A stretch of DNA of 64,000 nucleotides from an uncultured Rhodopila sp. GTDB taxonomy: Bacteria > Pseudomonadota > Alphaproteobacteria > Acetobacterales > Acetobacteraceae. The notes beneath the pieces are model-generated. The model saw nothing but the letters and a program-made list of their open reading frames with translations, had not been told where the DNA came from and did no database searches. The stretch is from the NCBI GenBank assembly GCA_903932145.1, contig CAIZFE010000101.1, positions 1-64,000 on the forward strand. The letters are read 5' to 3'. Each line of letters starts with the position of its first letter. Within the stretch, counting starts at the first letter, position 1. Of this stretch, positions 1 to 64,000 are shown in pieces. The translations under genes were made by a program, and so were the position numbers.

Positions 1-140
1 CATCACCCACCACTGCGATATCCTGGAAACCGGCAACGATTCGTTCCGCTTCAAACAGCGCAAGAAACAGACGAAATCGGGCTGACCAAGTGGAAACTTT
101 TGGACGCTGTTACCTGGAAACTATTCAACGCTGATTGACA
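1..140 (+). mobile_element. Right end of an IS21-family insertion sequence (partial)
   Basis: The window opens inside an insertion sequence. It holds the last codons of an IstB-like helper ATPase and then two tandem subterminal repeats, TGGAAACTTTTGGACGCTG at 91 and TGGAAACTATTCAACGCTG at 115. The element appears to end at ...TTGACA (140). Read on the other strand the end begins TGTCAATC, fitting the TGT...ACA termini and multiple terminal repeats of IS21 elements. The other end lies outside the window, so any target duplication cannot be checked. Confidence 0.7.
2..85 (+). CDS. istB: IstB-like IS21 transposition helper ATPase, C-terminal end only
   Basis: Only the last 27 codons are in the window; they read ITHHCDILETGNDSFRFK and then a basic tail before TGA. 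The THHC-ILETGNDSFRFK pattern is the usual C-terminus of IstB, the AAA+ helper of IS21-family transposases, which loads the IstA transposase onto target DNA. The Walker motifs would lie upstream of the window. It is followed at once by the repeats of the IS right end, as expected because istB is the last gene of these elements. Confidence 0.75.
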   Translation: MTHHCDILETGNDSFRFKQRKKQTKSG

Positions 141-756
141 ACTCCCGTTGCTTACTGTTGGTTTGACGTATGCTTTTGAGGGTTTGCGCCTCAACCATAG
201 CGGTTTTAAAGCCGTCTCTGAAAAACATATATCGTTCAAATAGTTTCTTCCCGACGTTCCGCACATTGAGCTTTGAAGCCTGAACCGCATTATCAGCCAT
301 CCACCTGAAAAAGGGCTTCGCTACTCGAACACCGTGGTGTATCAGACTAACAATTTGGCTGGCTTTCGCCTCCCATTCCTCTCCTTCGGGTGCAAAAATA
401 CCGACACCGAATTTCCGATGCTCGATTAAAAATGCGCGTCCCTCAAAATCAATCGGAATGGACCAAGCTATTTTTTCAAAGCGACCAAGGTCTTTGAAAT
501 TTAGGAGATCAACGAGCAAAAAATAGACCTGATGATAGGGTGGTAACTTCCGCCCTGCGTCAGTGCGGTGTGCCGTGAAAAGGAACTTTTTTTCTGCCTG
601 TGTGGATGAGTCGGCTGGTTTTATCGGCAGTATCACACGATGTGCTAGCTCGCGCACACGTTCGAGTTGTGGTGGAAGAGGTATCGGTGCCCTTCGAATG
701 AGTGATCTCTTGATCGCTTGCTCAATTTCAGCGAATTGCTCCTCGTCCGTTCTCAT
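121..756 (-). CDS. Hypothetical protein, 3' end altered by the IS21 end
   Basis: This encodes 211 residues with no family I recognise. The protein is mixed alpha/beta with charged, hydrophilic composition, no signal peptide and no membrane segment. The start ATG at 756 is preceded by a GAGGAA stretch only a few bases away. The last codons (SISVE and the TAG stop) fall inside the IS21 terminus that ends at 140, so the native C-terminus has probably been replaced by element sequence. Base composition (about half GC in places) is lower than in the core genes of the window, which fits acquired DNA. It may have belonged to the same accessory locus as the hypothetical gene at 1068-1937. Confidence 0.55.
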   Translation of the reverse strand: MRTDEEQFAEIEQAIKRSLIRRAPIPLPPQLERVRELAHRVILPIKPADSSTQAEKKFLFTAHRTDAGRKLPPYHQVYFLLVDLLNFKDLGRFEKIAWSIPIDFEGRAFLIEHRKFGVGIFAPEGEEWEAKASQIVSLIHHGVRVAKPFFRWMADNAVQASKLNVRNVGKKLFERYMFFRDGFKTAMVEAQTLKSIRQTNSKQRELSISVE

Positions 757-909
757 TTCCTCATAACCGGTGTAATAACAACCACGTTGCCCCCTACGCC
801 TATAACGCCAACCTCGAAATCATACTGTCACGACATCCATATACGGTCTGGCGATGTGGCGCAAAGGCTTACTTGTGCGCGAACGGACCGGATCGGCCCA
901 AATGCTGAA

Positions 910-1056
910 TCAGACCCGCGGCGACATTGTGGCCTCGCCGAGACGACGATGACGACGAATGAGAGAAACAAGCGAAAGCAAGTCCTCAGCGTCGATTTTG
1001 GTCATGGTGCCGTTGAAATGCGCCTCGTGCGCCGTCGTGTTTCGGGGGCCGCCCAC
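910..1056 (-). CDS. Possible small ORF, 48 aa, uncertain
   Basis: A minus-strand reading frame from a GTG at 1056 (or ATG at 1005) to TGA at 910-912 gives a short protein with a plausible helical C-terminus (AEDLLSLVSLIRRHRRLGEA). It lies directly after the stop of the 289-residue gene at 1068. No convincing ribosome binding site is visible. The same frame stays open upstream into the 3' end of that gene, so it could also be the displaced tail of that gene after a frameshift. No homologue is recognised. Confidence 0.2.
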   Translation of the reverse strand: MGGPRNTTAHEAHFNGTMTKIDAEDLLSLVSLIRRHRRLGEATMSPRV

Positions 1057-1067
1057 CCAATCAAGAC

Positions 1068-1937
1068 TTATGATGAGGCGGCCAACCTTTTCAGGGCAAG
1101 AAAGATTGCAGCGAAAATCTCTTCGCGAGCGCTGACCACCGCCATAACGAACTCAACACCTACGGGCGTGGGAGGCGTCATCAACATCAGCCCGACTTGC
1201 CGATGCTTGCGCTCGATATCGTCCCGATCCTCCGGGCCAAAAACGCAAATATGATCAAAGAAAAGCTGCTGTGATATATCGATAATCCCCTGATTTCTGC
1301 CCCCTAACTGCATGACCCTTTCGTCTCCGGGCGTGAGTGTTCCGATCCGGCGTTGATTCTCTATAAACTCATCCCGTAATGCCTGCATCTTTGAGTAGAG
1401 ATCGACAAATAAAAGCCTATGCGGAATTTGATGTAGCGATCCTTGAAGCTCCTGGAGGGTCGCGGTGTGCCTCGTCTGACTTTGTTCGATACGCTTCGTG
1501 CGATCATCAATTTCCGCCAGAGCGACAGTATAAGCGTCTGTGATCGCCTTGACCAGCGCGATTTGCTCGGCATTCCAGATTCGTTCGAAGCTCGCCTCTT
1601 CCTTCAACCGAAAGGCGGCGTCGCGAACGAACAGATCAAACCATGAATCAGGAAAACCGGCGCCTTCGAACGCACGCACGAAGGCGGCGGGAAGATTTTC
1701 ATCCAGTGTCGCGGTTCGGAGACGGATTTCCGTCAGAACCGCCCTCTCCGTCGTCGCGCGGGCCTGAGCCAAGCCTTCCGTGAGCGCAGCATTGTCGCCT
1801 CTGGTGCGACGCTTAGCCAAGCTCCCATCAAATATATCCGGTAGCGCCATCAGCACTTGTTCGCGGATCTCCCGTTCGTCCGCTGCAAGACTGGAGGCAG
1901 TGTCGAAATCAGCCCGCTTCGCCGTATTCGTTTCCAT
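1068..1937 (-). CDS. Hypothetical coiled-coil-rich protein
   Basis: This encodes 289 residues and I do not recognise the family. The sequence is strongly helical. A region around residues 130-170 is rich in E, K, Q and R with heptad-like spacing and probably forms a coiled coil. There is no signal peptide or obvious membrane segment, although the last 30 residues are alanine-rich and hydrophobic (VVSAREEIFAAIFLALKRL). The gene is divergent from the toxin-antitoxin remnant starting near 1966 and shares the accessory block next to the IS21 end with the hypothetical gene at 121-756. Function is unknown; a role in a defence or mobile locus is only a guess from position. Confidence 0.55.
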   Translation of the reverse strand: METNTAKRADFDTASSLAADEREIREQVLMALPDIFDGSLAKRRTRGDNAALTEGLAQARATTERAVLTEIRLRTATLDENLPAAFVRAFEGAGFPDSWFDLFVRDAAFRLKEEASFERIWNAEQIALVKAITDAYTVALAEIDDRTKRIEQSQTRHTATLQELQGSLHQIPHRLLFVDLYSKMQALRDEFIENQRRIGTLTPGDERVMQLGGRNQGIIDISQQLFFDHICVFGPEDRDDIERKHRQVGLMLMTPPTPVGVEFVMAVVSAREEIFAAIFLALKRLAASS

Positions 1938-1965
1938 GTCGAGGAAATGTCGGAGTGCCCGGCTG

Positions 1966-2112
1966 AACCGCTCTGCTCTGCACGCCTTTCAAAAGAAGAA
2001 GTCTCCCGACGGCGGGTCGAAGACCGACCAACGGGACATCGAAGCGATCAAGCAGGCACTGAAGGGCGCGCAGGCGCACTACGAGGATAACTACAAGGGA
2101 AAGGGCTGGACA
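1966..2112 (+). pseudogene. Gp49/HigB-like toxin, C-terminal remnant
   Basis: About 44 codons read HAFQKKKSPDGGSKTDQRDI and then a helical tail with the pattern IKQALKGAQAHYED. This matches the C-terminus of phage Gp49-like/RelE-superfamily toxins, whose usual ending is VLHAFQKKS followed by an I-x-L-I-x-x-R-L-K-x-A helix. The N-terminal half of the fold is missing. Upstream sequence from about 1937 belongs to the divergent hypothetical gene. There is no stop codon before the antitoxin, so the remnant reads in frame into it at 2113. Confidence 0.65.
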
Positions 2113-2460
2113 ATGGTTGACGACATTCAGGATGGTCTTCCCGTGGTCCACGACGGCAGCGACATCGTATTTGCCGATCTTGGCCTTCCGGATGCCGACG
2201 AGAATGAAAAGAAAGTGCGGCTCGCGGTCCTGGTGAACCAGGAAATCCGTCGCCAGGGGCTGCGCCAGATCGACGCCGCGGAACGGCTCAAAGCCAATCA
2301 GGCTGAGGTTTCCCGGCTCGTTAACGACAAGCTGTCGGGAATCTCTGAGTGGAGGCTCATGAGCTTCCTCAACGCGCTTGGCCAGGATGTCGAGATCGGG
2401 GTCAGGCCCGCCGGCGGCGGTCATGCGACAACTACCGTGCGGGAATTCGCCGCGACCTGA
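2113..2460 (+). CDS. HigA-like antitoxin, XRE-type helix-turn-helix
   Basis: This encodes 115 residues from ATG 2113. An N-terminal segment (VVHDGSDIVFADLGLPDADE) precedes a helix-turn-helix with the pattern GLRQIDAAERLKANQAEVSR, then a short C-terminal region. This arrangement is typical of antitoxins paired with Gp49-like toxins (HTH_37-type). In such pairs the antitoxin binds the toxin and represses the shared promoter. Here the toxin partner is truncated, so the antitoxin is probably an orphan or a remnant regulator. The reading frame is open upstream through the toxin fragment, and translation could instead begin farther 5' and make a fused protein. Confidence 0.75.
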   Translation: MVDDIQDGLPVVHDGSDIVFADLGLPDADENEKKVRLAVLVNQEIRRQGLRQIDAAERLKANQAEVSRLVNDKLSGISEWRLMSFLNALGQDVEIGVRPAGGGHATTTVREFAAT

Positions 2461-2523
2461 TTCTGTCGGTCGGGGATGTTGCCGAAGCCGGGGCTGAGGG
2501 ATGAGTCCAACCAAACAGAAAAA

Positions 2524-2609
2524 TGGAACCACAGATGCACACAGATGCACACGGATAAGGCAAGAAATCCGCATTTATCTGGGTGCATCTGTGTGCATCT
2601 GTGGTTCCA
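2524..2609. repeat. Perfect 27-bp inverted repeat with 32-base loop
   Basis: The left arm (2524-2550) reads TGGAACCACAGATGCACACA and onward; the right arm (2583-2609) is its exact reverse complement, ending TGTGGTTCCA. With wobble pairs the stem extends several more bases into the loop. Each arm itself contains two tandem CACAGATGCA units. Intergenic sequences built from ATCTGTGTGCATCTGTGGTT are known as dispersed repeats in unrelated bacteria, so this is probably a mobile palindromic repeat rather than a gene-specific structure. Confidence 0.85.
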
Positions 2610-2654
2610 AATTGCTTTCTGCCGCACCCGATATCAGACCAATGGTGTATTGGC

Positions 2655-2785
2655 GTTGACATCGACTTTCGGCCGGCCTCACCTCGTCATTGGCAATACA
2701 AGGAAGCAAGCCCGGGCACAGGCCCCGGTCGGCAGCCACGTCTTTTATGAGTGTGTAAACAAAGACGTGGATGGTGCGGGGGCGG
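2655..2785 (+). repeat. Dispersed intergenic repeat, copy A
   Basis: Sequence from GTTGACATCGACTTTCGGCC onward, through a short hairpin (CCACGTCT at 2736 pairing with AGACGTGG at 2763), matches an inverted copy at 24157-24248. Copy A carries about 20 extra bases between the two conserved blocks. The element has no coding capacity that I trust. Two copies in 64 kb suggest a dispersed repeat family. Confidence 0.7.
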
Positions 2786-2864
2786 CCGGCGTGTGTCACT
2801 GTTAACGCCCGTCGGTATAAAAGGACAGAATTCACCCGATGAACCTGCATCCGCACAATTTTTC

Positions 2865-2893
2865 TTGACTTGTTTCCTAGGTAAATCTACCAT
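2865..2893 (+). promoter_or_regulatory. Predicted promoter abutting the start codon (leaderless)
   Basis: TTGACT (2865-2870), a 17-base spacer and TACCAT (2888-2893) form a sigma-70-like promoter. Only six bases (AGAGGA) separate the -10 box from ATG 2900, so transcription should begin at or next to the start codon. The same boxes with the same spacing precede the decayed paralogue at 7671. Confidence 0.6.
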
Positions 2894-2899
2894 AGAGGA

Positions 2900-3640
2900 A
2901 TGGAAACCTCATCCCCACCGCGTCCGTCCGACGACCTTTTCCCATACCTGTACCACCAGCTCGTCTATACGCTGATAAGCCTGTTGCCGCCGCCGCTGGA
3001 TGGCTCGCCCGAGGCACTCCGCGCCCGCAATCATGCCGCCGTCGCCAAAGTGGCGGCGCTGCTGCCGGTTGGCGCGAATGAGCTCGATCTGGCCGCCCAG
3101 TGCGTCGCCGCCCGCGCCCAGGCCGAGGAGTTACTGCGGCTGGTGCGCCAGCATGAGGGCGACATTCAGGTGGTGGTGCGGCTGAACGCGCAATACGGAT
3201 CGACGGTGCGGGCCTCGCTGGCCGCACATGGCCGCCTGATGCGGGTGCAGGCGGTGCGCCAGAAGCGCGAGGCGGTGGAAGGGGCCGCCACCGCGGACGC
3301 CTGGACGGAGCATGTGGCCGCACAGTCGATGCTGCACGTGGTGGAGCGGAGAGCCAAACCGCCCGAGGCGGCGCGGCCGCCGACGGCTGCTGTGGCGCCG
3401 ACCGGGGTGGCGGCGGAGGGTGTGGGGGAAAGGATTGCGGAGAACGTATCGGAAAATAGGACGAAATCTCAGGGTGTGGCTTTTGAGACGCGGATGAGCG
3501 GGCAGCACCGGGACCTGACGGGCGGGGGATCGGGTTTGCGTGAGGGTGTGGACGAGGCGATGGCCGGATCGCTTTTGGCGCGTGTGCGGGGGCGGGATCT
3601 GGTTGCAAGCGGTCGCGACAGTCCGGTGATGGCGGCGTAG
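2900..3640 (+). CDS. Lineage-specific hypothetical protein, intact copy
   Basis: This encodes 246 residues with no named family that I recognise. The N-terminal 120 residues are helical and well conserved against the decayed copy at 7671-8313 (for example LYHQLVYTLISLLPPPLD and RLNAQYGSTVRASLAAHG). A variable Ala/Pro linker follows, and then a second conserved stretch around GVAFETRMSGQ. There is no signal peptide or membrane segment, so it is probably cytoplasmic. The start ATG at 2900 follows a promoter by six bases and has no properly spaced Shine-Dalgarno sequence, so the mRNA is probably leaderless. It converges with the large GGDEF-EAL gene, with 13 bases between stops. Confidence 0.8.
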   Translation: METSSPPRPSDDLFPYLYHQLVYTLISLLPPPLDGSPEALRARNHAAVAKVAALLPVGANELDLAAQCVAARAQAEELLRLVRQHEGDIQVVVRLNAQYGSTVRASLAAHGRLMRVQAVRQKREAVEGAATADAWTEHVAAQSMLHVVERRAKPPEAARPPTAAVAPTGVAAEGVGERIAENVSENRTKSQGVAFETRMSGQHRDLTGGGSGLREGVDEAMAGSLLARVRGRDLVASGRDSPVMAA

Positions 3641-3653
3641 GGGGCGGCTGTTG

Positions 3654-6600
3654 CTATCTTCCAACCAGTCTCAACACGCGTGGTTGGGTGCGGGCCAACC
3701 CTGGCAGCGCATTCGCCTCTGAGGAGGCCAGGTGGCCCTCAGACGACCGAGACTCCAGCAACCTGATTGCCTCCGGACCTGACATCGGCTTGGCAAACAG
3801 ATAACCCTGGCCGAATTCGCAGCCCATTTCGTTCAGTTGGCGCGCTTGATCTTCGCACTCGATTCCTTCAGCGACCACGCCCATCCCCATGCCTTCTGCC
3901 AGCGACATGATCGTCTTCACAACCTGTTGGCTTTCCCGGTTGTCGATCAAGCCCGCCACGAATGAGCGGTCGATCTTCAAGACGTCCAACGGGAATTTGT
4001 GAAGATAGCTGAGCGATGAATATCCCGTACCGAAATCATCCAGGCTGAGTTGCACTCCCAGGGATTTAAGCTGGGATAAGACGCGCACCGCGCGTTCCGA
4101 GTCACCCATCGTGCCGCTTTCGGTAATTTCCAATTTGATCGTTGTTGGATCGACCCCCGTTTCGAAGAGCACGTTTTCGATGTCACGAACAAGGTCTCGT
4201 TGCGCGAACTGGCGAGGCGAGATGTTGATGCTCATACTCAATTTTCGCCCGGAACCGAACTGCCGGTTCCACGCATGCACGGTCAGGCACGCCTCGCGCA
4301 GCACCCATAGGCCAAGCGGAACAATGATTCCGGTGTCCTCGGCTGTGGCGATAAAGTCGCCTGGATACACCAATCCCCTGCCAGGGACCTGCCAGCGGAC
4401 CAAGGCCTCGAACCCGGCGATCACCTCGGTTGAGAGGGTGACGATGGGCTGGTAGTGCAGCACGAACTCTTGGTTGCGGAGTGCCCGGCGCAGGTCGTTC
4501 TCCAGGTGCAAGCGCTTGGTCACTGTCTCGAGCATCGAGGTATCGTAAACTTCCGCGCGGCTTTTGCCGAGGGATTTGGCCCGGTACATCGCCAGGTCCG
4601 CATCGCGCAGGATGTCTGCCGCGGACTCGTATCCGCCATGACTGGTGGCGATGCCGATACTGGCAGACGCATGGACATCCTGGCCAACGATCGAGAAGGG
4701 AGCCACGAGAGCATCCTTAATGCGGGCGGCCAATGCGAGTGCATCGTCAGCGCCCTCAACGCCAGACATCAACACGGTGAATTCGTCCCCGCCTAATCGT
4801 ATCAAGACGTTCCGCGACTGGTTGTTGGGGATGCCGTCGCCGTCGTTCCGGCGGAAAAGCAGTGCCCGGAACCTATTGGTGACCTGGATCAGAAGGTTAT
4901 CGCCCGCCGTATGGCCCAGGCTGTCGTTGACGACCTTGAACCCATCCAAATCGATAAAGAGCACTGCATAGCCGCTGGCCCCGGGCTCTTTCTGCCGCGC
5001 CAGCGCCCGGTTCAGCCACTCGACGAGGAACGTGCGGTTCGGCAGGCCGGTCAACGGATCATGCAAGGCGTCGTGTACTGCCAATTCCTTGGAGCGGAGA
5101 AGTTCAGCGGCGAGCCGTTCCTGTTCCTCCACAGTGCTGGCGAGCACCGCGTTGCTGTTGGCGAGCGCTGTATTGCTGTCGAGCAACTCGGCACGGGCCG
5201 CGCTTAGTCCCTCGCGTGCCCGATCGAGCCCAAGAGCCGCTTGCTTCACGCCCTGTTGCAGAACATTGAAACTTTTGGCCATAGCGCCGAGTTCGTCCCG
5301 AGAGGACACGGTCACGGGGACAATATCCACCGAGGCATGGGCTGCGTCCAGGTTGCCCGCACCCAGCGCATCCATCGCGGCCGCAAGGTCGCGCACCGTT
5401 CCGAAGGCCAGCCGCTTGGCCGCCTCGCTGACCTGATCGGCGGAATGGGCAATCATGCCAGGAAGAATAATGCCGACGCTGACCGTTAGGATTGAAACCG
5501 CAACAAAGATGTCTTCCAGGGCAACCACGAAGCCTTCCCGGGCATTCGGTATCGCCTGGACGGCGAGAATGTAGCCCGCCGCGTCGAGCGCCAGCACCAG
5601 CAGCATAGCCCCGGTCAGTTTGACATGCAGACTGCGACCAAATCCACTAAGCCCGTGCCGGGATCGATCCTCCAGCATGCGGAGGGCATAGAGCCCGGCG
5701 CCAGAATAGGCCATCAACAGGCCGATTACGACCGTGGGCAGGCCAAACTGCTGGAATCCAAGCAGAGCGCTGCAACCCCAAATAGATGCCGCCACCAGGC
5801 CGAGCCCAATCGTGCCCCGCGGCGCACGGTAGAGCCTTAGTGCGTCAGGAGCATCGCGCCGGAGAAGCCACACTGCGACACTCGGTAGGCAGATGCCGAT
5901 CAGATACGTAAAGTTCGCGGCGGCGATCAGCCAAATCGGATCCCCGATGAGCAGGAACAGGATCGCGAAGCTGGCGGTCAGCAACGTGGCCACCCACGGG
6001 GCGTCGGTGCGCGAACGCCTGTTCAGGATGCGGGGAGCGAGTCCATCCTCAGCGAGCTGCGCCAGGGTCCTTGCAGCACCCGCGAGAGGCTGGATTGTTC
6101 CGTGAAACATATTGAACATCATGAAGCCGACCGCGGCGGACTTCCCGAGACTGCCGAATACGGGAGCAAAGGTGGGGCCGAGCACCTGGTCGAGATCCTG
6201 CCCCATCGCGTCGGGCCCGAGCACGCCCAGCCAGATGATGGGCAGGACTGCGAAATACAGGGCGGCCATGAACGCGCTGGCCAACATCGCCCTGGGCACA
6301 TTGCGGGCGGGATCGATGGTCTCACCAACGTGGCAGGTCGCTGCCTCGAACGCGGGTGCGCCAAAACCGATCAGATACAGCCCGGCCATCACCGACGTCA
6401 CCGAACCGAACCAACCGGGGAAGGGTGTCGTGAGATGGAAGTCAACCGCCTGGCCCCACTGGACCTGTCCGGAAACGAGCGGAGCGATCATCGAAACGAA
6501 GGCCAAAATGGCCGATATGATAGCCACCGGCGCGGCGACCCGTGAAACCCAGCGCACACCGCAGAGATTGATGGCGGTGAAGGCCAAAACCAATACGCAT

Positions 6601-7037
6601 GCAATCAGCGGTACTGGCACGGCTGGCAGGCACCATTGGCCGATAGCGGCTGCGGACAAGAGCGCCGCCACCCCGCAGGTCGGCACCCAGCCCCACCAGT
6701 AACACACGCCCGTCAGCGTCGAGAGGATCGGACTGTAGGGACGAAACGCCGCGGTGCAGGCGGCTGCGATGCCGCCGACGCGATTGGGCGACATGAGTAC
6801 CAACTCGGTCCAACCCGGCGCCGCGAAGTAGCTGAGCAACAGACCGGCGATCAGAAGCGGGATCGCCGCACTGCCCTGCCCGGGAATGTCGCCTTGACCG
6901 ATGAAGAGCGCGGCTATCAGGAACAGGCTTTGGTTGCTGCCGCCCAAGGCCAGCGCGGTCGTTCCGAACCATCCCATGCGCCGCGGATGTAAGCGAGGGA
7001 CGACACCGGTACCGATCGGACGCGGTTCAAGCAACAA
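3654..7037 (-). CDS. Amino-acid-permease-like sensor fused to GGDEF and EAL domains
   Basis: This encodes 1127 residues. Residues 20-450 form about twelve hydrophobic segments resembling the APC amino acid permease family (for example GGSNQSLFLIAALFIGQGD and FGAPAFEAATCHVGETIDPA). Two more membrane segments (about 470-560), a HAMP-like linker and a coiled coil follow. The GGDEF domain keeps RLGGDEF near residue 747. The EAL domain keeps GFEALVRW near 875 and DDFGTGYSS near 997. Both motifs look intact, so it could make or degrade cyclic di-GMP at the membrane in response to a transported or bound solute; that coupling is inference. The start used is TTG 7037; ATG 6977 (residue 21) is an alternative. 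It is flanked by two copies of one hypothetical gene. Confidence 0.9.
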   Translation of the reverse strand: MLLEPRPIGTGVVPRLHPRRMGWFGTTALALGGSNQSLFLIAALFIGQGDIPGQGSAAIPLLIAGLLLSYFAAPGWTELVLMSPNRVGGIAAACTAAFRPYSPILSTLTGVCYWWGWVPTCGVAALLSAAAIGQWCLPAVPVPLIACVLVLAFTAINLCGVRWVSRVAAPVAIISAILAFVSMIAPLVSGQVQWGQAVDFHLTTPFPGWFGSVTSVMAGLYLIGFGAPAFEAATCHVGETIDPARNVPRAMLASAFMAALYFAVLPIIWLGVLGPDAMGQDLDQVLGPTFAPVFGSLGKSAAVGFMMFNMFHGTIQPLAGAARTLAQLAEDGLAPRILNRRSRTDAPWVATLLTASFAILFLLIGDPIWLIAAANFTYLIGICLPSVAVWLLRRDAPDALRLYRAPRGTIGLGLVAASIWGCSALLGFQQFGLPTVVIGLLMAYSGAGLYALRMLEDRSRHGLSGFGRSLHVKLTGAMLLVLALDAAGYILAVQAIPNAREGFVVALEDIFVAVSILTVSVGIILPGMIAHSADQVSEAAKRLAFGTVRDLAAAMDALGAGNLDAAHASVDIVPVTVSSRDELGAMAKSFNVLQQGVKQAALGLDRAREGLSAARAELLDSNTALANSNAVLASTVEEQERLAAELLRSKELAVHDALHDPLTGLPNRTFLVEWLNRALARQKEPGASGYAVLFIDLDGFKVVNDSLGHTAGDNLLIQVTNRFRALLFRRNDGDGIPNNQSRNVLIRLGGDEFTVLMSGVEGADDALALAARIKDALVAPFSIVGQDVHASASIGIATSHGGYESAADILRDADLAMYRAKSLGKSRAEVYDTSMLETVTKRLHLENDLRRALRNQEFVLHYQPIVTLSTEVIAGFEALVRWQVPGRGLVYPGDFIATAEDTGIIVPLGLWVLREACLTVHAWNRQFGSGRKLSMSINISPRQFAQRDLVRDIENVLFETGVDPTTIKLEITESGTMGDSERAVRVLSQLKSLGVQLSLDDFGTGYSSLSYLHKFPLDVLKIDRSFVAGLIDNRESQQVVKTIMSLAEGMGMGVVAEGIECEDQARQLNEMGCEFGQGYLFAKPMSGPEAIRLLESRSSEGHLASSEANALPGLARTQPRVLRLVGR

Positions 7038-7634
7038 TGGCTGACGTCCTGAAAAAAATCATCTAGCGTCCACTTTTGTCGAAATAAAATCGGGTCGTCA
7101 GAAACGACTGGAACTCGCTGTCAGAATCAACCGGTCGCGGTTTGTTTGCCCTGGTTTGTCGCTCTGGTACCCATATAAATGATTGTTTTCAAAATCCAGT
7201 CGGTAGGTGGAATATTCCGCCCATACGCGGTGAGCGACCGGAAAAATCGGTGTCTGGCGAAGGCGGATCGACCCGACGCCAACCATACTTACGTATTCGT
7301 AAATAGTATAAAAGCTCGCGCAACGGCCAATAATTTCAAATTTACGCGTCGCTGTCGCATACTCCGGCGTCTCGCCAAGGCGGCCGACCCCGCCGCCATC
7401 CGCGGGCGTCCATTGTTGAGACATCTGACTTTGATCCAAGGAATGACCGCCGAGGGCGCCGAGCCGACGTACCATTGTCGTAGTTCGCTTCCGGTAGGGC
7501 CATGACGGTGGGAAACAGCATCAACCTGGAACGGTAATGTCCGTACGGGCTGTTCGGCCAGCCATACCGTGGGGAAAACCGGGTGCCACCCGGGTTCACC
7601 CGATGGACCCGAACCGGAACAGCAGTGAGGACCA
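7038..7634. other. Long intergenic region, low GC in part
   Basis: Nearly 600 bases lie between the divergent GGDEF-EAL gene and the decayed hypothetical copy. Bases 7140-7350 are clearly lower in GC than the surroundings. Reading frames exist on both strands but none has a recognisable protein, a good ribosome site or a plausible composition. The region presumably holds the promoter of the large minus-strand gene. An imperfect direct repeat of about 33 bases (from 7248 and from 7365) is present. Confidence 0.5.
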
Positions 7635-7663
7635 TTGACTTATTTCCCATAAAGGCCTACCAT
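7635..7663 (+). promoter_or_regulatory. Relic promoter of the decayed paralogue
   Basis: TTGACT (7635-7640), a 17-base spacer and TACCAT (7658-7663) repeat the boxes in front of the intact copy at 2900. Seven bases then lead to ATTTAA, where the intact copy has ATGGAA. The promoter outlived the start codon. Confidence 0.55.
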
Positions 7664-7670
7664 CCAAGGA

Positions 7671-8313
7671 ATTTAAACCTCATCCCACCGGCCATCGATC
7701 TTTCCGAGCACCTGTATCACCAGATCGCCTATACGCTGATGCGCCTGTTACCGCCGCCGCTTGATGCCTCGGCCAAGGCGCTGCGGGCCAGAAACCATAC
7801 TGCCATAGCCAAAGTGGCGGCGCGGCTGCCGGTCGGCGCGCGTGAGATCGATTCTCGCCGCGCACTGCATCGCCGCGCGGGCCCAGGCCGAGGAGATGCT
7901 GCGGCTGGTGCGGGTGAATGCGGCTAACGTCGAGTTGGTGATTCAGCTGAACGCACAATACGGGTCGATAGTACAGACGTCGCTTTCGGTGCTCGGAATG
8001 CTGATGCGGGTGCAGGCGGTGCGTGCAGGCGGCGCGGGTCGCAGCTGGCTCCTTGTGTAGCGCCGGCGGTTGGTGTGGAGGAGAGTGTTGCGGGGAATGT
8101 CTCGGAAACCGGGACGAATTCCCGGGGTATGGCTTTTGAGACGCGGATGAGCGAGCAACTTCCCGGGTCCAAAGGATCGGGTGAAACGGGTCTGCACGAG
8201 GGTATGCGCGAGGCGATGACCGGATTGCTTTTTGCCAAATTGCTTTTTTTTGCGGCGGCGGGACATGCATGCGAGCTGGTCGCGACAGCGCCGGACGGGG
8301 GTAAGGCGGCCGC
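7671..8313 (+). pseudogene. Decayed copy of the 2900-3640 hypothetical gene
   Basis: The sequence aligns along its length with the intact gene at 2900. The start codon is ATT instead of ATG and the second codon is TAA. A one-base loss near 7685 shifts the frame for the stretch reading LYHQIAYTLMRLLPPPLD. An extra T near 7852 shifts it again before LAAHCIAARAQAEE. A deletion near 8045 removes the linker before the stretch reading GMAFETRMSEQ. The end is recognisable near 8313. It lies in the same orientation as the intact copy, on the other side of the GGDEF-EAL gene. Confidence 0.85.
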
Positions 8314-8380
8314 GGTTGTTCCGGCATTGACCGACGACATCCTGTGCGGCATCAAGCAAAGTCGTGGGTGGCCGGACCAA

Positions 8381-8587
8381 GCCCCATATGCATCAGGATA
8401 AGCGTCGGGCGGAGAATATTCGTGCCACGGACGTGGCTTTCCCCCCTCCGTCATGGCCGGGCTTGGCCCGGCCACCCACGACTGTCTGTGCCGCGCCAAC
8501 CAAAGTCCCGGGTGACCGGGCCAAACCCGGTCATGACGAATGGGCAAATCCTCCCCACCCAACGGCTTATCCTGATGCTTATGGGGC
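8381..8587. repeat. Nested palindromic element (MITE- or REP-like), 207 bp
   Basis: Outer arms of 23 bases (8381-8403 and 8565-8587) are inverted copies with one mismatch, around GCATCAGGATAAGC. Inner arms of 28 bases (8450-8477 and 8510-8537) are inverted copies with three mismatches and carry the GTCATGGCCGGGCTTGGCCC core of the REP-like family found elsewhere in the window. The element lies between the decayed hypothetical copy and the binding-protein gene, with no credible coding sequence. Confidence 0.75.
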
Positions 8588-8723
8588 CAAGCCGGGGCGA
8601 TGGCGGCTGGGGAGGTTTCCTGGCGATATTTGCCCGTCCTGACAGACCCTAAGCGAGTGGGCTTGGTTTCGGCTCGCCAATCGGCAACCATGCATTCCAC
8701 GAACGAACGGGGATGCGCACACC

Positions 8724-9737
8724 ATGCTGAAAAAGCTTCTTTTTGCCGCCGCCATGCTGGCCGTGGCGGCCACGGCTCAGGCCGGGACGCTGGAATCGGT
8801 GCGCCAGAAGGGGTTTGTGTCCTGCGGCGTGAACACCGGGCTCGGCGGATTCTCGATGCCGGACAGCAAGGGCGTGTGGCGCGGGCTCGACGTGGATGCC
8901 TGCCGAGCCGTGGCGGCTGCTGTGTTCGGGGATGCGGAGAAGGTGCGGTATGTGCCGACCACGGGGACCAGCCGGTTCGCGGCGTTGCAATCCGGAGAAA
9001 TCGACCTCCTGGCGCGCAACACGACGTTTACCTTCCTGCGGGATGCGACGATCGGGCTGCGCATGGTGATGGTGAATTTTTATGACGGCCAGGGCTTTCT
9101 GGTGCGCAAGGATGCCAAGATTGGCGGGCTGAAGGACCTCGCGGGGGGTACGATTTGTCTGCTGCAAGGGTCCACGCATGAATTGAACCTCGCGGACTGG
9201 ATGAAACAGCACAATACTGAATTCAAGCTTGTGCTGCTCGACACCACCGATGTGCTGATCAAGGCGCTGTTGTCGAACCGGTGCGATGCGGCGTCGTCGG
9301 ACAGTTCCAACCTGGCCTCGATCCGCGGGGCCGGCGTGCCGAACCCGGACGATTACGTTATTTTGCCGGATCGTATCAGCAAAGAGCCGCTTGGCCCGAT
9401 GGTCCGCCGAGCAGACGACCAGTGGTTCGACGTGGTGCGGTGGTCGATGATGGCGATGCTGGAAGCCGAGGAGAATGATGTCACCTCGGCCAATGCGGAC
9501 CAGATGCTGGCTGACAGCCCCAACCCGACTGTGCAGCGTTTGCTGGGCAAGACAGGTGATTTTGGCAAGCTGATCGGGCTGGATAACGCGTTCGGGTTTA
9601 ACATCATCAAGCAGGTCGGCAACTACGGCGAGTCCTATGAGCGCAACGTCGGCAAGGCCAGCTCGCTGAAGCTGGAGCGTGGGGCGAACGCATCCTGGAC
9701 CAACGGCGGCCTGATGTACGCAATTCCGTTCCGGTGA
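8724..9737 (+). CDS. Amino-acid ABC transporter substrate-binding protein, AapJ-like
   Basis: This encodes 337 residues. A signal peptide (MLKKLLFAAAMLAVAATAQA) is followed by a type 3 periplasmic solute-binding domain. The pattern VSCGVNTGLGGFSMPDSKG, then RGLDVDACRAVAAAVFGD and LLARNTTFTFLRD, is characteristic of AapJ/BztA-type binding proteins for general L-amino acids. The protein would capture amino acids in the periplasm for an ABC permease. No permease or ATPase follows; the next gene, an MFS transporter, overlaps its stop codon. It may serve a transporter encoded elsewhere or have another role. The start ATG 8724 is well supported by the signal peptide. Confidence 0.9.
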   Translation: MLKKLLFAAAMLAVAATAQAGTLESVRQKGFVSCGVNTGLGGFSMPDSKGVWRGLDVDACRAVAAAVFGDAEKVRYVPTTGTSRFAALQSGEIDLLARNTTFTFLRDATIGLRMVMVNFYDGQGFLVRKDAKIGGLKDLAGGTICLLQGSTHELNLADWMKQHNTEFKLVLLDTTDVLIKALLSNRCDAASSDSSNLASIRGAGVPNPDDYVILPDRISKEPLGPMVRRADDQWFDVVRWSMMAMLEAEENDVTSANADQMLADSPNPTVQRLLGKTGDFGKLIGLDNAFGFNIIKQVGNYGESYERNVGKASSLKLERGANASWTNGGLMYAIPFR

Positions 9738-10984
9738 CGTCTCCCGGTCGCAACAGCCGGTCGGATGTGCTGGCGCCGTTTGCCGTTCGCAGCTTCCGGT
9801 TCCAGTTTCCGGCCGACCTGCTGACCTCCTGGGCCGGCGAGATGGAGATCCTCATACTCGGTTGGTACATCCTGACCGAGACGGGGTCGGTGTTGCTGCT
9901 GACGGTGTATGGGTCGTTGCAATATGGCGGCACGCTGATCGCGCCGATGTTCGGGTTGGCCGGGGATCGGATGGGGCACCGGAACGTGCTGAGCGCGATG
10001 CGGGTGGTGTATGCGGCGTTGGCGTGCGTGATGACGACGCTGGCGGCGCTGCATGCGTTGAACCCGCTGGCGGTGATGCTGATCGCCAGCGTGGTGGGGT
10101 TGATCCGGCCGTCCGACCTCGCAATGCGGAATGCGCTGGTGGCGGAGACGATGCCCGGCGACCGCCTGATGGCGGCGATGGGGTTGGCTCGGACGACGAC
10201 TGATTCCGCCCGGGTTGGCGGGTCGCTAATCGGGGCGGGGTTGTTCGCGGCGTTGGGTATGGCGCCGGCTTATGTGGTGATCACGGTGTTTTACGCTGTC
10301 GGATTTGCGTTGACGCTCGGTGTCGGGGCGCCGCGTCCGTCCGGCGTGATGGCTCGACTATCGTTCTGGAGCGATATGCGCGAGGGGTTGTCCTACGTGT
10401 GGGACACGCCAGCGTCGCTGGCGGCGATGTGGCTGGCGTTCCTGGTCAACATGACGGCGTTTCCGTTGACGCTGGGGTTGCTGCCATATGTGGCGAAGGA
10501 GATCTACCATGTGGGGCAAACCGGCCTGGGGTCGCTGGTGGCCAGCTTCGCGTTCGGGGCTCTGACCGGGTCGGTGGCGATCGGGTTCGCGGGCCGAGCG
10601 ATCCGGCCGGCTCGGATGATGATTATTTACACGTGCATCTGGTATTCGATGCTGCTGGTGTTCGTGCATGTGCCGGGGATCGTCGGCGGGCGGGTTAGCC
10701 TGGTGCTGGCGGGGTTCGCGCAGAGCCTGTGCATGACTCCGATGGCGGTGATGCTGCTGCACAGCGCGGGGGCGAAGTTCCGGGGGCGCGTCATGGGGGT
10801 ACGGATGTTGGCGATTTACGGGCTGCCGTTGGGGCTGCTCGCGGCGGGCGGGTTGATCGAGCGGTTCGGATTTGCCGCTACCGCGACGGCTTATTGCCTG
10901 ACCGGGTTGACGCTGACACTGATGATCGCGTTGCGCTGGCGTGCGGCGTTGTGGCCGCTGGACGCGCCGGCCAATGCGCGCTGA
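9734..10984 (+). CDS. MFS family transporter
   Basis: This encodes 416 residues with about twelve hydrophobic segments and the loop motif GLAGDRMGHRNVL between the second and third helices, typical of the major facilitator superfamily. The overall pattern resembles the enterobactin-exporter (EntS)-like MFS group with a DUF894-type fold. The substrate cannot be told from sequence. The GTG start at 9734 overlaps the TGA stop of the binding-protein gene (GTGA), which implies translational coupling. That pairing of an ABC binding protein with an MFS pump is unusual. Confidence 0.85.
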   Translation: MTSPGRNSRSDVLAPFAVRSFRFQFPADLLTSWAGEMEILILGWYILTETGSVLLLTVYGSLQYGGTLIAPMFGLAGDRMGHRNVLSAMRVVYAALACVMTTLAALHALNPLAVMLIASVVGLIRPSDLAMRNALVAETMPGDRLMAAMGLARTTTDSARVGGSLIGAGLFAALGMAPAYVVITVFYAVGFALTLGVGAPRPSGVMARLSFWSDMREGLSYVWDTPASLAAMWLAFLVNMTAFPLTLGLLPYVAKEIYHVGQTGLGSLVASFAFGALTGSVAIGFAGRAIRPARMMIIYTCIWYSMLLVFVHVPGIVGGRVSLVLAGFAQSLCMTPMAVMLLHSAGAKFRGRVMGVRMLAIYGLPLGLLAAGGLIERFGFAATATAYCLTGLTLTLMIALRWRAALWPLDAPANAR

Positions 10985-11098
10985 GGTCATTCGCACATGT
11001 GAACAAGATGTCATCGGGGCGACGACGATTTGCCGCAATCCGGTCACGATGAGTGCCCATGTTCCTCAACGTTGGATCGCGTTAGAGGAGTGAAACCG

Positions 11099-11428
11099 AT
11101 GTTACGCTTCAAGGCCCTTATGATCGCGGCACCCGTCGCTTTCGGGCTGCTCGCCGCCCCTGCCGCGCATGCCGAGTGGCACGGTCGCGGCGGCGGCTGG
11201 CACGGCGGTTATGGCCACCATGGCGGACCGGGCGTTGCCGGTGCGATCATCGGCCTCGGGGCAGCAGCCGTGCTGGGTGGCGTGATCGCGTCGCAGGCTT
11301 ATGGACCGCCCCCTGTGTATTACGCTCCGCCGCCGCCGGTTTATTACGCCCCGCCGCAAGCGTATTATGCGCCGCCGCCGGTCTATTACGCCCCTGCCCC
11401 GGCGTATTACTACCGGCGAGGGTATTAA
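11099..11428 (+). CDS. Secreted low-complexity protein with YYAPPP repeats
   Basis: This encodes 109 residues. A signal peptide (about 1-25, ending AHAEW) is followed by a Gly/His-rich stretch (WHGRGGGWHGGYGHHGGPG), one hydrophobic glycine-alanine segment (VAGAIIGLGAAAVLGGVIAS) and five Pro/Tyr repeats of the type VYYAPPP, ending YYYRRGY. This design is common in small exported or outer-envelope proteins of alphaproteobacteria, function unknown. The start is ATG 11099, preceded by GAGGAG at good spacing. An upstream in-frame ATG at 11030 would hide the signal peptide and is less likely. Its stop overlaps the stop of the convergent gene at 11425. Confidence 0.8.
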   Translation: MLRFKALMIAAPVAFGLLAAPAAHAEWHGRGGGWHGGYGHHGGPGVAGAIIGLGAAAVLGGVIASQAYGPPPVYYAPPPPVYYAPPQAYYAPPPVYYAPAPAYYYRRGY

Positions 11429-12354
11429 CAGGTCGTGGTTGCCGCGGCGGCCTGCACGAGTCGTTTCGCTAACTCAGAGGGCAGGCCGGCCGCGATCAGT
11501 AATTCGGCGTCGAAGCCGGCGTTGGTTCGGATTGATGCGGCCAGTGCGGTCACGGCCTCGTGAAGCCGGTCGGGATCAATTGCAAGCATTTGGGTGGATG
11601 CTGGTTGGGGTGATGCGGTCACGAACGGCTTTAGTCTCAGTCTGGCGGCATGGTCCGAGACGCTTGGTTTGTTGTCCATATCCAGGCCCCGGTAGTACCG
11701 CTTCTGCCATTGATCGGCACCTGATGCCGGAGTCTTCACCGCGACATCGGCCTGAAACGCGTTGCGCGATTGGCTCCATGCGGCGAATTGCCTTGCCGCC
11801 TCAGGGTTGTCTTTCAGCGGAACGAATTTGGGGTCCATGCGCTCCAACGCGCCGCGCAGCGTCGGCTGGAGGAAGCAGATCGGCTCCCCCGCCTCGAACC
11901 GGATCCAGTGGTTACGTCGGAGGAAACGCCAGTTCATCGTGAAGGTGTAGGGTGACCAGTCAGTCTCGATAACGCCGGACAAGGGCGCGATGCCCTCTTT
12001 GGCACTGTTGGGGGAGCCGCCCACGAACAGGTTCCAACCCGGTGGTGTCCGGAACAGGCCCTGGATATGCACCGTCAGCGTCGCCTGCCCGAACAGCGAC
12101 ACCGGGGCCGAGGCTGCCGGCATGTCGCGGTCCGATCGGATGATCACGTCGGCGGTCGAGGCTCCGCCACGCCAATAGGCGGAAAACCCAACCGGCGTCA
12201 GAACTTCCCAGCCATGGGCGTTGGCGATGTTGAGCGGCAGGCAGCGATAGGCAAAAGCCTCCGGTGTGGCATCCATCCAGGCGCGAGTCGGTTCCGCGGG
12301 CCGGATCAGCGGGTGCCACCCCTCATGCAGATAGCAAATGAAATCCATTGCCAA
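11425..12354 (-). CDS. DUF6065-like protein
   Basis: This encodes 309 residues. The opening resembles the DUF6065 family as I remember it (ICYLHEGWHPLIRPA, then WMDATPEAFAYRCLPLNIAN). The N-terminal 200 residues look like one globular domain, and the C-terminal 80 residues are helical. There is no signal peptide, membrane segment or known catalytic motif. The family has no established function; members often lie near secondary-metabolism or oxygenase genes, but nothing of that type is next to it here. It converges with the YYAPPP-repeat gene, and the two TAA stops overlap by two bases. Confidence 0.75.
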   Translation of the reverse strand: MAMDFICYLHEGWHPLIRPAEPTRAWMDATPEAFAYRCLPLNIANAHGWEVLTPVGFSAYWRGGASTADVIIRSDRDMPAASAPVSLFGQATLTVHIQGLFRTPPGWNLFVGGSPNSAKEGIAPLSGVIETDWSPYTFTMNWRFLRRNHWIRFEAGEPICFLQPTLRGALERMDPKFVPLKDNPEAARQFAAWSQSRNAFQADVAVKTPASGADQWQKRYYRGLDMDNKPSVSDHAARLRLKPFVTASPQPASTQMLAIDPDRLHEAVTALAASIRTNAGFDAELLIAAGLPSELAKRLVQAAAATTTC

Positions 12355-12673
12355 TCTCCATCGATTTCCAGTGGTGGTGGTCCCAGGCTGGATAAAGACG
12401 ATGGAGTAAGCAAGGTAAAGTTGGACCAGGCGACGAATGCCGCTCGGGGACGCGGTTTACCGGCGCCGCACCGTGTGGACGTCGCGGACGACACTGTTGG
12501 CCATCGCGCCGTAGGCTTTCGGCGCGGTGCACACTACCCCGCGTCCGCTTTTCAGCCTGATGGAGGAGTTCGGACTGAGACATCAAAGTCGGCGCGATTA
12601 TCGGCGTTGGCGGACAGGCGGAAATATGCCGGTTGGATGGGCGGGTTAACACCGGGAGAACCCGCCCTCCCCC
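12355..12673. other. Intergenic region, nothing recognised
   Basis: About 320 bases between two minus-strand genes. Short reading frames exist but none has a recognisable product or ribosome site. It presumably carries the promoter for the DUF6065-like gene and the 3' region of the dehydratase gene. Confidence 0.5.
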
Positions 12674-14542
12674 TCAGAACGCCTTATCCGCCTCCGGCCG
12701 GTGACCATTCCGCGGCACAAACCCGGACCGCTCCGCCACACGCGGGTCACGGACCCAGACCTCGCGGTTCGGGTGCAGGCCGCCGCCGCGGGTCGCCGGC
12801 ACCGCCATATGCCGGGCGCGGTGCAGCAGGCGCGTGTCGGCGATACCGCAAAGCGGGTGGACCCCGCCGTTGGCGGCGACCGCCTGATCCCACGCCGCTT
12901 TGCGCTTCGCCAGCGTGGCGGGATCGTTCAGCACCGTGCAGTTCAGTTCGTTGCTGTTCAGGTCGGCGACGATCTCGTCCCCCTCCTCAATGAACGCGAT
13001 CGGGCCACCCAGCGCGGCTTCCGGTCCGACGTGGCCGATAACCAGGCCGACCGATCCGCCGGAAAACCGAGCGTCGGTCATCAGCGCGATGACAATGCCG
13101 CGGTCCCGGCACAGCGTGGTGATGCGCGATGTCGGGTCCAGCATCTCCGGCATCCCCGGCGCGCCGCTGGGACCCTCATACCGCACAATGACCATGTCGT
13201 TGTTCTGGAAGCTGTCCGGGGCCTGATCCAACGCCGCCAGCAGGGCCTGCTCGCCCTCGAAAATGCGGGCGCGGCCGCGGAAGATGTTGCCTTCCAGACC
13301 GCCCTCGACGCCCGCCAGTTTCAGGATCGCCGAGAAATCAGGCGACAGGTTGCCGCCGAGAACACGCAGGCCGCCGGTGGGTTTGTATGGCTTGGCGACG
13401 GGGTAAACCACCTTACCGTCCACGGCCGGCGTGCCCAGGCGAGCGACCTGCTCACGCAGCGTCTCACCGGTGCAGGTCATGACGTCGCCGTTCAGCAGAC
13501 CGGCTTCCATCAGTTCGCGCACGATCACCTGCACGCCGCCGACGCGGTCGATATCGACCATCGAATACTTGCCGTAGGGTCGCGCGTCGGTCAGCACCGG
13601 GATGACGTATTGCGAGAGGTAGTTGAACTCCTCCGGCGTCATGACGTCCTTCCAGAAGTCGGCGTAACCGGCGGCGCGGGCGATCTCCGGCGCGTGCAGG
13701 GTGACGTTGGTGGATCCACCAATGGCCATCGCCACGATGACGGCGTTGCGCAGCGAATCGCGCACCACGATGTCGCGGGGCTTGATGTCCCTGGCGATCA
13801 TGTTGGCGAGATATTCGACCAGTTGGGCCGGGAACTCCGTCACCCGGCGCGGATCATCGGATGCCGGTGCGACCATGTGCAGCGGCTGCATGCCGACGAC
13901 GCCGATGAAGGTCTGCATGGTGTTGTAGGTGAACATGCCGCCACAGCTTCCAATGCCGACGCAGGCATTGCAGGCGATGTGGTGGCGAAACGCCGCGTCG
14001 GGATTGCCCGCGACCTGGTAGGCGCTGACGATATCCAGCATCTCGCCGGTCTTCGGGTCCGTGCCGGGGTGGATCGGTCCGTCGGACATGATGATGCCCG
14101 GCTGGTTGTGCTCCAGCAGTGCGGACAGCGTGCCGACCGGCGGCTTGTCGCAGGCGACGACGGCGATCGTGCCGGCCAGGCCGGTGGCTTCCAGATGCTC
14201 GCACAGCGAGTCATGTGTCACCTCGCGCCCGATCAGCGAGTAGCGCATTTCCCGGGTGCCGTTGCGGATGCCGTCGGAGGTGCCGATGGTGTATTCGGGC
14301 TGGACGAGACGGAACGGCAATTGGCCCTCGGCCCTACCGACGCGTTCGCGCAGGCGGTTGTGTATCGCGTCCACCTTCGCCAGCACACCCAGATAGCACT
14401 GGCTGTCGCCCTTGGTGCCGACGACGCCGACCGACGGCTCGTGAATCAGGTCCGGGTCGGTGCCGATCACCTTTGCCATGCCGATGGACTGAGCCGACCG
14501 GCCGGGGTGGCGATCGATCAGAACGACTTTTGAATTTCGCAC
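12674..14542 (-). CDS. IlvD/Edd-family dehydratase (YjhG/YagF-like)
   Basis: This encodes 622 residues. Motifs of the dihydroxyacid dehydratase family are present: VVACDKPPVGTLSALLEH, GIGSCGGMFTYNTMQ with an Fe-S ligand cysteine, and LMTDARFSGGSVGLVIGHVG near the C-terminus. These enzymes use an iron-sulphur cluster to dehydrate a dihydroxy or sugar acid to a 2-keto acid. The length and the opening (VGVVGTKGDSQCYLGVLAKV) point to the YjhG/YagF xylonate-dehydratase-like branch rather than IlvD of isoleucine/valine synthesis. Substrate is unproven. The start is GTG 14542 with GGAGAG in front. A broken ilvD fragment lies directly upstream. Confidence 0.88.
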   Translation of the reverse strand: MRNSKVVLIDRHPGRSAQSIGMAKVIGTDPDLIHEPSVGVVGTKGDSQCYLGVLAKVDAIHNRLRERVGRAEGQLPFRLVQPEYTIGTSDGIRNGTREMRYSLIGREVTHDSLCEHLEATGLAGTIAVVACDKPPVGTLSALLEHNQPGIIMSDGPIHPGTDPKTGEMLDIVSAYQVAGNPDAAFRHHIACNACVGIGSCGGMFTYNTMQTFIGVVGMQPLHMVAPASDDPRRVTEFPAQLVEYLANMIARDIKPRDIVVRDSLRNAVIVAMAIGGSTNVTLHAPEIARAAGYADFWKDVMTPEEFNYLSQYVIPVLTDARPYGKYSMVDIDRVGGVQVIVRELMEAGLLNGDVMTCTGETLREQVARLGTPAVDGKVVYPVAKPYKPTGGLRVLGGNLSPDFSAILKLAGVEGGLEGNIFRGRARIFEGEQALLAALDQAPDSFQNNDMVIVRYEGPSGAPGMPEMLDPTSRITTLCRDRGIVIALMTDARFSGGSVGLVIGHVGPEAALGGPIAFIEEGDEIVADLNSNELNCTVLNDPATLAKRKAAWDQAVAANGGVHPLCGIADTRLLHRARHMAVPATRGGGLHPNREVWVRDPRVAERSGFVPRNGHRPEADKAF

Positions 14543-14589
14543 ACTAGCTCTCCGTTGAAACGCTTACCCGACGCCTTGTCGATTCCGTG

Positions 14590-14870
14590 GTGGCTGAATG
14601 TACTGCCTGTCGCGCCATGGCAATACCGTCATCGTCGGCGATGGTCTGGAACTCCCTCGCGACGCCGCCAGCTGCCTCGATCTCGCGCGCCACCACATGG
14701 CCGAGGTCTTTCAGGTGGGCGTGACGGGGACGAATTGAGTAAAGCTGTTGCAGACCGCGATGTTGGGCTTTCCGAAGTCGCCATCCTTCATGCCAGTCTC
14801 GCGCCACAGGCCTTCGGGGCCGGCCATGTTGCGGCCGCGGGTGGTAAGGCCAGATGGGCGGGATGCGGCG
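14590..14870 (-). pseudogene. ilvD: ilvD (dihydroxy-acid dehydratase) N-terminal fragment
   Basis: The minus strand reads [18 protein letters not shown], then [20 protein letters not shown], and after a frameshift at [10 protein letters not shown] continues [26 protein letters not shown]. This matches the first 85 residues or so of IlvD almost motif for motif. The frame breaks inside the conserved FVPGHVHLKDLG motif (about 14722), decays after DGIAM, and the rest of the gene is absent. The fragment ends about 50 bases before the start of the YjhG-like dehydratase, so a rearrangement between related genes is possible. A functional ilvD must be elsewhere. Confidence 0.8.
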
Positions 14871-15080
14871 TGTTCGATCGTCTGCGAAATTGTCTTCAAG
14901 GGAAGATTCAAAAATCTTGACGCGGCCGATCCCGATGCGCTACAAGTTCGAATAGTGGAAAGGCTTTCTGTTCGATCTACCGTTAGATGTGGACGTCAGA
15001 TCATTCCACTCGCTAACCGGCGCGGGATCACCGGGTATCTCTCATCAAATTTTGAGCTTCGGCTCTAGAGAATACCCGCA

Positions 15081-15452
15081 ATGACCAACCATAAGCACAC
15101 TCAACCCTCCGCCGCCGAAATTATGAGTATCGTCAGGCCGATACTTACTGTTCTTCTTCGTCCAATGGTCATCCGTTTTATTAGCGTGGCGATTCAGTAT
15201 CTTTACCCTCACATCGATGACGCTGACGTGACCAATATTTGCCAGGTGGCCGGTGGCCCAATCACCAATTACCTTGTGTCCGCCACGTTTTCGCTAATCA
15301 CCGACGCTCTTCGGCACCGACCAAAAACACAACGCATTACGAGCGCATCTCTTCAAAAGGCCCCGTTGACCGACCCAAAGCGACATTGGACAGTCAACAA
15401 AGCCATGACGGCAAAGTTGGCCATATGTCCATCGCGACCGAGGGACCGAGTC
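15081..15452 (+). other. Upstream in-frame ORF segment, hypothetical
   Basis: The frame of the small antitoxin-like gene is open from ATG 15081. The first 90 codons are lower in GC than the surroundings and encode a hydrophobic stretch (IVRPILTVLLRPMVIRFISV) that could be a membrane helix. No family is recognised. There is no good ribosome site before 15081. It may be a remnant of a different gene joined in frame to the antitoxin. Confidence 0.3.
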
Positions 15453-15704
15453 ATGCCCAATTCGCAGGAGTTGAGGGGGAAAATCCCAGACGTTCCGCCC
15501 GATCGGATGGGCGAAGTTGAAGATTTCATGGATTACCCGTCAACCAAGGCGCGTCAGCAGGCGACGCTTGACCACCTGCTTGCGCTCGCACCGACGTTCG
15601 AAGCGGCCGGGGCTCCGCCGTTGACCGACGACGACTTCCAGGCGGAGGTTGATGCTGTTCGCGCAAAGCGACGGATGCAGAGCGCCAGTGCGCATCGTTC
15701 TTGA
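15453..15704 (+). CDS. Small antitoxin-like protein next to a PIN-toxin remnant
   Basis: From ATG 15453 this encodes 83 residues: a short N-terminal helix (IPDVPPDRMGEVEDFMDYP) like many VapB/DUF2281-type antitoxins, and an acidic tail (LTDDDFQAEVDAVRAKRRMQ). The evidence for an antitoxin is the layout: its TGA (15702-15704) overlaps the start of a frame reading VRIVLDTNDVLSPICWRG, the N-terminus of a PIN-domain toxin. In VapBC-type pairs the antitoxin comes first with such an overlap. The toxin is truncated. The start is uncertain, since the frame is open upstream to 15081. Confidence 0.5.
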   Translation: MPNSQELRGKIPDVPPDRMGEVEDFMDYPSTKARQQATLDHLLALAPTFEAAGAPPLTDDDFQAEVDAVRAKRRMQSASAHRS

Positions 15705-15780
15705 TACCAACGACGTGCTGTCACCGATTTGCTGGCGCGGCTGCCATAATCACCTGTTGGATGCACGCCGCTTTGCCGCA
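15688..15780 (+). pseudogene. PIN-domain (VapC-like) toxin, N-terminal remnant
   Basis: From GTG 15688 the frame reads VRIVLDTNDVLSPICWRGCH, matching the first strand and helix of PIN-domain ribonuclease toxins (usual pattern RIVLDTNVVLSALLWRG), including the first catalytic aspartate in LDTN. After about 25 codons the similarity stops, and the frame runs on into the PrlF-like gene at 15808. The remaining acidic residues of the active site are absent, so no active toxin can be made. Confidence 0.65.
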
Positions 15781-15807
15781 TTACATTGTCGAATTTCGGA
15801 GGTAGCC

Positions 15808-16026
15808 ATGATTATCGGACATTCGGGTACATTCCCCCTCGACGATGAAACATCCGACGACGACGTGGCTCTTGAGTCTTTTCTCGATCTGCTTGATCGC
15901 GACATTGCCGCCCGGCCCCAAGTTCCTCTCCCTATTTCAAAGGAACTCTTCGATCGGATCGAGGACTTGGTCGGCGGAATGGTTGTTGATCCCGATGAGC
16001 CAATCGAGGGTGATGTTGGACTCTGA
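15808..16026 (+). CDS. PrlF-like antitoxin, C-terminal domain only
   Basis: This encodes 72 residues from ATG 15808, preceded by a strong GGAGGT five bases away. The stretch ALESFLDLLDRDIAARPQ and the ending DPDEPIEGDVGL match the C-terminal half of PrlF/SohA-type antitoxins, which pair with YhaV toxins. The N-terminal AbrB/MazE-type DNA-binding domain is missing, and no YhaV toxin follows; the next gene is DinB-like on the other strand. The good ribosome site suggests it is translated. Whether it still binds a toxin made elsewhere is unknown. Confidence 0.55.
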   Translation: MIIGHSGTFPLDDETSDDDVALESFLDLLDRDIAARPQVPLPISKELFDRIEDLVGGMVVDPDEPIEGDVGL

Positions 16027-16045
16027 ATTCGGTTATCGGCCGGAC

Positions 16046-16537
16046 CTACAGAGACCGCTGCAACCCCAACAAATCCAAAGACGTCGGCTCCTTCATCCCC
16101 AGCATCGTCAGCCCGGCATGCACCTGCCCGCGATGATGCGCCTGATGGTTGAAAAAATGCGTCAATGCCGGCCCCAGTGCCTGCTGATACGTCTTGCCGC
16201 TGGAGTTCTGATACGTGATCACCCGGTCATAATCCGAAGAGCCCGTCACGAACCCGAAAATCCGGTCGTCCTCCCGTTCCCGAGCCGCCCGCAGTTCGCC
16301 GAAATCGTCATACAGAATCTGGTTCAGCCGCTCGGGTTGCGGCCCCTCCAAGGTGAACCGCCGCATCCAGATGTAGTCCGCCACCAGCAAATGGTTCAGC
16401 GTCCCGTGCACGCTGCCGAAGAATAACCCCACCGGCCGCTTGCGGTCCGCGTCCGACAACCCCGCCGCATCGTCATACATCCGCCGATTCGCCCACCGGT
16501 TATACACCGCCAGTTGGTCGAAATGCGCCTTCAACAT
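16046..16537 (-). CDS. DinB family protein
   Basis: This encodes 163 residues. The pattern MLKAHFDQLAVYNRWANRRM, then GTLNHLLVADYIWMRR, and FFNHQAHHRGQVHAGLTMLG gives the four-helix DinB fold with three metal-ligand histidines (one in LNHLL, two in HQAHHRG). DinB-like proteins are metal-dependent and often thiol-transferase related; the specific reaction here is unknown. The start ATG 16537 has GGAGGCGAGG in front; a longer frame extends upstream to 16876 but runs antisense to the divergent LysR gene and is rejected. Confidence 0.85.
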   Translation of the reverse strand: MLKAHFDQLAVYNRWANRRMYDDAAGLSDADRKRPVGLFFGSVHGTLNHLLVADYIWMRRFTLEGPQPERLNQILYDDFGELRAAREREDDRIFGFVTGSSDYDRVITYQNSSGKTYQQALGPALTHFFNHQAHHRGQVHAGLTMLGMKEPTSLDLLGLQRSL

Positions 16538-16628
16538 CCCTCGCCTCCTGTTTCCGAACCCGACAATCCTGGCGCAAACCGGCACAAACCGGTAGTGAGA
16601 AGGCAAACCCCAAACATGAGGATTTCTC

Positions 16629-17468
16629 ATGTCCCCACCGTCCCTGCGCGCACTCAAAGCGTTCGCTGAAACGACACGAACCGGCAGTCTGGCGGCTGCG
16701 TCGCGCGCCCTCAACGTGACCCCATCAGCAATTTCGCATCTGCTGCGGGAACTCGAACAAGCGTTGGCGATCAACCTATTCACAACGAAAGCGCGCCTGA
16801 CCGACGCCGGGGACACACTCGGCCGCCGCCTGATCACCGCGTTCGACAGTATCGACACAGCGATCACCGAAGCCAAACATCAGGCTGGAGATGTCCGCGT
16901 CTCCGCCCTATCAAGTTTCCTCACGCTCTGGCTGGTCCCCCGCCTCACCGGCTTCCAGACGCGCCATCCCGACACGCGCCTGCTGCTCAGTACCGGCACC
17001 CGCCCGGTGGACCTTGCCGCCGAACCGTTCGAATGCGCCATTCGCTGGGGTCGCGGCGGCTGGCCCGACCTGGACGCCACGCTGCTGTTCCGAGACCAAC
17101 CGGTCGTGGTGGTCAACCCCCGCCTGCTGCAAGCCAACCCGCGGGACCTTCCCCGCCTCGGCGCCCGCACCCGCTCAATCGACTGGCCCTCGGTCGCCGC
17201 CGCGCTCGGTTGGCCCGACAGCCCGCCGGCATTGACCTTCGAAACCAGGGCGCTGGCGGTGCAGGCCGCGACCGCCGGCATGGGCGCCGCCGTTGTGGAC
17301 CGCAATCTGGTCGCCGACATGCTGGGCAACGGAATGCTGGCGGAAATCGCCCCCGACCCGCCGATTTCGGTGCCCGAAGGCCACTGGTTCGTCGCCTTGC
17401 CCGAGCGCCTGCGCGTCCGTCAGGTGATTCAGTTCCGCGACTGGTTGGTTAGTCAGACCGCCCGCTGA
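16629..17468 (+). CDS. LysR-type transcriptional regulator, GcvA-like
   Basis: This encodes 279 residues. The N-terminal winged helix-turn-helix reads SLRALKAFAETTRTGSLAAA and SRALNVTPSAISHLLRELEQ, then a substrate-binding domain of type 2 periplasmic fold follows. The pattern resembles GcvA-type regulators, although the protein is shorter than the usual 300 residues. It is divergent from the DinB-like gene (91 bases between starts) and lies upstream of the dppBCDF-like operon in the same direction, 48 bases before it. It could regulate either; the ligand is unknown. Confidence 0.85.
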   Translation: MSPPSLRALKAFAETTRTGSLAAASRALNVTPSAISHLLRELEQALAINLFTTKARLTDAGDTLGRRLITAFDSIDTAITEAKHQAGDVRVSALSSFLTLWLVPRLTGFQTRHPDTRLLLSTGTRPVDLAAEPFECAIRWGRGGWPDLDATLLFRDQPVVVVNPRLLQANPRDLPRLGARTRSIDWPSVAAALGWPDSPPALTFETRALAVQAATAGMGAAVVDRNLVADMLGNGMLAEIAPDPPISVPEGHWFVALPERLRVRQVIQFRDWLVSQTAR

Positions 17469-17516
17469 GATACCCCCTTGGCAACACCGCCCGAATCCGT
17501 CCTTACTTCGGTCTGA

Positions 17517-18488
17517 ATGTTTGGTTTCATCGGTTCCCGACTCCTCCAGGCTATCCCCGTCCTTCTGGTTGTTGGCTTCATCGCCTTCGCCCTGTTCGAC
17601 TACGTCGGCGATCCGGTCTCCATCCTGGCCGGGCAGGACGCGACGGCGGCGCAGCGCCTGGCGCTGTCGCACGACCTCGGCCTGGATCAGCCGTTCTTCG
17701 TGCAATACGGCCGCTTCCTGTGGGCCGCGCTGCACGGCAATTTCGGCAACAGCTACCGGGTGGCACAGCCCGTCGCCAACCTGCTCGCCGAACGCCTGCC
17801 CGCGACGTTAGAGCTGGCAATCACCGCCTCGGTCCTGGCCTTCGCGATCGGCGTCCCGATGGGTGTCTATACGGGCATCCACCGCGACTCGTTCCTGTCC
17901 CGCCTGATGATGGCCGGCAGCCTGATCGGCGTATCGCTGCCCACCTTCCTTCTCGGTATCTTGCTCATACTGGCATTTTCCGTCGGCCTCGGCTGGCTAC
18001 CGAGCTTCGGACGCGGGCCGGTGGTGCATGTCGGAAGCTGGTGGACGACGGGGTTCACCTCCTGGGCCGGCATCCGATCGCTGATCCTGCCCGCAATCAC
18101 GCTCGGCATGTTTCAAATGACCCTGATCATGCGGCTGGTCCGCGCCGAAATGCTGGAAGTCCTGCGCACCGACTACATCAAATTCGCCCGCGCCCGCGGC
18201 CTGACCGACCGTTCCATCAATTTCGGCCATGCGTTGAAGAACACGCTGGTGCCGGTCATCACCATAATCGGTCTGCAATTCGGCGGCATCGTCGCGTTTT
18301 CGCTGGTCACCGAGACCGTGTTCCAATGGCCCGGCATGGGCCTGCTGCTGGTGCAATCCGTCGCGGTCGCCGACATTCCTGTCATGTCCGCCTACCTGCT
18401 GCTGATCGCACTGGTGTTCGTGATGATCAACCTGATCGTCGATCTGTTGTATTACGCGGTCGATCCCCGCCTGAGAGCGCGCCGCTGA
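17517..18488 (+). CDS. dppB: Peptide ABC transporter permease, DppB-like
   Basis: This encodes 323 residues with six membrane segments and the binding-protein-dependent transport signature in the stretch YIKFARARGLTDRSINFGHA followed by LKNTLVPVITIIGLQFGG. The N-terminus (LLQAIPVLLVVGFIAFALFD) and ASVLAFAIGVPMGVYTGI are typical of DppB/OppB. It forms half of the inner-membrane channel for di- or oligopeptides with the DppC-like protein. It is the first of five tightly packed genes; its TGA overlaps the next ATG (TGATG). Confidence 0.92.
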   Translation: MFGFIGSRLLQAIPVLLVVGFIAFALFDYVGDPVSILAGQDATAAQRLALSHDLGLDQPFFVQYGRFLWAALHGNFGNSYRVAQPVANLLAERLPATLELAITASVLAFAIGVPMGVYTGIHRDSFLSRLMMAGSLIGVSLPTFLLGILLILAFSVGLGWLPSFGRGPVVHVGSWWTTGFTSWAGIRSLILPAITLGMFQMTLIMRLVRAEMLEVLRTDYIKFARARGLTDRSINFGHALKNTLVPVITIIGLQFGGIVAFSLVTETVFQWPGMGLLLVQSVAVADIPVMSAYLLLIALVFVMINLIVDLLYYAVDPRLRARR

Positions 18489-19393
18489 TGCTCACACGCG
18501 CCTGGAACAGCGATCTCGCCTACAATTTCCGGACGTCGCCGGTGGCCCTGGCATCGGCGGCCCTGGCGCTGATCCTGCTGATCGCGGCGGCGTTCGCCCC
18601 GTGGCTGGCGCCGCACAACCCGATGGACGTCGCGTCGCTGTCCCTGATGGACAGCTTCAAACCACCGCTCGGTATGGCGGACGCGGACTGGTCCAACCCA
18701 CTCGGCACCGACAACCAGGGCCGGGACGTCCTGTCCGCGATCATGTACGGCATGCGCATCAGCCTGCTGGTCGGCTTCTTGTCCGTGCTGTTCGCGATTG
18801 TCGTCGGCATCGCCATCGGCCTGGTGGCCGGCTACGCGGGCGGCATCACCGACACCCTGTTGATGCGCGTCGCTGATGTGCAGTTGACGTTTCCCTCCAT
18901 CCTGACCGCCTTGCTCGTCGATGGCGTCATCTCCGCCGCCCTGCCCCACACGATGCGGGAGGCGCTGCAAATCTACGTCATCATCTTCGCCATCGGCATC
19001 AGCCTGTGGCCCAATTTTGCCCGCACCGTCCGCGGCTCCACGCTGGTCGAGCGCAACAAGGACTACGTCATGGCCGCCCGCGTTATCGGCGTGCCATCCT
19101 GGCGCATCATGCTGAGCCACGTCCTGCCCAACGTCATCGGCCCGGTCATGGTGATCGGCACGCTCGGCCTGGGTTTGGCGATTATCGCCGAGGCCACCCT
19201 GTCCTTCCTGGGCGTCGGCCTGCCGCCCACGCAACCATCGCTCGGTACATTGATCCGCTTCGGCGACGACTTTCTGTTCTCCGGCGAATGGTGGGTCACC
19301 GTGTTCCCCGGCCTGACGCTGATCCTGATGGTGCTGGCGATCAACCTGCTGGGCGACTGGCTGCGCGACGCCCTGAACCCGAGGCTGCGCTGA
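18488..19393 (+). CDS. dppC: Peptide ABC transporter permease, DppC-like
   Basis: This encodes 301 residues. An N-terminal membrane segment (ALALILLIAAAFAPWLAPHN) is followed by LGTDNQGRDVLSAIMYGMRI, the usual DppC/OppC marker, and by the permease signature around KDYVMAARVIGVPSWRIMLS. Five further membrane segments complete the channel subunit. It starts at ATG 18488, overlapping the dppB-like stop, and its own stop overlaps the start of the dppD-like ATPase at 19393. It partners with the DppB-like protein. Confidence 0.92.
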   Translation: MLTRAWNSDLAYNFRTSPVALASAALALILLIAAAFAPWLAPHNPMDVASLSLMDSFKPPLGMADADWSNPLGTDNQGRDVLSAIMYGMRISLLVGFLSVLFAIVVGIAIGLVAGYAGGITDTLLMRVADVQLTFPSILTALLVDGVISAALPHTMREALQIYVIIFAIGISLWPNFARTVRGSTLVERNKDYVMAARVIGVPSWRIMLSHVLPNVIGPVMVIGTLGLGLAIIAEATLSFLGVGLPPTQPSLGTLIRFGDDFLFSGEWWVTVFPGLTLILMVLAINLLGDWLRDALNPRLR

Positions 19394-20355
19394 TGGCGCT
19401 CCTGGACGTCGTCGATCTGACCGTCGAATTCCCCACACGGCGCGGCGTGCTGCGCGCGCTGGATCGGGTGTCGTTCAGCATCGATGCCGGCGAGATCCTG
19501 GGTGTCGTCGGCGAATCCGGCGCCGGAAAATCCCTGACCGGCGCTGCGATTGTCGGACTGTTGGAACGGCCCGGCCGCGTCGCCGGCGGCCAAATCCTGT
19601 TCGAGGGCAAACGTATCGACACCCTGTCCGCCGAACCGCTGCGCCGCATCCGGGGCCGCCGCATCGGCATGATCTTCCAGGACCCGCTGACGACGCTGAA
19701 CCCGCTCTACACCATCGGCCGGCAACTGACCGAGACGATGCAGACCCACATGCGGCTGTCCGACTCCGAGGCGCGCACCAAGGCCATCGGCTGGCTGGAC
19801 CGCGTCGGCATCCCCGCCGCCGCCCAACGCATCGACGCCTACCCGCACGAATTCTCCGGCGGCCAAAGGCAACGCGTGGTGATCGCCCTGGCCCTGTGCG
19901 CCGACCCGGTCCTGGTGATCGCAGACGAGCCCACGACCGCGCTGGACGTTTCGATCCAGGCGCAGATCATTACACTGCTGAAAGACCTGACCCGCGACCA
20001 CGGCACCGCCGTCATGCTGATCACCCACGACATGGGTGTCATCGCCGAAACCGCCGATCGGGTCGCGGTCATGTATGCCGGCCGTATCGCCGAGATCGGC
20101 CCCGTCGCCGCCGTCATCCGCCATCCCGCACATCCCTACTCCGACGGCCTGATGGCCAGCATCCCGTCGCTGGAACACCGCGTGGACCGCTTACGCCAAA
20201 TCGACGGCGCCATGCCGCGCCTGGACGCAATCCCGAACGGGTGCCGCTTCAATCCCCGCTGTCCGCGTGTGTTCGATCGATGCACCACGGAACAGCCGGA
20301 ACTACTGGACGCAGGGGCGACACGAGCCGCCTGTTGGCTACACGCGCATGACTAA
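19393..20355 (+). CDS. dppD: Peptide ABC transporter ATPase, DppD-like
   Basis: This encodes 320 residues. Walker A is GESGAGKS (near residue 38), the signature motif EFSGGQRQRV near 155, Walker B VLVIADEP near 175, and the switch histidine in LITHDMGV near 210. The C-terminal oligopeptide-transporter extension has a cysteine-rich motif (GCRFNPRCP-(4)-RC), typical of DppD/OppD and often linked to an Fe-S site. It energises peptide import with the DppF-like ATPase. Starts and stops overlap both neighbours. Confidence 0.93.
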   Translation: MALLDVVDLTVEFPTRRGVLRALDRVSFSIDAGEILGVVGESGAGKSLTGAAIVGLLERPGRVAGGQILFEGKRIDTLSAEPLRRIRGRRIGMIFQDPLTTLNPLYTIGRQLTETMQTHMRLSDSEARTKAIGWLDRVGIPAAAQRIDAYPHEFSGGQRQRVVIALALCADPVLVIADEPTTALDVSIQAQIITLLKDLTRDHGTAVMLITHDMGVIAETADRVAVMYAGRIAEIGPVAAVIRHPAHPYSDGLMASIPSLEHRVDRLRQIDGAMPRLDAIPNGCRFNPRCPRVFDRCTTEQPELLDAGATRAACWLHAHD

Positions 20356-21340
20356 GCCCGCGGTTCTGGAGGCCATCGCGGTCTCGCATTTGTTCGACGT
20401 ATCCCGCCCGTTCCTGCAACGGATGTTCACCCGCGAACCGCGACGCATGTTACGCGCCGTGGACGACGTCTCATTCGAAATCGCCCCCGGAACGACGTTC
20501 GCGCTGGTCGGCGAGTCCGGATGCGGCAAATCCACCATCGCGCGCCTGGCCGTCGGACTCTATGAGCCTTCCGACGGCGACATCCTGTTCGAAAATCAAC
20601 CGTTATCCTCGGCCCGCGCCCAACCGGGACTGCGACGACGAATGAACATGATTTTCCAGGACCCGTATGCGTCGCTGAACCCGCGCTGGCGCGTATCCGA
20701 TATCGTTTCTGAGCCAATCCGAGCGTTCAAGATTGCCACAAGACCCAATGAAGTCCACGCCCGGGTCGGCACTCTGCTGGCCCAGGTCGGCCTGACGATC
20801 CGCGACGGCGAGAAATACCCCCACGAATTTTCCGGCGGACAGCGTCAGCGCATTTCAATCGCCCGGGCTCTCGCCAGCGAGCCCGACTTCCTGGTCTGCG
20901 ACGAACCGACCAGCGCGTTGGACGTTTCTGTACAAGCACAAATTCTCAACCTGATGCGAGATCTGCAAAAGCGGTTGGGACTGACCTACCTGTTCATCAG
21001 CCACAACCTCGCCGTCGTGCGCCACATGGCCGACCGGCTGGGCGTGATGTATCTTGGCCGTATCGTCGAACAAGGCCCGGCTGAGGCGATTTTCCGCACC
21101 CCGCGCCACCCCTACACGCGGCTGCTGCTCGATGCGATCCCGGATCTGGAACAGGTGGGCCGAGCGCGCACGCCGGTGGGAGGGGAATTGCCGAGCCCGA
21201 TCGCGCCGCCCCCGGGGTGTGCGTTCCATCCGCGCTGCCCGCTTGCAAACGATCGGTGCCGCGTGGAAAAACCCGCCCATACGATGGCCGGCGCCGTTCA
21301 GGTCGCCTGCCATGCGGTGGAAGAAGGACGCGATGGCTGA
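20348..21340 (+). CDS. dppF: Peptide ABC transporter ATPase, DppF-like
   Basis: This encodes 330 residues. Walker A is GESGCGKS, the signature EFSGGQRQRISIARAL, Walker B FLVCDEPTSALD, and the H-loop LFISHNLAV. The insertion PFLQRMFTREPRRMLRAVDD before Walker A is typical of DppF/OppF. The C-terminal motif GCAFHPRCPLANDRC is also present. Start ATG 20348 overlaps the dppD-like stop by eight bases. It completes a permease-permease-ATPase-ATPase operon, but no substrate-binding protein gene is present on either side. Confidence 0.93.
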   Translation: MTKPAVLEAIAVSHLFDVSRPFLQRMFTREPRRMLRAVDDVSFEIAPGTTFALVGESGCGKSTIARLAVGLYEPSDGDILFENQPLSSARAQPGLRRRMNMIFQDPYASLNPRWRVSDIVSEPIRAFKIATRPNEVHARVGTLLAQVGLTIRDGEKYPHEFSGGQRQRISIARALASEPDFLVCDEPTSALDVSVQAQILNLMRDLQKRLGLTYLFISHNLAVVRHMADRLGVMYLGRIVEQGPAEAIFRTPRHPYTRLLLDAIPDLEQVGRARTPVGGELPSPIAPPPGCAFHPRCPLANDRCRVEKPAHTMAGAVQVACHAVEEGRDG

Positions 21341-21509
21341 CGACGAGGAAAAAGGCTCTCCCCTGCGGGCGGTGGTCGGCCTGGGCCTGATCCTGGCCCT
21401 GATCGTCGGCGTCCTGTTCGTGATGCATCAGTTGCAACACGCGGCCGCCGTCCAGGACTGCGTCGCGTCGGGACGCCGAAACTGCGTCCCGATCACGTCG
21501 GGCGGGTAA
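21333..21509 (+). CDS. Small single-span membrane protein in the dpp operon
   Basis: This encodes 58 residues: an acidic start (MADDEEKGSPLRA), one hydrophobic helix (VVGLGLILALIVGVLFVMHQ) and a short tail with two cysteines (QDCVASGRRNC). ATG 21333 overlaps the end of the dppF-like gene (its TGA is at 21338-21340), so it is probably translated with it. I do not recognise the family. It could be a small accessory subunit or an unrelated passenger; only the position supports a link with transport. Confidence 0.7.
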   Translation: MADDEEKGSPLRAVVGLGLILALIVGVLFVMHQLQHAAAVQDCVASGRRNCVPITSGG

Positions 21510-21512
21510 CGA

Positions 21513-22310
21513 TTACCGGCCGGGCAAGCTCTGCACGAAACTGGCGATCAGTGCATTTGTCCGCGCACTTTCATCCAATTGCGGGAAGTGCCCGGTGTCC
21601 GCGATGATCTCCACCCGAGCGGATGGAACATTGGCCTTCAACATGTCCAGATAGGGCGAAGTCTGCCCCTGACGCATCGTCTGCCGCTCACGCTTTTCGT
21701 TGCTGTAGGTTGCCTGCAATGCCATGACCGGAAGCCGCAAACCGCCCAGAGACGAGGCAAACCGCCCGACATCGTAGCGTAACAAATCCGTCAGCATCTT
21801 CGCACCGATCGGCACCGGCAGGCGCAGCGCCCTGGCCACGACCGCGTCCACGACGGCCGGGTCGCTTTTGTCGGTGAACATGTCCTTGAACATGCCGCCG
21901 GTCATCGCCGCGTAACCGTCGGGAGTGGCGAAACGTTCGTTCAGCACGGACGCCATCGCCGCCGCGAACTGGCTGCCATCAACCAGGATGACACCAGCCG
22001 TGTGAGCCGGCACCTGTAACGCCGCTTCGGTCACCACCCGGCAGCCCATGCTGTGACCCACCAGAACCGCCGGCGGCAGGTCCAGCGCCCGCATGACCTC
22101 GGCCACGTCGGCGCCGTATCGTTCGATCGAGCATTCGGCCGCCGTACCCGGACTGTCGCCATGCCCGCGCAAATCGACCGCGACCGTCTGATACCGAGGC
22201 GAAAGCTGCGCCACCTGGGCGTCCCAATCGGTGCGGGCACAGCCGAACCCATGCACGAACACGATCGGCGGCTGCCCCTGGCCCGTCACAACATGATGAA
22301 TAAGCGACAT
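21513..22310 (-). CDS. Alpha/beta hydrolase
   Basis: This encodes 265 residues. The fold is clear from PPIVFVHGFGCARTDWDAQV (oxyanion region), the nucleophile elbow VLVGHSMGCRV with catalytic serine near residue 95, and the final histidine in IADTGHFPQLDE near 243. An aspartate acid residue in the expected region is plausible but not certain. Substrate is unknown. The start ATG 22310 has a GGGGGAAAAC in front; an upstream in-frame ATG at 22334 adds eight residues and is less likely. It converges with the dpp operon, four bases from its end. Confidence 0.88.
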   Translation of the reverse strand: MSLIHHVVTGQGQPPIVFVHGFGCARTDWDAQVAQLSPRYQTVAVDLRGHGDSPGTAAECSIERYGADVAEVMRALDLPPAVLVGHSMGCRVVTEAALQVPAHTAGVILVDGSQFAAAMASVLNERFATPDGYAAMTGGMFKDMFTDKSDPAVVDAVVARALRLPVPIGAKMLTDLLRYDVGRFASSLGGLRLPVMALQATYSNEKRERQTMRQGQTSPYLDMLKANVPSARVEIIADTGHFPQLDESARTNALIASFVQSLPGR

Positions 22311-22448
22311 GTTTTCCCCCTGTCGATGCGGCATCAGTGCCGGTGTTTGACAAAGGAATGCTCCGCCCGGGGTTGCCTGACAAGACCGATCATCGGGCGC
22401 TCAGGTGTTCCGGGTTACGTTCGAAAGCATCGCAGCGGCTGTAAAAAT

Positions 22449-22997
22449 CTATCGCTCACCAGGCGGGTCGGTTCCAAACGACCCTGTTTCAGGCTGCCCG
22501 GTTTCAAGCTGCCCGGTTGCCTGTCCTTGCAGCGGAATATCCCCGGCCAGAAAACCGTCGCCCCGGGGTTGCATCCGCACCACCGGCCGGGTCCCAAAAC
22601 CGCCGGTCTCCGAATCATCGGTGTCGCCGGCCGCCAGTCCTTCCGCTGTCGTGTACGACGGCGTCTCCATCTTCGTTCCGCCTGGAGTCCACTCCTGCGC
22701 CCTCGGCAGCGCGTAATCGGGGGGCCGCTTGAAGACATCGGGCGGGTCCGGCTGGACCGGTTCAGGCGCCTGCGTGCGTTGCTGCGGCAGCCCGGCGCCC
22801 TGCATACCAAAGTTCGGCAGGCTGAAATTCTTTTCCAACATCGGCCGCGCGGAGGGGACATAGAGCGGTGTATCGTACCGAGGCACCTCCTCGTATTGTC
22901 CTTGCGTGTTGGCAGCCGGCTGTTGGGCCATGGCATGACCTGAAACCGTCAGACCCAGCGCCGATCCAACCGCCGCCGATATCCATAAAGATCGCAT
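22449..22997 (-). CDS. Exported proline-rich hypothetical protein
   Basis: This encodes 182 residues. A signal peptide (MRSLWISAAVGSALGLTVSG, cleavage near HAMAQ-QP) is followed by a Pro/Gln/Thr-rich, low-complexity mature region with no recognised domain. Near the C-terminus it has short repeats of the type GQLETGQPETGSFG. It is probably periplasmic or envelope associated. The start is ATG 22997 with GGAGCGGCGG in front. It lies downstream of oxyR on the same strand with a 37-base gap, but any functional link is unproven. Confidence 0.7.
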   Translation of the reverse strand: MRSLWISAAVGSALGLTVSGHAMAQQPAANTQGQYEEVPRYDTPLYVPSARPMLEKNFSLPNFGMQGAGLPQQRTQAPEPVQPDPPDVFKRPPDYALPRAQEWTPGGTKMETPSYTTAEGLAAGDTDDSETGGFGTRPVVRMQPRGDGFLAGDIPLQGQATGQLETGQPETGSFGTDPPGER

Positions 22998-23034
22998 CCC
23001 GCCGCTCCTGTCGGTGCAGAGGCGTGACCTGACC

Positions 23035-24000
23035 CTACACCGGCAATGAAACGCAAATCGCTCCTGCGTGAGCCCGCTGATTCTCCAGCACCTCCCTGCA
23101 CGTTTCCACCAGGCGCGACCCCAATGCCTGGTAATCCGCCGAACGGGGTGCGTTGGGCCGCCATGCCAGACCCAGTGTACGCCAGGCCCCGGCGCCGGCC
23201 AGCGGACGCAGCACCAGGCCGGTTCCGTCGGTGATACCGGCCGCCACCGCCAGCGCGGGCAGCAGCGTGATCCCCAGTCCGTTCGCCACCATCTGCACCA
23301 ATGTGTGAAGGCTGGTCGCCGCAAACCCGTCCTGGTCGCCCCGGTCGCCGGCCAGCAGACCGCAGACCGCAAGCGCCTGGTCGCGCAGGCAATGGCCGTC
23401 TTCCAGCAGCAGCAACCGTTCCGTTGCCAGGGCGGCGACCGGGATCGCATCCTCGCCCGCCAGCCGGTGACCGGGAGGCAGAGCGACCAGAAATCCGTCC
23501 CTGGCGACCGGCATGGTGTCGGCGCCACCGCAGTCGCAGGGGGTCGCCAGCAACAACAGATCGAGTCGGTTGGCGTTCAGCCGATCCACCAGATTGGCGG
23601 TGGTATCCTCCCGCAAATATAGCCGCAGCCGGGGAAAGGCGCTCCGCAGCGCCGGCATCAGCGTCGGCAGCAGGAACGGCCCGATGGTTGGAATGACACC
23701 CAGCCGCAGCGGTCCGCCCATTGGCTCGCGCGCCGCGCGTGCCGCCTCGGAGACGGACTCCAAAGCGGTTAAAGCGGTTCGGGCGCGCTCCACCAGTTCC
23801 AAACCGAGCGGCGTGAAGACAACGTGACGGCCGGCCGCGCGGTCGAGGATGTGGCAGTCCAGTTGCCGCTCCAGCGCCAGCAAGCCCGCTGACAGGGTGG
23901 ACTGCGTCACCGCGCAAATCTGCGCCGCGCGGCCAAAATGCCGACTTTCGGCGAGGGTGACGAGGTAACGAAGTTGTTGCGGGCTGGGGAGCAAAGTCAT
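23035..24000 (-). CDS. oxyR: Hydrogen-peroxide-sensing LysR regulator OxyR
   Basis: This encodes 321 residues. The N-terminal helix-turn-helix reads PSPQQLRYLVTLAESRHFGR and then AAQICAVTQSTLSAGLLALE. The decisive motif is LLLLEDGHCLRDQALAVC, which carries both redox cysteines of OxyR, nine residues apart as in the E. coli protein (C199 and C208). Oxidation by peroxide forms a disulphide and activates transcription of catalase and peroxidase genes. No such gene is adjacent here. The start is ATG 24000. Upstream DNA is AT-rich, a likely autoregulatory region. Confidence 0.92.
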   Translation of the reverse strand: MTLLPSPQQLRYLVTLAESRHFGRAAQICAVTQSTLSAGLLALERQLDCHILDRAAGRHVVFTPLGLELVERARTALTALESVSEAARAAREPMGGPLRLGVIPTIGPFLLPTLMPALRSAFPRLRLYLREDTTANLVDRLNANRLDLLLLATPCDCGGADTMPVARDGFLVALPPGHRLAGEDAIPVAALATERLLLLEDGHCLRDQALAVCGLLAGDRGDQDGFAATSLHTLVQMVANGLGITLLPALAVAAGITDGTGLVLRPLAGAGAWRTLGLAWRPNAPRSADYQALGSRLVETCREVLENQRAHAGAICVSLPV

Positions 24001-24582
24001 CGTTTATTTCAATCAAAACATCCAATTTCATTCAATAACACGAAATTTTACGAGCAACCATGCCCCTAGCCAGCAGTCCCCAACAGGGAGTTCGCGACCG
24101 CGATCAGCAATGACACATACCGACCGCCCCGCGTCGTCATGGTGCCCGGAAGGCCCACCATCCACGTCTCTGTTTGTACTCATAAAAGACGTGGATACCG
24201 GCCTTCGTCGGCTTGACGGGGTGAGGCTGGCCGAGAGTCGATGTCAACGGCGGCCGCCTTATGACCGATCTTCCGACTTCACGCAGTGGTCGCCGAGCGT
24301 GGCCCGGAGCGCCCGGGGAAGTGCTTTGGCCCATTAGTCCGTTACGGAAATACTGATTTCAGCCGGCTAGGGCTTGTCGCGTAAAAGCCAGGACAATCGC
24401 GAGGGATCGCAGAAAATTCTTCTCTGCCGCGCTTTGCGCCACGCTCGGCGAACTCTGCGTGAAGCCCTTAGCCGCCCTCAATAACGGCCCGACCGGTTCA
24501 CGCTGCCAGCGCACCGGCCAGCAGCGGCTTCATAACCACCCTGGCCATGCCCAAACCGAGCAAGCCGCGAGCCCCTCCGAAC
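24001..24582. other. Intergenic region with a dispersed repeat
   Basis: About 580 bases lie between oxyR and the gmk stop. The first 60 bases are AT-rich and probably hold the oxyR promoter. Copy B of the dispersed repeat is at 24157-24248. The rest contains no recognisable gene. Confidence 0.6.
24157..24248 (-). repeat. Dispersed intergenic repeat, copy B
   Basis: This is an inverted copy of the repeat at 2655-2785. Its hairpin has a perfect ten-base stem (ATCCACGTCT at 24160, AGACGTGGAT at 24187) with a 17-base loop. Read on the minus strand it begins GTTGACATCGACTCTCGGCC, as copy A does. It lies between gmk and oxyR. Confidence 0.7.
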
Positions 24583-25212
24583 CTATCCCAAACCGGCGAT
24601 GAATCCGGGCAAGCCGGTCATCCTGCCTGTCGCCGACCGGGCGGCATGCAGCACCGCGCGCACCGCTTCGGTCGCGGTTGGCAGGTGTTCGTTGACAACG
24701 ACATGGTCGAATTCCACCCAATGGCAGATCTCTTCCCCCGCCACCCGCATCCGCCGTTCAATCTCCGGACCCTGGTCCCCTGCCCGTCCGACCAGTCTGG
24801 AGCGTAACGCCGCAAGATTTGGCGGCAGCACAAACACGCTGACCACGTCGGCCGGCAATTTGTCGCGCAGTTGCTGGTGGCCTTGCCAGTCGATGTCGAA
24901 AACCACGTCGCGGCCCTCAGCCAAAGCTGTCTCCACCGGCGCTCGGGGGGTTCCATAGGCGTGGGTGCCCTGTAGCACCCGAGCCCATTCCAGCAACGCA
25001 TCGTCGCGCAAAGCCGCCTGGAATCCGTCTTCGGTCAGAAAGTGATAATGGACGCCGTCGGTTTCCTGGGGCCTGCGCGCCCGTGTGGTCACGCTGATCG
25101 ATCGTTCCAGATTGGGTTCCGTGGCCAGCAAGGCATCGGCAATCGCGGTCTTCCCGGCCCCGGAGGGTGCCGACAAAACCAGGCAAACTCCGCGGCGGGG
25201 AATGTCGATCAT
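24583..25212 (-). CDS. gmk: Guanylate kinase
   Basis: This encodes 209 residues. The P-loop SAPSGAGKTAIAD is near residue 14, the GMP-binding region RSISVTTRARRPQETDGVHY follows, and VFDIDWQGHQQLRDK is near residue 100. The enzyme phosphorylates GMP to GDP with ATP in the cytoplasm. Length and motifs are normal. The start ATG 25212 overlaps the yicC stop (ATGA), so the two genes are co-transcribed, an arrangement common in proteobacteria. Its 3' side faces a repeat-bearing intergenic region. Confidence 0.95.
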   Translation of the reverse strand: MIDIPRRGVCLVLSAPSGAGKTAIADALLATEPNLERSISVTTRARRPQETDGVHYHFLTEDGFQAALRDDALLEWARVLQGTHAYGTPRAPVETALAEGRDVVFDIDWQGHQQLRDKLPADVVSVFVLPPNLAALRSRLVGRAGDQGPEIERRMRVAGEEICHWVEFDHVVVNEHLPTATEAVRAVLHAARSATGRMTGLPGFIAGLG

Positions 25213-26096
25213 TCGATGTTCTGAACCTGTTCTCGCAGTTGCTCGATCGCGGCCTTCAGCTTCAGGCCGGTTGCGGTCAGCGCGGCGGTGGCCGACTTGC
25301 TGCACAGCGTGTTGGCCTCACGGTTGAATTCCTGGATCAGGAAATCCAGCTTGCGGCCGATGTTGATTTCCTCGCGCAGCAGGTCGTGCGCGGCGGCGAT
25401 GTGACTGGACAGACGATCCAGTTCCTCACGCACGTCCGACCGGCTGGCCAGCACCGCGACTTCCTGGGCGATCCGCTCTTCCGACAGATTCGGCATTTCG
25501 CGCAGCAGCGTTTGCAGATTGTCGAGCATGCGGGCGCGCTGGGCGGCGGGCTGACCGGCGGCCTGCACGGTGGCCGTTTCGCAAAGCGTGGTGATTTCGT
25601 CCAACTGCCGGCTCAGGATGGTCGCCAGGCGTTCGCCCTCGGCCTGACGGGAGGTAACCAAATCGGCCAGCGCGGCGATGAAGCCAGCCTGCACATCGGC
25701 GGCGGCGGCGGCCTTTTCGTCCTGCTGATCGACCTGGGCCTGACGCAGCACGCCGGGCAGCGATAGCAGCGCCTCGGCGGACGGCGGCGGACTGCCGGCA
25801 ATACGGCGATGCAGGTCGGTCGCGATCTTCAGCACCTGTTCCAGCGCCGCCGGGTCGAGTTCCAGACGGGTCTGAGACTCCCGTTTGATGCTCAGGTTGA
25901 TCGTGACGTTGCCACGCTTCAGCATCTTGCCGGTCATATCGCGCCAGACCGATTCAAGGCTGTCCCAACCTGTCGGCAGACGAAACCGCAGTTCCAACGT
26001 CCGACCGTTGACGCTGCGCAGTTCCCAGGCCCAGGTGATCCCATTCAGGGCACCCTCGGCGCGGGCGAATCCAGTCATCGAAGCAATTGCACTCAT
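25209..26096 (-). CDS. yicC: YicC family endoribonuclease
   Basis: This encodes 295 residues. The opening [14 protein letters not shown] and the C-terminal region [20 protein letters not shown], followed by LCSKS, are hallmarks of the YicC family. Members act as endoribonucleases with roles in RNA turnover and stationary phase in enteric bacteria; the alphaproteobacterial role is less clear. Length is normal. Its stop overlaps the gmk start. The gene is divergent from rnhB, with 80 bases between starts. Confidence 0.93.
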
Positions 26097-26717
26097 GCGC
26101 GCGTCATACCAGCGGCGGCGGCGGATGCGAAGCGATTGCTTCCACGACTCGGGGGCGTTTTGCTATCGGGTCGCCAATGCCCAATTTAGACATGGAGCGG
26201 GCTGCCGGCGGCCGCGTCGCAGGCGTGGATGAGGCTGGCCGGGGACCGTTGGCCGGCCCTGTGGTCGCGGCTGCCGTGGTGCTGCCGGCGAATTTGTCCG
26301 CCGAACTGGCCGGCATGCTGGATGATTCCAAAAAACTGACCGCCGCGCAGCGTTTGAAGGCATTCGTGGCGCTGCGGGCATCGTCGGCGGAGATCGGTGT
26401 CGGCGCCGCGTCGGTGACGGAAATCCTGCGGCTGAACATTCTGCACGCCTCCATGCTGGCGATGCGACGTGCCGTGATTCGCCTGGGTCCCGCCCCTAAT
26501 CTGGCGCTGGTCGATGGTAATTACCCACCGAAACTGGGCTGCCCGGTCCAGTGCGTGGTCGGTGGCGACGCGATCTGTCTGTCAATTTCCGCCGCTTCCA
26601 TTGTCGCCAAGGTGATCCGCGATCGAGCCATGGACCGTTTGGCGATACGGTTCCCGGGTTATGGCTGGCACACCAATGCCGGGTATGCGACCGCGATCCA
26701 TCGGGAGGCCTTGGAGC

Positions 26718-27966
<1,249 letters not shown>

Positions 27967-28039
27967 GAGATTGGCGGTTTACGCAGGTATATCAACGGCC
28001 ATTTCACTCACTCATGGGCCGCCGCGCCCTGCCCCGATC

Positions 28040-28119
28040 CGTCATGGCCCGGCCTTGTCCGGGCCACCTGTCGCGGCACCGTCAAGGCATGGGTGGCCCG
28101 GACAAGCCGGGCCATGACG
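28040..28119. repeat. Paired REP-like palindrome
   Basis: Arms of 28-29 bases (28040-28068 and 28092-28119) are inverted copies with a single one-base bulge; each carries the core TGGCCCGG-CTTGTCC-GGGCCA. The pair forms a long cruciform between ccrM and rlmE, two convergent genes. The same core recurs at 35491, 38961 and 55645. Confidence 0.8.
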
Positions 28120-28143
28120 ACGGGGGCAAGAGGCCCGCTGGTA

Positions 28144-28824
28144 TTACGCCTTGGTACCCCGAAACCCGGTCGCAACGACATAGAGTTCGCTGGAATCCTT
28201 GCGGCTCGATGGCGGTTTGGCATGCCGGACCAGGGCAAAATTTTGCTTCAGTACGTCCAGGATCTGCTTTTCCGAACCGCCCTGGAACACCTTTGCCACG
28301 AACCCCCCGCCCGGCGTCAGGATTTGAATGGCAAAATCCAGCGCCATCTCGGCCAGCGCAACAATCCGGATGTGATCCGTCGCCGAATGCCCCGTCGTGT
28401 TCGGCGCCATGTCGGACAGCACCAGATCGGCGCCGCCGCCCAGCTCCGCGATCAGCCGCTCCGGCATTGACGGATCAGTGAAGTCGCCATGGATCAGGGT
28501 GGAGCCGTGGATCGGATCGATCGGCAGCAAATCCACCCCGACAACCGACGCCGCACCGCGCTTTACCGCAACCTGAGTCCAGCCACCCGGCGCCGCGCCC
28601 AGATCGAGCACCCGCACGCCCTTGCGGATCAGGCTGAACTTGTCATCCAGTTCCAGCAGCTTGAACGCCGCGCGCGACCGCCAGCCCTGCTGCTTCGCCG
28701 CGATCACATACGGATCGTTAAGCTGGCGCTTCAGCCACGCGGTCGAAGCCGGACTGCGCTTGTTCTTCGATTTCACGAACACCGACAGTTTTCGCGACGC
28801 CGGTATCATGGGAGGTTTACTCAT
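28144..28824 (-). CDS. rlmE: 23S rRNA 2'-O-methyltransferase RlmE (FtsJ/RrmJ)
   Basis: This encodes 226 residues. The RrmJ pattern is complete: SRAAFKLLELDDKFSLIRKG with the first catalytic lysine, VLDLGAAPGGWTQVAV as the SAM site, VLSDMAPNTTGHSATDH with the catalytic aspartate, and GGGFVAKVFQGG with the second lysine. It methylates the 2'-O of a uridine in helix 92 of 23S rRNA (U2552 in E. coli). The N-terminus is longer than in E. coli, as usual in alphaproteobacteria. Its start overlaps the stop of the Ppx/GppA gene by four bases. Confidence 0.95.
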   Translation of the reverse strand: MSKPPMIPASRKLSVFVKSKNKRSPASTAWLKRQLNDPYVIAAKQQGWRSRAAFKLLELDDKFSLIRKGVRVLDLGAAPGGWTQVAVKRGAASVVGVDLLPIDPIHGSTLIHGDFTDPSMPERLIAELGGGADLVLSDMAPNTTGHSATDHIRIVALAEMALDFAIQILTPGGGFVAKVFQGGSEKQILDVLKQNFALVRHAKPPSSRKDSSELYVVATGFRGTKA

Positions 28825-29942
28825 GGACGGCAGGGTTCCCGGCGCCGGTCCTGGCGCAGACGGTCGGCGCGCATCAGGCGCAGCAAGATACCCTCCCGCA
28901 GCCCCCGGTCAGCGACGATAATATGGGGGGCGGGCCAGACCCGGGCGATGGCGGCAAACACCGCGCAGCCGGGCAGCACGAATTCGACACGCTCCGGCCC
29001 GACGCACGGATGCAGAATCAGGCCGTCGCGGCCGAGGCCGCGCAAGTGAGCCAAGGCATCGGCGGCGTCCTTGCTGCACAGTTCGACACCATCGACCGCG
29101 AGGCGGCGGTAACGGTCCAAATTCAACGCGACGCCGGCCAACGTCGTAACCGTGCCGCTGGTGCCCAGCAGGCGCACCCCGCCGTCACGGATTTCACGCG
29201 CGATACAATGGACTTTCTCGAAAGGGCGCAGGCGCTCCACGACGTCGTCCACCATGGCTTCGAAACCTTCGGGCGAAAAACCGGCGTCGCCCCAACGTTC
29301 CGCCAGTGTCACCACGCCGATGGGCAGCGACACGTAGCCGATCAATTCTGGCTGACCGTTGGTCAACCGGACCCAGGCCAGTTCCGTCGATCCGCCGCCA
29401 ATATCGAACAACAATGCGCGCCGCCCGTCGCAGGGCAGCAGCGGCGTGCAGGATTCCAGCGCGAGTTCAGCTTCCTCCCGGCTGGAGATGATCCCGAAGT
29501 CGAACCCGGTTTCCTGCTTCACGCGGCACAGGAACGCCGGACCATTGGTGGCGCGGCGGCAGGCTTCGGTGGCGATCGCGCGCACCTGGCGCACCTGACG
29601 GCGGGCCAGGCGGGCGGCGCACGCATGCAGGGCGCCGATCGCGCGGTCCATCGCCGCTTCGTTCAGGGTGCCGGTGCTGTGCAGTCCCTCCCCCAACCGG
29701 ACGATGCGCGAGAAACTGTCCAGCACCCGAAAACTGTCGCCCGCGGGCGTGCCGACCAGCATCCGGCAGTTGTTGGTTCCCAGGTCCAGAGCCGCGAAGG
29801 CAGGTCCGAACGCCCGGCGTACATGATCCGGCCGCACCTCATGACAATGTGCGGCGGCGTCAAGCTCGGCGGAGGCCTGAACCGGATTCATCCGGGGATT
29901 GTCAACCGACTGACGCTGGCGAGCAAGCACCGAATGCAACAT
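28821..29942 (-). CDS. Ppx/GppA family phosphatase
   Basis: This encodes about 373 residues. The first phosphate-binding motif is FAALDLGTNNCRMLVG, and the second ALLFDIGGGSTELAWV. IVRLGEGLHSTGTLNEAAMD and ILHPCVGPERVEFVLPGCAV are also typical. Family members hydrolyse polyphosphate or pppGpp; the shorter form seen here, coupled to rlmE, is the usual alphaproteobacterial arrangement and the substrate is not certain. The start is ambiguous: TTG 29948, ATG 29942 or ATG 29891, with no clear ribosome site to decide. The core domain begins only near residue 45. Confidence 0.92.
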   Translation of the reverse strand: MLHSVLARQRQSVDNPRMNPVQASAELDAAAHCHEVRPDHVRRAFGPAFAALDLGTNNCRMLVGTPAGDSFRVLDSFSRIVRLGEGLHSTGTLNEAAMDRAIGALHACAARLARRQVRQVRAIATEACRRATNGPAFLCRVKQETGFDFGIISSREEAELALESCTPLLPCDGRRALLFDIGGGSTELAWVRLTNGQPELIGYVSLPIGVVTLAERWGDAGFSPEGFEAMVDDVVERLRPFEKVHCIAREIRDGGVRLLGTSGTVTTLAGVALNLDRYRRLAVDGVELCSKDAADALAHLRGLGRDGLILHPCVGPERVEFVLPGCAVFAAIARVWPAPHIIVADRGLREGILLRLMRADRLRQDRRREPCRP

Positions 29943-29991
29943 GGCCAATTGTCAATCCGACAGCGTAGCCAAACCCGCACCGGACCGGCGT

Positions 29992-30909
29992 TTAACCGCC
30001 GCTATGGGTTGAACCTGAACGACTCGTCCGGGGCTCCGCCAGGGAAACCCGCCAGCCCCCGCCACCGTCGGCCTTAACCTCTCTGGCCGCCATGTGAGCC
30101 CGGCGCAACAGGATCCGGACATCGTCGGCGCTGTTGGGAGGGCGGCTGGCGATGCCAATGGAAAACGTCACGCCCTGACTGTCCGGGACATCCTGGAAGA
30201 TGCGGCGACCGCACAGCGCCTCGGCCCGCTCCGCGGCGGTCAGATGGTCCATCCCATCCTGCCAGATGGCGAATTCGTCAGCACCCACCCTGGAGACCAC
30301 GTCGTTCGGCCGCACCATGGCACGCAGTTGATTGGCCATACGGACCAGAATCCGATCGCCGCTGGCGCGCCCCAGGGACGTATTGATCCTGCGCAATCCA
30401 TCGATATCGACCAGAAACAACGTCCCGGTCGTCCCGTCCTGGTCAAGCCGGTCGATGTGCCGGTCGGCCTCATCCAAAAACCAGCGGCGATTCGGCAGCC
30501 CGGTCAACCGGTCAATGCCGACCTGGCCCATTCCCGAACCGATCAGGGTTCGCAGCAGCATGGCTACAGACGCGGCGAGATCATGATCGGCGTCCGTCCA
30601 GGGCCGGGAATCCGGTGCCCGCCACATCACCAGGCCACCGGGACGGGCGGGCGGCAACACCCAGGGACAGGCCAGAATCGGTCGCGTGTCCGCACCGGCG
30701 GTATGAGCCGGCCGGCCGGGGTTGGCGTTGAGCAGGGAGCGTCCAACAGCAACAGTGTCGGGTCCATCGTTTCCAATGCTGTAGGCGACGGGCGCCTCGG
30801 CTGCATCGTTGCTCAGGTCCAGAACCGCGAGCCCCTCCAGATCGGCGGTCAGGCGCAATTGCTCCAGAACCGCAACTATCGAACCATCGTAATCGTCACC
30901 GAAGGGCAC
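29992..30909 (-). CDS. GGDEF-domain protein with altered GADEF motif
   Basis: This encodes 305 residues. An N-terminal region of about 130 residues has a GAF-like look. It is followed by a GGDEF domain with IDRLTGLPNRRWFLDEAD, LFLVDIDGLRRINTSLGRAS, and the signature RVGADEFAIW. The second glycine of GGDEF is alanine, so diguanylate cyclase activity may be reduced or lost, and the protein might act as a c-di-GMP or GTP sensor instead. No inhibitory RxxD site is obvious in the stretch before the signature. It starts at GTG 30909. It is 49 bases upstream of the Ppx/GppA gene and is not overlapping it. Confidence 0.85.
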   Translation of the reverse strand: MPFGDDYDGSIVAVLEQLRLTADLEGLAVLDLSNDAAEAPVAYSIGNDGPDTVAVGRSLLNANPGRPAHTAGADTRPILACPWVLPPARPGGLVMWRAPDSRPWTDADHDLAASVAMLLRTLIGSGMGQVGIDRLTGLPNRRWFLDEADRHIDRLDQDGTTGTLFLVDIDGLRRINTSLGRASGDRILVRMANQLRAMVRPNDVVSRVGADEFAIWQDGMDHLTAAERAEALCGRRIFQDVPDSQGVTFSIGIASRPPNSADDVRILLRRAHMAAREVKADGGGGWRVSLAEPRTSRSGSTHSGG

Positions 30910-31048
30910 GCCACGTTCTCCAAATCACAGGATCGTTAGTTAGTCTACGCGTTTCCGCGGGCAGATAGCCAGAACAGCATCGTCCCGGTGACGGAAAAGC
31001 CGAACGCCTCTACAGTCGCCGCCAAGATACAATGGGAGGATATAAGCC

Positions 31049-32035
31049 ATGCGGGCAGTTTGGTACGACCGGCAGGGACCGGCGAACGAGGTGATCGTCA
31101 CCGGCGAATTGCCGACACCCGAACCGGGCATTGGGCAGGTGCGCGTGCGGCTCGAAGCGTCGGGGGTGAACCCGGCCGACACCTATCGCCGCCGGGGCGC
31201 GGTGCCAGCGGAATATCCTCGGGTCATCCCGAACAGCGATGGGGCGGGCACCATCGACACGGTCGGCGAGGGCGTACCGGCCAGCCGGATCGGTCAGCGC
31301 GTTTGGCTCTACAACGGGCAGCGGAACGGCCGCTGGATGGGCACGGCCGCCGAATATATCGCGCTGGACGCCGACCTGGTCACCGAGTTGCCGGATCACG
31401 TGTCGTTCGCCGAGGGCGCCACACTGGGCATTCCGGCGATGACGGCCCATGGCTGCGTGTTTGCGTCCGGGCCGGTGCAGGGAAAGACGATACTGGTGAC
31501 GGGTGGGGCTGGCGCTGTCGGGCATTATGCCGTGCAACTCGCCGCCTGGGCCGGGGCGGAGGTCATCGCCACCGTTAGTTCAGACGATAAAGCTCAGCGC
31601 GCCCGTGCCGGCGGGGCGGCGCATGTCGTGAACTACCGCGCCGAAGACGTCGCCACTCGCGTCGCTGAGATCACGCGCGGCGCCGGGGTCGATCACATCG
31701 TTGATGTCGATTTGGGCGGCAACCTGGCCGCCGCGCTGACATGCGTGCGGGAAAACGGCAGCATCGCCTATTACGCGAGCAATGGCGCACTGGAACCCAA
31801 AATCAACCTGCGGGCTCTGATGGCGAAGAATCTGACCATCCGCGCGTTCGTGCTGCCAAGCAGTCCGCATGCAAACCGGAAGCGCGCGCAACAGGATTTG
31901 GCTGCGTTCATTCGCACACCCGGCCGGATCTTGTCAGTGGCTGGAACATTCCCGTTGTTCGAGACCGCCGCCGCCCACCTGTCCGTGGAGGCAGGCGGCA
32001 AGGTAGGAACCGTCGTGGTGGAGTGCGCGCGGTAG
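31049..32035 (+). CDS. Zinc-independent NADPH:quinone oxidoreductase (zeta-crystallin-like)
   Basis: This encodes 328 residues. The medium-chain dehydrogenase fold is clear: LEASGVNPADTYRRRGAVP, the NADP-binding motif ILVTGGAGAVGHYAVQLA near residue 150, and FPLFETAAAHLSVEAGGKVG near the end. The structural and catalytic zinc cysteines of alcohol dehydrogenases are absent, as in quinone reductases. It probably reduces quinones or enones with NADPH. The start is ATG 31049, with GGGAGG ten bases upstream. It is divergent from the GGDEF-like gene. Confidence 0.9.
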   Translation: MRAVWYDRQGPANEVIVTGELPTPEPGIGQVRVRLEASGVNPADTYRRRGAVPAEYPRVIPNSDGAGTIDTVGEGVPASRIGQRVWLYNGQRNGRWMGTAAEYIALDADLVTELPDHVSFAEGATLGIPAMTAHGCVFASGPVQGKTILVTGGAGAVGHYAVQLAAWAGAEVIATVSSDDKAQRARAGGAAHVVNYRAEDVATRVAEITRGAGVDHIVDVDLGGNLAAALTCVRENGSIAYYASNGALEPKINLRALMAKNLTIRAFVLPSSPHANRKRAQQDLAAFIRTPGRILSVAGTFPLFETAAAHLSVEAGGKVGTVVVECAR

Positions 32036-32367
32036 CGATCGCTATTGATCTGCGCTGTCGTTTGCCGCCGCGAGTGAACGCGGGGTCAGATAGTAACCTG
32101 GGCAACACAACCTTACGATGGTTGGGATGTTTCGGTGTCAACGCGGCACCGGTATCATTTCTTAGAATGACCCATGTATGCGAAAGCCACCATCCACTGA
32201 CCGGGTCCGTACCAAGCCCAAATTGAGAAATGTCTGGCGGCGCCAGACTCACGTTATCGTGATATTAATTGATTCCGGGAATTGATCGTTTACCCGCTCA
32301 CGTCAATCACACTAACGAGTACTCAGTTGCGGAACCAACCCAACGCGCACGCACAACGGGGAACAAG
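32036..32367. other. Intergenic region upstream of the sensor kinase
   Basis: About 330 bases hold no recognised gene. Toward its 3' end lies a pair of short perfect palindromes (32232-32261), listed separately, in an AT-richer stretch. The region probably contains the kinase promoter. Confidence 0.5.
32232..32261. promoter_or_regulatory. Twin palindromes, possible operator
   Basis: GTCTGGCG-G-CGCCAGAC (32232-32248) is immediately followed by CACG-TTAT-CGTG (32250-32261). Both are perfect. Neither is followed by a T-tract on the plus strand, so an operator is somewhat more likely than a terminator. They lie about 107 bases upstream of the chosen kinase start. Confidence 0.4.
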
Positions 32368-35300
32368 TTGACCGGCCTTTCCTCCCGCCTGCTGATCATC
32401 GTGATCGTCGCGCTTCTGCCGTCGCTCGCGTTCCAGGGCTACGCTGAGATTCAGGCGCGACAGGTTCGCCAGCAGATTATGGAAGACCACGCGTTGCGGC
32501 TGGTGCGGCTCGTCCGCTCCGAAGAGCACCGGATCGTCGAAGGGGCGGTGGAAGCCTTGCGGGTGATCGCAAGCTCACCCTCAGTGCGCAGACCGCGTCC
32601 GGGTCCGTGCAGGGAATTGTTCCGCACCCTTGTGAAGGAATCGCCGCGCTACATTTCCGCCGGTGCGGAGGGTCTCGACGGCATACCGTTTTGTCAATCC
32701 ATCGAGTCCCCGGCGGCGTTGAATACCACTGACCGGCTGTGGTTCCGCAGGGCACTCGAATCCGGTGGAACGGCGATCGGCGAATATGACCGGGGCGACG
32801 CGTCCGATTTGGCCACGATCCATCTGTCCCGGCCATTCCGCGACACCGACGGACAAGTCGCGGGTGTGGTGGAGGTCGCATTGAGCCTCCAATGGATGAA
32901 CGAACAACTCGCGAAGCTCGGCCTGCCATCGGACAGCACCGTGACGGTCACCGACCACAAAGGCATCGTCCTCGCTCAATATCCGCGCGGCATGGAGACT
33001 GTCGGGCAACCCCTGCCCCCGGAACGCCAGTCTTTTCTCGAAGGGGGGGATATCCGTTTGTTTCATTCCCTCACGAACGCCCCCGGCGGCCGGCCCGGGC
33101 TGGTGACAGTGTCACCGCCGGGCGCCGATCCGTGGGGCCTGACGGTCATCGTCTGCCTCGACGAAGCCAACACGTTCGCCGCGTTAACCCGGGCCGATCA
33201 CCTGGGCCTGACATTGATCGCCGGCGGCGCGCTTCTCGCCATCGTCCTGACAATCGCTATCGGACACCGCCTGATCCGCCGCCCGGTCGAAAAATTGCTC
33301 GGCGCCGCCGGGCTTTGGAGGAACGGCGATTTCGCCGCCCGAACCGGCCTGCTGGCCGATCGCAGCGAGTTCGGCCGGATCGCTATGGCATTCGACGCCA
33401 TGGCCACGACACTGCAGACCCGCGAGGCGGCGTTGCGGGACAGCGAGGCAACTCTCCGTCTGGCCATGACCGCGGCGCGGCTGGGTGTCTGCGAGATCAA
33501 TCTGATCACCCGCGAGGGAACCTGGTCCGTCGAGCTCGCCGAGATCGTGGGATGTGCCAAGGATGACTATCGAACGATGGACGCCTGGATCGCCGATATC
33601 CATCCCGATGATCTGGAGGCGGTGACATCCGCTTGGCAGCGTGCGCTTTCGGGCGCCCAACATTACTACGCAAGCGAATACCGGCTGTGCCGGCCGGACG
33701 GCGGTTGGCGATGGATCGCCGCCTACGGTCAGCCGATTTTTGACGCCGGACGGCCGATTCGTGCCGTGGTCGTGATCCAGGATATCAGCGCGCGCAAACA
33801 TGTCGAAGAAGCCTTGCGGGACAGCGAACACCAACTGAGGGTGACGCAGGAAGCCGCGCGGATTGGCAGTTTCGATCGCGACCTGGTCACCGGTGCCGTT
33901 CAGTTGTCCGACCTGCAATCCCGCCGGTTTGGCATTGATCCGGCGGGGCCGGAGAAGTTCACCGAGGAAACCTGGCGTCGATGTGTTTACCCCGCCGATC
34001 TGGCCCGGACGGAACAAAGCCTGTCGGCGGCGATCGGGAACAGGTCGTCCTTCGCGGTCGAATACCGCATCATGACTCCCGACGGGCTACGATGGATGGA
34101 TGCCCGTGGCAACGTGATCTACGCCCCCGATGGCACCCCCTTACGGATGACCGGGATCGACATCGACATCACAGAGCGGCGCGCGCTGGAAGATGAACTG
34201 CGAAGTCTGACGGCTAATCTGGAAGCCCGGGTGCGGACAGAAGTGGCCGCCCGCGAAGCGGCCCAGGCCCGAGCGACACAGGCGGAACGGCTACAGGCAC
34301 TCGGGCAACTCGCCGGGGGTATCGCCCACGACATCAACAACGTCCTCCAGGCTGTCGCCGGCGCATTGGCACTGATTGCCGGCCGGTCCGGCGACGAAGC
34401 CGCGGTTCAGCGCTTCGCCCGGCTTGGCAGCGAGGCAATCGAACGTGGCGCCTCGGTGACCGGCCGCCTGCTGGCGTTCGGACGCCGCGGCGATCTGCGG
34501 GCCGAACCGATCGAGGTGCCCGGGCTGCTGAACGGCTTGCACGAGATCCTGAGCCACACGCTGGGGGCCGAGATAGACGTGCGGGTCTCGCTGCCGGACG
34601 GTTTGCCGACCGTCGTCGCGGACAAAGGGCAGTTAGAAACGGTTTTGATCAATCTGGCGACCAACGCACGGGACGCGATGCCCAACGGCGGCCGGCTGGT
34701 CCTGGCGTCCGAACAGGAACAGGTGGCAGCGGGCGATCCTCCGCATCCCGCCGACCTGCAACCAGGCGAGTATGTGCGTTTCGCTGTCGCCGACACCGGC
34801 ACAGGCATGGACTTGGCCACGCTCGCCCGGGCGCGGGAGCCATTTTTCACGACCAAGGCATCCGGGGCGGGCACGGGGTTGGGTCTTGCGATGGCGCAGG
34901 GATTCGCGGAGCAGTCCGGGGGTGGTCTGTCGATCGAGAGTGAGTCCGGCAAAGGCACCACAGTCACCCTTTGGCTGCCGGCGGCGGCGATGGCGCCCGC
35001 ACCGGCCCGGCGGAAACCGGCACAGCGGACCACGGCTTCACCTGCCGTCTCGGTGCGGATTCTGCTGGTGGACGATGAACCCATGATCCGCGAGGTCCTG
35101 GCGACCTGCCTGCGCGACGCGGGTTGGACCGTGCTGGCAGCGGCCAGCGGCGCCGCGGCCCTCGATCTGCTCGCCGCCGTGCAGTCCGTGGACATCTTGC
35201 TGACGGACCTGTCGATGCCAGGCATGGACGGACTGGCCTTGATCAAGGCCGTGCAGACGCTCAGCCCCGGACTGCCGGCTATTTTGTTGACCGGTTATGC

Positions 35301-35457
35301 CGCGGATATCACAGCACTCGGCCTGAGCGGTAACGTCTCGCTGCTGCGGAAACCGGTCAGTGCCGTGCAGCTTCTGGATCGCCTCGACACGATGCTGGCG
35401 GGCCGGTGGGCCGAAACCGGTGAGCGCAGCCAGGCCGTTGCACTTGCAGATGGATAA
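32368..35457 (+). CDS. Hybrid sensor histidine kinase with C-terminal receiver
   Basis: This encodes about 1029 residues from TTG 32368 (a longer frame starts at TTG 32269). Domains in order are: membrane segment (LIIVIVALLPSLAFQGYAEI), periplasmic Cache-like domain, second membrane segment (LIAGGALLAIVLTIAIGHRL near 290), HAMP-like region, two PAS domains (about 370-620), dimerisation helix with phosphoacceptor histidine in LAGGIAHDINNVLQ near 650, HATPase with NLATNARDAMPNGG and GTGLGLAMAQG, and a receiver with phosphoacceptor aspartate in LTDLSMPGMDG near 945. It probably senses a small periplasmic ligand. No partner regulator is adjacent. Confidence 0.92.
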   Translation: MTGLSSRLLIIVIVALLPSLAFQGYAEIQARQVRQQIMEDHALRLVRLVRSEEHRIVEGAVEALRVIASSPSVRRPRPGPCRELFRTLVKESPRYISAGAEGLDGIPFCQSIESPAALNTTDRLWFRRALESGGTAIGEYDRGDASDLATIHLSRPFRDTDGQVAGVVEVALSLQWMNEQLAKLGLPSDSTVTVTDHKGIVLAQYPRGMETVGQPLPPERQSFLEGGDIRLFHSLTNAPGGRPGLVTVSPPGADPWGLTVIVCLDEANTFAALTRADHLGLTLIAGGALLAIVLTIAIGHRLIRRPVEKLLGAAGLWRNGDFAARTGLLADRSEFGRIAMAFDAMATTLQTREAALRDSEATLRLAMTAARLGVCEINLITREGTWSVELAEIVGCAKDDYRTMDAWIADIHPDDLEAVTSAWQRALSGAQHYYASEYRLCRPDGGWRWIAAYGQPIFDAGRPIRAVVVIQDISARKHVEEALRDSEHQLRVTQEAARIGSFDRDLVTGAVQLSDLQSRRFGIDPAGPEKFTEETWRRCVYPADLARTEQSLSAAIGNRSSFAVEYRIMTPDGLRWMDARGNVIYAPDGTPLRMTGIDIDITERRALEDELRSLTANLEARVRTEVAAREAAQARATQAERLQALGQLAGGIAHDINNVLQAVAGALALIAGRSGDEAAVQRFARLGSEAIERGASVTGRLLAFGRRGDLRAEPIEVPGLLNGLHEILSHTLGAEIDVRVSLPDGLPTVVADKGQLETVLINLATNARDAMPNGGRLVLASEQEQVAAGDPPHPADLQPGEYVRFAVADTGTGMDLATLARAREPFFTTKASGAGTGLGLAMAQGFAEQSGGGLSIESESGKGTTVTLWLPAAAMAPAPARRKPAQRTTASPAVSVRILLVDDEPMIREVLATCLRDAGWTVLAAASGAAALDLLAAVQSVDILLTDLSMPGMDGLALIKAVQTLSPGLPAILLTGYAADITALGLSGNVSLLRKPVSAVQLLDRLDTMLAGRWAETGERSQAVALADG

Positions 35458-35490
35458 CGGCGGCCGTTAAGGCCGGCGCTCGCCCCTCAC

Positions 35491-35521
35491 CGTCCTGGCC
35501 CGGCTTGTCCGGGCCAGGACG
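35491..35521. repeat. REP-like hairpin, perfect 13-bp stem
   Basis: CGTCCTGGCCCGG (35491-35503), loop CTTGT, and CCGGGCCAGGACG (35509-35521) form a perfect stem between the kinase and the binding-protein gene. The core is the same as in the REP-like pair at 28040. It could also help end transcription, but there is no T-tract. Confidence 0.75.
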
Positions 35522-35640
35522 GACGTGTGGGATAGCCTTACGTCACCATCAACGGCGGCTGGTATAAAGCCGGCGCGATTGACAGGGCCCCCGCGGGTCT
35601 CTCTTCTGCGTCACACAAGAAAATGACCGGAGGATCTAAG

Positions 35641-36840
35641 ATGAACCGTATGACCCGCCGCGCCCTTCTGGGCGGAGCCGCGGCCCTGACCGCCCTGCCC
35701 GCGCGGGCCGAGAATGCCCCCGGCGTGACCGATACGGAAATCCTGTTCGGCCAAACGATGCCATACAGCGGCCCGGCCTCGTCATACGGGACCATCGGCA
35801 CCTCCGCTGACGCTTACTTCCGAATGATCAACGATCAGGGCGGCATCAATGGCCGCAAGTTGCGGATGCTGTCGCTGGATGACGGCTACCTGCCGCCGAA
35901 GACGGTCGAAATGACCCGCCGCATGATTGAGGAGGACAAGGTCGCCTTCCTGTTCAATCCGCTCGGCACGCCGACCACCAACGCGACGCGGAAATACGTC
36001 AACTCCAAGAAGGTGCCGCAGCTTTTCATCGCCTCTGGGGCCACCCAGTTCGGCGACCCCGACCATTATCCCTGGAGCCTTGGATGGCAGCCCACCTATC
36101 AGGTGGAGGGGCATATCTTTGCCAAGTACACGCTTCAGCAGGCGCCGGATGCCAAGGTTGCGGTTCTGTATCAGGGCGATGATTCGGGGCGCGACTACTA
36201 CAAGGGCTTCAGGGACGGCCTGGGTGAGGCTGCGGACAAGATGATCGTCGCGACCGCCACGTACGAGGTTTCCGACCCGACGGTGGACTCGCAGATCCTG
36301 ACCTTGCGCGACAAGGGCGCCGACGTGCTGTTCATGACCGGCATCCCCAAGTTCAACGGCATGGGTATCCGCAAGGCGTTCGATATCGGCTGGAAGCCGC
36401 GGCTGTTCTTTATTTCCTCGACGGGCTCCTCGATCGCCACCGCGATCATGCCGGCCGGCCCGGAAAAAGCGCTCGGCGTCATCACTGCCAGCTACCTGAA
36501 GGATCCGACCGACAAGCAGTGGGCGAACGATCCGGCGTCCCTGGAATGGCGCGCGTTTCTGGAAAAATACTATCCGACCGCCAACCTCGCCGACGTCAAC
36601 AACGTTTACGGCTACTCCACGGCGCAGACCCTGGTGCAGACGCTGAAGCAGTGCGGCAACGATCTGTCGCGCGAGAACATCATGCGGCAGGCGACCAGCC
36701 TGGATTTTGCGCTGCCAATGGGGCAACCGGGCATTCGGGTGAAGACGGGGCCGAACGATTTTTACCCGTTGAAGCAGATGCGGCTGGTCAAGTTCGATGG
36801 CACGACGTGGCTGCCGTTCGGCGAGGTGATGGCGGGGTAA
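35641..36840 (+). CDS. ABC transporter substrate-binding protein, branched-chain amino acid type
   Basis: This encodes 399 residues. An export signal with twin arginine (TRRALLGGAAALTALPARAE) is followed by a type 1 periplasmic binding domain: GVTDTEILFGQTMPYSGPAS, INDQGGINGRKLRMLSLDDG, and VAVLYQGDDSGRDYYKGFRD. This is the LivK/urea/amide-binding family; the ligand is not clear. No permease or ATPase genes are near, so it is an orphan or works with a distant transporter. The start is ATG 35641, with GGAGGATC in front. Twin-arginine export is suggested but the motif is short (RMTRRAL). Confidence 0.9.
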   Translation: MNRMTRRALLGGAAALTALPARAENAPGVTDTEILFGQTMPYSGPASSYGTIGTSADAYFRMINDQGGINGRKLRMLSLDDGYLPPKTVEMTRRMIEEDKVAFLFNPLGTPTTNATRKYVNSKKVPQLFIASGATQFGDPDHYPWSLGWQPTYQVEGHIFAKYTLQQAPDAKVAVLYQGDDSGRDYYKGFRDGLGEAADKMIVATATYEVSDPTVDSQILTLRDKGADVLFMTGIPKFNGMGIRKAFDIGWKPRLFFISSTGSSIATAIMPAGPEKALGVITASYLKDPTDKQWANDPASLEWRAFLEKYYPTANLADVNNVYGYSTAQTLVQTLKQCGNDLSRENIMRQATSLDFALPMGQPGIRVKTGPNDFYPLKQMRLVKFDGTTWLPFGEVMAG

Positions 36841-37222
36841 TTCCGGCGCTCGGCGTTTAGAGGGTTGTCTGTCAGGCGACGCCCAAAAGGAAGAACATCA
36901 ACCGCCCGGCCGCACATATTGTCATTGCTCGGCTGGTCGGCACAGGCGTCGACTTAAAGGTTTGCCATCTGCCATGGCAGGCGATGGCCCGCTACCCACG
37001 CCTTCCTTTGCCGCACCCGGCAAAGTCCCGGGTGGCCGGACATCCTGGGCGATGACGGCTGTGGAATCGCCATACGCCAACATGATCACCGATTAGTATG
37101 ACTCCTTATGGGGCGAGCCGGCAATGCGGACCGGCCGGCGGCATAGAGATATTCGTTGACAATAATAGGAAAATTTGCCATAACACTGTTATATTTTAGA
37201 CTAAAGGCCATTTTGAGCTCGC
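36841..37222. other. Intergenic region with half REP and AT-rich promoter
   Basis: The region contains a half-palindrome related to the REP-like family at about 37020-37057 (CAAAGTCCCGGGTGGCCGGA). An AT-rich block at 37140-37200 holds a good promoter candidate. No gene is recognised. Confidence 0.55.
37156..37184 (+). promoter_or_regulatory. Sigma-70-like promoter candidate
   Basis: A perfect TTGACA (37156-37161), a 17-base spacer and CATAAC (37179-37184) lie in an AT-rich block just upstream of the broken gene at 37223. The -35 box is ideal and the -10 box moderate. Confidence 0.4.
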
Positions 37223-37980
37223 ATGAGTTGGGAAGATCAAGGACGGCAAGAACATGGCTGGTTTGGCAGCGGCACAGGCCCGAACGGTCCCGGTGGAAAT
37301 AGCAGTGACGATGCGGCGACCACAGCGCAAACTCTGAAGCAACGGCAGACGGCGGTCATTTATGCCGCGCGATTTGCGATTACGTGCCTCAAAACTGCTC
37401 AATCCGGACACAAGCGATCGGCTCAACGAATTGATGACCGCGTGGAGTGGCGACCGGACGACGAACCGCGCCCAATTCGCGGCGCGGTTTTTCGGACGGG
37501 ACGCTGTTGATCCCGTCGTAACGTCACTGTTGTCCGCCGCCGTGACTGCCAAAATCACGGGCAGTCCGGAGGCATTACGGGATGCCGCCACACATTTGGC
37601 GGACGCGATGCAGTCGGTTGGCCTGGATCACTGACCAAGGTTTCTTGCCGACGCCGAGGACCGGGCACGGGCTGCGGCGGATGCCAAAGCCAAAGCCAAA
37701 GCGGCCCAGCCATCAGGCCCAGCCATCACAAGCAGCTACGTCGAGACCTGCGTCCGCATCACCCGGCACGAGCAGCGGAACCAGCCGCCAGCCCGTTACC
37801 GGCCGTCCACCGGGATCGTCTCAGGTCGCGCAACTGATCCTTCCCGGAGTAGGAATACCTCCGCCACCGGGATATATCAGTGCCCCGGATGATGCTGCCG
37901 ATAACGAGGCCGAGAAACAAATCGCTCGCGGCCTAAGGGCTGTTGGCGAAGCGATTGGACACATTCTACATAGCGATAGC
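37223..37980 (+). pseudogene. Broken hypothetical gene with two frameshifts and a nonsense codon
   Basis: Three pieces in different frames appear to belong to one gene. The first runs from ATG 37223 (MSWEDQGRQEHGWFGSGTGP). The second is at about 37362-37634 (LNELMTAWSGDRTTNRAQFA and onward to DAMQSVGLDH), ends at TGA, and continues in the same frame as PRFLADAEDRARAAADAKAK. The TGA sits where a tryptophan codon would fit. The third piece, in another frame near 37800-37975, reads VAQLILPGVGIPPPPGYISA. Family not identified. No function can be expected from this locus. Confidence 0.6.
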
Positions 37981-38197
37981 ACCGAGACGCAAAGCAGTGT
38001 CGTTGATATTCGCGCATCCGTCGCGGATTCATCAAGGGCCACCCATTCGATGCGAACGGTTGCATTTTTGGGTGGCGCGGATGCTCATCGATCGGCCGGT
38101 TCCATTGTTGCCCAACGGTTGCCCCGGGCCGCGCCGCGTTCCATGCTGGCGACATCTGTTCGATATCGACTCGCCGTAGCGTTCGAAGGACGAAATC

Positions 38198-38896
38198 ATG
38201 ACGGACCATCGGCTTGCACTGATCGTTGGAGCCAACCGTGGCATAGGGTTGGGCGTGACAAAAGCCTTCCTGGCACGCGGATGGGATGTGATCGCCACGG
38301 CCCGCGATCCGGAAGGGGCGGCGGCGCTGCAGAACCTCGCCGCGTTGCAACCGGATCGGCTATCGATCCAGGCGCTGGAGATGAACGATCCAGCGGCACT
38401 TGACGGTTTTGCGGGAACCTTGCGCGGCCGGGTGCTGGATGCCTTACTGCTCAATGCAGGCGTGTCCGGTCCCGAGCATCGCAATGCCAGCGCGGTGACC
38501 GAGGCCGAGATCGGCGCCTTGATGTTCACCAACGCCATCGCGCCGATCCGTTTGGCTCGGGCGCTGATATCCCGCGTGCGGCCAGGGTCCGGCATTGTCG
38601 CGTTCACGTCGTCGGTGATGGGCAGCGTCGCGGCCAACGCCGGCGGACATGAATTGTACCGAGCGAGCAAGGCGGCGCTGAATTCATTGTCACGCGGGTT
38701 ATGGGCGGAGATGCGCGGACGCAAGCTGACCATGGTGTCGCTCCACCCCGGATGGGTGGCCACCGACATGGGCGGATCGTCCGCGCCGGTTTCGGTGGAA
38801 GTCAGTGCGGCGGGAATCGTCACCGTAATTGAACAGCAGAGCGGTGCCCATCAACACCGGTTCCTGGATTACACCGGCAAGGAATTGCCTTGGTAG
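38198..38896 (+). CDS. Short-chain dehydrogenase/reductase
   Basis: This encodes 232 residues. The nucleotide-binding motif LIVGANRGIGLGVTKAFLAR is near residue 8, LLLNAGVSG near 85, the catalytic serine in VAFTSSVMG near 130, and YRASKAALNSLSRGL with catalytic Tyr and Lys near 152. This is a classical SDR; NAD(P) preference and substrate are unknown. The start is ATG 38198 with AAGGA in front. It converges with clpA, with a REP-like hairpin between them. Confidence 0.92.
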   Translation: MTDHRLALIVGANRGIGLGVTKAFLARGWDVIATARDPEGAAALQNLAALQPDRLSIQALEMNDPAALDGFAGTLRGRVLDALLLNAGVSGPEHRNASAVTEAEIGALMFTNAIAPIRLARALISRVRPGSGIVAFTSSVMGSVAANAGGHELYRASKAALNSLSRGLWAEMRGRKLTMVSLHPGWVATDMGGSSAPVSVEVSAAGIVTVIEQQSGAHQHRFLDYTGKELPW

Positions 38897-38960
38897 GACT
38901 GCGTCAATTCGACCAGCCCATCATGACCCGCCTCGTGCGGAGCCGTTTGTCACGGCAGAA

Positions 38961-38985
38961 GATGGCCCGGACATGCCGGACCATC
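38961..38985. repeat. REP-like hairpin between convergent genes
   Basis: GATGGCCCGG, loop ACATG, and CCGGACCATC form a ten-base stem with one G-T-type mismatch. It is related to the REP-like core elsewhere and lies between the SDR gene and the end of clpA. Confidence 0.6.
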
Positions 38986-39002
38986 ACGAGTCGTCGTAGA
39001 GG

Positions 39003-41357
39003 CTAAACCTCGACCTCTTCCTCTTTCCCGGCACCACCATCCTCATCGCTTTCCGGCTTCGGCAGGGCGGGCAGAGCGGCCTCGGTGTATTCGAAGTCCA
39101 GTTTGCCGTCCTTGAACGTCACCTTCACGGCGCCGCCTTTGACCAACTTGCCGAACAGCAGTTCCTCAGCCAGCGGCTTCTTGATGTGCTCCTGGATCAC
39201 CCGGCCCAACGGCCTGGCGCCATACAGCCGGTCGTAACCCCGTTCGGCCAGCCATTCCTTGGCGGCCGACGACAGTTCGATCGTCACGTTCCGATCCGCC
39301 AGTTGAGCTTCCAACTGCATCACGAACTTCTCGACGACGCGGCCGACGATCTCCGGCGTCAGGCCGGCGAACGTGATGGTCGCATCCAGGCGGTTGCGGA
39401 ATTCCGGCGTGAACAGACGCTTGATGGCATCCTCGTCCTCACCCGTCCGGACCTCGCGGCCGAACCCGATGGCTTCCTTCGCCATGTCGGACGCACCCGC
39501 GTTGGTGGTCATGATCAGGATCACGTTGCGGAAATCAACCGTCTTGCCGTTGTGGTCGGTCAGCTTCCCGTGGTCCATGACCTGCAACAGGATATTGAAC
39601 AGGTCCGGATGGGCCTTCTCCACCTCATCCAGCAGCAGCACCGCGTGGGGATGCTGGTCGATCGCATCCGTTAGCATGCCGCCCTGGTCGAAGCCGACAT
39701 AGCCGGGAGGCGCACCGATCAAGCGCGAGATCGAATGCCGCTCCATATACTCGGACATGTCGAAGCGGATCAGCTCGATACCCATGGTCGAGGCCAACTG
39801 CCGCGCGACTTCCGTCTTGCCAACGCCGGTGGGGCCGGAGAACAGATAGTTGCCGATCGGCTTCTCGGGTTCGCGCAGGCCGGCACGGGCCAACTTGATC
39901 GCGGCGGCGAGCGCTTCGATCGCCTTGTCCTGGCCGAACACCATCGACTTCAGGTCGCGTTCCAGGTTCCGCAGCGTCTCCTTATCGTCGGTGGACACGG
40001 ACTTGGGAGGAATCCGCGCGATCTTCGCCACGATCTCTTCCACGTCCTTCAGCGTCACTGTCTTCCTGCGCTTGTTCTCCGGCTGCAGCATCCTGGAGGC
40101 ACCGACTTCGTCGATCACGTCGATCGCCTTATCCGGCAGCTTCCGGTCGTGGATGTATTTCGCCGACAGTTCCACCGCACCACGGATCGCTTCGTCGGTG
40201 TAGCGGACCTTGTGGTGCTTTTCGTAGTTGATCTTCAGGCCGCGCAGGATCTTGACGCTATCCTCGACCGACGGCTCGTTGACGTCGATCTTCTGGAAGC
40301 GGCGGACCAGGGCGCGGTCCTTTTCGAAATAGTTACGGAATTCCTTGTAGGTCGTGCTGCCGATGCAGCGCAGGTTGCCCGACGCCAGCGCCGGTTTCAG
40401 CAGGTTCGACGCATCCATCGCGCCGCCGCTGGTGGCACCCGCGCCGATCACCGTGTGGATTTCATCAATGAACAGGATGGCGGACGGTTGCGCCTCCAAC
40501 TCGTTCACCACGGCCTTCAACCGTTCTTCAAAGTCGCCGCGATAGCGGGTGCCGGCCAGCAATGATCCCATGTCCAGCGCGAAGATGGTGGATTTCGCCA
40601 GCACCTCGGGCACATCACCCTCGACAATGCGTTTGGCCAGGCCTTCGGCGATGGCGGTCTTGCCGACACCGGGATCACCGACATACAGCGGGTTGTTCTT
40701 GGTGCGACGGCAGAGGATCTGAATCGTCCGCTCGACCTCGGAGTCGCGTCCGATCAGCGGGTCGATCTTCCCGGCCATCGCCTTCTTGTTCAGATTGACG
40801 CAGTAGTTCGACAACGCGTCCTGACTGCGGCGGCTCGGTTTTTCCTCCCGCTCCTGCTCCGGCGGGGTGCCTTCCGGCGTGTTGTTGCTGGCACCGGTGA
40901 CGGGGCGCTGAGCCGACCGGCCGGGCGCCTTGGCGATGCCGTGGCTGATGAAGTTCACCGCATCCAGTCGGGTCATGTCCTGCAGTTGCAGGAAATACAC
41001 GGCGTGGCTTTCGCGTTCACTGAACAGCGCGACCAGAACGTTGGCGCCACTGACCTCATCGCGGCCGGACGACTGCACATGGATCGCGGCGCGTTGAACC
41101 ACGCGCTGGAATCCGGCTGTCGGTTTCGGGTCACCCGGCCGGTCGGTCGCCAGCCCGGCCAAATCCTTGTCCAGGAATTCCGTCAGGTCCTTGCGCAATT
41201 TATCCAGATCGACTCCGCAGGCCTTCAGCACGGTGGAAGCGTCGGTGTCTTCCGCCAGGCCAAGCAGGAGGTGTTCCAGAGTTGCATATTCGTGCCGGCG
41301 CTCGCTGGCGAGCGAAAGGGCCCGGTGAAGCGTCTGTTCGAGGTTCCGTGACAACAT
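39003..41357 (-). CDS. clpA: ATP-dependent Clp protease ATPase subunit ClpA
   Basis: This encodes 784 residues. The N-domain has two Clp repeats ([20 protein letters not shown], then [12 protein letters not shown]). The first AAA+ module has [20 protein letters not shown] and the second [19 protein letters not shown], with [14 protein letters not shown] and arginine fingers. It unfolds substrates and feeds them to ClpP; clpP is not in the window. The C-terminal acidic tail ends GKEEEVEV. The start ATG 41357 has TTAGGAG in front. The adaptor gene clpS lies immediately upstream, the usual order. Confidence 0.97.
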
Positions 41358-41481
41358 GCGACGCTCCTAAACGCTAAACGGTCCGGTCTGGGACCTGATC
41401 ACTTCCGGGTGGCGGCGTCGCCTCCCGGTATCCAGATATAGTCACCGCCGGGATGATGACGTTAACACGCCCCCCGCGCGA

Positions 41482-41832
41482 TCATTCCTTCTCGATTGTG
41501 CACTGTAAGGGATGCTGGTTCTGGCGCGCCAGATCCATCACCTGCGTGACCTTGGTTTCCGCGACTTCGTAGGTGTACACACCACACACTCCCACACCGC
41601 GCCGATGCACGTGCAGCATGATCCGGGTTGCCTCTTCGCGGTTTTTTTGAAAAAATCGCTCCAAAACGTGAACCACGAACTCCATCGGGGTGTAGTCGTC
41701 GTTGAGCATCAGCACTTTGTACATCGCGGGTTTGCGGGTCTTGGGGCGTGCCTTGACGACGACACCCGTGTTGGGTCCCTCCGTCGAGCCGCCGCCGCGT
41801 TTGTCGTTGTCGCTCATGCTGTTCGAATCCAT
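41482..41832 (-). CDS. clpS: Clp protease adaptor protein ClpS
   Basis: This encodes 116 residues. [20 protein letters not shown] and [20 protein letters not shown] carry the N-degron pocket residues (the NDD-TPM motif and the H-x-H region), then [20 protein letters not shown]. ClpS brings proteins with N-terminal bulky hydrophobic residues to ClpAP. The start may be ATG 41832 or ATG 41817 (MSDNDKR). It lies 124 bases upstream of clpA on the same strand. Confidence 0.96.
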
Positions 41833-42174
41833 TCGCCGTCCCGCACACGGCCGACAGTCGGCCGATCGTCAAAGTTGGTACGCCCTTCCCACACCCCGGG
41901 CCATCGACCCTCTGACCACTCTGCCCGCTACCCGAACCAGAGGCGCCGCTGTGTAACCGGCAACCGTCTGGCGAATTTACAGTCCTCCAGGCAGGCATTC
42001 CGTCTTTTCCGCACCTCAGCATATCGGAAGGCCGAGGCCCGATAAAAGGGTCTTGATATCCATTCGCCAGAGACGATTGCGCCGACTGGCCTTAACCGCA
42101 AGGGGCTTCTTCGTCCCAATCGCTCATAACGTCAGCCGCAGGCCAACAACATCGGGTAACGTGCGGGAGAAACA
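41833..42174. other. Intergenic region upstream of clpS, nothing recognised
   Basis: About 340 bases between the clpS start and a terminator-like hairpin. No gene is recognised on either strand. It presumably contains the clpS-clpA promoter. Confidence 0.5.
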
Positions 42175-42176
42175 GA

Positions 42177-42210
42177 GGAAAAAACAAAGGCCCGGACGAA
42201 TGCCCGGGCC
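42177..42210 (-). terminator. Rho-independent terminator on the minus strand
   Basis: Read on the minus strand, GGCCCGG (pairing 42204-42210 with 42189-42195) forms a GC-rich seven-base stem with an eight-base loop, followed by TTTGTTTTTTCC. It lies about 70 bases after the stop of the phasin-like remnant and so would end that transcription unit before the clpS promoter. Confidence 0.75.
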
Positions 42211-42278
42211 CGTATGGTAGCCAAACAGCCGGTCCCCGGGGGAGACCCCGAAACCGCCCATCCTATCGAAGCCGAAAA

Positions 42279-42681
42279 TCAGGCCGCTTTAGCGAACGTC
42301 TCGACCGCAACCGTGACCCGCGCGGTGATCGACGCCAGCGCCTGTTTGGTCAGCTTGCCGGATTCGACCAGTGACGTCTCCCGCGGAACGGGCAAATGAG
42401 GACTACAGATCGAACGCGCCCTTCAGAGATTTCACTGTAGTCAGCTGCCGCCCCACAGCCCGTCCAATCATCTCTCGATCCGTGCCGGATGCGATATGCT
42501 GCACTGCAATATGGCCCTGATATAGAATATCCTCCCCGCGATGAGCCCGGGCTTTGTGTGCATCGCACCAAAAGGTCCGAATACCCGAAATTGCCCTGCC
42601 GCAGAGCCGCGCGAACCGAGTTGAGGGTCGCCTTGTAACATATTCAGATTTTAGGCTTTTCGGCTGTTTTGCGCTGGACAT
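42279..42681 (-). pseudogene. Degenerate phasin-like gene
   Basis: Two pieces in different frames appear related. The first runs from ATG 42681 to TAG 42403, a 92-residue frame with a helical amphipathic stretch (GEDILYQGHIAVQHIASGTD). The second, in another frame just beyond, reads LTKQALASITARVTVAVETF and then AKAA and TGA at 42279, the style of a phasin C-terminus. Phasins coat polyhydroxyalkanoate granules. The terminator after the second piece supports the view that both were one gene. Identification as a phasin is tentative. Confidence 0.4.
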
Positions 42682-42732
42682 GGCAGGCTCCGAAACCATA
42701 AAGTTCGCCCACGGATCAGAAAAGGGACATTC

Positions 42733-43923
42733 ATGGCCAGCTTCTCGTGCCATCTGCGCAAGAACGTTCTGCGCTGCTTGATGGCCGCCGCGGGCATGAT
42801 GTCCTGGGCGATAAACGATGACGCTCAGGCGCAGATCGGGTCGGCGCGCTATAGCTCCATCGTCGTGGATACCGGCAGCGGCGACGTGCTCGAAGAGGTC
42901 AACGCCGACCAGCCGCGCCACCCCGCCAGCCTGACCAAGATGATGACCCTGTATCTGACGTTTGAGGCTTTGCGCGACCGCCGCATCACCGTGGATCAGG
43001 CTGTCCCGGTGTCGGCCCACGCCGCTTCGATGGAACCCACCAAACTCGGGTTGCTGCCAGGTACCCGACTGACGGTGGAACAGGGGATTCTGGGCCTGGT
43101 GACGAAATCGGCCAACGATGCCGCCGCCGCCCTGGCCGAATTGCTGGGTGGCAGCGAGGACCGCTTTGCCCAGATGATGACCCTGCGCGCCCGTGCCCTT
43201 GGCATGAGCCACACCACATTCATGAATGCCTCCGGCCTGCCGAACATGGAGCAGTGGACGACCGCCCGTGATCTCGCGGTCCTCAGCCAGCGGCTGATCA
43301 ACGACTTCCCCGGCTACTACCGCTATTTTTCGACCCCGAGCTTCGCGTGGCATCGGCAGATTATTTTCAATCACGACAATATGTTGCGCACCTATCCCGG
43401 GGCCGACGGGCTGAAGACCGGTTATACCGAAGCGTCAGGTCATAATTTGGTGACCAGCGCGGTGCGCGGCGGCGTGCGGTTGGTCGGCGTGGTGTTGGGC
43501 GCTTCGAGCAACCCGGAACGCGACGTCCATATGGCGTCCCTGTTGGACAATGGGTTCGAGCAGATGGACGTCCCCATATTCCGCAAGCCGGCGCGGCTGG
43601 CGTCACGGCTCACCTTGATTTCGACCGCGCACGCGGCCGAGGTGACACGGCCGGCGCCGTCGCACCCCCACGCCGTGAATTGGATCGTTCAGGTCGGCGC
43701 ATTTCCGACCGCGGCCGCCGCCCATAGCGCCGCGGCCGCCGCCAGGCGGGACGCGGACGCAGGAGAGGTCCGGGTCGGGGCAGTCAGAACGAACGGCAAG
43801 ATCATGTGGCGCGCTCAGGTTACGGGATTGACCCGGGACGATGCGCAGGACGCTTGTTCAGGCCACCGCAAGGGCACCTGCATCGTAATCCGGCCGGACG
43901 CCCGGCAGCTCGCCAGCCGGTAA
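42733..43923 (+). CDS. dacA: D-alanyl-D-alanine carboxypeptidase (PBP5/6-like) with SPOR domain
   Basis: This encodes 396 residues. The N-terminus has an export signal (NVLRCLMAAAGMMSWAINDD). The serine active site is HPASLTKMMTLY (SxxK), then VTKSANDAAAALAE (SxN) and GLKTGYTEASGHNL (KTG). The last 80 residues form a SPOR domain (WIVQVGAFPTAAAAHSAAAA), which binds denuded glycan strands at the septum. The enzyme trims the last D-alanine from peptidoglycan peptides in the periplasm. The SPOR fusion is common in alphaproteobacteria. The start is ATG 42733. Confidence 0.94.
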   Translation: MASFSCHLRKNVLRCLMAAAGMMSWAINDDAQAQIGSARYSSIVVDTGSGDVLEEVNADQPRHPASLTKMMTLYLTFEALRDRRITVDQAVPVSAHAASMEPTKLGLLPGTRLTVEQGILGLVTKSANDAAAALAELLGGSEDRFAQMMTLRARALGMSHTTFMNASGLPNMEQWTTARDLAVLSQRLINDFPGYYRYFSTPSFAWHRQIIFNHDNMLRTYPGADGLKTGYTEASGHNLVTSAVRGGVRLVGVVLGASSNPERDVHMASLLDNGFEQMDVPIFRKPARLASRLTLISTAHAAEVTRPAPSHPHAVNWIVQVGAFPTAAAAHSAAAAARRDADAGEVRVGAVRTNGKIMWRAQVTGLTRDDAQDACSGHRKGTCIVIRPDARQLASR

Positions 43924-44104
43924 AGCGCGAACGCGGCGGATTTCAACGAAGCGATCGATCGGCCGCCAGTACTCCATGACGGCGGGCAGCCGCCCCCCTA
44001 CGATAGACATCTGACGTCGCTGACTCGTGAATAGCGGAATCACCCGGGCATGGTCCAACAACCGCTTCCGTTTGGTGGTACTGCGGAAGTAGGGGAAAAG
44101 CGAC

Positions 44105-44881
44105 TTGCACACGGAACAGGGAACGCCGTTAGGGGAGCGCCTCAAGAATCTCGCTCCGCCAGCCGTCCGGCGTCTATCCAGGCGAATGAAAGCCGTGCTC
44201 GGCAACTGGCAAAACCGGAGACTGTCCGCCCGGGATGTCTTCACCAAGGTCTATCTCGACAAAATGTGGGGCGAAGGCCAGGAGACTTTCTACTCGGGAC
44301 CCGGGTCGAATGAGGAAGCCTCCGCCCCGTATGCCGATTTCATCACCCGATTCATCGCGGACCACCACATCCGCAGTGTGGTCGATCTGGGGTGCGGCGA
44401 TTTCCGTGTCGGACGCATGATCGCCGCCAGCGGGATCAACTTCACCGGAGTCGACGTGGTTCAACCGCTGATCGACGAAAACAATCGGCGCTTCGCCAAT
44501 GAAACAACCCGATTCCAGTGCCTCGACATCGCCACCGACAACCTGCCGGACGGCGACCTGTGCCTGATCAGGGAAGTCTTCCAGCATATTTCCAACGCCC
44601 AGATTGCGGCCGTGCTGGCGAAACTGACCCAATATAAATACGTCGTGTTCACCGATGTACAGCCTGAGGACACCAGCGGTTACGCGATAAATGGCGACAA
44701 GGTGCATGGCGCCAGTTCCCGCATACTACACAAATCCTGTTTACAGTTGGAAAAACCGCCCTTCAATGTCACGGCCGTACGACTGGTGTTCGAATCCACC
44801 ACGCCGGACGCCTCGTACAACCCCTTTGGCTCCAGCTTCAAACTACGAACATTTCTTGTGGAGCCAGGCATGACGGGGTGA
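44105..44881 (+). CDS. Class I SAM-dependent methyltransferase
   Basis: This encodes 258 residues from TTG 44105 (ATG 44186 is an alternative). The SAM-binding motif VVDLGCGDFRVGRMIAASGI is near residue 92, with FTGVDVVQPLIDEN following, and the motif IV region LCLIREVFQHISNAQ near 155. Substrate is unknown; the flow of motifs resembles small-molecule or sugar methyltransferases. There is a fair ribosome site, AGGGGAAAAGCGAC, before the TTG. It converges with rpiA, and its stop codon lies in one arm of a palindrome. Confidence 0.85.
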   Translation: MHTEQGTPLGERLKNLAPPAVRRLSRRMKAVLGNWQNRRLSARDVFTKVYLDKMWGEGQETFYSGPGSNEEASAPYADFITRFIADHHIRSVVDLGCGDFRVGRMIAASGINFTGVDVVQPLIDENNRRFANETTRFQCLDIATDNLPDGDLCLIREVFQHISNAQIAAVLAKLTQYKYVVFTDVQPEDTSGYAINGDKVHGASSRILHKSCLQLEKPPFNVTAVRLVFESTTPDASYNPFGSSFKLRTFLVEPGMTG

Positions 44882-44895
44882 CCGCGGATCACCCC
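44875..44895. terminator. Palindrome spanning two convergent stop codons
   Basis: GGGGTGA (44875-44881) and TCACCCC (44889-44895) form a seven-base stem around CCGCGGA. The TGA of the methyltransferase is in one arm and the complement of the rpiA TGA in the other. It might act as a bidirectional terminator, but no T-tract follows on either strand. Confidence 0.35.
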
Positions 44896-45590
44896 GGTAC
44901 AAGTCGATCCAATCGCACGAGTCCGCTCAGTGACGCGACCAGCACCGTGGTAGCCATACCGATAAACAGGCCGGTTTCGACGACGCCGACGATACCCGAC
45001 AGGTCCCGCTCCAAACCGGCCTGATCGGTTATCGCCCCGAAATGGCAATCCAGAATCAGGTTGCCGCCATCGCTGCGGAAGGCACTTCCGTCCGCCGACC
45101 GTCGCAAGACGGGCCTTGCCCCCAATTGCGCCAAACGAACCGCGGTGGTCTCCCAGCCGAACGTGACGACCTCCACCGGAACCGGGGCGGTTTCACCCAG
45201 GCATGACAGCAGTTTGGGTTCATCGGCGATGATCACCAGACGGTCGCTGACTGCTGCCACGATCTTCTCCCGCAGCAACGCACCGCCCAGACCTTTGATC
45301 AGGTCCAGAGAATCCCGAGCGATTTCATCCGCACCATCGATCGTCAGATCCACTTTGAGATGATGGGCAAAATCGCTGAGCGGAATGCCGCCCTCGCTGG
45401 CCTGTCGGGCGCTGCGCTCACTGGTCGGGATGCCGACGATGCGCAGGCCATCGCGGACACGGGCGATCAGGCCCTCGATCGCGAAGGCGGCAGTTGAGCC
45501 GGTGCCCAGACCGACCACCATGCCGTCTTCCACCATCGCGACCGCGGCCATGGCGGCCTCGCGTTTGCGGGCGTCTCGTTCGCTGATCAT
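44889..45590 (-). CDS. rpiA: Ribose-5-phosphate isomerase A
   Basis: This encodes 233 residues. GMVVGLGTGSTAAFAIEGLI near residue 22 is the phosphate-binding part. DLTIDGADEIARDSLDLIKG carries catalytic residues, and GGALLREKIVAAVSDR includes the catalytic Glu and Lys. It interconverts ribose-5-phosphate and ribulose-5-phosphate in the pentose phosphate pathway. The start is ATG 45590, overlapping the stop of the upstream dipeptidase gene (ATGA). A longer frame upstream lies inside that gene and is not used. Confidence 0.95.
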   Translation of the reverse strand: MISERDARKREAAMAAVAMVEDGMVVGLGTGSTAAFAIEGLIARVRDGLRIVGIPTSERSARQASEGGIPLSDFAHHLKVDLTIDGADEIARDSLDLIKGLGGALLREKIVAAVSDRLVIIADEPKLLSCLGETAPVPVEVVTFGWETTAVRLAQLGARPVLRRSADGSAFRSDGGNLILDCHFGAITDQAGLERDLSGIVGVVETGLFIGMATTVLVASLSGLVRLDRLVPG

Positions 45591-46516
45591 GCCCGCACTG
45601 CCTTCAGGACGCGGAGCCAATTACCGGAACACACTTTTTCGACTTCCTCTTCATTCAGGCCGCGCTCTCGTAACGCGGCAACAATCTCGGGGTGACGGGC
45701 AAAATCCGGCATTTCCGTCCTCGCCACGCCCGCGGGCAGGTCCGAACCAATGCCAACATGATCGATGCCCAGGGCGTCGATCATACGGAACAAGTGACGG
45801 ATCATGCCTGGCAGCTTTTCCTCCACCAGGACAGAGATCCAGGCGCCAACAACGCCACCGGATTCCACCACCATGCGGGCATAGTCGGGGCCAATGAAGC
45901 GCGGATGATCCCCATTCCTGTGGCCCGGCTCCTTCAGATTCGCATGGCTACACAGGAACGGCCGGGTTGCCACGGCGGCCACGCCCTTGACGGTATCCTC
46001 GGAGCAATGCGCCACGTCGAGGATCACACCGATCCTATTCATCCGCCGTACGACATCGGCGCCAAACGGGGTCAGGCCACCATGGACCGGCTCGGCCGTC
46101 TGGATGTCGCCAGTTTCATTCACAAGATAATGAGTGAGCTGGATGCTGCGGACGCCCCGCGCCTCCATCGCATCCAGGCGGTCCAGATTACCTTCGAGGA
46201 AATCACAGCCCTCGATCGCCAGCACAAGGGCGGGATCATCGGCGCGAATATCGCCTGGTTCACGCGCGATGCGGGTACCGGATTGTTCGAAGCTGGTCAG
46301 GTAGCCTTCCACGGCTTCCAGACATTCGCCAGGGTTTGGCTCGCGAAACTTCTCCAGCCGGCCGGTGTCACGGTTGCGCCGGATCATGGGGATGTCTCCG
46401 ATGGCAGACACCACGGCGGCGGCGACACCGGCGGGACGCATCGTGGCGAGCACGGTTCGGTCCACATCGCCGGTGCGGCGGGGACGACCCGCGTGGGTAT
46501 GCATGTCGATAATCAT
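45587..46516 (-). CDS. Membrane dipeptidase family (M19) hydrolase
   Basis: This encodes 309 residues. Metal ligands are visible: IIDMHTHAGRP at the N-terminus, the bridging glutamate in LVLAIEGCDFLEG near 120, GVILDVAHCSEDTVKGVA near 190, FLCSHANLKE near 212, and GIDHVGIGSDLPAG near 258. M19 renal-dipeptidase-like enzymes hydrolyse dipeptides or D-amino-acid-containing substrates; the specificity is unknown. The first ligand motif is HTH instead of the more usual DGHND, so the assignment to a subgroup is open. The start is ATG 46516. It is coupled to rpiA. Confidence 0.88.
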   Translation of the reverse strand: MIIDMHTHAGRPRRTGDVDRTVLATMRPAGVAAAVVSAIGDIPMIRRNRDTGRLEKFREPNPGECLEAVEGYLTSFEQSGTRIAREPGDIRADDPALVLAIEGCDFLEGNLDRLDAMEARGVRSIQLTHYLVNETGDIQTAEPVHGGLTPFGADVVRRMNRIGVILDVAHCSEDTVKGVAAVATRPFLCSHANLKEPGHRNGDHPRFIGPDYARMVVESGGVVGAWISVLVEEKLPGMIRHLFRMIDALGIDHVGIGSDLPAGVARTEMPDFARHPEIVAALRERGLNEEEVEKVCSGNWLRVLKAVRA

Positions 46517-46656
46517 GATTCTTTCTAGACCGATCCTGGAAGCATCGCTACCAGACGGTGCAGGTTGATCTTGCACCCGAGGGGCCGCTTGCGCATGTTG
46601 CAGGACGACGATTGGTGTAGGGACGAACCGATCAGGGCGTAGGGCGGAGTACGAGT

Positions 46657-47463
46657 ATGGACGGCGGAGCAGACTCAAGGCGCATTACAATTCACGCGCC
46701 GGACGATTTTGCCGGGATGCGCGCCGCTGGGCGCCTCGCCGCCGAGACACTGGATATGATCGTGCCGCACGTGAAGCCGGGGATTTCCACCGGCGCGATC
46801 GATAAACTCTGCCACGATTTCATTTTGGACCATGGCGCCACCCCTGCCCCACTGAACTATCGCGGCTTCCCGAAATCGATCTGCACGTCGATCAACCACG
46901 TCGTCTGCCACGGCATTCCGGGCGATCGGAAGCTGGAAAACGGCGACATCCTGAACATCGATGTTACGGTGATCCTGGACGGCTGGCACGGCGATACCTC
47001 GCGGATGTACTCCGCCGGCGTGCCGAACACCCGGGCACGCAACCTGATCGACGTGACGTATGAGTCGCTCATGCGCGGCCTGAAGATGATCAAGCCCGGC
47101 GCGACTTTGGGCGATGTCGGACATGCCATTCAGACGTTCGTCGAGGGCAACCGCTTCAGCGTCGTGCGCGATTTCTGCGGCCACGGCATCGGCCGCCGCT
47201 TCCACGAGCCGCCAAACGTGCTGCATTTCGGCCGCATCGGCGAAGGCCCGATCCTGCGCAAAGGCATGTTCTTCACCGTTGAGCCAATGGTCAACGCCGG
47301 TCGGCCAGAGGTGAAAGTGCTCGACGACGGTTGGACCGCCGTGACGCGTGATCGCAGTCTGTCGGCTCAGTTCGAGCATATGGTCGGCGTGACCGACACC
47401 GGTTACGAGATTTTTACGCTTTCCCCCGCCGGTTTAGACAAACCGCCGCTCGGCGTTAGCTGA
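46657..47463 (+). CDS. map: Methionine aminopeptidase, type I
   Basis: This encodes 268 residues. The metal ligands appear in order: LNIDVTVILDGWHGDTSRMY (two aspartates), RDFCGHGIGRRFHEPPNVLH (histidine), FFTVEPMVNAG (glutamate) and LSAQFEHMVGVTDTGYEIFT (glutamate). It removes the initiator methionine from nascent proteins. Length fits type Ia with no zinc-finger extension. The start ATG 46657 has GGAG at good spacing. It is followed by radC after 54 bases, a common order in alphaproteobacteria. Confidence 0.96.
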   Translation: MDGGADSRRITIHAPDDFAGMRAAGRLAAETLDMIVPHVKPGISTGAIDKLCHDFILDHGATPAPLNYRGFPKSICTSINHVVCHGIPGDRKLENGDILNIDVTVILDGWHGDTSRMYSAGVPNTRARNLIDVTYESLMRGLKMIKPGATLGDVGHAIQTFVEGNRFSVVRDFCGHGIGRRFHEPPNVLHFGRIGEGPILRKGMFFTVEPMVNAGRPEVKVLDDGWTAVTRDRSLSAQFEHMVGVTDTGYEIFTLSPAGLDKPPLGVS

Positions 47464-47517
47464 TCGTAAACTTTTGGCTGTTAGGGTTCGCGGCGTTGCA
47501 TTGCCGCGAGCGCCCGC

Positions 47518-48264
47518 ATGTCCAAGGTTTCGAAGCCGGCCGAATACCCGCTTTTCTCCGGTCTGGTCCCCCAGCCGATGGAGCCCGCCGCGTCGATCGG
47601 CGCCGAGGGTCATCGGTCGCGCATGCGCCAACGGTTGCTGAAAGCCGGGCCGGACGCGCTGGCGGATCACGAAATGCTGGAGATGATCCTGTTCATCGCG
47701 CTGCCCCGGCGCGACACCAAGCCGCTCGCGCGCGAACTGCTGGCGCGATTCCGGTCGTTTGGCGGCGTTCTCGGGGCTCCGCCGGAGGAATTGCAGCAGG
47801 TCGAGGGGATCGGCGAGGCCGGCGCGGCGGCGATTAAACTGGTGCAGGCAGCGGCGTTGCGGATGATGCGGCAGGAACTGGCGACCCAGCCGATCCTGTC
47901 CACCTGGGAAAAGCTAACCGATTACCTCATCGCCTGCATGGAACACGAACGCACGGAGCATTTCCGGATTCTGTTTCTGGACGGAAAGAACAAGCTGCTG
48001 GCGGATGAGGTCCAAGGCTACGGGACAATCAACCACGCGCCGGCCTATCCGCGTGAGATCGTGCGGCGCTGCCTCGCGTTGCATGCCACCGGCGTGATCC
48101 TGGCGCACAACCACCCGAGTGGCGATGTGACCCCGTCGCGGGAGGACGTGGTGATGACGGGAGAGATCGCCAGGGCGACAGCGATGATGGGGATCGCGGT
48201 GCACGACCACCTGATTATCGGCAGGGGCAAGTGTCTGAGCTTCAGGACGGAGAAGCTGCTGTGA
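47518..48264 (+). CDS. radC: DNA repair protein RadC homologue (JAB domain)
   Basis: This encodes 248 residues. The N-terminal helix-hairpin-helix region contains LLARFRSFGGVLGAPPEELQ. The C-terminal JAB/MPN metalloprotease-like domain has the motif LAHNHPSGDVTPSREDVVMT, with the E-HxHx-SxxD ligands. Its role is uncertain in spite of the historical name. The start is ATG 47518. The gene ends shortly before a broken higB. Confidence 0.93.
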   Translation: MSKVSKPAEYPLFSGLVPQPMEPAASIGAEGHRSRMRQRLLKAGPDALADHEMLEMILFIALPRRDTKPLARELLARFRSFGGVLGAPPEELQQVEGIGEAGAAAIKLVQAAALRMMRQELATQPILSTWEKLTDYLIACMEHERTEHFRILFLDGKNKLLADEVQGYGTINHAPAYPREIVRRCLALHATGVILAHNHPSGDVTPSREDVVMTGEIARATAMMGIAVHDHLIIGRGKCLSFRTEKLL

Positions 48265-48295
48265 TTGACAACCGTCAGCAGACGGTTTACACACC

Positions 48296-48575
48296 ATGAT
48301 CGTTCGATTTCGCCACAAGGGCCTGGAACGGCTGTTCGTCCGAGGCGATGCCAGTGGGGTTAATCCGCAACTGGCTGTTAAGGTGCGGCGCATGTTGGCG
48401 CTGCTCCACAAGGAGCTCTGACGCATTGGCTCTAAGTGGACCCGGATATCGCCTGCACCAACTTCGAGGCGACCGAGCCGGTCAGTGGTCTGCGACGGTG
48501 TCGGGCAATTGGCGGCTGGTATTTGAATGCGAGGACGGCAACGTCACCAACGTCGATCTGGTGGATTACCATTAA
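48296..48575 (+). pseudogene. higB: HigB-like toxin with frameshift
   Basis: The first frame from ATG 48296 reads VRFRHKGLERLFVRGDASGV and NPQLAVKVRRMLALL, then ends at TGA 48419. A second frame continues as SDALALSGPGYRLHQLRGDR and [20 protein letters not shown], to a stop at 48575. Together they match HigB/RelE-type toxins end to end. One base has been gained or lost near 48405-48420. The usual conserved residues of the second half (the SGNWR motif) are readable but cannot be translated with the first half. Confidence 0.85.
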
Positions 48576-48589
48576 GAACGGAGGCGATT

Positions 48590-48895
48590 ATGGAGATGTA
48601 CGATCCGCCGCATCCCGGCGAAATCATCCGCGAAGACTGTCTCAAGCCACTCGGTCTGTCCGTTACGGCGGCGGCGGCCTGGTTGGGCGTGTCGCGCCAA
48701 TCGCTGTCTGAAGTACTGAACGGTCACAACGGGGTTTCTGCGGAAATGGCAATCCGGCTGGAGATGGCCGGATGGAGCAACGCGAAGACGTGGCTGGGCG
48801 TGCAGAGTCAGTACGACCTTTGGCAGGCAAGGCAACGATCGGGGGCGATCAATGTGAAACCGTATCCAATGCCTGACGCTCAGGCGGCGGAGTAG
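48590..48895 (+). CDS. higA: HigA-type antitoxin, XRE helix-turn-helix
   Basis: This encodes 101 residues. [20 protein letters not shown] is the family opening, and [20 protein letters not shown] the helix-turn-helix, followed by [20 protein letters not shown]. HigA neutralises HigB and represses the operon. It lies 14 bases after the broken higB. The antitoxin frame is intact. The start is ATG 48590; ATG 48596 is also possible, and GGAGGCG is nearby. Confidence 0.92.
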
Positions 48896-49020
48896 CCCAA
48901 CAGGATGTCGTTCTATCGGTGCCCTGGAGACATGCACCGGATGCCCGGTTGTTCTGATCCAGGTACTCCTCGGCAGACGGTTCGTCGCGTGACAGGCTGA
49001 AACTCCGCCCTCGTTCAGCG

Positions 49021-49374
49021 TCACTCATGTTCAGCGAGGTCACCGGAATCGTGATCCGCCGGAGGCAAGGCGGCGCGTTCGGGCTGCTGACGGCGGCTAT
49101 GCGGCTGCGTGGCACACTCCGCGTTCGCCCCGGTGCCGGGCGCGTTCTCGAAGGTGCAGCGTTCGGTTGGCGGTGTTCCGCAGATGTGGGCGAGCGTTCT
49201 GAATCCGACGCATTGACCGTTTGGTCCGCGAAAGCCGGGACCTCCCTTGCAGCCGCAGCCGTGGCACGCCGGGCGTTCGGGACATCCCTCGGCGGCGGCG
49301 GGATTCGGTTGGGCCGCGATCACCAGGACGGCGAAGAGCGATAGCAAGAGCTGGATACAGCTCACAGGCACCAT
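49021..49374 (-). CDS. Small secreted cysteine-rich protein
   Basis: This encodes 117 residues from ATG 49374. A signal peptide (LLLSLFAVLVIAAQPNPAAA) precedes a cysteine-rich mature region: CPERPACHGCGCKGGPGFRG, then GQCVGFRTLAHICGTPPTERC and FENAPGTGANAEC, eight or more cysteines in about 60 residues. I recall similar small exported proteins in other alphaproteobacteria, with no function known. The cysteines probably form disulphides in the periplasm. A longer frame upstream to 49488 is less likely. Confidence 0.7.
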   Translation of the reverse strand: MVPVSCIQLLLSLFAVLVIAAQPNPAAAEGCPERPACHGCGCKGGPGFRGPNGQCVGFRTLAHICGTPPTERCTFENAPGTGANAECATQPHSRRQQPERAALPPADHDSGDLAEHE

Positions 49375-49405
49375 CACCGTCGAGTGCTGGACCGGCGGTT
49401 TTCGG

Positions 49406-49795
49406 TCAGATAGCACGGGCGTTATGGGCCTGCTGTGTGGTTGGGAGTTCCGGTTCCGCCGGCTGATCTGACGGATCAGGAAAGACATCCCCGAGTTGCT
49501 GCAACCGCAACGGTGGCCGGGACGGCAGATGCACCACCAGTTCCAGTTTGCCGCCGATCGCTTCGACGTAGCTGCGCAGCGTCGATAGGTACATGTCGGT
49601 CTGCTTCTCGATGCGGGAGACCGAGGGTTGTTTGATGCGCAGCTTCGCGGCGATCTCGGCCTGGACTTTACCCGCGATCTGACGCAATTCGCGGAGGCTT
49701 TCGACTTCCTGCCGCAGTTCCTGAAAGCGGGCTTCGATGCCGTCCTGTTCGTCCTGCGGTAGCGAGCTTAAGATCTCGTCGAGCGTTCGGCCCAT
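49406..49795 (-). CDS. XRE-family antitoxin of a RelE/HigB-type pair
   Basis: This encodes 129 residues from ATG 49795. MGRTLDEILSSLPQDEQDGI is the opening, followed by a helix and the helix-turn-helix RQIAGKVQAEIAAKLRIKQP then SVSRIEKQTDMYLSTLRSYV and EAIGGKLELVVHLP. This is the antitoxin usual for toxins that begin MPWTVRLEEAFEAEL, as the upstream gene does. The tail after LVVHLP is longer and Pro/Gln-rich. The frame overlaps the run-on 3' end of the toxin gene. Confidence 0.88.
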   Translation of the reverse strand: MGRTLDEILSSLPQDEQDGIEARFQELRQEVESLRELRQIAGKVQAEIAAKLRIKQPSVSRIEKQTDMYLSTLRSYVEAIGGKLELVVHLPSRPPLRLQQLGDVFPDPSDQPAEPELPTTQQAHNARAI

Positions 49796-50171
49796 TGGGA
49801 TTTCCTTTCCGCGTGGACCAATGAAGCAGACGTCGCAGATGTGCCGCATATCGCCTATCCGCCCGGTCGATCAGTGCGCGATAGAACCGCGCTTCACTGA
49901 CACCGGATTTGTCACCCGCTACGAGCAGGATCGCTTGCCGGGCCGGATCGAACGCGAAGGCGATCCGCCACACGCCGCCCGCGGCGGTGAATCGCATTTC
50001 TTTCATGTTGCGGAACCGCGATCCGCTGAGTGTATCGACATGAGGGCGCCCCAGTTGCGGCCCGAAAATTTCAAGCATCCGAGCGATGGCCAGGAGAGGT
50101 TTGCGCACGTCGCGGGGCAAAGCACGAAGCTCTGCCTCGAACGCTTCTTCGAGCCGCACCGTCCACGGCAT
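49668..50171 (-). CDS. RelE/HigB-type toxin with run-on C-terminus
   Basis: This encodes 167 residues. The first 110 match the family well: TVRLEEAFEAELRALPRDVR, MLEIFGPQLGRPHVDTLSGS, MKEMRFTAAGGVWRIAFAFD and AILLVAGDKSGVSEARFYRA. Toxins of this family normally end near 115-120 residues. Here the frame continues for about 50 residues, overlapping the antitoxin gene. A small frameshift near residue 115 would explain the tail. The catalytic part looks intact, so the toxin may still be active. It is followed by its antitoxin, so the order is toxin first. Confidence 0.8.
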   Translation of the reverse strand: MPWTVRLEEAFEAELRALPRDVRKPLLAIARMLEIFGPQLGRPHVDTLSGSRFRNMKEMRFTAAGGVWRIAFAFDPARQAILLVAGDKSGVSEARFYRALIDRADRRYAAHLRRLLHWSTRKGNPNGPNARRDLKLATAGRTGRHRSPLSGTAAGSRKPPRIASDRG

Positions 50172-50411
50172 GATATAGCTTTCAGGCTATAATTTGCAAC
50201 CTCAAAGCCGCATGACGGGCGACCCGGGCTGAATGGCGCACTCTGGGCCTCGATTGGTTACTTTTCGGTAAACGCGGCAGACAATTCTTCACCCGCCGAC
50301 GCTTCGCGTCCTGAACCGGCAGTGCCCGTTTCGGTCCCATCGACACGGTGGGGATTGCATTGCCCCACTATGGTTGTTTTCTTGACTTCCGCGGTGTTCA
50401 AGGAAAAGCCG

Positions 50412-50771
50412 ATGACCGGAAAAACCCTGCCCGTGTACGTCTCGGAAGAAGTAGCCGAGACGGTCACCTTGGAAGCTCAGCGAGAGGACCGCTCTCCCGC
50501 TCAGATGGCGGGTTTGGCCCTGCAATTCCTCATCACCCTGCCCCGGGACGCGCGGGCGTCTTTGGCTTCGCTGTATAACCTCGGAACGCCGGATGCGTGC
50601 GGTCAGGCGATGAACGAGGTCGCCCGGGCGCTCAACATCGCCGAGTTCGACATGACCTGCCGCCGGATGGCCGGTTCGGCGGCCAGGATTGTGCCCGACG
50701 ACGCGTCTGAAGATGAATTGGATCAGGCGGCCGTTGAGCTGACCCGGTCGGCGCTGAAACGCCGTGGCTAA
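50412..50771 (+). CDS. Ribbon-helix-helix-like small protein
   Basis: This encodes 119 residues from ATG 50412, with AAGGAAAA in front. The opening TGKTLPVYVSEEVAETVTLE and AQREDRSPAQMAGLALQFLI fits a ribbon-helix-helix (CopG-like) fold, followed by a helical, acidic C-terminus. It could be an antitoxin or a small repressor. No toxin gene follows; the next credible gene is mmsA on the minus strand. Family name not recognised with certainty. Confidence 0.65.
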   Translation: MTGKTLPVYVSEEVAETVTLEAQREDRSPAQMAGLALQFLITLPRDARASLASLYNLGTPDACGQAMNEVARALNIAEFDMTCRRMAGSAARIVPDDASEDELDQAAVELTRSALKRRG

Positions 50772-50950
50772 ACGGAGAATGCGGGGCAACGCAGGTCATT
50801 GGCCTGCGCGTTGTGGGCGCGTCCAGATGTTTCAGGCAACCCATCACAGCGTGCTGATCATGCACGCTATGATGGGCTGATTTTCTTGGCGGCGGTCAGC
50901 GACTTCCTTCCCATTAGGCCGATTAAGCAGGGAATTCGCTGGACCCGGTT

Positions 50951-52447
50951 TTACCGTCCCGGCGTCGGCATCATGAACTCCGGCCCACGCCGCGTCCCCG
51001 CCGTCCAGCGTTGGGTGATCGCCTTGTAGCGCGTGTAGAACCGCACGCCTTCCTCACCATAAATATGGTGATCGCCGAAAAGCGAGTTCTTCCAGCCACC
51101 GAACGAGTGGAACGCCATCGGCACCGGAATGGGAATATTGATCCCCACCATGCCGATCTGGATCGCCTGCGCGAAATCCCTCGCCACACCGCCATCGTTG
51201 GTGAACAGCGCAACGCCGTTGCCATACTGGTGCGCATTGATCATCTTCGTCGCCGCCGCAACGTCCGGAGCGCGGACCACCGCCAGCACCGGCCCGAAGA
51301 TCTCCTCCTGGTAGATCCGCATGTCCGTCGTGACATTGTCGAACAGGCAGCCGCCGAGGAAGAATCCATCATCATACCCTTGCAGCTTCAGGTCGCGGCC
51401 ATCGACGACCAGATTGGCACCCTCTTTCACCCCCAGATCGACGTAGCCGCGCACTTTCTCCATGTGCTCGCGGGTGACCAGCGGCCCCATTTCGGCATCC
51501 GGATCGACACCGGGAGCAACCTTCAGCGCCCGCACCCGAGGCGCCAGTTTCGACATCAGCGCATCGCCGGCCGATCCGACTGTGACCGCAACGGACACCG
51601 CCATGCAGCGTTCGCCGGCGGCGCCATAAGCCGATCCCATCAGCGCATCGACCGCGTCGTCGATGTCGGCATCCGGCATGATCACCATGTGGTTCTTCGC
51701 GCCACCCAGCGCCTGCACTCGCTTTCCTGCCTGCGTGCCGCCGCGATAGATCGTTTCCGCGATGGCGGTGGAGCCGACAAAGCTGATCGCCGCGATGCCC
51801 GGATGCGCGATGATGGATTCGACCGCCTCACGGCCGCCTTGCACGACGGAGAAAACGCCATCCGGCAGGCCGGCTTCCTTCAGCAGTTCGGCCAGTTTCA
51901 GCGCGACCGAGGGGTCTTTCTCGGACGGCTTCAGGATGAAGCAGTTGCCGGTGGCGAGCGCGACCGGGATCATCCACAGCGGCACCATAATGGGGAAATT
52001 GAACGGCGTGATGCCGGCGACAACACCCAGCGGCTGGCGGATCGACCACGCGTCGATGCCGGTGCCGACCTGGTCGGTGTATTCGCCCTTCAGCAGATGC
52101 GGAATGCCGCAGGCGAACTCGACAACCTCCACGCCGCGCTGGATTTCGCCGTCGGCGTCCGACAGCACCTTGCCGTGTTCGGCGGTGATGATCGCGGCCA
52201 TCTCGCGGCGGTCGCGCTCGATGAATTCCTTCAGCTTGAACATGACGCGGGCGCGGCGCAGCGGCGGAGTCGCGGCCCAGGCCGGCCACACGGCGTTGGC
52301 GGCGGCGACGGCTGTGTCCACCTCGGACGCGTCGGCCATGGCGACCTTGGCGGTGATGTCTCCGGATGCCGGGTTGTAGACCGGACCGTGGTTGCCGCTG
52401 GTGCCGGCGACGTGCCTGCCGCCGATGAAGTGTCCGATTTCGCGCAT
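50951..52447 (-). CDS. mmsA: CoA-acylating methylmalonate-semialdehyde dehydrogenase
   Basis: This encodes 498 residues. The aldehyde dehydrogenase fold is clear: [20 protein letters not shown], the catalytic cysteine in [16 protein letters not shown] near residue 285, and [20 protein letters not shown] near 385. [20 protein letters not shown] near 460 is typical of MmsA. It converts methylmalonate semialdehyde to propionyl-CoA in valine and inositol degradation. The start is ATG 52447, with CAGGAGG in front. The neighbours pxpC and pxpB face the same way but are not obviously part of this pathway. Confidence 0.94.
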
Positions 52448-52589
52448 GGCTTGATTTCCTCCTGGTCTGAAAGGGGGACCTAATGCAGGCGCGGGCGGTC
52501 GTCCAGTCAGGCCGGTTGTGGCAGATCGACCCGACACCTGTCCCCGGGGATCAGATCAATACGCAGCCGGCCCGGGTTCGGCCGGACCA

Positions 52590-53537
52590 TCACGTCCATT
52601 CCTCGATCAGGTGCCCGAGTCCGTCGATGCGCGCCTGATAACTGCAATACAAATGGTGCGCCGCTTCGACGCTGACCGGCGAAAAACGCACCTGACCACC
52701 GGGCCGGGTTTGCGCGAAACGGGCCAGGTCAGCGGTGATCATCGTCGCGATCTTCGGGTAGCCGCCGGTGGTCTGACAGTCCATCAGCAAGACCAGAGGC
52801 TGACCGCTGCCGGGGATCTGAATGCAGCCCGGCACCACGCCATCGGACACGATATTGAAGCCTGCCGCATGCCGGATCGGCGGCCCGTCCAACCATGTCC
52901 CCATCCTGTCGGCACGGTGCGTCACCCGGAAGCTGCCACGGTAAAACGTTTCGACCGCATCGCGCGCGAAAAAATCCTGCTGCGGACCCGGCACGACCCG
53001 CAATGGCCAATTCGGCCGCGCCACAGGCATCGCTCGGCGTTCGGGCTGCCCCGGTGCGATGGCGGCCAGCAACGGCAGCGAGTCTCCCGCCGCGACGCAC
53101 CGTCCGCCTAATCCGCCCAGGCCCGAGCGCAAATGGGTGGCGCTGCTGCCAAGCCGCGGCGTTACCGCGAACCCGCCCGCGATGGCGAGGTAGCCCCACA
53201 CCGCATCCGGCGCCCCCGCGATTTTCACCTGCTGGCCGCGGCGCAATGTGTGGCTCCACCACGGTGCCAACGTCACGTCGCCACAAGACAGCGCAAACGT
53301 CCCACCGGTTACCGCGATGCGGCAGGAATCCGCCGCCACTTCGTACAGCCCGCCGACATGCGCGAACTCCAGCGCCGGTGCGTCCGGGGCATTGCCGACC
53401 AGACGATTGGCCAGGTGAAACGACGCCAGGTCCATAACACCGGAGCAGGATACCCCGAACCGCCGGAAACCAGTGCGTCCCCGATCCTGTAGCGTCACAT
53501 AAGGACCGGGCTCGACGGCCAGCAACGACGGGATCAT
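52590..53537 (-). CDS. pxpC: 5-oxoprolinase subunit C (KipA/biotin-dependent carboxyltransferase-like)
   Basis: This encodes 315 residues. GPYVTLQDRGRTGFRRFGVS and CSGVMDLASFHLANRLVGNA, then PALEFAHVGG and VSDGVVPGCIQIPGSGQPLV followed by LLMDCQTTGGYPKIATM, are diagnostic of the KipA/PxpC family. With PxpA and PxpB it opens 5-oxoproline (pyroglutamate) using ATP. Its start overlaps the pxpB stop by four bases. No pxpA is in the window, so the third subunit must be elsewhere if the enzyme works. Confidence 0.93.
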   Translation of the reverse strand: MIPSLLAVEPGPYVTLQDRGRTGFRRFGVSCSGVMDLASFHLANRLVGNAPDAPALEFAHVGGLYEVAADSCRIAVTGGTFALSCGDVTLAPWWSHTLRRGQQVKIAGAPDAVWGYLAIAGGFAVTPRLGSSATHLRSGLGGLGGRCVAAGDSLPLLAAIAPGQPERRAMPVARPNWPLRVVPGPQQDFFARDAVETFYRGSFRVTHRADRMGTWLDGPPIRHAAGFNIVSDGVVPGCIQIPGSGQPLVLLMDCQTTGGYPKIATMITADLARFAQTRPGGQVRFSPVSVEAAHHLYCSYQARIDGLGHLIEEWT

Positions 53538-54286
53538 GAATTGATGCGGGCGAGAGGCTGCATATCCTCGGACGGCAGGCCGCTGAGATAATCGAACTCC
53601 GCGACGCTGATACGGCGGAAATTGATACGGTCGCCGGCGCGGAACATGAACGGGTCCGCCCGTTCCACGTCAAATGGCCGTAGCGGTGTCTGGCCGAGGA
53701 TGTGCCAGCCGCTGGGGAAGCGTTGCGGATAGATGCCGGTCTGCATGCCGCCGATCAGGACCGACCCCTCCGGGACAAACGGCCGGGGCGCATCACGGCG
53801 CGAAATATGCAGCCGCTCGGGCAGGCCGCCGAGGTAAGGCATACCGGGCGCGAAACCAACCATATAGACGCGATAATCCGCCCCGGCGTGCAGGGAAATG
53901 ACATCTTCCTCGGCCAGATCGAGGCGTCTGGCGACGTCGGGCACATCGACGCCGTAGGGCGGATCGTAAACCACCGGAACCGTCCAGTGCCGCCGGCCCG
54001 GTGGTTCGGTTTGTTCCGGTCGCGCGGTCAGGCCGCGCAATGCGGCAATCAGGCGCGCATACGGCATCTTCCGCGGGTCGTACGAGACCAGCAACGAGCG
54101 ATAGCTGAGGATCGTTTCCTGGATTCCATCCAGGGCGGCGGCGGCCAGAGCAGCGTCCAGCGCAAGCACTTTGGCATTGAGCTCGGGCAAAATGGAATCA
54201 CCAAATTCCACCGACAGCGCGGTGTCGCCCAGTGGCATGAAGCGCGGATAGGCCGGGTTTGGCGGCGTCGCGGGGAAGCTGGGCAT
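53534..54286 (-). CDS. pxpB: 5-oxoprolinase subunit B (KipI-like)
   Basis: This encodes 250 residues. RFMPLGDTALSVEFGDSILP at the N-terminus, the core VGFAPGMPYLGGLPERLHIS near 150 and MQTGIYPQRFPSGWHILGQT near 195 are typical of KipI/PxpB. It is the partner of the KipA/PxpC protein encoded just downstream. The start is ATG 54286. Upstream the intergenic region separates it from a divergent hypothetical gene. Confidence 0.93.
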   Translation of the reverse strand: MPSFPATPPNPAYPRFMPLGDTALSVEFGDSILPELNAKVLALDAALAAAALDGIQETILSYRSLLVSYDPRKMPYARLIAALRGLTARPEQTEPPGRRHWTVPVVYDPPYGVDVPDVARRLDLAEEDVISLHAGADYRVYMVGFAPGMPYLGGLPERLHISRRDAPRPFVPEGSVLIGGMQTGIYPQRFPSGWHILGQTPLRPFDVERADPFMFRAGDRINFRRISVAEFDYLSGLPSEDMQPLARINS

Positions 54287-54402
54287 GCCGGGATCGTAAC
54301 ATCACATTCCGAAACATTGGAAGGCTGCAAGTCTGGCCGCGCGGGGCACTCGGGTGAACGAGCGAACTCTCATGGCGATGGTCGTATAATTTTACTTCTT
54401 AA

Positions 54403-54432
54403 CGTCATGGCGGCCGAAGTCCCGCCATGACG
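54403..54432. repeat. Hairpin with 11-bp stem
   Basis: CGTCATGGCGG (54403-54413) and CCGCCATGACG (54422-54432) are perfect inverted copies with an eight-base loop. It lies between pxpB and the divergent gene at 54528. The stem resembles the outer part (GTCATGG) of the REP-like family. Confidence 0.7.
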
Positions 54433-54491
54433 GCGAGGAGTCGTCCTTATGCCCGTTGGTATGATTGCCCTGCACGGCATGCACGCCATGG

Positions 54492-54520
54492 TTGACATTG
54501 TCTGACGTTAATGTTAGTTT
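54492..54520 (+). promoter_or_regulatory. Predicted promoter abutting the start codon (leaderless)
   Basis: TTGACA (54492-54497), a 17-base spacer and TAGTTT (54515-54520) are followed after seven bases by ATG 54528. The geometry is the same as at 2865 and 7635, although the -10 sequence differs. It would place the transcription start at the start codon. Confidence 0.45.
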
Positions 54521-54527
54521 GAAAAAC

Positions 54528-55361
54528 ATGGAGCATACGGCGTCAACCGCATCCCGGCCTGCCCCGCCCGATCCCGCACAGGACCGGACCGGCCGCACCA
54601 TGCCAGAACGCCTCGCCGCCCTGTTGCATGTTGTCCGCGTCCTGCTCGGCCACGGCCGGCGCCTCACTGAGACTATCCCGAACCGCGCCGCCAACGTGGA
54701 ATTCGCCATCCTGGCCGGGGTCTGCGGCACTTACACACTGCCGACCATCCTCGCCCGTCTGCAGCGTGGTATCCTGCGCGCCATGGCGTTGGAGCGTTAC
54801 CTGCTCGCCCGCGCCGCAAAAGGCCGCGAGATCGGTTTCGTGTACCAGCGGGAGCACACGCCGGCCAAGCCGCCAGTCAAACCGCAAGACGGGCCGGCCG
54901 CTTCTGAAGAAATGGCGAGCAAAGTCCCGGGTGACCGACCCAAGCCGGGCGATCCCGGGGATGACGAAAGGGCGCCCAAGCGCCCCGCGTTCGATCCGGA
55001 CGATCTGCGCATCCCTACTCCCGAGGAACTCGACGCCGAGGTGCGCCGCCGTCCGGTCGGCCGCACCATCCTTTCGATCTGTATGGACCTTACCGTCATC
55101 CCCAGTTTCTGCACCGGCCCATTCTGGAACCAGATATCCGACACGCTCATGAACTACGGTGGTAGCTTCACGACGCTGTTTAAAATACGCGAACATCGCG
55201 AAACATCGTTTCAGAAAGAGCGGGACAAGAAGCCGGACACCTGGGGCTTTGCGTGGAGGCATCCGGGGCCGGAGACGGTTCGCCAGGTGCTGGGATACAT
55301 GATCGGCGAGGCACCCATTTTGGACCCGTTCGATCCGCTGCTGGCCACCGCTCCTCCCTGA
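54528..55361 (+). CDS. Lineage-specific hypothetical protein containing a translated REP-like repeat
   Basis: This encodes 277 residues. The N-terminal 110 residues are helical (LAALLHVVRVLLGHGRRLTE and LQRGILRAMALERYLLARAA). Residues 131-147 (SKVPGDRPKPGDPGDDE) are encoded by a copy of the REP-like repeat (54919-54968). A conserved-looking C-terminal region follows, with IPTPEELDAEVRRRPVGRTI and WGFAWRHPGPETVRQVLGYM. No family is recognised. There is no signal or clear membrane segment. The start ATG 54528 follows a promoter by seven bases, with no ribosome site; an upstream in-frame ATG at 54465 is rejected for that reason. Confidence 0.75.
   Translation: MEHTASTASRPAPPDPAQDRTGRTMPERLAALLHVVRVLLGHGRRLTETIPNRAANVEFAILAGVCGTYTLPTILARLQRGILRAMALERYLLARAAKGREIGFVYQREHTPAKPPVKPQDGPAASEEMASKVPGDRPKPGDPGDDERAPKRPAFDPDDLRIPTPEELDAEVRRRPVGRTILSICMDLTVIPSFCTGPFWNQISDTLMNYGGSFTTLFKIREHRETSFQKERDKKPDTWGFAWRHPGPETVRQVLGYMIGEAPILDPFDPLLATAPP
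54919..54968 (+). repeat. REP-like repeat inside a coding sequence
   Basis: GCAAAGTCCCGGGTGACCGA and the ending GATGACGAAAGGGC match the intergenic copies at 8500-8545 and 37020-37057. The insertion keeps the frame and is read as a Pro/Gly/Asp-rich linker. Confidence 0.7.
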
Positions 55362-55729
55362 CTATCATCCTCCCGGACCTGCTTCGCACCCTCTGAGTCC
55401 GGGGGTGCTTCCGCGCGCTTGCTCGCGACCCTGCATCAATGATCGCACTCGCCTTTTTTTTGGTGCCATAGTGCCGTAGTCGTGAATTTGCCACGCGTCT
55501 TCGCCTATCGGTGGCGCCACGCGATCCGGTCAAAAACGCAGATAAGAACTACATACCCGCAATGACCGGAGCCGGGACGGTTCGCCGACGGTATAATCGA
55601 CTTCATTGGATGACCCGTAAGACCAACGGCCGACTCTTGCCCCTCATGGTCCGGCTTGTGTCCGGGACATGGCGATGGTGAAGCATGGCCTGCCTGACTC
55701 CGTTATTATTGGACGAAGACTTGCCTGGT
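55362..55729. other. Intergenic region with a REP-like copy
   Basis: About 370 bases without a recognised gene, between two convergent genes. A run of nine T lies near 55450, and a degenerate REP-like hairpin at 55645-55670 (CATGGTCCGG...CCGGGACATG). Confidence 0.6.
55645..55670. repeat. Degenerate REP-like hairpin
   Basis: CATGGTCCGG, loop CTTGTGT, and CCGGGACATG pair with two mismatches. The core is the same as at 28040 and 35491. Confidence 0.55.
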
Positions 55730-56185
55730 TCAGGGATCAACGATCCCTTTCAAGCGTGCGATTTCGGCCGCCAGGCCTGACGCCAGCACGCGGGCAGATG
55801 CAACGGCGGCAACGGCACGCGCTTCGTCAAAATTGTCATAGGCATGCGCGGCGACGCTTCTGAAACGCCGGGTCTCATCGGCCGCGACGCCAATGTCCCC
55901 GGTCAGGATCGGCGGCCGGTTATCAAACGCACTCCTTGCCCGGGCGATCAGATCGGCATGGGATCGGGCGCCGGTCGGAGGCCGCTCCTGCAAAAGCTCA
56001 AGAATACGCACCAACGCCTGCTCAAGGGACGTGTGCCCGGCGAGCATCGCGTGCTGGAACGCCATCTCGGCCATATAACGATCATTTGTCCCGGGGAACG
56101 TCGCGAAGATCGTGGCTGCTCCGGAAAAATGCCGGACGGCGGACGCCACCACGTTGTCGATTTCGAACCACCGCGCGTCACTCAT
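55730..56185 (-). CDS. HEPN-domain toxin of a HEPN/MNT module
   Basis: This encodes 151 residues of helical protein. The pattern RSVAAHAYDNFDE near residue 112 fits the R-x4-6-H motif of HEPN RNases, and FQHAMLAGHTSLEQALVRIL is the type of helix seen in HepT-like proteins. HEPN domains cleave or bind RNA and in such pairs are the toxin. Its ATG 56185 overlaps the stop of the nucleotidyltransferase gene upstream (ATGA). Both genes of the module look intact. A DUF86-like name may apply to the family. Confidence 0.82.
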   Translation of the reverse strand: MSDARWFEIDNVVASAVRHFSGAATIFATFPGTNDRYMAEMAFQHAMLAGHTSLEQALVRILELLQERPPTGARSHADLIARARSAFDNRPPILTGDIGVAADETRRFRSVAAHAYDNFDEARAVAAVASARVLASGLAAEIARLKGIVDP

Positions 56186-56514
56186 GCCAGCACCCTGATA
56201 TCCGGAGCAATATGCTCCAGGAATCCCGGCTTACAGCCGCCATAGGGCAGCAGATCGGGCTCCAAACCGCGATCCCAGCACGCGGTTTCCGCGAAATTCC
56301 AGGCATCGCCGAACGCATCCGGGGGGAAATCCAGCAGAACATCCACATCACTGTGATCCGTCATTGTCCCGCGCGCCGCCGACCCGAACAACAGGAACCG
56401 GCCACCGTGCGCCCGAGCATACTCGGCCAGCACCGGCACGAGTGCTTCCACCGCGGCGGCCCGGCGCGCCGCTTCGGCGGCTTTCCGTTCAGGAAGGGTG
56501 ACGATCAGCTGCAT
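56182..56514 (-). CDS. MNT-type nucleotidyltransferase antitoxin
   Basis: This encodes 110 residues. The signature FGSAARGTMTDHSDVDVLLD (GS-x10-D-x-D) is complete near residue 43. MNT antitoxins neutralise HEPN toxins, in known cases by transferring AMP to a tyrosine in the toxin. Gene order (MNT upstream, HEPN downstream, four-base overlap) is normal. The start is ATG 56514. The module is divergent from asd. Confidence 0.88.
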   Translation of the reverse strand: MQLIVTLPERKAAEAARRAAAVEALVPVLAEYARAHGGRFLLFGSAARGTMTDHSDVDVLLDFPPDAFGDAWNFAETACWDRGLEPDLLPYGGCKPGFLEHIAPDIRVLA

Positions 56515-56640
56515 GTCTCCACTATCGCGTTTTCATGCGGACAAAACAAGAATACCGCGTATTGCTTGCCTCCCGGTTCGGAAGAAGCTAACCCGGCGCC
56601 GTCAAGCGGCACGGTGCCGCCTCGCAAGCAGGAGACTAAC

Positions 56641-57672
56641 ATGGCTTACAGGGTCGCGGTTGTCGGCGCCACGGGTGCGGTCGGACGCGAAATCATTAAA
56701 ACCCTGGTGGAGCGTAACTTCCCGGTGTCGGAAGTGATCGCCCTCGCATCCGCGCGAACGACCGGCGCGGAAATCTCCTTTGGCGAGAAAAAAGTGCTCA
56801 CGGTGCGGAACCTGGACACGTTCGATTTCACCGGCTGCGACTTCGGCCTGTTCAGCCCGGGCGCCGCGATTTCGGCCGTTCACGCCCCGCGCGCGGCGGC
56901 GGCGGGCTGCATCGTGATCGACAACACCAGCCATTTCCGCATGGACCCGGACGTCCCGTTGGTCGTGCCGGAGGTGAATCCGCAGGACCTGCGCTGGTTC
57001 GGCAAGAAGAACATCATCGCCAACCCGAACTGCTCGACGATCCAGATGGTCGTGGCGCTGAAGCCGCTGCATGATGAGTTCAAGATCAAGCGCGTCGTCG
57101 TCTCGACCTATCAGTCCGTCTCCGGCGCCGGCAAGGAAGGCATGGACGAGCTGTTCAATCATACCAAGTCGTCCTTCGTGTATGAAACCTCGCCGCCGCA
57201 GCAGTTCACCAAGGAAATCGCCTTCAACTGCATTCCGCACATCGACAGCTTCATGGATGACGGCGCGACCAAGGAAGAGTGGAAGATGGTCGTGGAGACC
57301 AGGAAGATCCTCGACCCGAACATCGCCGTGCATGCAACCTGCGTCCGGGTGCCGGTATTCATCGGCCATGGCGAGGCGGTGAACGTCGAGTTCGAGCGTC
57401 CGGTTACCGCCGGGGAAGCCCGCGCCATCCTGCGTGACGCCCCTGGCATCGAGGTCCTGGATATCCGCGAGGACGGCGGCTACATGACGCCGCTGGAATG
57501 TGCCGGGGAGGACGCGGTGTTCGTCAGCCGCATCCGCAAGGACCCGACGCTGGAGAACGGGCTGTCGTTCTGGTGCGTGTCGGACAATCTGCGCAAGGGT
57601 GCGGCGCTGAATGCCGTCCAAATCGCCGAAACGATGATCGCGATGAACCTGATCGCCCGCAAGGCTGCCTAA
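56641..57672 (+). CDS. asd: Aspartate-semialdehyde dehydrogenase
   Basis: This encodes 343 residues. The NADP-binding motif VAVVGATGAVGREIIKTLVE is near residue 5, the catalytic cysteine in IIANPNCSTIQMVVAL near 130, YQSVSGAGKEGMDEL near 160, and the substrate-binding FNCIPHIDSFMDDGATKEEW near 197. It makes aspartate semialdehyde for lysine, methionine, threonine and diaminopimelate. Length is normal. The start ATG 56641 has CAGGAG in front. Confidence 0.97.
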   Translation: MAYRVAVVGATGAVGREIIKTLVERNFPVSEVIALASARTTGAEISFGEKKVLTVRNLDTFDFTGCDFGLFSPGAAISAVHAPRAAAAGCIVIDNTSHFRMDPDVPLVVPEVNPQDLRWFGKKNIIANPNCSTIQMVVALKPLHDEFKIKRVVVSTYQSVSGAGKEGMDELFNHTKSSFVYETSPPQQFTKEIAFNCIPHIDSFMDDGATKEEWKMVVETRKILDPNIAVHATCVRVPVFIGHGEAVNVEFERPVTAGEARAILRDAPGIEVLDIREDGGYMTPLECAGEDAVFVSRIRKDPTLENGLSFWCVSDNLRKGAALNAVQIAETMIAMNLIARKAA

Positions 57673-57902
57673 GTCCATCGCTGAAACTGCGCGACTGTCC
57701 CGTGCGTTTGCCGGATTGTGGCGGCGAATACAGGGGACCGACGGCGTCCGGCGTGCAGCACCAACCGAACCGGACCCGGCAGCCGCCCCCGAGCGCCGCG
57801 GACTTGTCCGCAACACTGTTCCCGTGACATGTCGAATGTCATAAGCACGAGTCCGTCCGATCCCGCGGCGGCTTCGAGGCTATTCAGACAGGGTGGCCCG
57901 GC

Positions 57903-58955
57903 ATGACGGAATGGCTCGACTTTCCCGACCCGACACTGTGCGAAACCTTACTGCCGCTACCGAACCGCCGCCCGTACTACATCGTGGCGCCCGCCTATAC
58001 CCGGGGCTCCGTCGGAATCCGCTGTCTTCATCTTTTGATCCACTGGCTCAACCGCCTCGGCCATTCGGCTTGGCTCGTGCCGTACGGCCGGCCCCACAGA
58101 TTGCGCATCAACCCGGCACTGGTCACCCCCGAACTGACCGCGGCGACCCGTGATTTCCATCGGTCCAAGGGCCTGATCCCGATCGTCGTCTATCCCGAGG
58201 TCATTTTTGGCAACCCCTTACAAGCCACGACCGTGGTCCGCTACGTTCTGAATTTCCCGAGCCTGCTGGGTGGCGACCGGGTGTTCCCGCCGCACGAGAT
58301 CGTGTTCGGATTCTCCCGGGCATTGGCTATGGCCGCCGGAGCACCCGACAACGTACTCCACTTTCCAGCCCTGGACACCGGGATCTTCTCCCCGGAACCC
58401 GCGGTCGAGCGCCGGGGAACCTGCCATTACCCGGGTAAATATCACCGCGATCACGGTGGCGTTCCGTTCGGATTGCCGGACGGCAGCCTGGAGATACCAA
58501 GCGATCCGGCAGCGATGGATCAATCGACGATCGCCGCGATTTTTCGCCGCTCTGAACGGTTCTATGTCTATGAAAATACCGCGCTGGGCGCGGAAGCCTG
58601 CCTGTGCGGCTGTCCGGTCGTGGCGATGCCTAACCCGTGGCTGACCGAATCAATCGCGGAGCAGGAACTGGGCCGTGACGGGGTCGCCTGGGGGGATTCG
58701 CCTGAACAGATCGCACATGCGCAAGCAACGGTCGGTCTTGTGAGGGAACGCTATCAACGGACTATTCAGGCATTCTTTCCGCAACTCGAGCGGTTTGTCG
58801 CGTTGACACAGACCCATCCACGCGATGGAGCCGATACCGCCCCCCGGTTGCTTCAGGAATTGCGCTACCGCTTGCTCACATCATGGGTTCCGATCCACGG
58901 CCGTCTTCGCCAAAAATGGCAGCGTGCTATCGACACCTCCCGACAGTCTCGATAG
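57903..58955 (+). CDS. Glycosyltransferase-like protein (GT-B style)
   Basis: This encodes 350 residues. PYYIVAPAYTRGSVGIRCLH and LLIHWLNRLGHSAWLVPYGR at the N-terminus, and SERFYVYENTALGAEACLCG with CPVVAMPNPWLTESI near 240, fit the two Rossmann-like domains of GT-B enzymes, with the donor-binding EN-ALGAEA-CGCPVV element. There is no membrane segment. It probably transfers a sugar in surface polysaccharide assembly; donor and acceptor are unknown. The start is ATG 57903. It converges with the RgpF-like gene, five bases from its end. Confidence 0.75.
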   Translation: MTEWLDFPDPTLCETLLPLPNRRPYYIVAPAYTRGSVGIRCLHLLIHWLNRLGHSAWLVPYGRPHRLRINPALVTPELTAATRDFHRSKGLIPIVVYPEVIFGNPLQATTVVRYVLNFPSLLGGDRVFPPHEIVFGFSRALAMAAGAPDNVLHFPALDTGIFSPEPAVERRGTCHYPGKYHRDHGGVPFGLPDGSLEIPSDPAAMDQSTIAAIFRRSERFYVYENTALGAEACLCGCPVVAMPNPWLTESIAEQELGRDGVAWGDSPEQIAHAQATVGLVRERYQRTIQAFFPQLERFVALTQTHPRDGADTAPRLLQELRYRLLTSWVPIHGRLRQKWQRAIDTSRQSR

Positions 58956-58960
58956 CGCGG

Positions 58961-60106
58961 TCAAACCTTGGCCACGGTTGCCAGATGGTCCATCAGGATT
59001 GGCAACGGACATGGCGCGTCGGGCGAAACGACGTCCGGCCAGCCCGCCCCTCCCGGAAGGCGCCCCGAATTGCGCAGAACCAACTGGGTTTTGATGAACG
59101 GACTCCCAAAACGTGTCGCCAGGACATGCCACAAATGGGATGTTGGATTCAGGGGCCATTGGACCAGCATCGCAGCCAGATCATCGCTATTGCCGAGTTC
59201 CAGGCAGCGTTGCGTGGCGGGCGTCATCACCAGATGCTGCCGTTCCGCCGCATCGGCCACGACGGCCTCTACCAGCCGCTGGTAACCGAAGAGTGCAGCC
59301 ACCCGATGGCCCCGGCGGCGCATCCATCGGGCCAGCCGAATCTCACTAAGTTGCACCAACAGCCACTTAGAGTGACTGACATACAGGGTCTGGATGAAAT
59401 GCATCACGTCATGAACAGCGCTTTGCCCGCGGACGAGCAGCATGTAGCTCTGCAAATGCGGGCCACCCTGTAGACTCTCGGTCAGGCCAAACAATCCGTC
59501 TCCGCCTGCCCGCATGGCATCGATCAGCGGGGCGATGGGATGAATCGGCCCCAGGACGCTGTCGTTGACCAGCAGCAACTCTTCCGGTGCCTGCCAGCGC
59601 CGCCGGACTTCCGGCAGCAGATCGCGCCAGGCGCCGAAATCCAGGCCAAAATTCCGCCGCTGCACGACCAACGCGCAAAGCTGCCGAACCGCTTGCCATT
59701 CAGCCTCCGGAATCCGTTCGGCCATGGAGACAAAGACGATCGTGAATCCCGATTGCCCTAGCCAGTACAGATGCCGGCGCACCATCTCCGATATCTGGCC
59801 CGTCGCTGAAAAATGGACATACAGAGCGATTCGCCGAGCATCGGGTTCCGGCCGAACGCCGGATTCAATCCGGATCGGCACGCCCCGGGTAGCACGCACG
59901 CTGCGCAAACAATCACGAGGGACGGATCTCATCACCTCCTGTGCGACGGTCAAAACGCGGCATAATACCCCTTTCCATGTGCCCGATGTCGTATACGCAT
60001 GCGTAACACGCCGGAGCCCTGGAGAGGCTTCATAGAGGTCGGTCAGACGAAACGGCTCAGTCAACGAATGGGGGGCCTCTCCCGGAACAACGCCGGGATA
60101 GCACAC
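58961..60106 (-). CDS. Rhamnan synthesis protein F-like (RgpF)
   Basis: This encodes 381 residues. RIALYVHFSATGQISEMVRR near residue 90, QRRNFGLDFGAWRDLLPEVR near 150, LLLVNDSVLGPIHPIAPLID near 177 and FGLTESLQGGPHLQSYMLLV near 207 are the blocks of the RgpF family, associated with rhamnose-containing polysaccharides. The function may be glycosyl transfer; the mechanism is not certain. The start is GTG 60106; other starts are possible in the first 90 residues, which are not conserved. It pairs with the convergent glycosyltransferase gene. Confidence 0.82.
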   Translation of the reverse strand: MCYPGVVPGEAPHSLTEPFRLTDLYEASPGLRRVTHAYTTSGTWKGVLCRVLTVAQEVMRSVPRDCLRSVRATRGVPIRIESGVRPEPDARRIALYVHFSATGQISEMVRRHLYWLGQSGFTIVFVSMAERIPEAEWQAVRQLCALVVQRRNFGLDFGAWRDLLPEVRRRWQAPEELLLVNDSVLGPIHPIAPLIDAMRAGGDGLFGLTESLQGGPHLQSYMLLVRGQSAVHDVMHFIQTLYVSHSKWLLVQLSEIRLARWMRRRGHRVAALFGYQRLVEAVVADAAERQHLVMTPATQRCLELGNSDDLAAMLVQWPLNPTSHLWHVLATRFGSPFIKTQLVLRNSGRLPGGAGWPDVVSPDAPCPLPILMDHLATVAKV

Positions 60107-60120
60107 AAGCCGCCGGCGCC

Positions 60121-60879
60121 CTAGCGCCTGAAGTCAGCCCCCTTGCGTTCAACCGAACGCACCAGACCTTTCCATTCGTTCAGGCCATAGCCCTCGGTGA
60201 CGCGCATCTTCTTCATCCGTTCGGCGGCTTTGCGCTGGACGAATTCGTCGATGATGACGGGCGGCTCGTCCAACTGGCGGGCGATCAGTTCCAATTCGCA
60301 GGCGCGTTCCAGCATGTATAGCCGCATCAGGGCGCCGTGGATGGTCTCGCCCAGCGTCAGCAGGCCATGGTTCAGCAGGACGACGCAGCTTCCGGTGGCG
60401 CAGCTTTCGCCCAGGGCGTCGCATTCCTCGACGGTCGCGGGCACCCCGTATTCATGGTACACGACGTCATCCAGCACATGCAGAGCGTCCTGACTGATCG
60501 GCCGCAAGCCTTTCCGCAGCAGCGACACGCCGGCACCTGCCCGGGTGTGCGTGTGCAGCACACAGTTGGCGTCAGACCGAGCTTTATAGACGCCGCTGTG
60601 GATGATGAAGCCGGCGTTGTTAAACTTGCCGCCCTCCAACAGGACATTGCCCTGCATGTCCATTTTCACCAGCGAGGACGCGGTGACTTCGTCGAACATC
60701 TCGCCGTAGTTGTTGATCAGGAAGTTGTTCGGTTCACCGGGAACACGAGCCGACATGTGGGTGTTGATCAGATCGGTCCAGCCCAGATCGTTGACGACGT
60801 GATACAGGGCGGCGAGTTCGCAGCGGGCGTGCCATTCGGCCTCGGACATGCCGATTTGGGGTTTCAGGGCGGCTGACAT
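60121..60879 (-). CDS. Class II aldolase/adducin family protein
   Basis: This encodes 252 residues from ATG 60879. ELAALYHVVNDLGWTDLINT, HMSARVPGEPNNFLINNYGE, FIIHSGVYKARSDANCVLHT and then HTRAGAGVS carry two of the zinc-ligand histidines (HTHT), and LLNHGLLTLGETIHGAL carries the third. Family members are aldolases or related lyases of sugar phosphates; many alphaproteobacterial members are of unknown substrate. GAGGGAG lies before the start. The neighbours do not suggest a pathway. Confidence 0.9.
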   Translation of the reverse strand: MSAALKPQIGMSEAEWHARCELAALYHVVNDLGWTDLINTHMSARVPGEPNNFLINNYGEMFDEVTASSLVKMDMQGNVLLEGGKFNNAGFIIHSGVYKARSDANCVLHTHTRAGAGVSLLRKGLRPISQDALHVLDDVVYHEYGVPATVEECDALGESCATGSCVVLLNHGLLTLGETIHGALMRLYMLERACELELIARQLDEPPVIIDEFVQRKAAERMKKMRVTEGYGLNEWKGLVRSVERKGADFRR

Positions 60880-61026
60880 CTGTTTTTCTCCCTCTTTGAT
60901 GTATCGTATGCCGGGTATCGTGATCGCGTTGTCCGGGTCTTGCAAGATTTGTGGCCGGATTGCCGCTGTTTAACCTGACTTTTGGGCCGACTTTTCTTAA
61001 AGACAAGCGAAACGGAGATTGGGCGA

Positions 61027-61887
61027 ATGCAGGCACCCTGGCGAGACCGGCGCGGCAAGTTCCTGCCATTCAAGGCAGCAGTACTGGCGTCATTGTTCGT
61101 CCCCGGAGTGCTGTACGCACTATGGTTCACGGCGGGAGACCTGGGTGGCCGGCCGGTGATGGAGACAATCCACGGCACCGGCCTTTGGGCGATCCGGTTG
61201 CTGATGATTTCGTTGGCGATTACGCCGATGGCGCGGGCCCTGGAGTGGCCGGGGCTCTTGCTGGTGCGGCGGAATGTCGGTGTGGCCGCCGCGTGCTACG
61301 CGGTGGCGCATCTGTGCCTGTATATCGTCGATCAGAATTTCAAGTTGTTGACTGTGATTTCCGAGATCGCATTACGGTTCTACCTGACCATCGGCTTCGC
61401 CGCTTTGCTGGTGTTGCTGGCGCTGGCGATCACGTCCACCGACGCATGGGTCAAGAAACTCGGCCGCAACTGGAAGCGGTTGCATAAACTGGCCTATCCG
61501 GTTGGGGCCGTGGCGCTGTTGCATTTCTACATCCAGTCGAAGCTGAATGTTTCGGAGCCGGTGTTCGTGTCCGGGCTGTTTGTCTGGCTGATGGCATGGC
61601 GCACGGTGCCGGAGGCGTGGCGCCGCAAGCAGGGCATTGCGTTCACGGCCGCGCTTTACAGCGGTCTGGCCATACTATCCGGACTGACAACGGCAGCGAT
61701 GGAGTTCGGTTGGTACGGCGCGGCCACCAAGGTGAATCCCTGGCGCGTGCTGTATGCGAACGAGTCGATCGACCGGGGCCTGCGGCCGGCGCACTGGGTG
61801 TTCGTGGTGACGGCCTCACTCGTCGTTGTGTTTGTCGCTCGGAAGCTCAGCCGGACCCGCCAACCGATGCGACGGGTCGCAGCCTGA
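61027..61887 (+). CDS. msrQ: MsrQ-like haem-binding membrane subunit
   Basis: This encodes 286 residues from ATG 61027, with six or more membrane segments. The haem-binding pattern includes the histidines of METIHGTGLWAIRLLMISLA, RNVGVAAACYAVAHLCLYIV and NWKRLHKLAYPVGAVALLHF. MsrQ passes electrons to the periplasmic methionine sulphoxide reductase MsrP. msrP is not in the window; normally it is adjacent. The ferric-reductase-like fold is certain, the exact partner less so. A TTG upstream at 60982 would add 15 residues. Confidence 0.85.
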   Translation: MQAPWRDRRGKFLPFKAAVLASLFVPGVLYALWFTAGDLGGRPVMETIHGTGLWAIRLLMISLAITPMARALEWPGLLLVRRNVGVAAACYAVAHLCLYIVDQNFKLLTVISEIALRFYLTIGFAALLVLLALAITSTDAWVKKLGRNWKRLHKLAYPVGAVALLHFYIQSKLNVSEPVFVSGLFVWLMAWRTVPEAWRRKQGIAFTAALYSGLAILSGLTTAAMEFGWYGAATKVNPWRVLYANESIDRGLRPAHWVFVVTASLVVVFVARKLSRTRQPMRRVAA

Positions 61888-62011
61888 GGCGGCGCAACCC
61901 GGTCATGAGAGGATACGCGCGATCGGCATCCAATTGCCGGCGGGCACGATCCCTTGACCCTCCCCGGCCTCCGGGCTACCGGCTGGTAACCACCACCCGA
62001 GGACCCAGCAG

Positions 62012-63157
62012 GTGAACGCCTTCACGTTTCCGCCGCCCCCGCCCTCCCCAGAAGCCGAGGCCCTGCGCCTGGAGGTGCGCCATTTCCTGCGCGTCGAACT
62101 GGCCGACCGGAAATCGGTCGAGAAAGCCGAGTCCTGGACCGGGATGGACGCGGACTTCTCCCGGACAATGGGCCAGCGCGGCTGGATCGGTATGACGTGG
62201 CCGAAGCAGCATGGCGGCCACGAACGGTCGTCTCTCGACCGCTATGTGGTGCAGGAGGAAATGCTCGCGGCTGGCGCGCCCGTCGCGCTGCATTGGATCG
62301 CCGACCGGCAGTCGGGTCCGTTGATCCTGCGCGTCGGCACGGACGAGCAAAAGAAAATCCTGCCCCGTATCGCCGCCGGTGAGGCGTTCTTCTGCATCGG
62401 TATGAGCGAGCCGGACGTCGGCTCCGATCTGGCATCGGTGCGCACCCGGGCGGCAAAGGTCCAGGGCGGCTACGTCGTCAACGGCACCAAGGTGTGGACC
62501 AGCTTCGCGCACAAGTCGCACTACATGATCCTGTTCTGCCGCACCGGCGCCGCGGAAGAACGCCACGGCGGCGTCAGCCAGTTCCTGGTCGATCTGCACG
62601 CCACCCCCGGCCTGACGATCCGCCCGATCATCGCCATGACGGGCGAGCATCACTTCAACGAAGTCGTCTTCGAGGACGCCTTCCTCCCCGAAGGATCGTT
62701 GCTCGGGCGCGAAGGCGATGGCTGGAACCAGGTCACCAGCGAACTGGCGTTCGAACGCAGCGGGCCGGAACGGTTCCTGTCGTCTTTCGTGCTGTTCACC
62801 GAGCTTGTTCGCGCGCTGGGTCCCGATCCGTCCGATGCCGGTGCCATGGCGATCGGCCGGTTGACGGCGCATATGATCACACTGCGGCGGTTGTCGCGTT
62901 CCGTCGCCGGGATGTTGCAAAATGGCGAGAACCCGGCGCTGCAAGCGGCCTTGGTGAAGGACCTCGGTGCGTTGGTGGAGCAGGAGATCCCCGAGATCGC
63001 CCGCCAGTTGGTGGACCAGGAACCGGACGCGAAATCCACGCAGGCGTTCGCCGCGGTGCTGGCGCACACGATGATGCATGCGCCGTCGTTCTCACTGCGC
63101 GGCGGCGCTCGGGAGATATTGCGTGGGATCATCGCGCGGGGGCTTGGGCTGAGATAG
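62012..63157 (+). CDS. Acyl-CoA dehydrogenase
   Basis: This encodes 381 residues from GTG 62012. The family signatures are IGMSEPDVGSDLASVRTRAA near residue 130, GYVVNGTKVWTSFAHKSHYM near 155, and the C-terminal helical domain, although the final part reads FSLRGGAREILRGIIARGLG. It oxidises an acyl-CoA to the enoyl-CoA with FAD. The usual catalytic glutamate position was not assigned. The next gene, an enoyl-CoA hydratase, would take the product one step further, so the two probably form an operon. Confidence 0.9.
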   Translation: MNAFTFPPPPPSPEAEALRLEVRHFLRVELADRKSVEKAESWTGMDADFSRTMGQRGWIGMTWPKQHGGHERSSLDRYVVQEEMLAAGAPVALHWIADRQSGPLILRVGTDEQKKILPRIAAGEAFFCIGMSEPDVGSDLASVRTRAAKVQGGYVVNGTKVWTSFAHKSHYMILFCRTGAAEERHGGVSQFLVDLHATPGLTIRPIIAMTGEHHFNEVVFEDAFLPEGSLLGREGDGWNQVTSELAFERSGPERFLSSFVLFTELVRALGPDPSDAGAMAIGRLTAHMITLRRLSRSVAGMLQNGENPALQAALVKDLGALVEQEIPEIARQLVDQEPDAKSTQAFAAVLAHTMMHAPSFSLRGGAREILRGIIARGLGLR

Positions 63158-63239
63158 GCGACAAAACCGGATATCGCGCCATGACGGATCGACGCATCGC
63201 CAATCGCTTTAACCCTGAGATATAAAAAGGAAACACAGG

Positions 63240-64000
63240 ATGTCCGACAAAGTCCTCTACGAACAAGACGGCCAGATCGTTACGATTACTCTGAACGATC
63301 CGGCGATGCGCAATCCAATCTCGGAACGTGAAACGGTCGATGGCATCGTCGCCGCGCTCGAACGCCTGAACCAGGACAAGACGGCGCGCGTCGCCATCCT
63401 GACCGGCTCCGGCACCGCGTTCAGTTCCGGTGGTGACTTAAGGGCCATGCAGAAGGCGTTCGACCAGCGCGCTGAACAGCCCGCCCTGACCACGCAGTAT
63501 TACAAATTCGGCATCCAGCGCATTCCGCTGGCGTTCGAGAAACTGGATGTGCCGATCATCGCCGCGGTGAATGGCGCGGCGATCGGGGCGGGCCTCGATC
63601 TGGCCTGCATGTGCGATATGCGCATCGCATCGGAAAGCGCCCGCTTCGCCGAGAGTTTCGTCAAAGTCGGCATCGTGCCGGGTGATGGCGGGGCGTGGCT
63701 GCTGCCCAGGGTCGTTGGCTACTCGAAAGCCTGCGAAATGGCGTTCACCGGTGACATGCTGAATGCGCAAGAGGCTTTGGCCGCCGGCCTCGTGTCCCGC
63801 GTCGTTCCCGACGCCGAACTGCTTGACGCCGCGAAAGCGCTCGCTGCTCGGATTGCCGTCAATCCTCCCTATGCGGTTCGGATGGCCAAGCGATTGCTGA
63901 TCGAGGGACGCCACAGCCGGTTGGATACATTGTTGGAACTGTCCGCCAGTTTGCAGGCGCTGGCGCACGCGACGGCGGATCATCGGGAGGCGGTGAACGC
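63240..64000 (+). CDS. Enoyl-CoA hydratase/isomerase, cut by the window edge
   Basis: About 253 codons are visible and the frame is open to the edge. The crotonase motifs are VAILTGSGTAFSSGGDLRAM near residue 58 and VPIIAAVNGAAIGAGLDLAC near 100, which form the oxyanion hole, followed by DMRIASESARFAESFVKVGI and VPGDGGAWLLPRVVG with the usual acidic residue replaced or displaced. It hydrates enoyl-CoA in fatty- or amino-acid breakdown. The start is ATG 63240, with AAAGGAAACAC in front. It lies 82 bases after the acyl-CoA dehydrogenase gene. Confidence 0.93.
   Translation, partial: MSDKVLYEQDGQIVTITLNDPAMRNPISERETVDGIVAALERLNQDKTARVAILTGSGTAFSSGGDLRAMQKAFDQRAEQPALTTQYYKFGIQRIPLAFEKLDVPIIAAVNGAAIGAGLDLACMCDMRIASESARFAESFVKVGIVPGDGGAWLLPRVVGYSKACEMAFTGDMLNAQEALAAGLVSRVVPDAELLDAAKALAARIAVNPPYAVRMAKRLLIEGRHSRLDTLLELSASLQALAHATADHREAVN

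Follow-up and report, generated by a model that had tools for sequence, protein, structure and literature searches.

The window, i.e. the whole 64,000-nucleotide stretch that was analyzed, carries on its minus strand a 1127-residue open reading frame running from position 7037 to 3654. It contains no internal stops; the first plus-strand frame across 3654–7037 contains many. The start codon at 7037 is TTG, and an AGGA was located by eye 9 nt upstream. A Pfam scan of the translation placed AA_permease_2 at residues 22–415 (E = 1.6e-31; 110 bits, cut-off 27), AA_permease at 53–366, HAMP at 548–597 (4.6e-8; 33.7 bits, cut-off 25), GGDEF at 657–826 (3.2e-35), and EAL at 847–1084 (2.5e-74). The curated cut-offs were exceeded by AA_permease_2, HAMP, GGDEF, and EAL alike. 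A prior sequence-only reading had described a single fusion protein with a HAMP-like linker and intact RLGGDEF, FEALVRW, and DDFGTGYSS motifs. This description was borne out: the domains occur in the order claimed, and the motifs occupy residues 747–753, 876–882, and 1000–1008, respectively.

The permease-like domain (residues 15–457; positions 5667–6995, minus strand) was modeled by AlphaFold2 with a confident LeuT-type APC fold, supported by PDB matches. Fourteen membrane segments were modeled instead of the twelve originally claimed: the 12 of the APC fold, then TM13 and TM14. All models were of monomers, and the full-length model had a pTM of 0.60. In the latter, TM1 is broken at residues 34/36 and TM6 at 223/226, i.e. 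both helices are discontinuous; the TM6 break is absent from a model of the membrane module alone. APC proteins usually carry a GxGIF-type substrate motif in TM1. At the TM1 break of the window protein this motif is replaced by GGSNQSLF (residues 32–39; 6921–6944, minus strand), as judged by comparison with free permeases, of which three (L124, L127, L136) have GGGIF. The TM3 aromatic motif GVCYWWGWVPTCG (residues 110–122; 6672–6710, minus strand) owes its invariance in part to a search pattern, and GFGAPAFE, around the TM6 break (residues 224–231; 6345–6368, minus strand), was also such a pattern. Structures of KimA with c-di-AMP (8b70, 8b71) were among the fold matches. Among viral proteins, only general permease folds were matched at E ≤ 0.001 (4 of 213 matches).

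The TM13–TM14 hairpin was delimited by alignment and the AlphaFold2 model to residues 470–531 (5445–5630, minus strand). TM13 comprises residues 470–495, and TM14 starts at 498 and is continuous with the HAMP helix. The HAMP region (residues 532–597; 5247–5444, minus strand) is followed by a signaling-helix or coiled-coil linker (residues 598–656; 5070–5246, minus strand). Helices were modeled there at 582–628 and 642–658, with pLDDT values <50 at 625–641. When 74 relatives were aligned, they averaged 0.77 identity to the window protein in TM13 and 0.73 in TM14; the values were low at residues 456–470 (0.45) and in the TM13–TM14 loop (494–505; 0.16). In a hand-made subset of 61 module rows, HAMP was matched after the transmembrane helix in all 61, and AA_permease_2 in 56 (E ≤ 0.01 in both cases).

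The GGDEF domain (residues 657–826; 4560–5069, minus strand) retains the GG(D/E)EF active site as RLGGDEF. Five residues before GGDEF, where we take the RxxD inhibitory I-site to lie, the sequence is QSRN (740–743); this site, which is not essential, is thus not kept. The EAL domain (residues 847–1085; 3783–4499, minus strand) contains all of what we take to be the catalytic strings (the E of EAL, N, E, DD, K, E, and Q). Residues 659–1087 align with the solved tandem GGDEF-EAL structure 5m3c (E = 4e-103) and also with 4rnh. GGDEF and EAL domains of the receptor type are usually degenerate; a degenerate pair retained for binding alone is not favored here, given that the motifs are intact.

Two copies of a protein of ca. 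245 residues flank the gene at 2900–3640 and 7583–8327 (both plus strand), with 75–82% DNA identity in blocks. The protein has no Pfam match, and its second copy appears to be split over frames. It belongs to an unnamed multi-copy family with 28 matches in the genome, including both flanking copies and over a dozen of near full length. An imperfect 47-nt inverted repeat, with arms 16 nt apart, lies at 2512–2621. At 8724–10984 (plus strand), a gene for a family 3 solute-binding protein is directly followed by one for an MFS transporter, and a full-length DUF6065 protein (E = 2e-93) is encoded at 11428–12354 (minus strand). No RNA element reached the gathering threshold in positions 1–15000.

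Residues 15–600 constitute a module; a genome scan located it at 80 loci, with 52–78% identity. The scan was performed with a profile of residues 1–600, and 85 relatives were confirmed, 80 of which are listed (L019–L098). Every locus was found via an exact GVCYWWG or GFGAPAFE; the search itself is therefore partly responsible for the invariance of these motifs and for where the family appears to end. By record title, the genomes, mostly MAGs, belong to the Alpha-, Beta-, and Gammaproteobacteria, the Verrucomicrobiota, and the Actinomycetota, with single rows from the Chloroflexota, Omnitrophota, and Dormiibacterota. The distribution is patchy: with the source genome counted, the module is present in 5 of 150 genomes of the family and 5 of 395 of the order; 18 genomes of the same genus are listed without a match. 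The source genome (6.66 Mb, 115 contigs) has one copy, and a single plasmid record out of 72,556, from a Paraburkholderia (L104), carries the module. A motif-unbiased search of 398 genomes of the phylum at E ≤ 1e-12 yielded no further copy: the window protein itself scored 1187 bits, and nothing lay between it and partial permease matches of ≤91 bits in 27 other genomes.

The C-termini of 76 relatives were readable (L031, L084, L095, and L098 were too short, cut, broken, or partial). HATPase_c was found in 57, GGDEF in 17, EAL in 16, HD_5 in one, a receiver in 32, and Hpt in 6. L057 is cut inside its kinase, and L060, of 694 aa, reaches a stop a short way past the module, possibly because the gene is broken; no intact free-standing module copy was present among the 80 loci. 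Sixteen further loci have the GGDEF-EAL order of the window protein (L019, L020, L026, L038, L046, L053, L055, L056, L058, L064, L068, L080, L086, L088, L092, and L096). The signature motifs are not uniform among them: L056 reads AGDEF, and L026 was without the EAL and DDFG strings sought. Because the same domain order occurs at these 16 loci, an assembly artefact is excluded. The sequence-only reading had named a sequencing error that joined two genes as the way in which it might fail, but residues 450–560 contain neither a stop nor a frameshift and are mostly conserved in the alignment. In several phyla, relatives have this membrane part joined to histidine kinases, so that the module, borne by kinases or GGDEF proteins, appears to represent a transporter-derived type of receptor that has drawn little notice.

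A quick tree was built from 75 modules, of which 55 are joined to kinases, 18 (the window protein among them) to c-di-GMP domains, and 2 to outputs of unknown type. On it, the output type changes 6 times; with shuffled labels, 16.3 changes were needed on average and at least 12 (200 shuffles). The module row set (A3) excluded L077, L084, L089, L090, L095, L098, and L103. A single clade of all c-di-GMP types was rejected (p-AU = 6.6e-6). The window protein clusters with those of a Lichenicoccus (L096) and two Beijerinckiaceae (L019, L020), all of them permease-GGDEF-EAL proteins (SH-aLRT 99).

Sensor domains are expected to be more variable than outputs; the conserved membrane part of this family presents the reverse. 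For the 17 GGDEF-EAL members, mean identity was 70.8% in the permease, 66.6% in TM13–14, 56.7% in HAMP, 47.4% in GGDEF, and 45.6% in EAL, the permease exceeding EAL in all 136 pairs and GGDEF in 135 of them. For the 43 of the 55 kinase rows with both HisKA and HATPase matches it was 66.9% in the permease vs. 45.6% in the HATPase (permease higher in 900 of 903 pairs); these differences are inflated because it was through the module, with an exact match required in its TM3 or TM6, that the relatives were gathered. The best-conserved stretches are TM6 and TM10 (0.85), TM3 (0.79), residues 81–105 (0.78), and TM1 and TM13 (0.77). In APC proteins, TM1, TM3, TM6, and TM10 line the substrate site; a specific ligand is favored because these helices are among the most conserved. 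As the core and TM13 are conserved while the TM13–TM14 loop is not, we infer that the APC core may sense and the hairpin transmit.

With regard to the ligand, free-standing relatives are distant. The 15 that were compared share 21.5–25.8% identity with the window protein over the permease part, and, of 192 records in the plasmid collection, the 24 others that are listed reached at most 32.2%. For four module members, TMAO permease (NF053774) was the top-scoring named transporter family, at 109–127 bits, with the next family at 61–70 bits; the window protein scored 111 bits, far below the cut-off of 690, and the other three 109–127. When six free relatives were tested, L106, L107, L109, and L114 passed this cut-off (754–870 bits), and L124 and L126 belonged elsewhere. 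When 35 permeases were placed on a tree, the module formed one clade (100/99) that was joined to the TMAO-like group (100/100). Only this join is used, as bootstrap values had yet to stabilize, every TMAO-like row but L135 came from a search with the module profile itself, and, of the ten permeases gathered without that bias, some had been chosen by a crude hydrophobicity rule and had very long branches. Within the tested set, profile scores and the tree thus place the TMAO permease-like APC transporters closest to the module among free-standing proteins; they differ in being free proteins of ca. 530–590 aa at ca. 22–26% identity, with neither HAMP nor output. The two groups share C112, W114, W117, P119, E231, N375, and Y378, and many other conserved positions differ. 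The single other AA_permease_2 protein of the source genome (L133) falls outside the TMAO-like group.

Because the TM1 motif is replaced and the nearest transporters are TMAO-like, an amino acid ligand is not supported, and the protein is not considered a plain amino acid sensor. The transceptor interpretation proposed at the outset is thus supported in part. A methylated amine is a candidate ligand, as a lead only.

The gene neighborhoods were searched for further indications. At 16 of the 17 c-di-GMP-type loci, no kinase, receiver, GGDEF, EAL, or HD-GYP gene lies within 3 kb. The exception is L088 (11585–13924, Nevskia MAG), in which a second HAMP-GGDEF-EAL protein is encoded directly after the permease-GGDEF-EAL gene. 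A c-di-GMP response regulator lies ≤400 bases away in 9 of 59 kinase-type loci (L104 counted), a figure that has no control rate and in which L034 and L089 seem to be closely related and the L091 regulator is on the opposite strand. The regulators are REC-HD-GYP (L034, L035, L052, L089, L091), REC-EAL (L071, L104), and REC-PAS-GGDEF-EAL (L037, L069) proteins. Other kinase-type loci feature OmpR-type regulators, as tested for L078, L079, and L082, or hybrid kinases, as tested for L036 and L063, and a hybrid kinase gene is directly upstream of the module gene in L074, L085, and L104. On the Paraburkholderia plasmid (L104, 6163–13543), the hybrid kinase gene precedes the module-kinase gene, and REC-EAL and REC genes are located downstream, an apparent phosphorelay to c-di-GMP.

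Among 78 loci, some of them cut by contig ends, the neighbor clusters recurring in at least 4 loci included two-component genes (15, 8, and 4 loci) and two families in 4 loci each. An ABC ATPase was found near the module in 8 of the 78, at no fixed position. A 2-hydroxyacid dehydrogenase-like gene was present in 6 (L025, L027, L078, L093, L094, L104, several of them related), 116–3927 bases from the module gene and on both strands, likewise at no fixed position. No ligand-naming neighbor was common to most of the 78 loci. Assigning the ligand from gene neighbors was rejected, since none is near enough or common enough; no background rate was computed. A broader reading holds that the proteins make up a hitherto unnamed, cross-phylum receptor family, whose TMAO-permease-related APC module senses one same small solute everywhere, perhaps a methylated amine, and feeds c-di-GMP directly or, in part of the kinase types, via a phosphorelay to HD-GYP/EAL response regulators. 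We regard it as rather doubtful.

The permease-GGDEF-EAL protein is probably a transporter-derived membrane receptor that signals through the TM13–14 hairpin and HAMP. A small solute would be bound in the central site of the APC-fold domain, and the ensuing alternating-access movement would be conveyed to the appended hairpin. The last hairpin helix continues in the model into HAMP and the coiled coil; this coupler would determine how the GGDEF and EAL domains are arranged in the dimer and thereby the cellular c-di-GMP level. Elsewhere, the same module precedes histidine kinases.

A protein that imports its substrate and signals as well, with outputs reporting flux, is possible but a good deal less probable. 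Such a transceptor would be consistent with the near-complete LeuT fold of the model and with the conservation of TM1, TM3, TM6, and TM10, and CbrA, a kinase, is described as transporting histidine (PMC7096432, PMC13022988). Against this, Ks-Amt5 is reported to have lost transport on becoming a sensor (PMC5764959), the TM1 motif of the module is unlike that of the free APC permeases compared, and no intact free-standing copy was seen in 80 loci and 398 phylum genomes. Nor need a transporter-output fusion imply sensing: one CbrA study states that kinase function can persist when the transporter domain is missing and that L-histidine had no significant effect on CbrA activities (PMC7096432).

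The opposite direction of coupling, with transport through the permease gated by c-di-GMP or GTP binding in the cytoplasmic domains, has a parallel in KimA, an APC-fold transporter solved with a cyclic dinucleotide; it is very improbable, as the catalytic motifs of GGDEF and EAL are intact, whereas those of receptor-type domains usually are not, and 57 of the 76 relatives carry kinase ATPase domains, which are usually outputs. Least probable of all is sensing of a physical state (the membrane, or a proton or ion gradient) instead of a specific solute, which would suit the ion-gradient coupling common among APC-fold proteins and the lack of a substrate-indicating neighbor common to most loci, but is at odds with the conservation of TM1, TM3, TM6, and TM10 (in TM3/TM6 partly due to the search pattern), which favors a specific ligand.

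The receptor reading can be compared with known systems. CbrA and CrbS likewise have a LeuT-superfold transporter domain N-terminal to a signaling output in one chain (PMC13022988, PMC7096432, PMC7918813); the architecture of CbrA is given as SLC5-STAC-PAS-kinase. They differ in having an SLC5 instead of an APC domain, a STAC linker instead of TM13–14 and HAMP, and, in the descriptions covered, kinase outputs only and no GGDEF-EAL. In the window protein, Pfam at E ≤ 1 gave AA_permease and AA_permease_2 and no SSF (SLC5) domain; HAMP was matched between transporter and output and STAC was not, the presence of a STAC model in the profile set being unconfirmed. CbrA has been called a rare transceptor and its trigger signal elusive (PMC13022988), and transceptors in general are described as rare (PMC13022988, PMC11109136). 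Ks-Amt5 is also a transporter domain fused to a signaling output and turned sensor (PMC5764959); it differs in its Amt trimer, its histidine kinase output, and the absence of HAMP.

AA_permease was never named together with GGDEF in the open-licence literature searched, and no APC-HAMP module or permease-GGDEF-EAL protein was described there; limited to open-licence papers, this is not proof of absence. The 5TMR and MHYT sensors differ from the module in having five or six TM helices and unrelated folds. They resemble it in joining a polytopic membrane input to signaling outputs, which are kinase, PAS, GGDEF, or EAL domains for 5TMR (PMC11109136) and GGDEF plus EAL for MHYT (PMC8846402, PMC9756655). 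The word "permease" is absent from the main text of a 2022 census of c-di-GMP sensors (PMC8846402).

Transporter-kinase fusions are thus already known from CbrA and Ks-Amt5; what would be new in this putative transceptor-like receptor is the APC module, the TM13–14/HAMP coupler, and the interchangeable outputs. The family offers an extensive natural series of fusions, in which a single transporter module of strong conservation has been combined with histidine kinases as well as c-di-GMP enzymes, and this series lends itself to chimera tests. It would add a permease-type input to c-di-GMP sensing.
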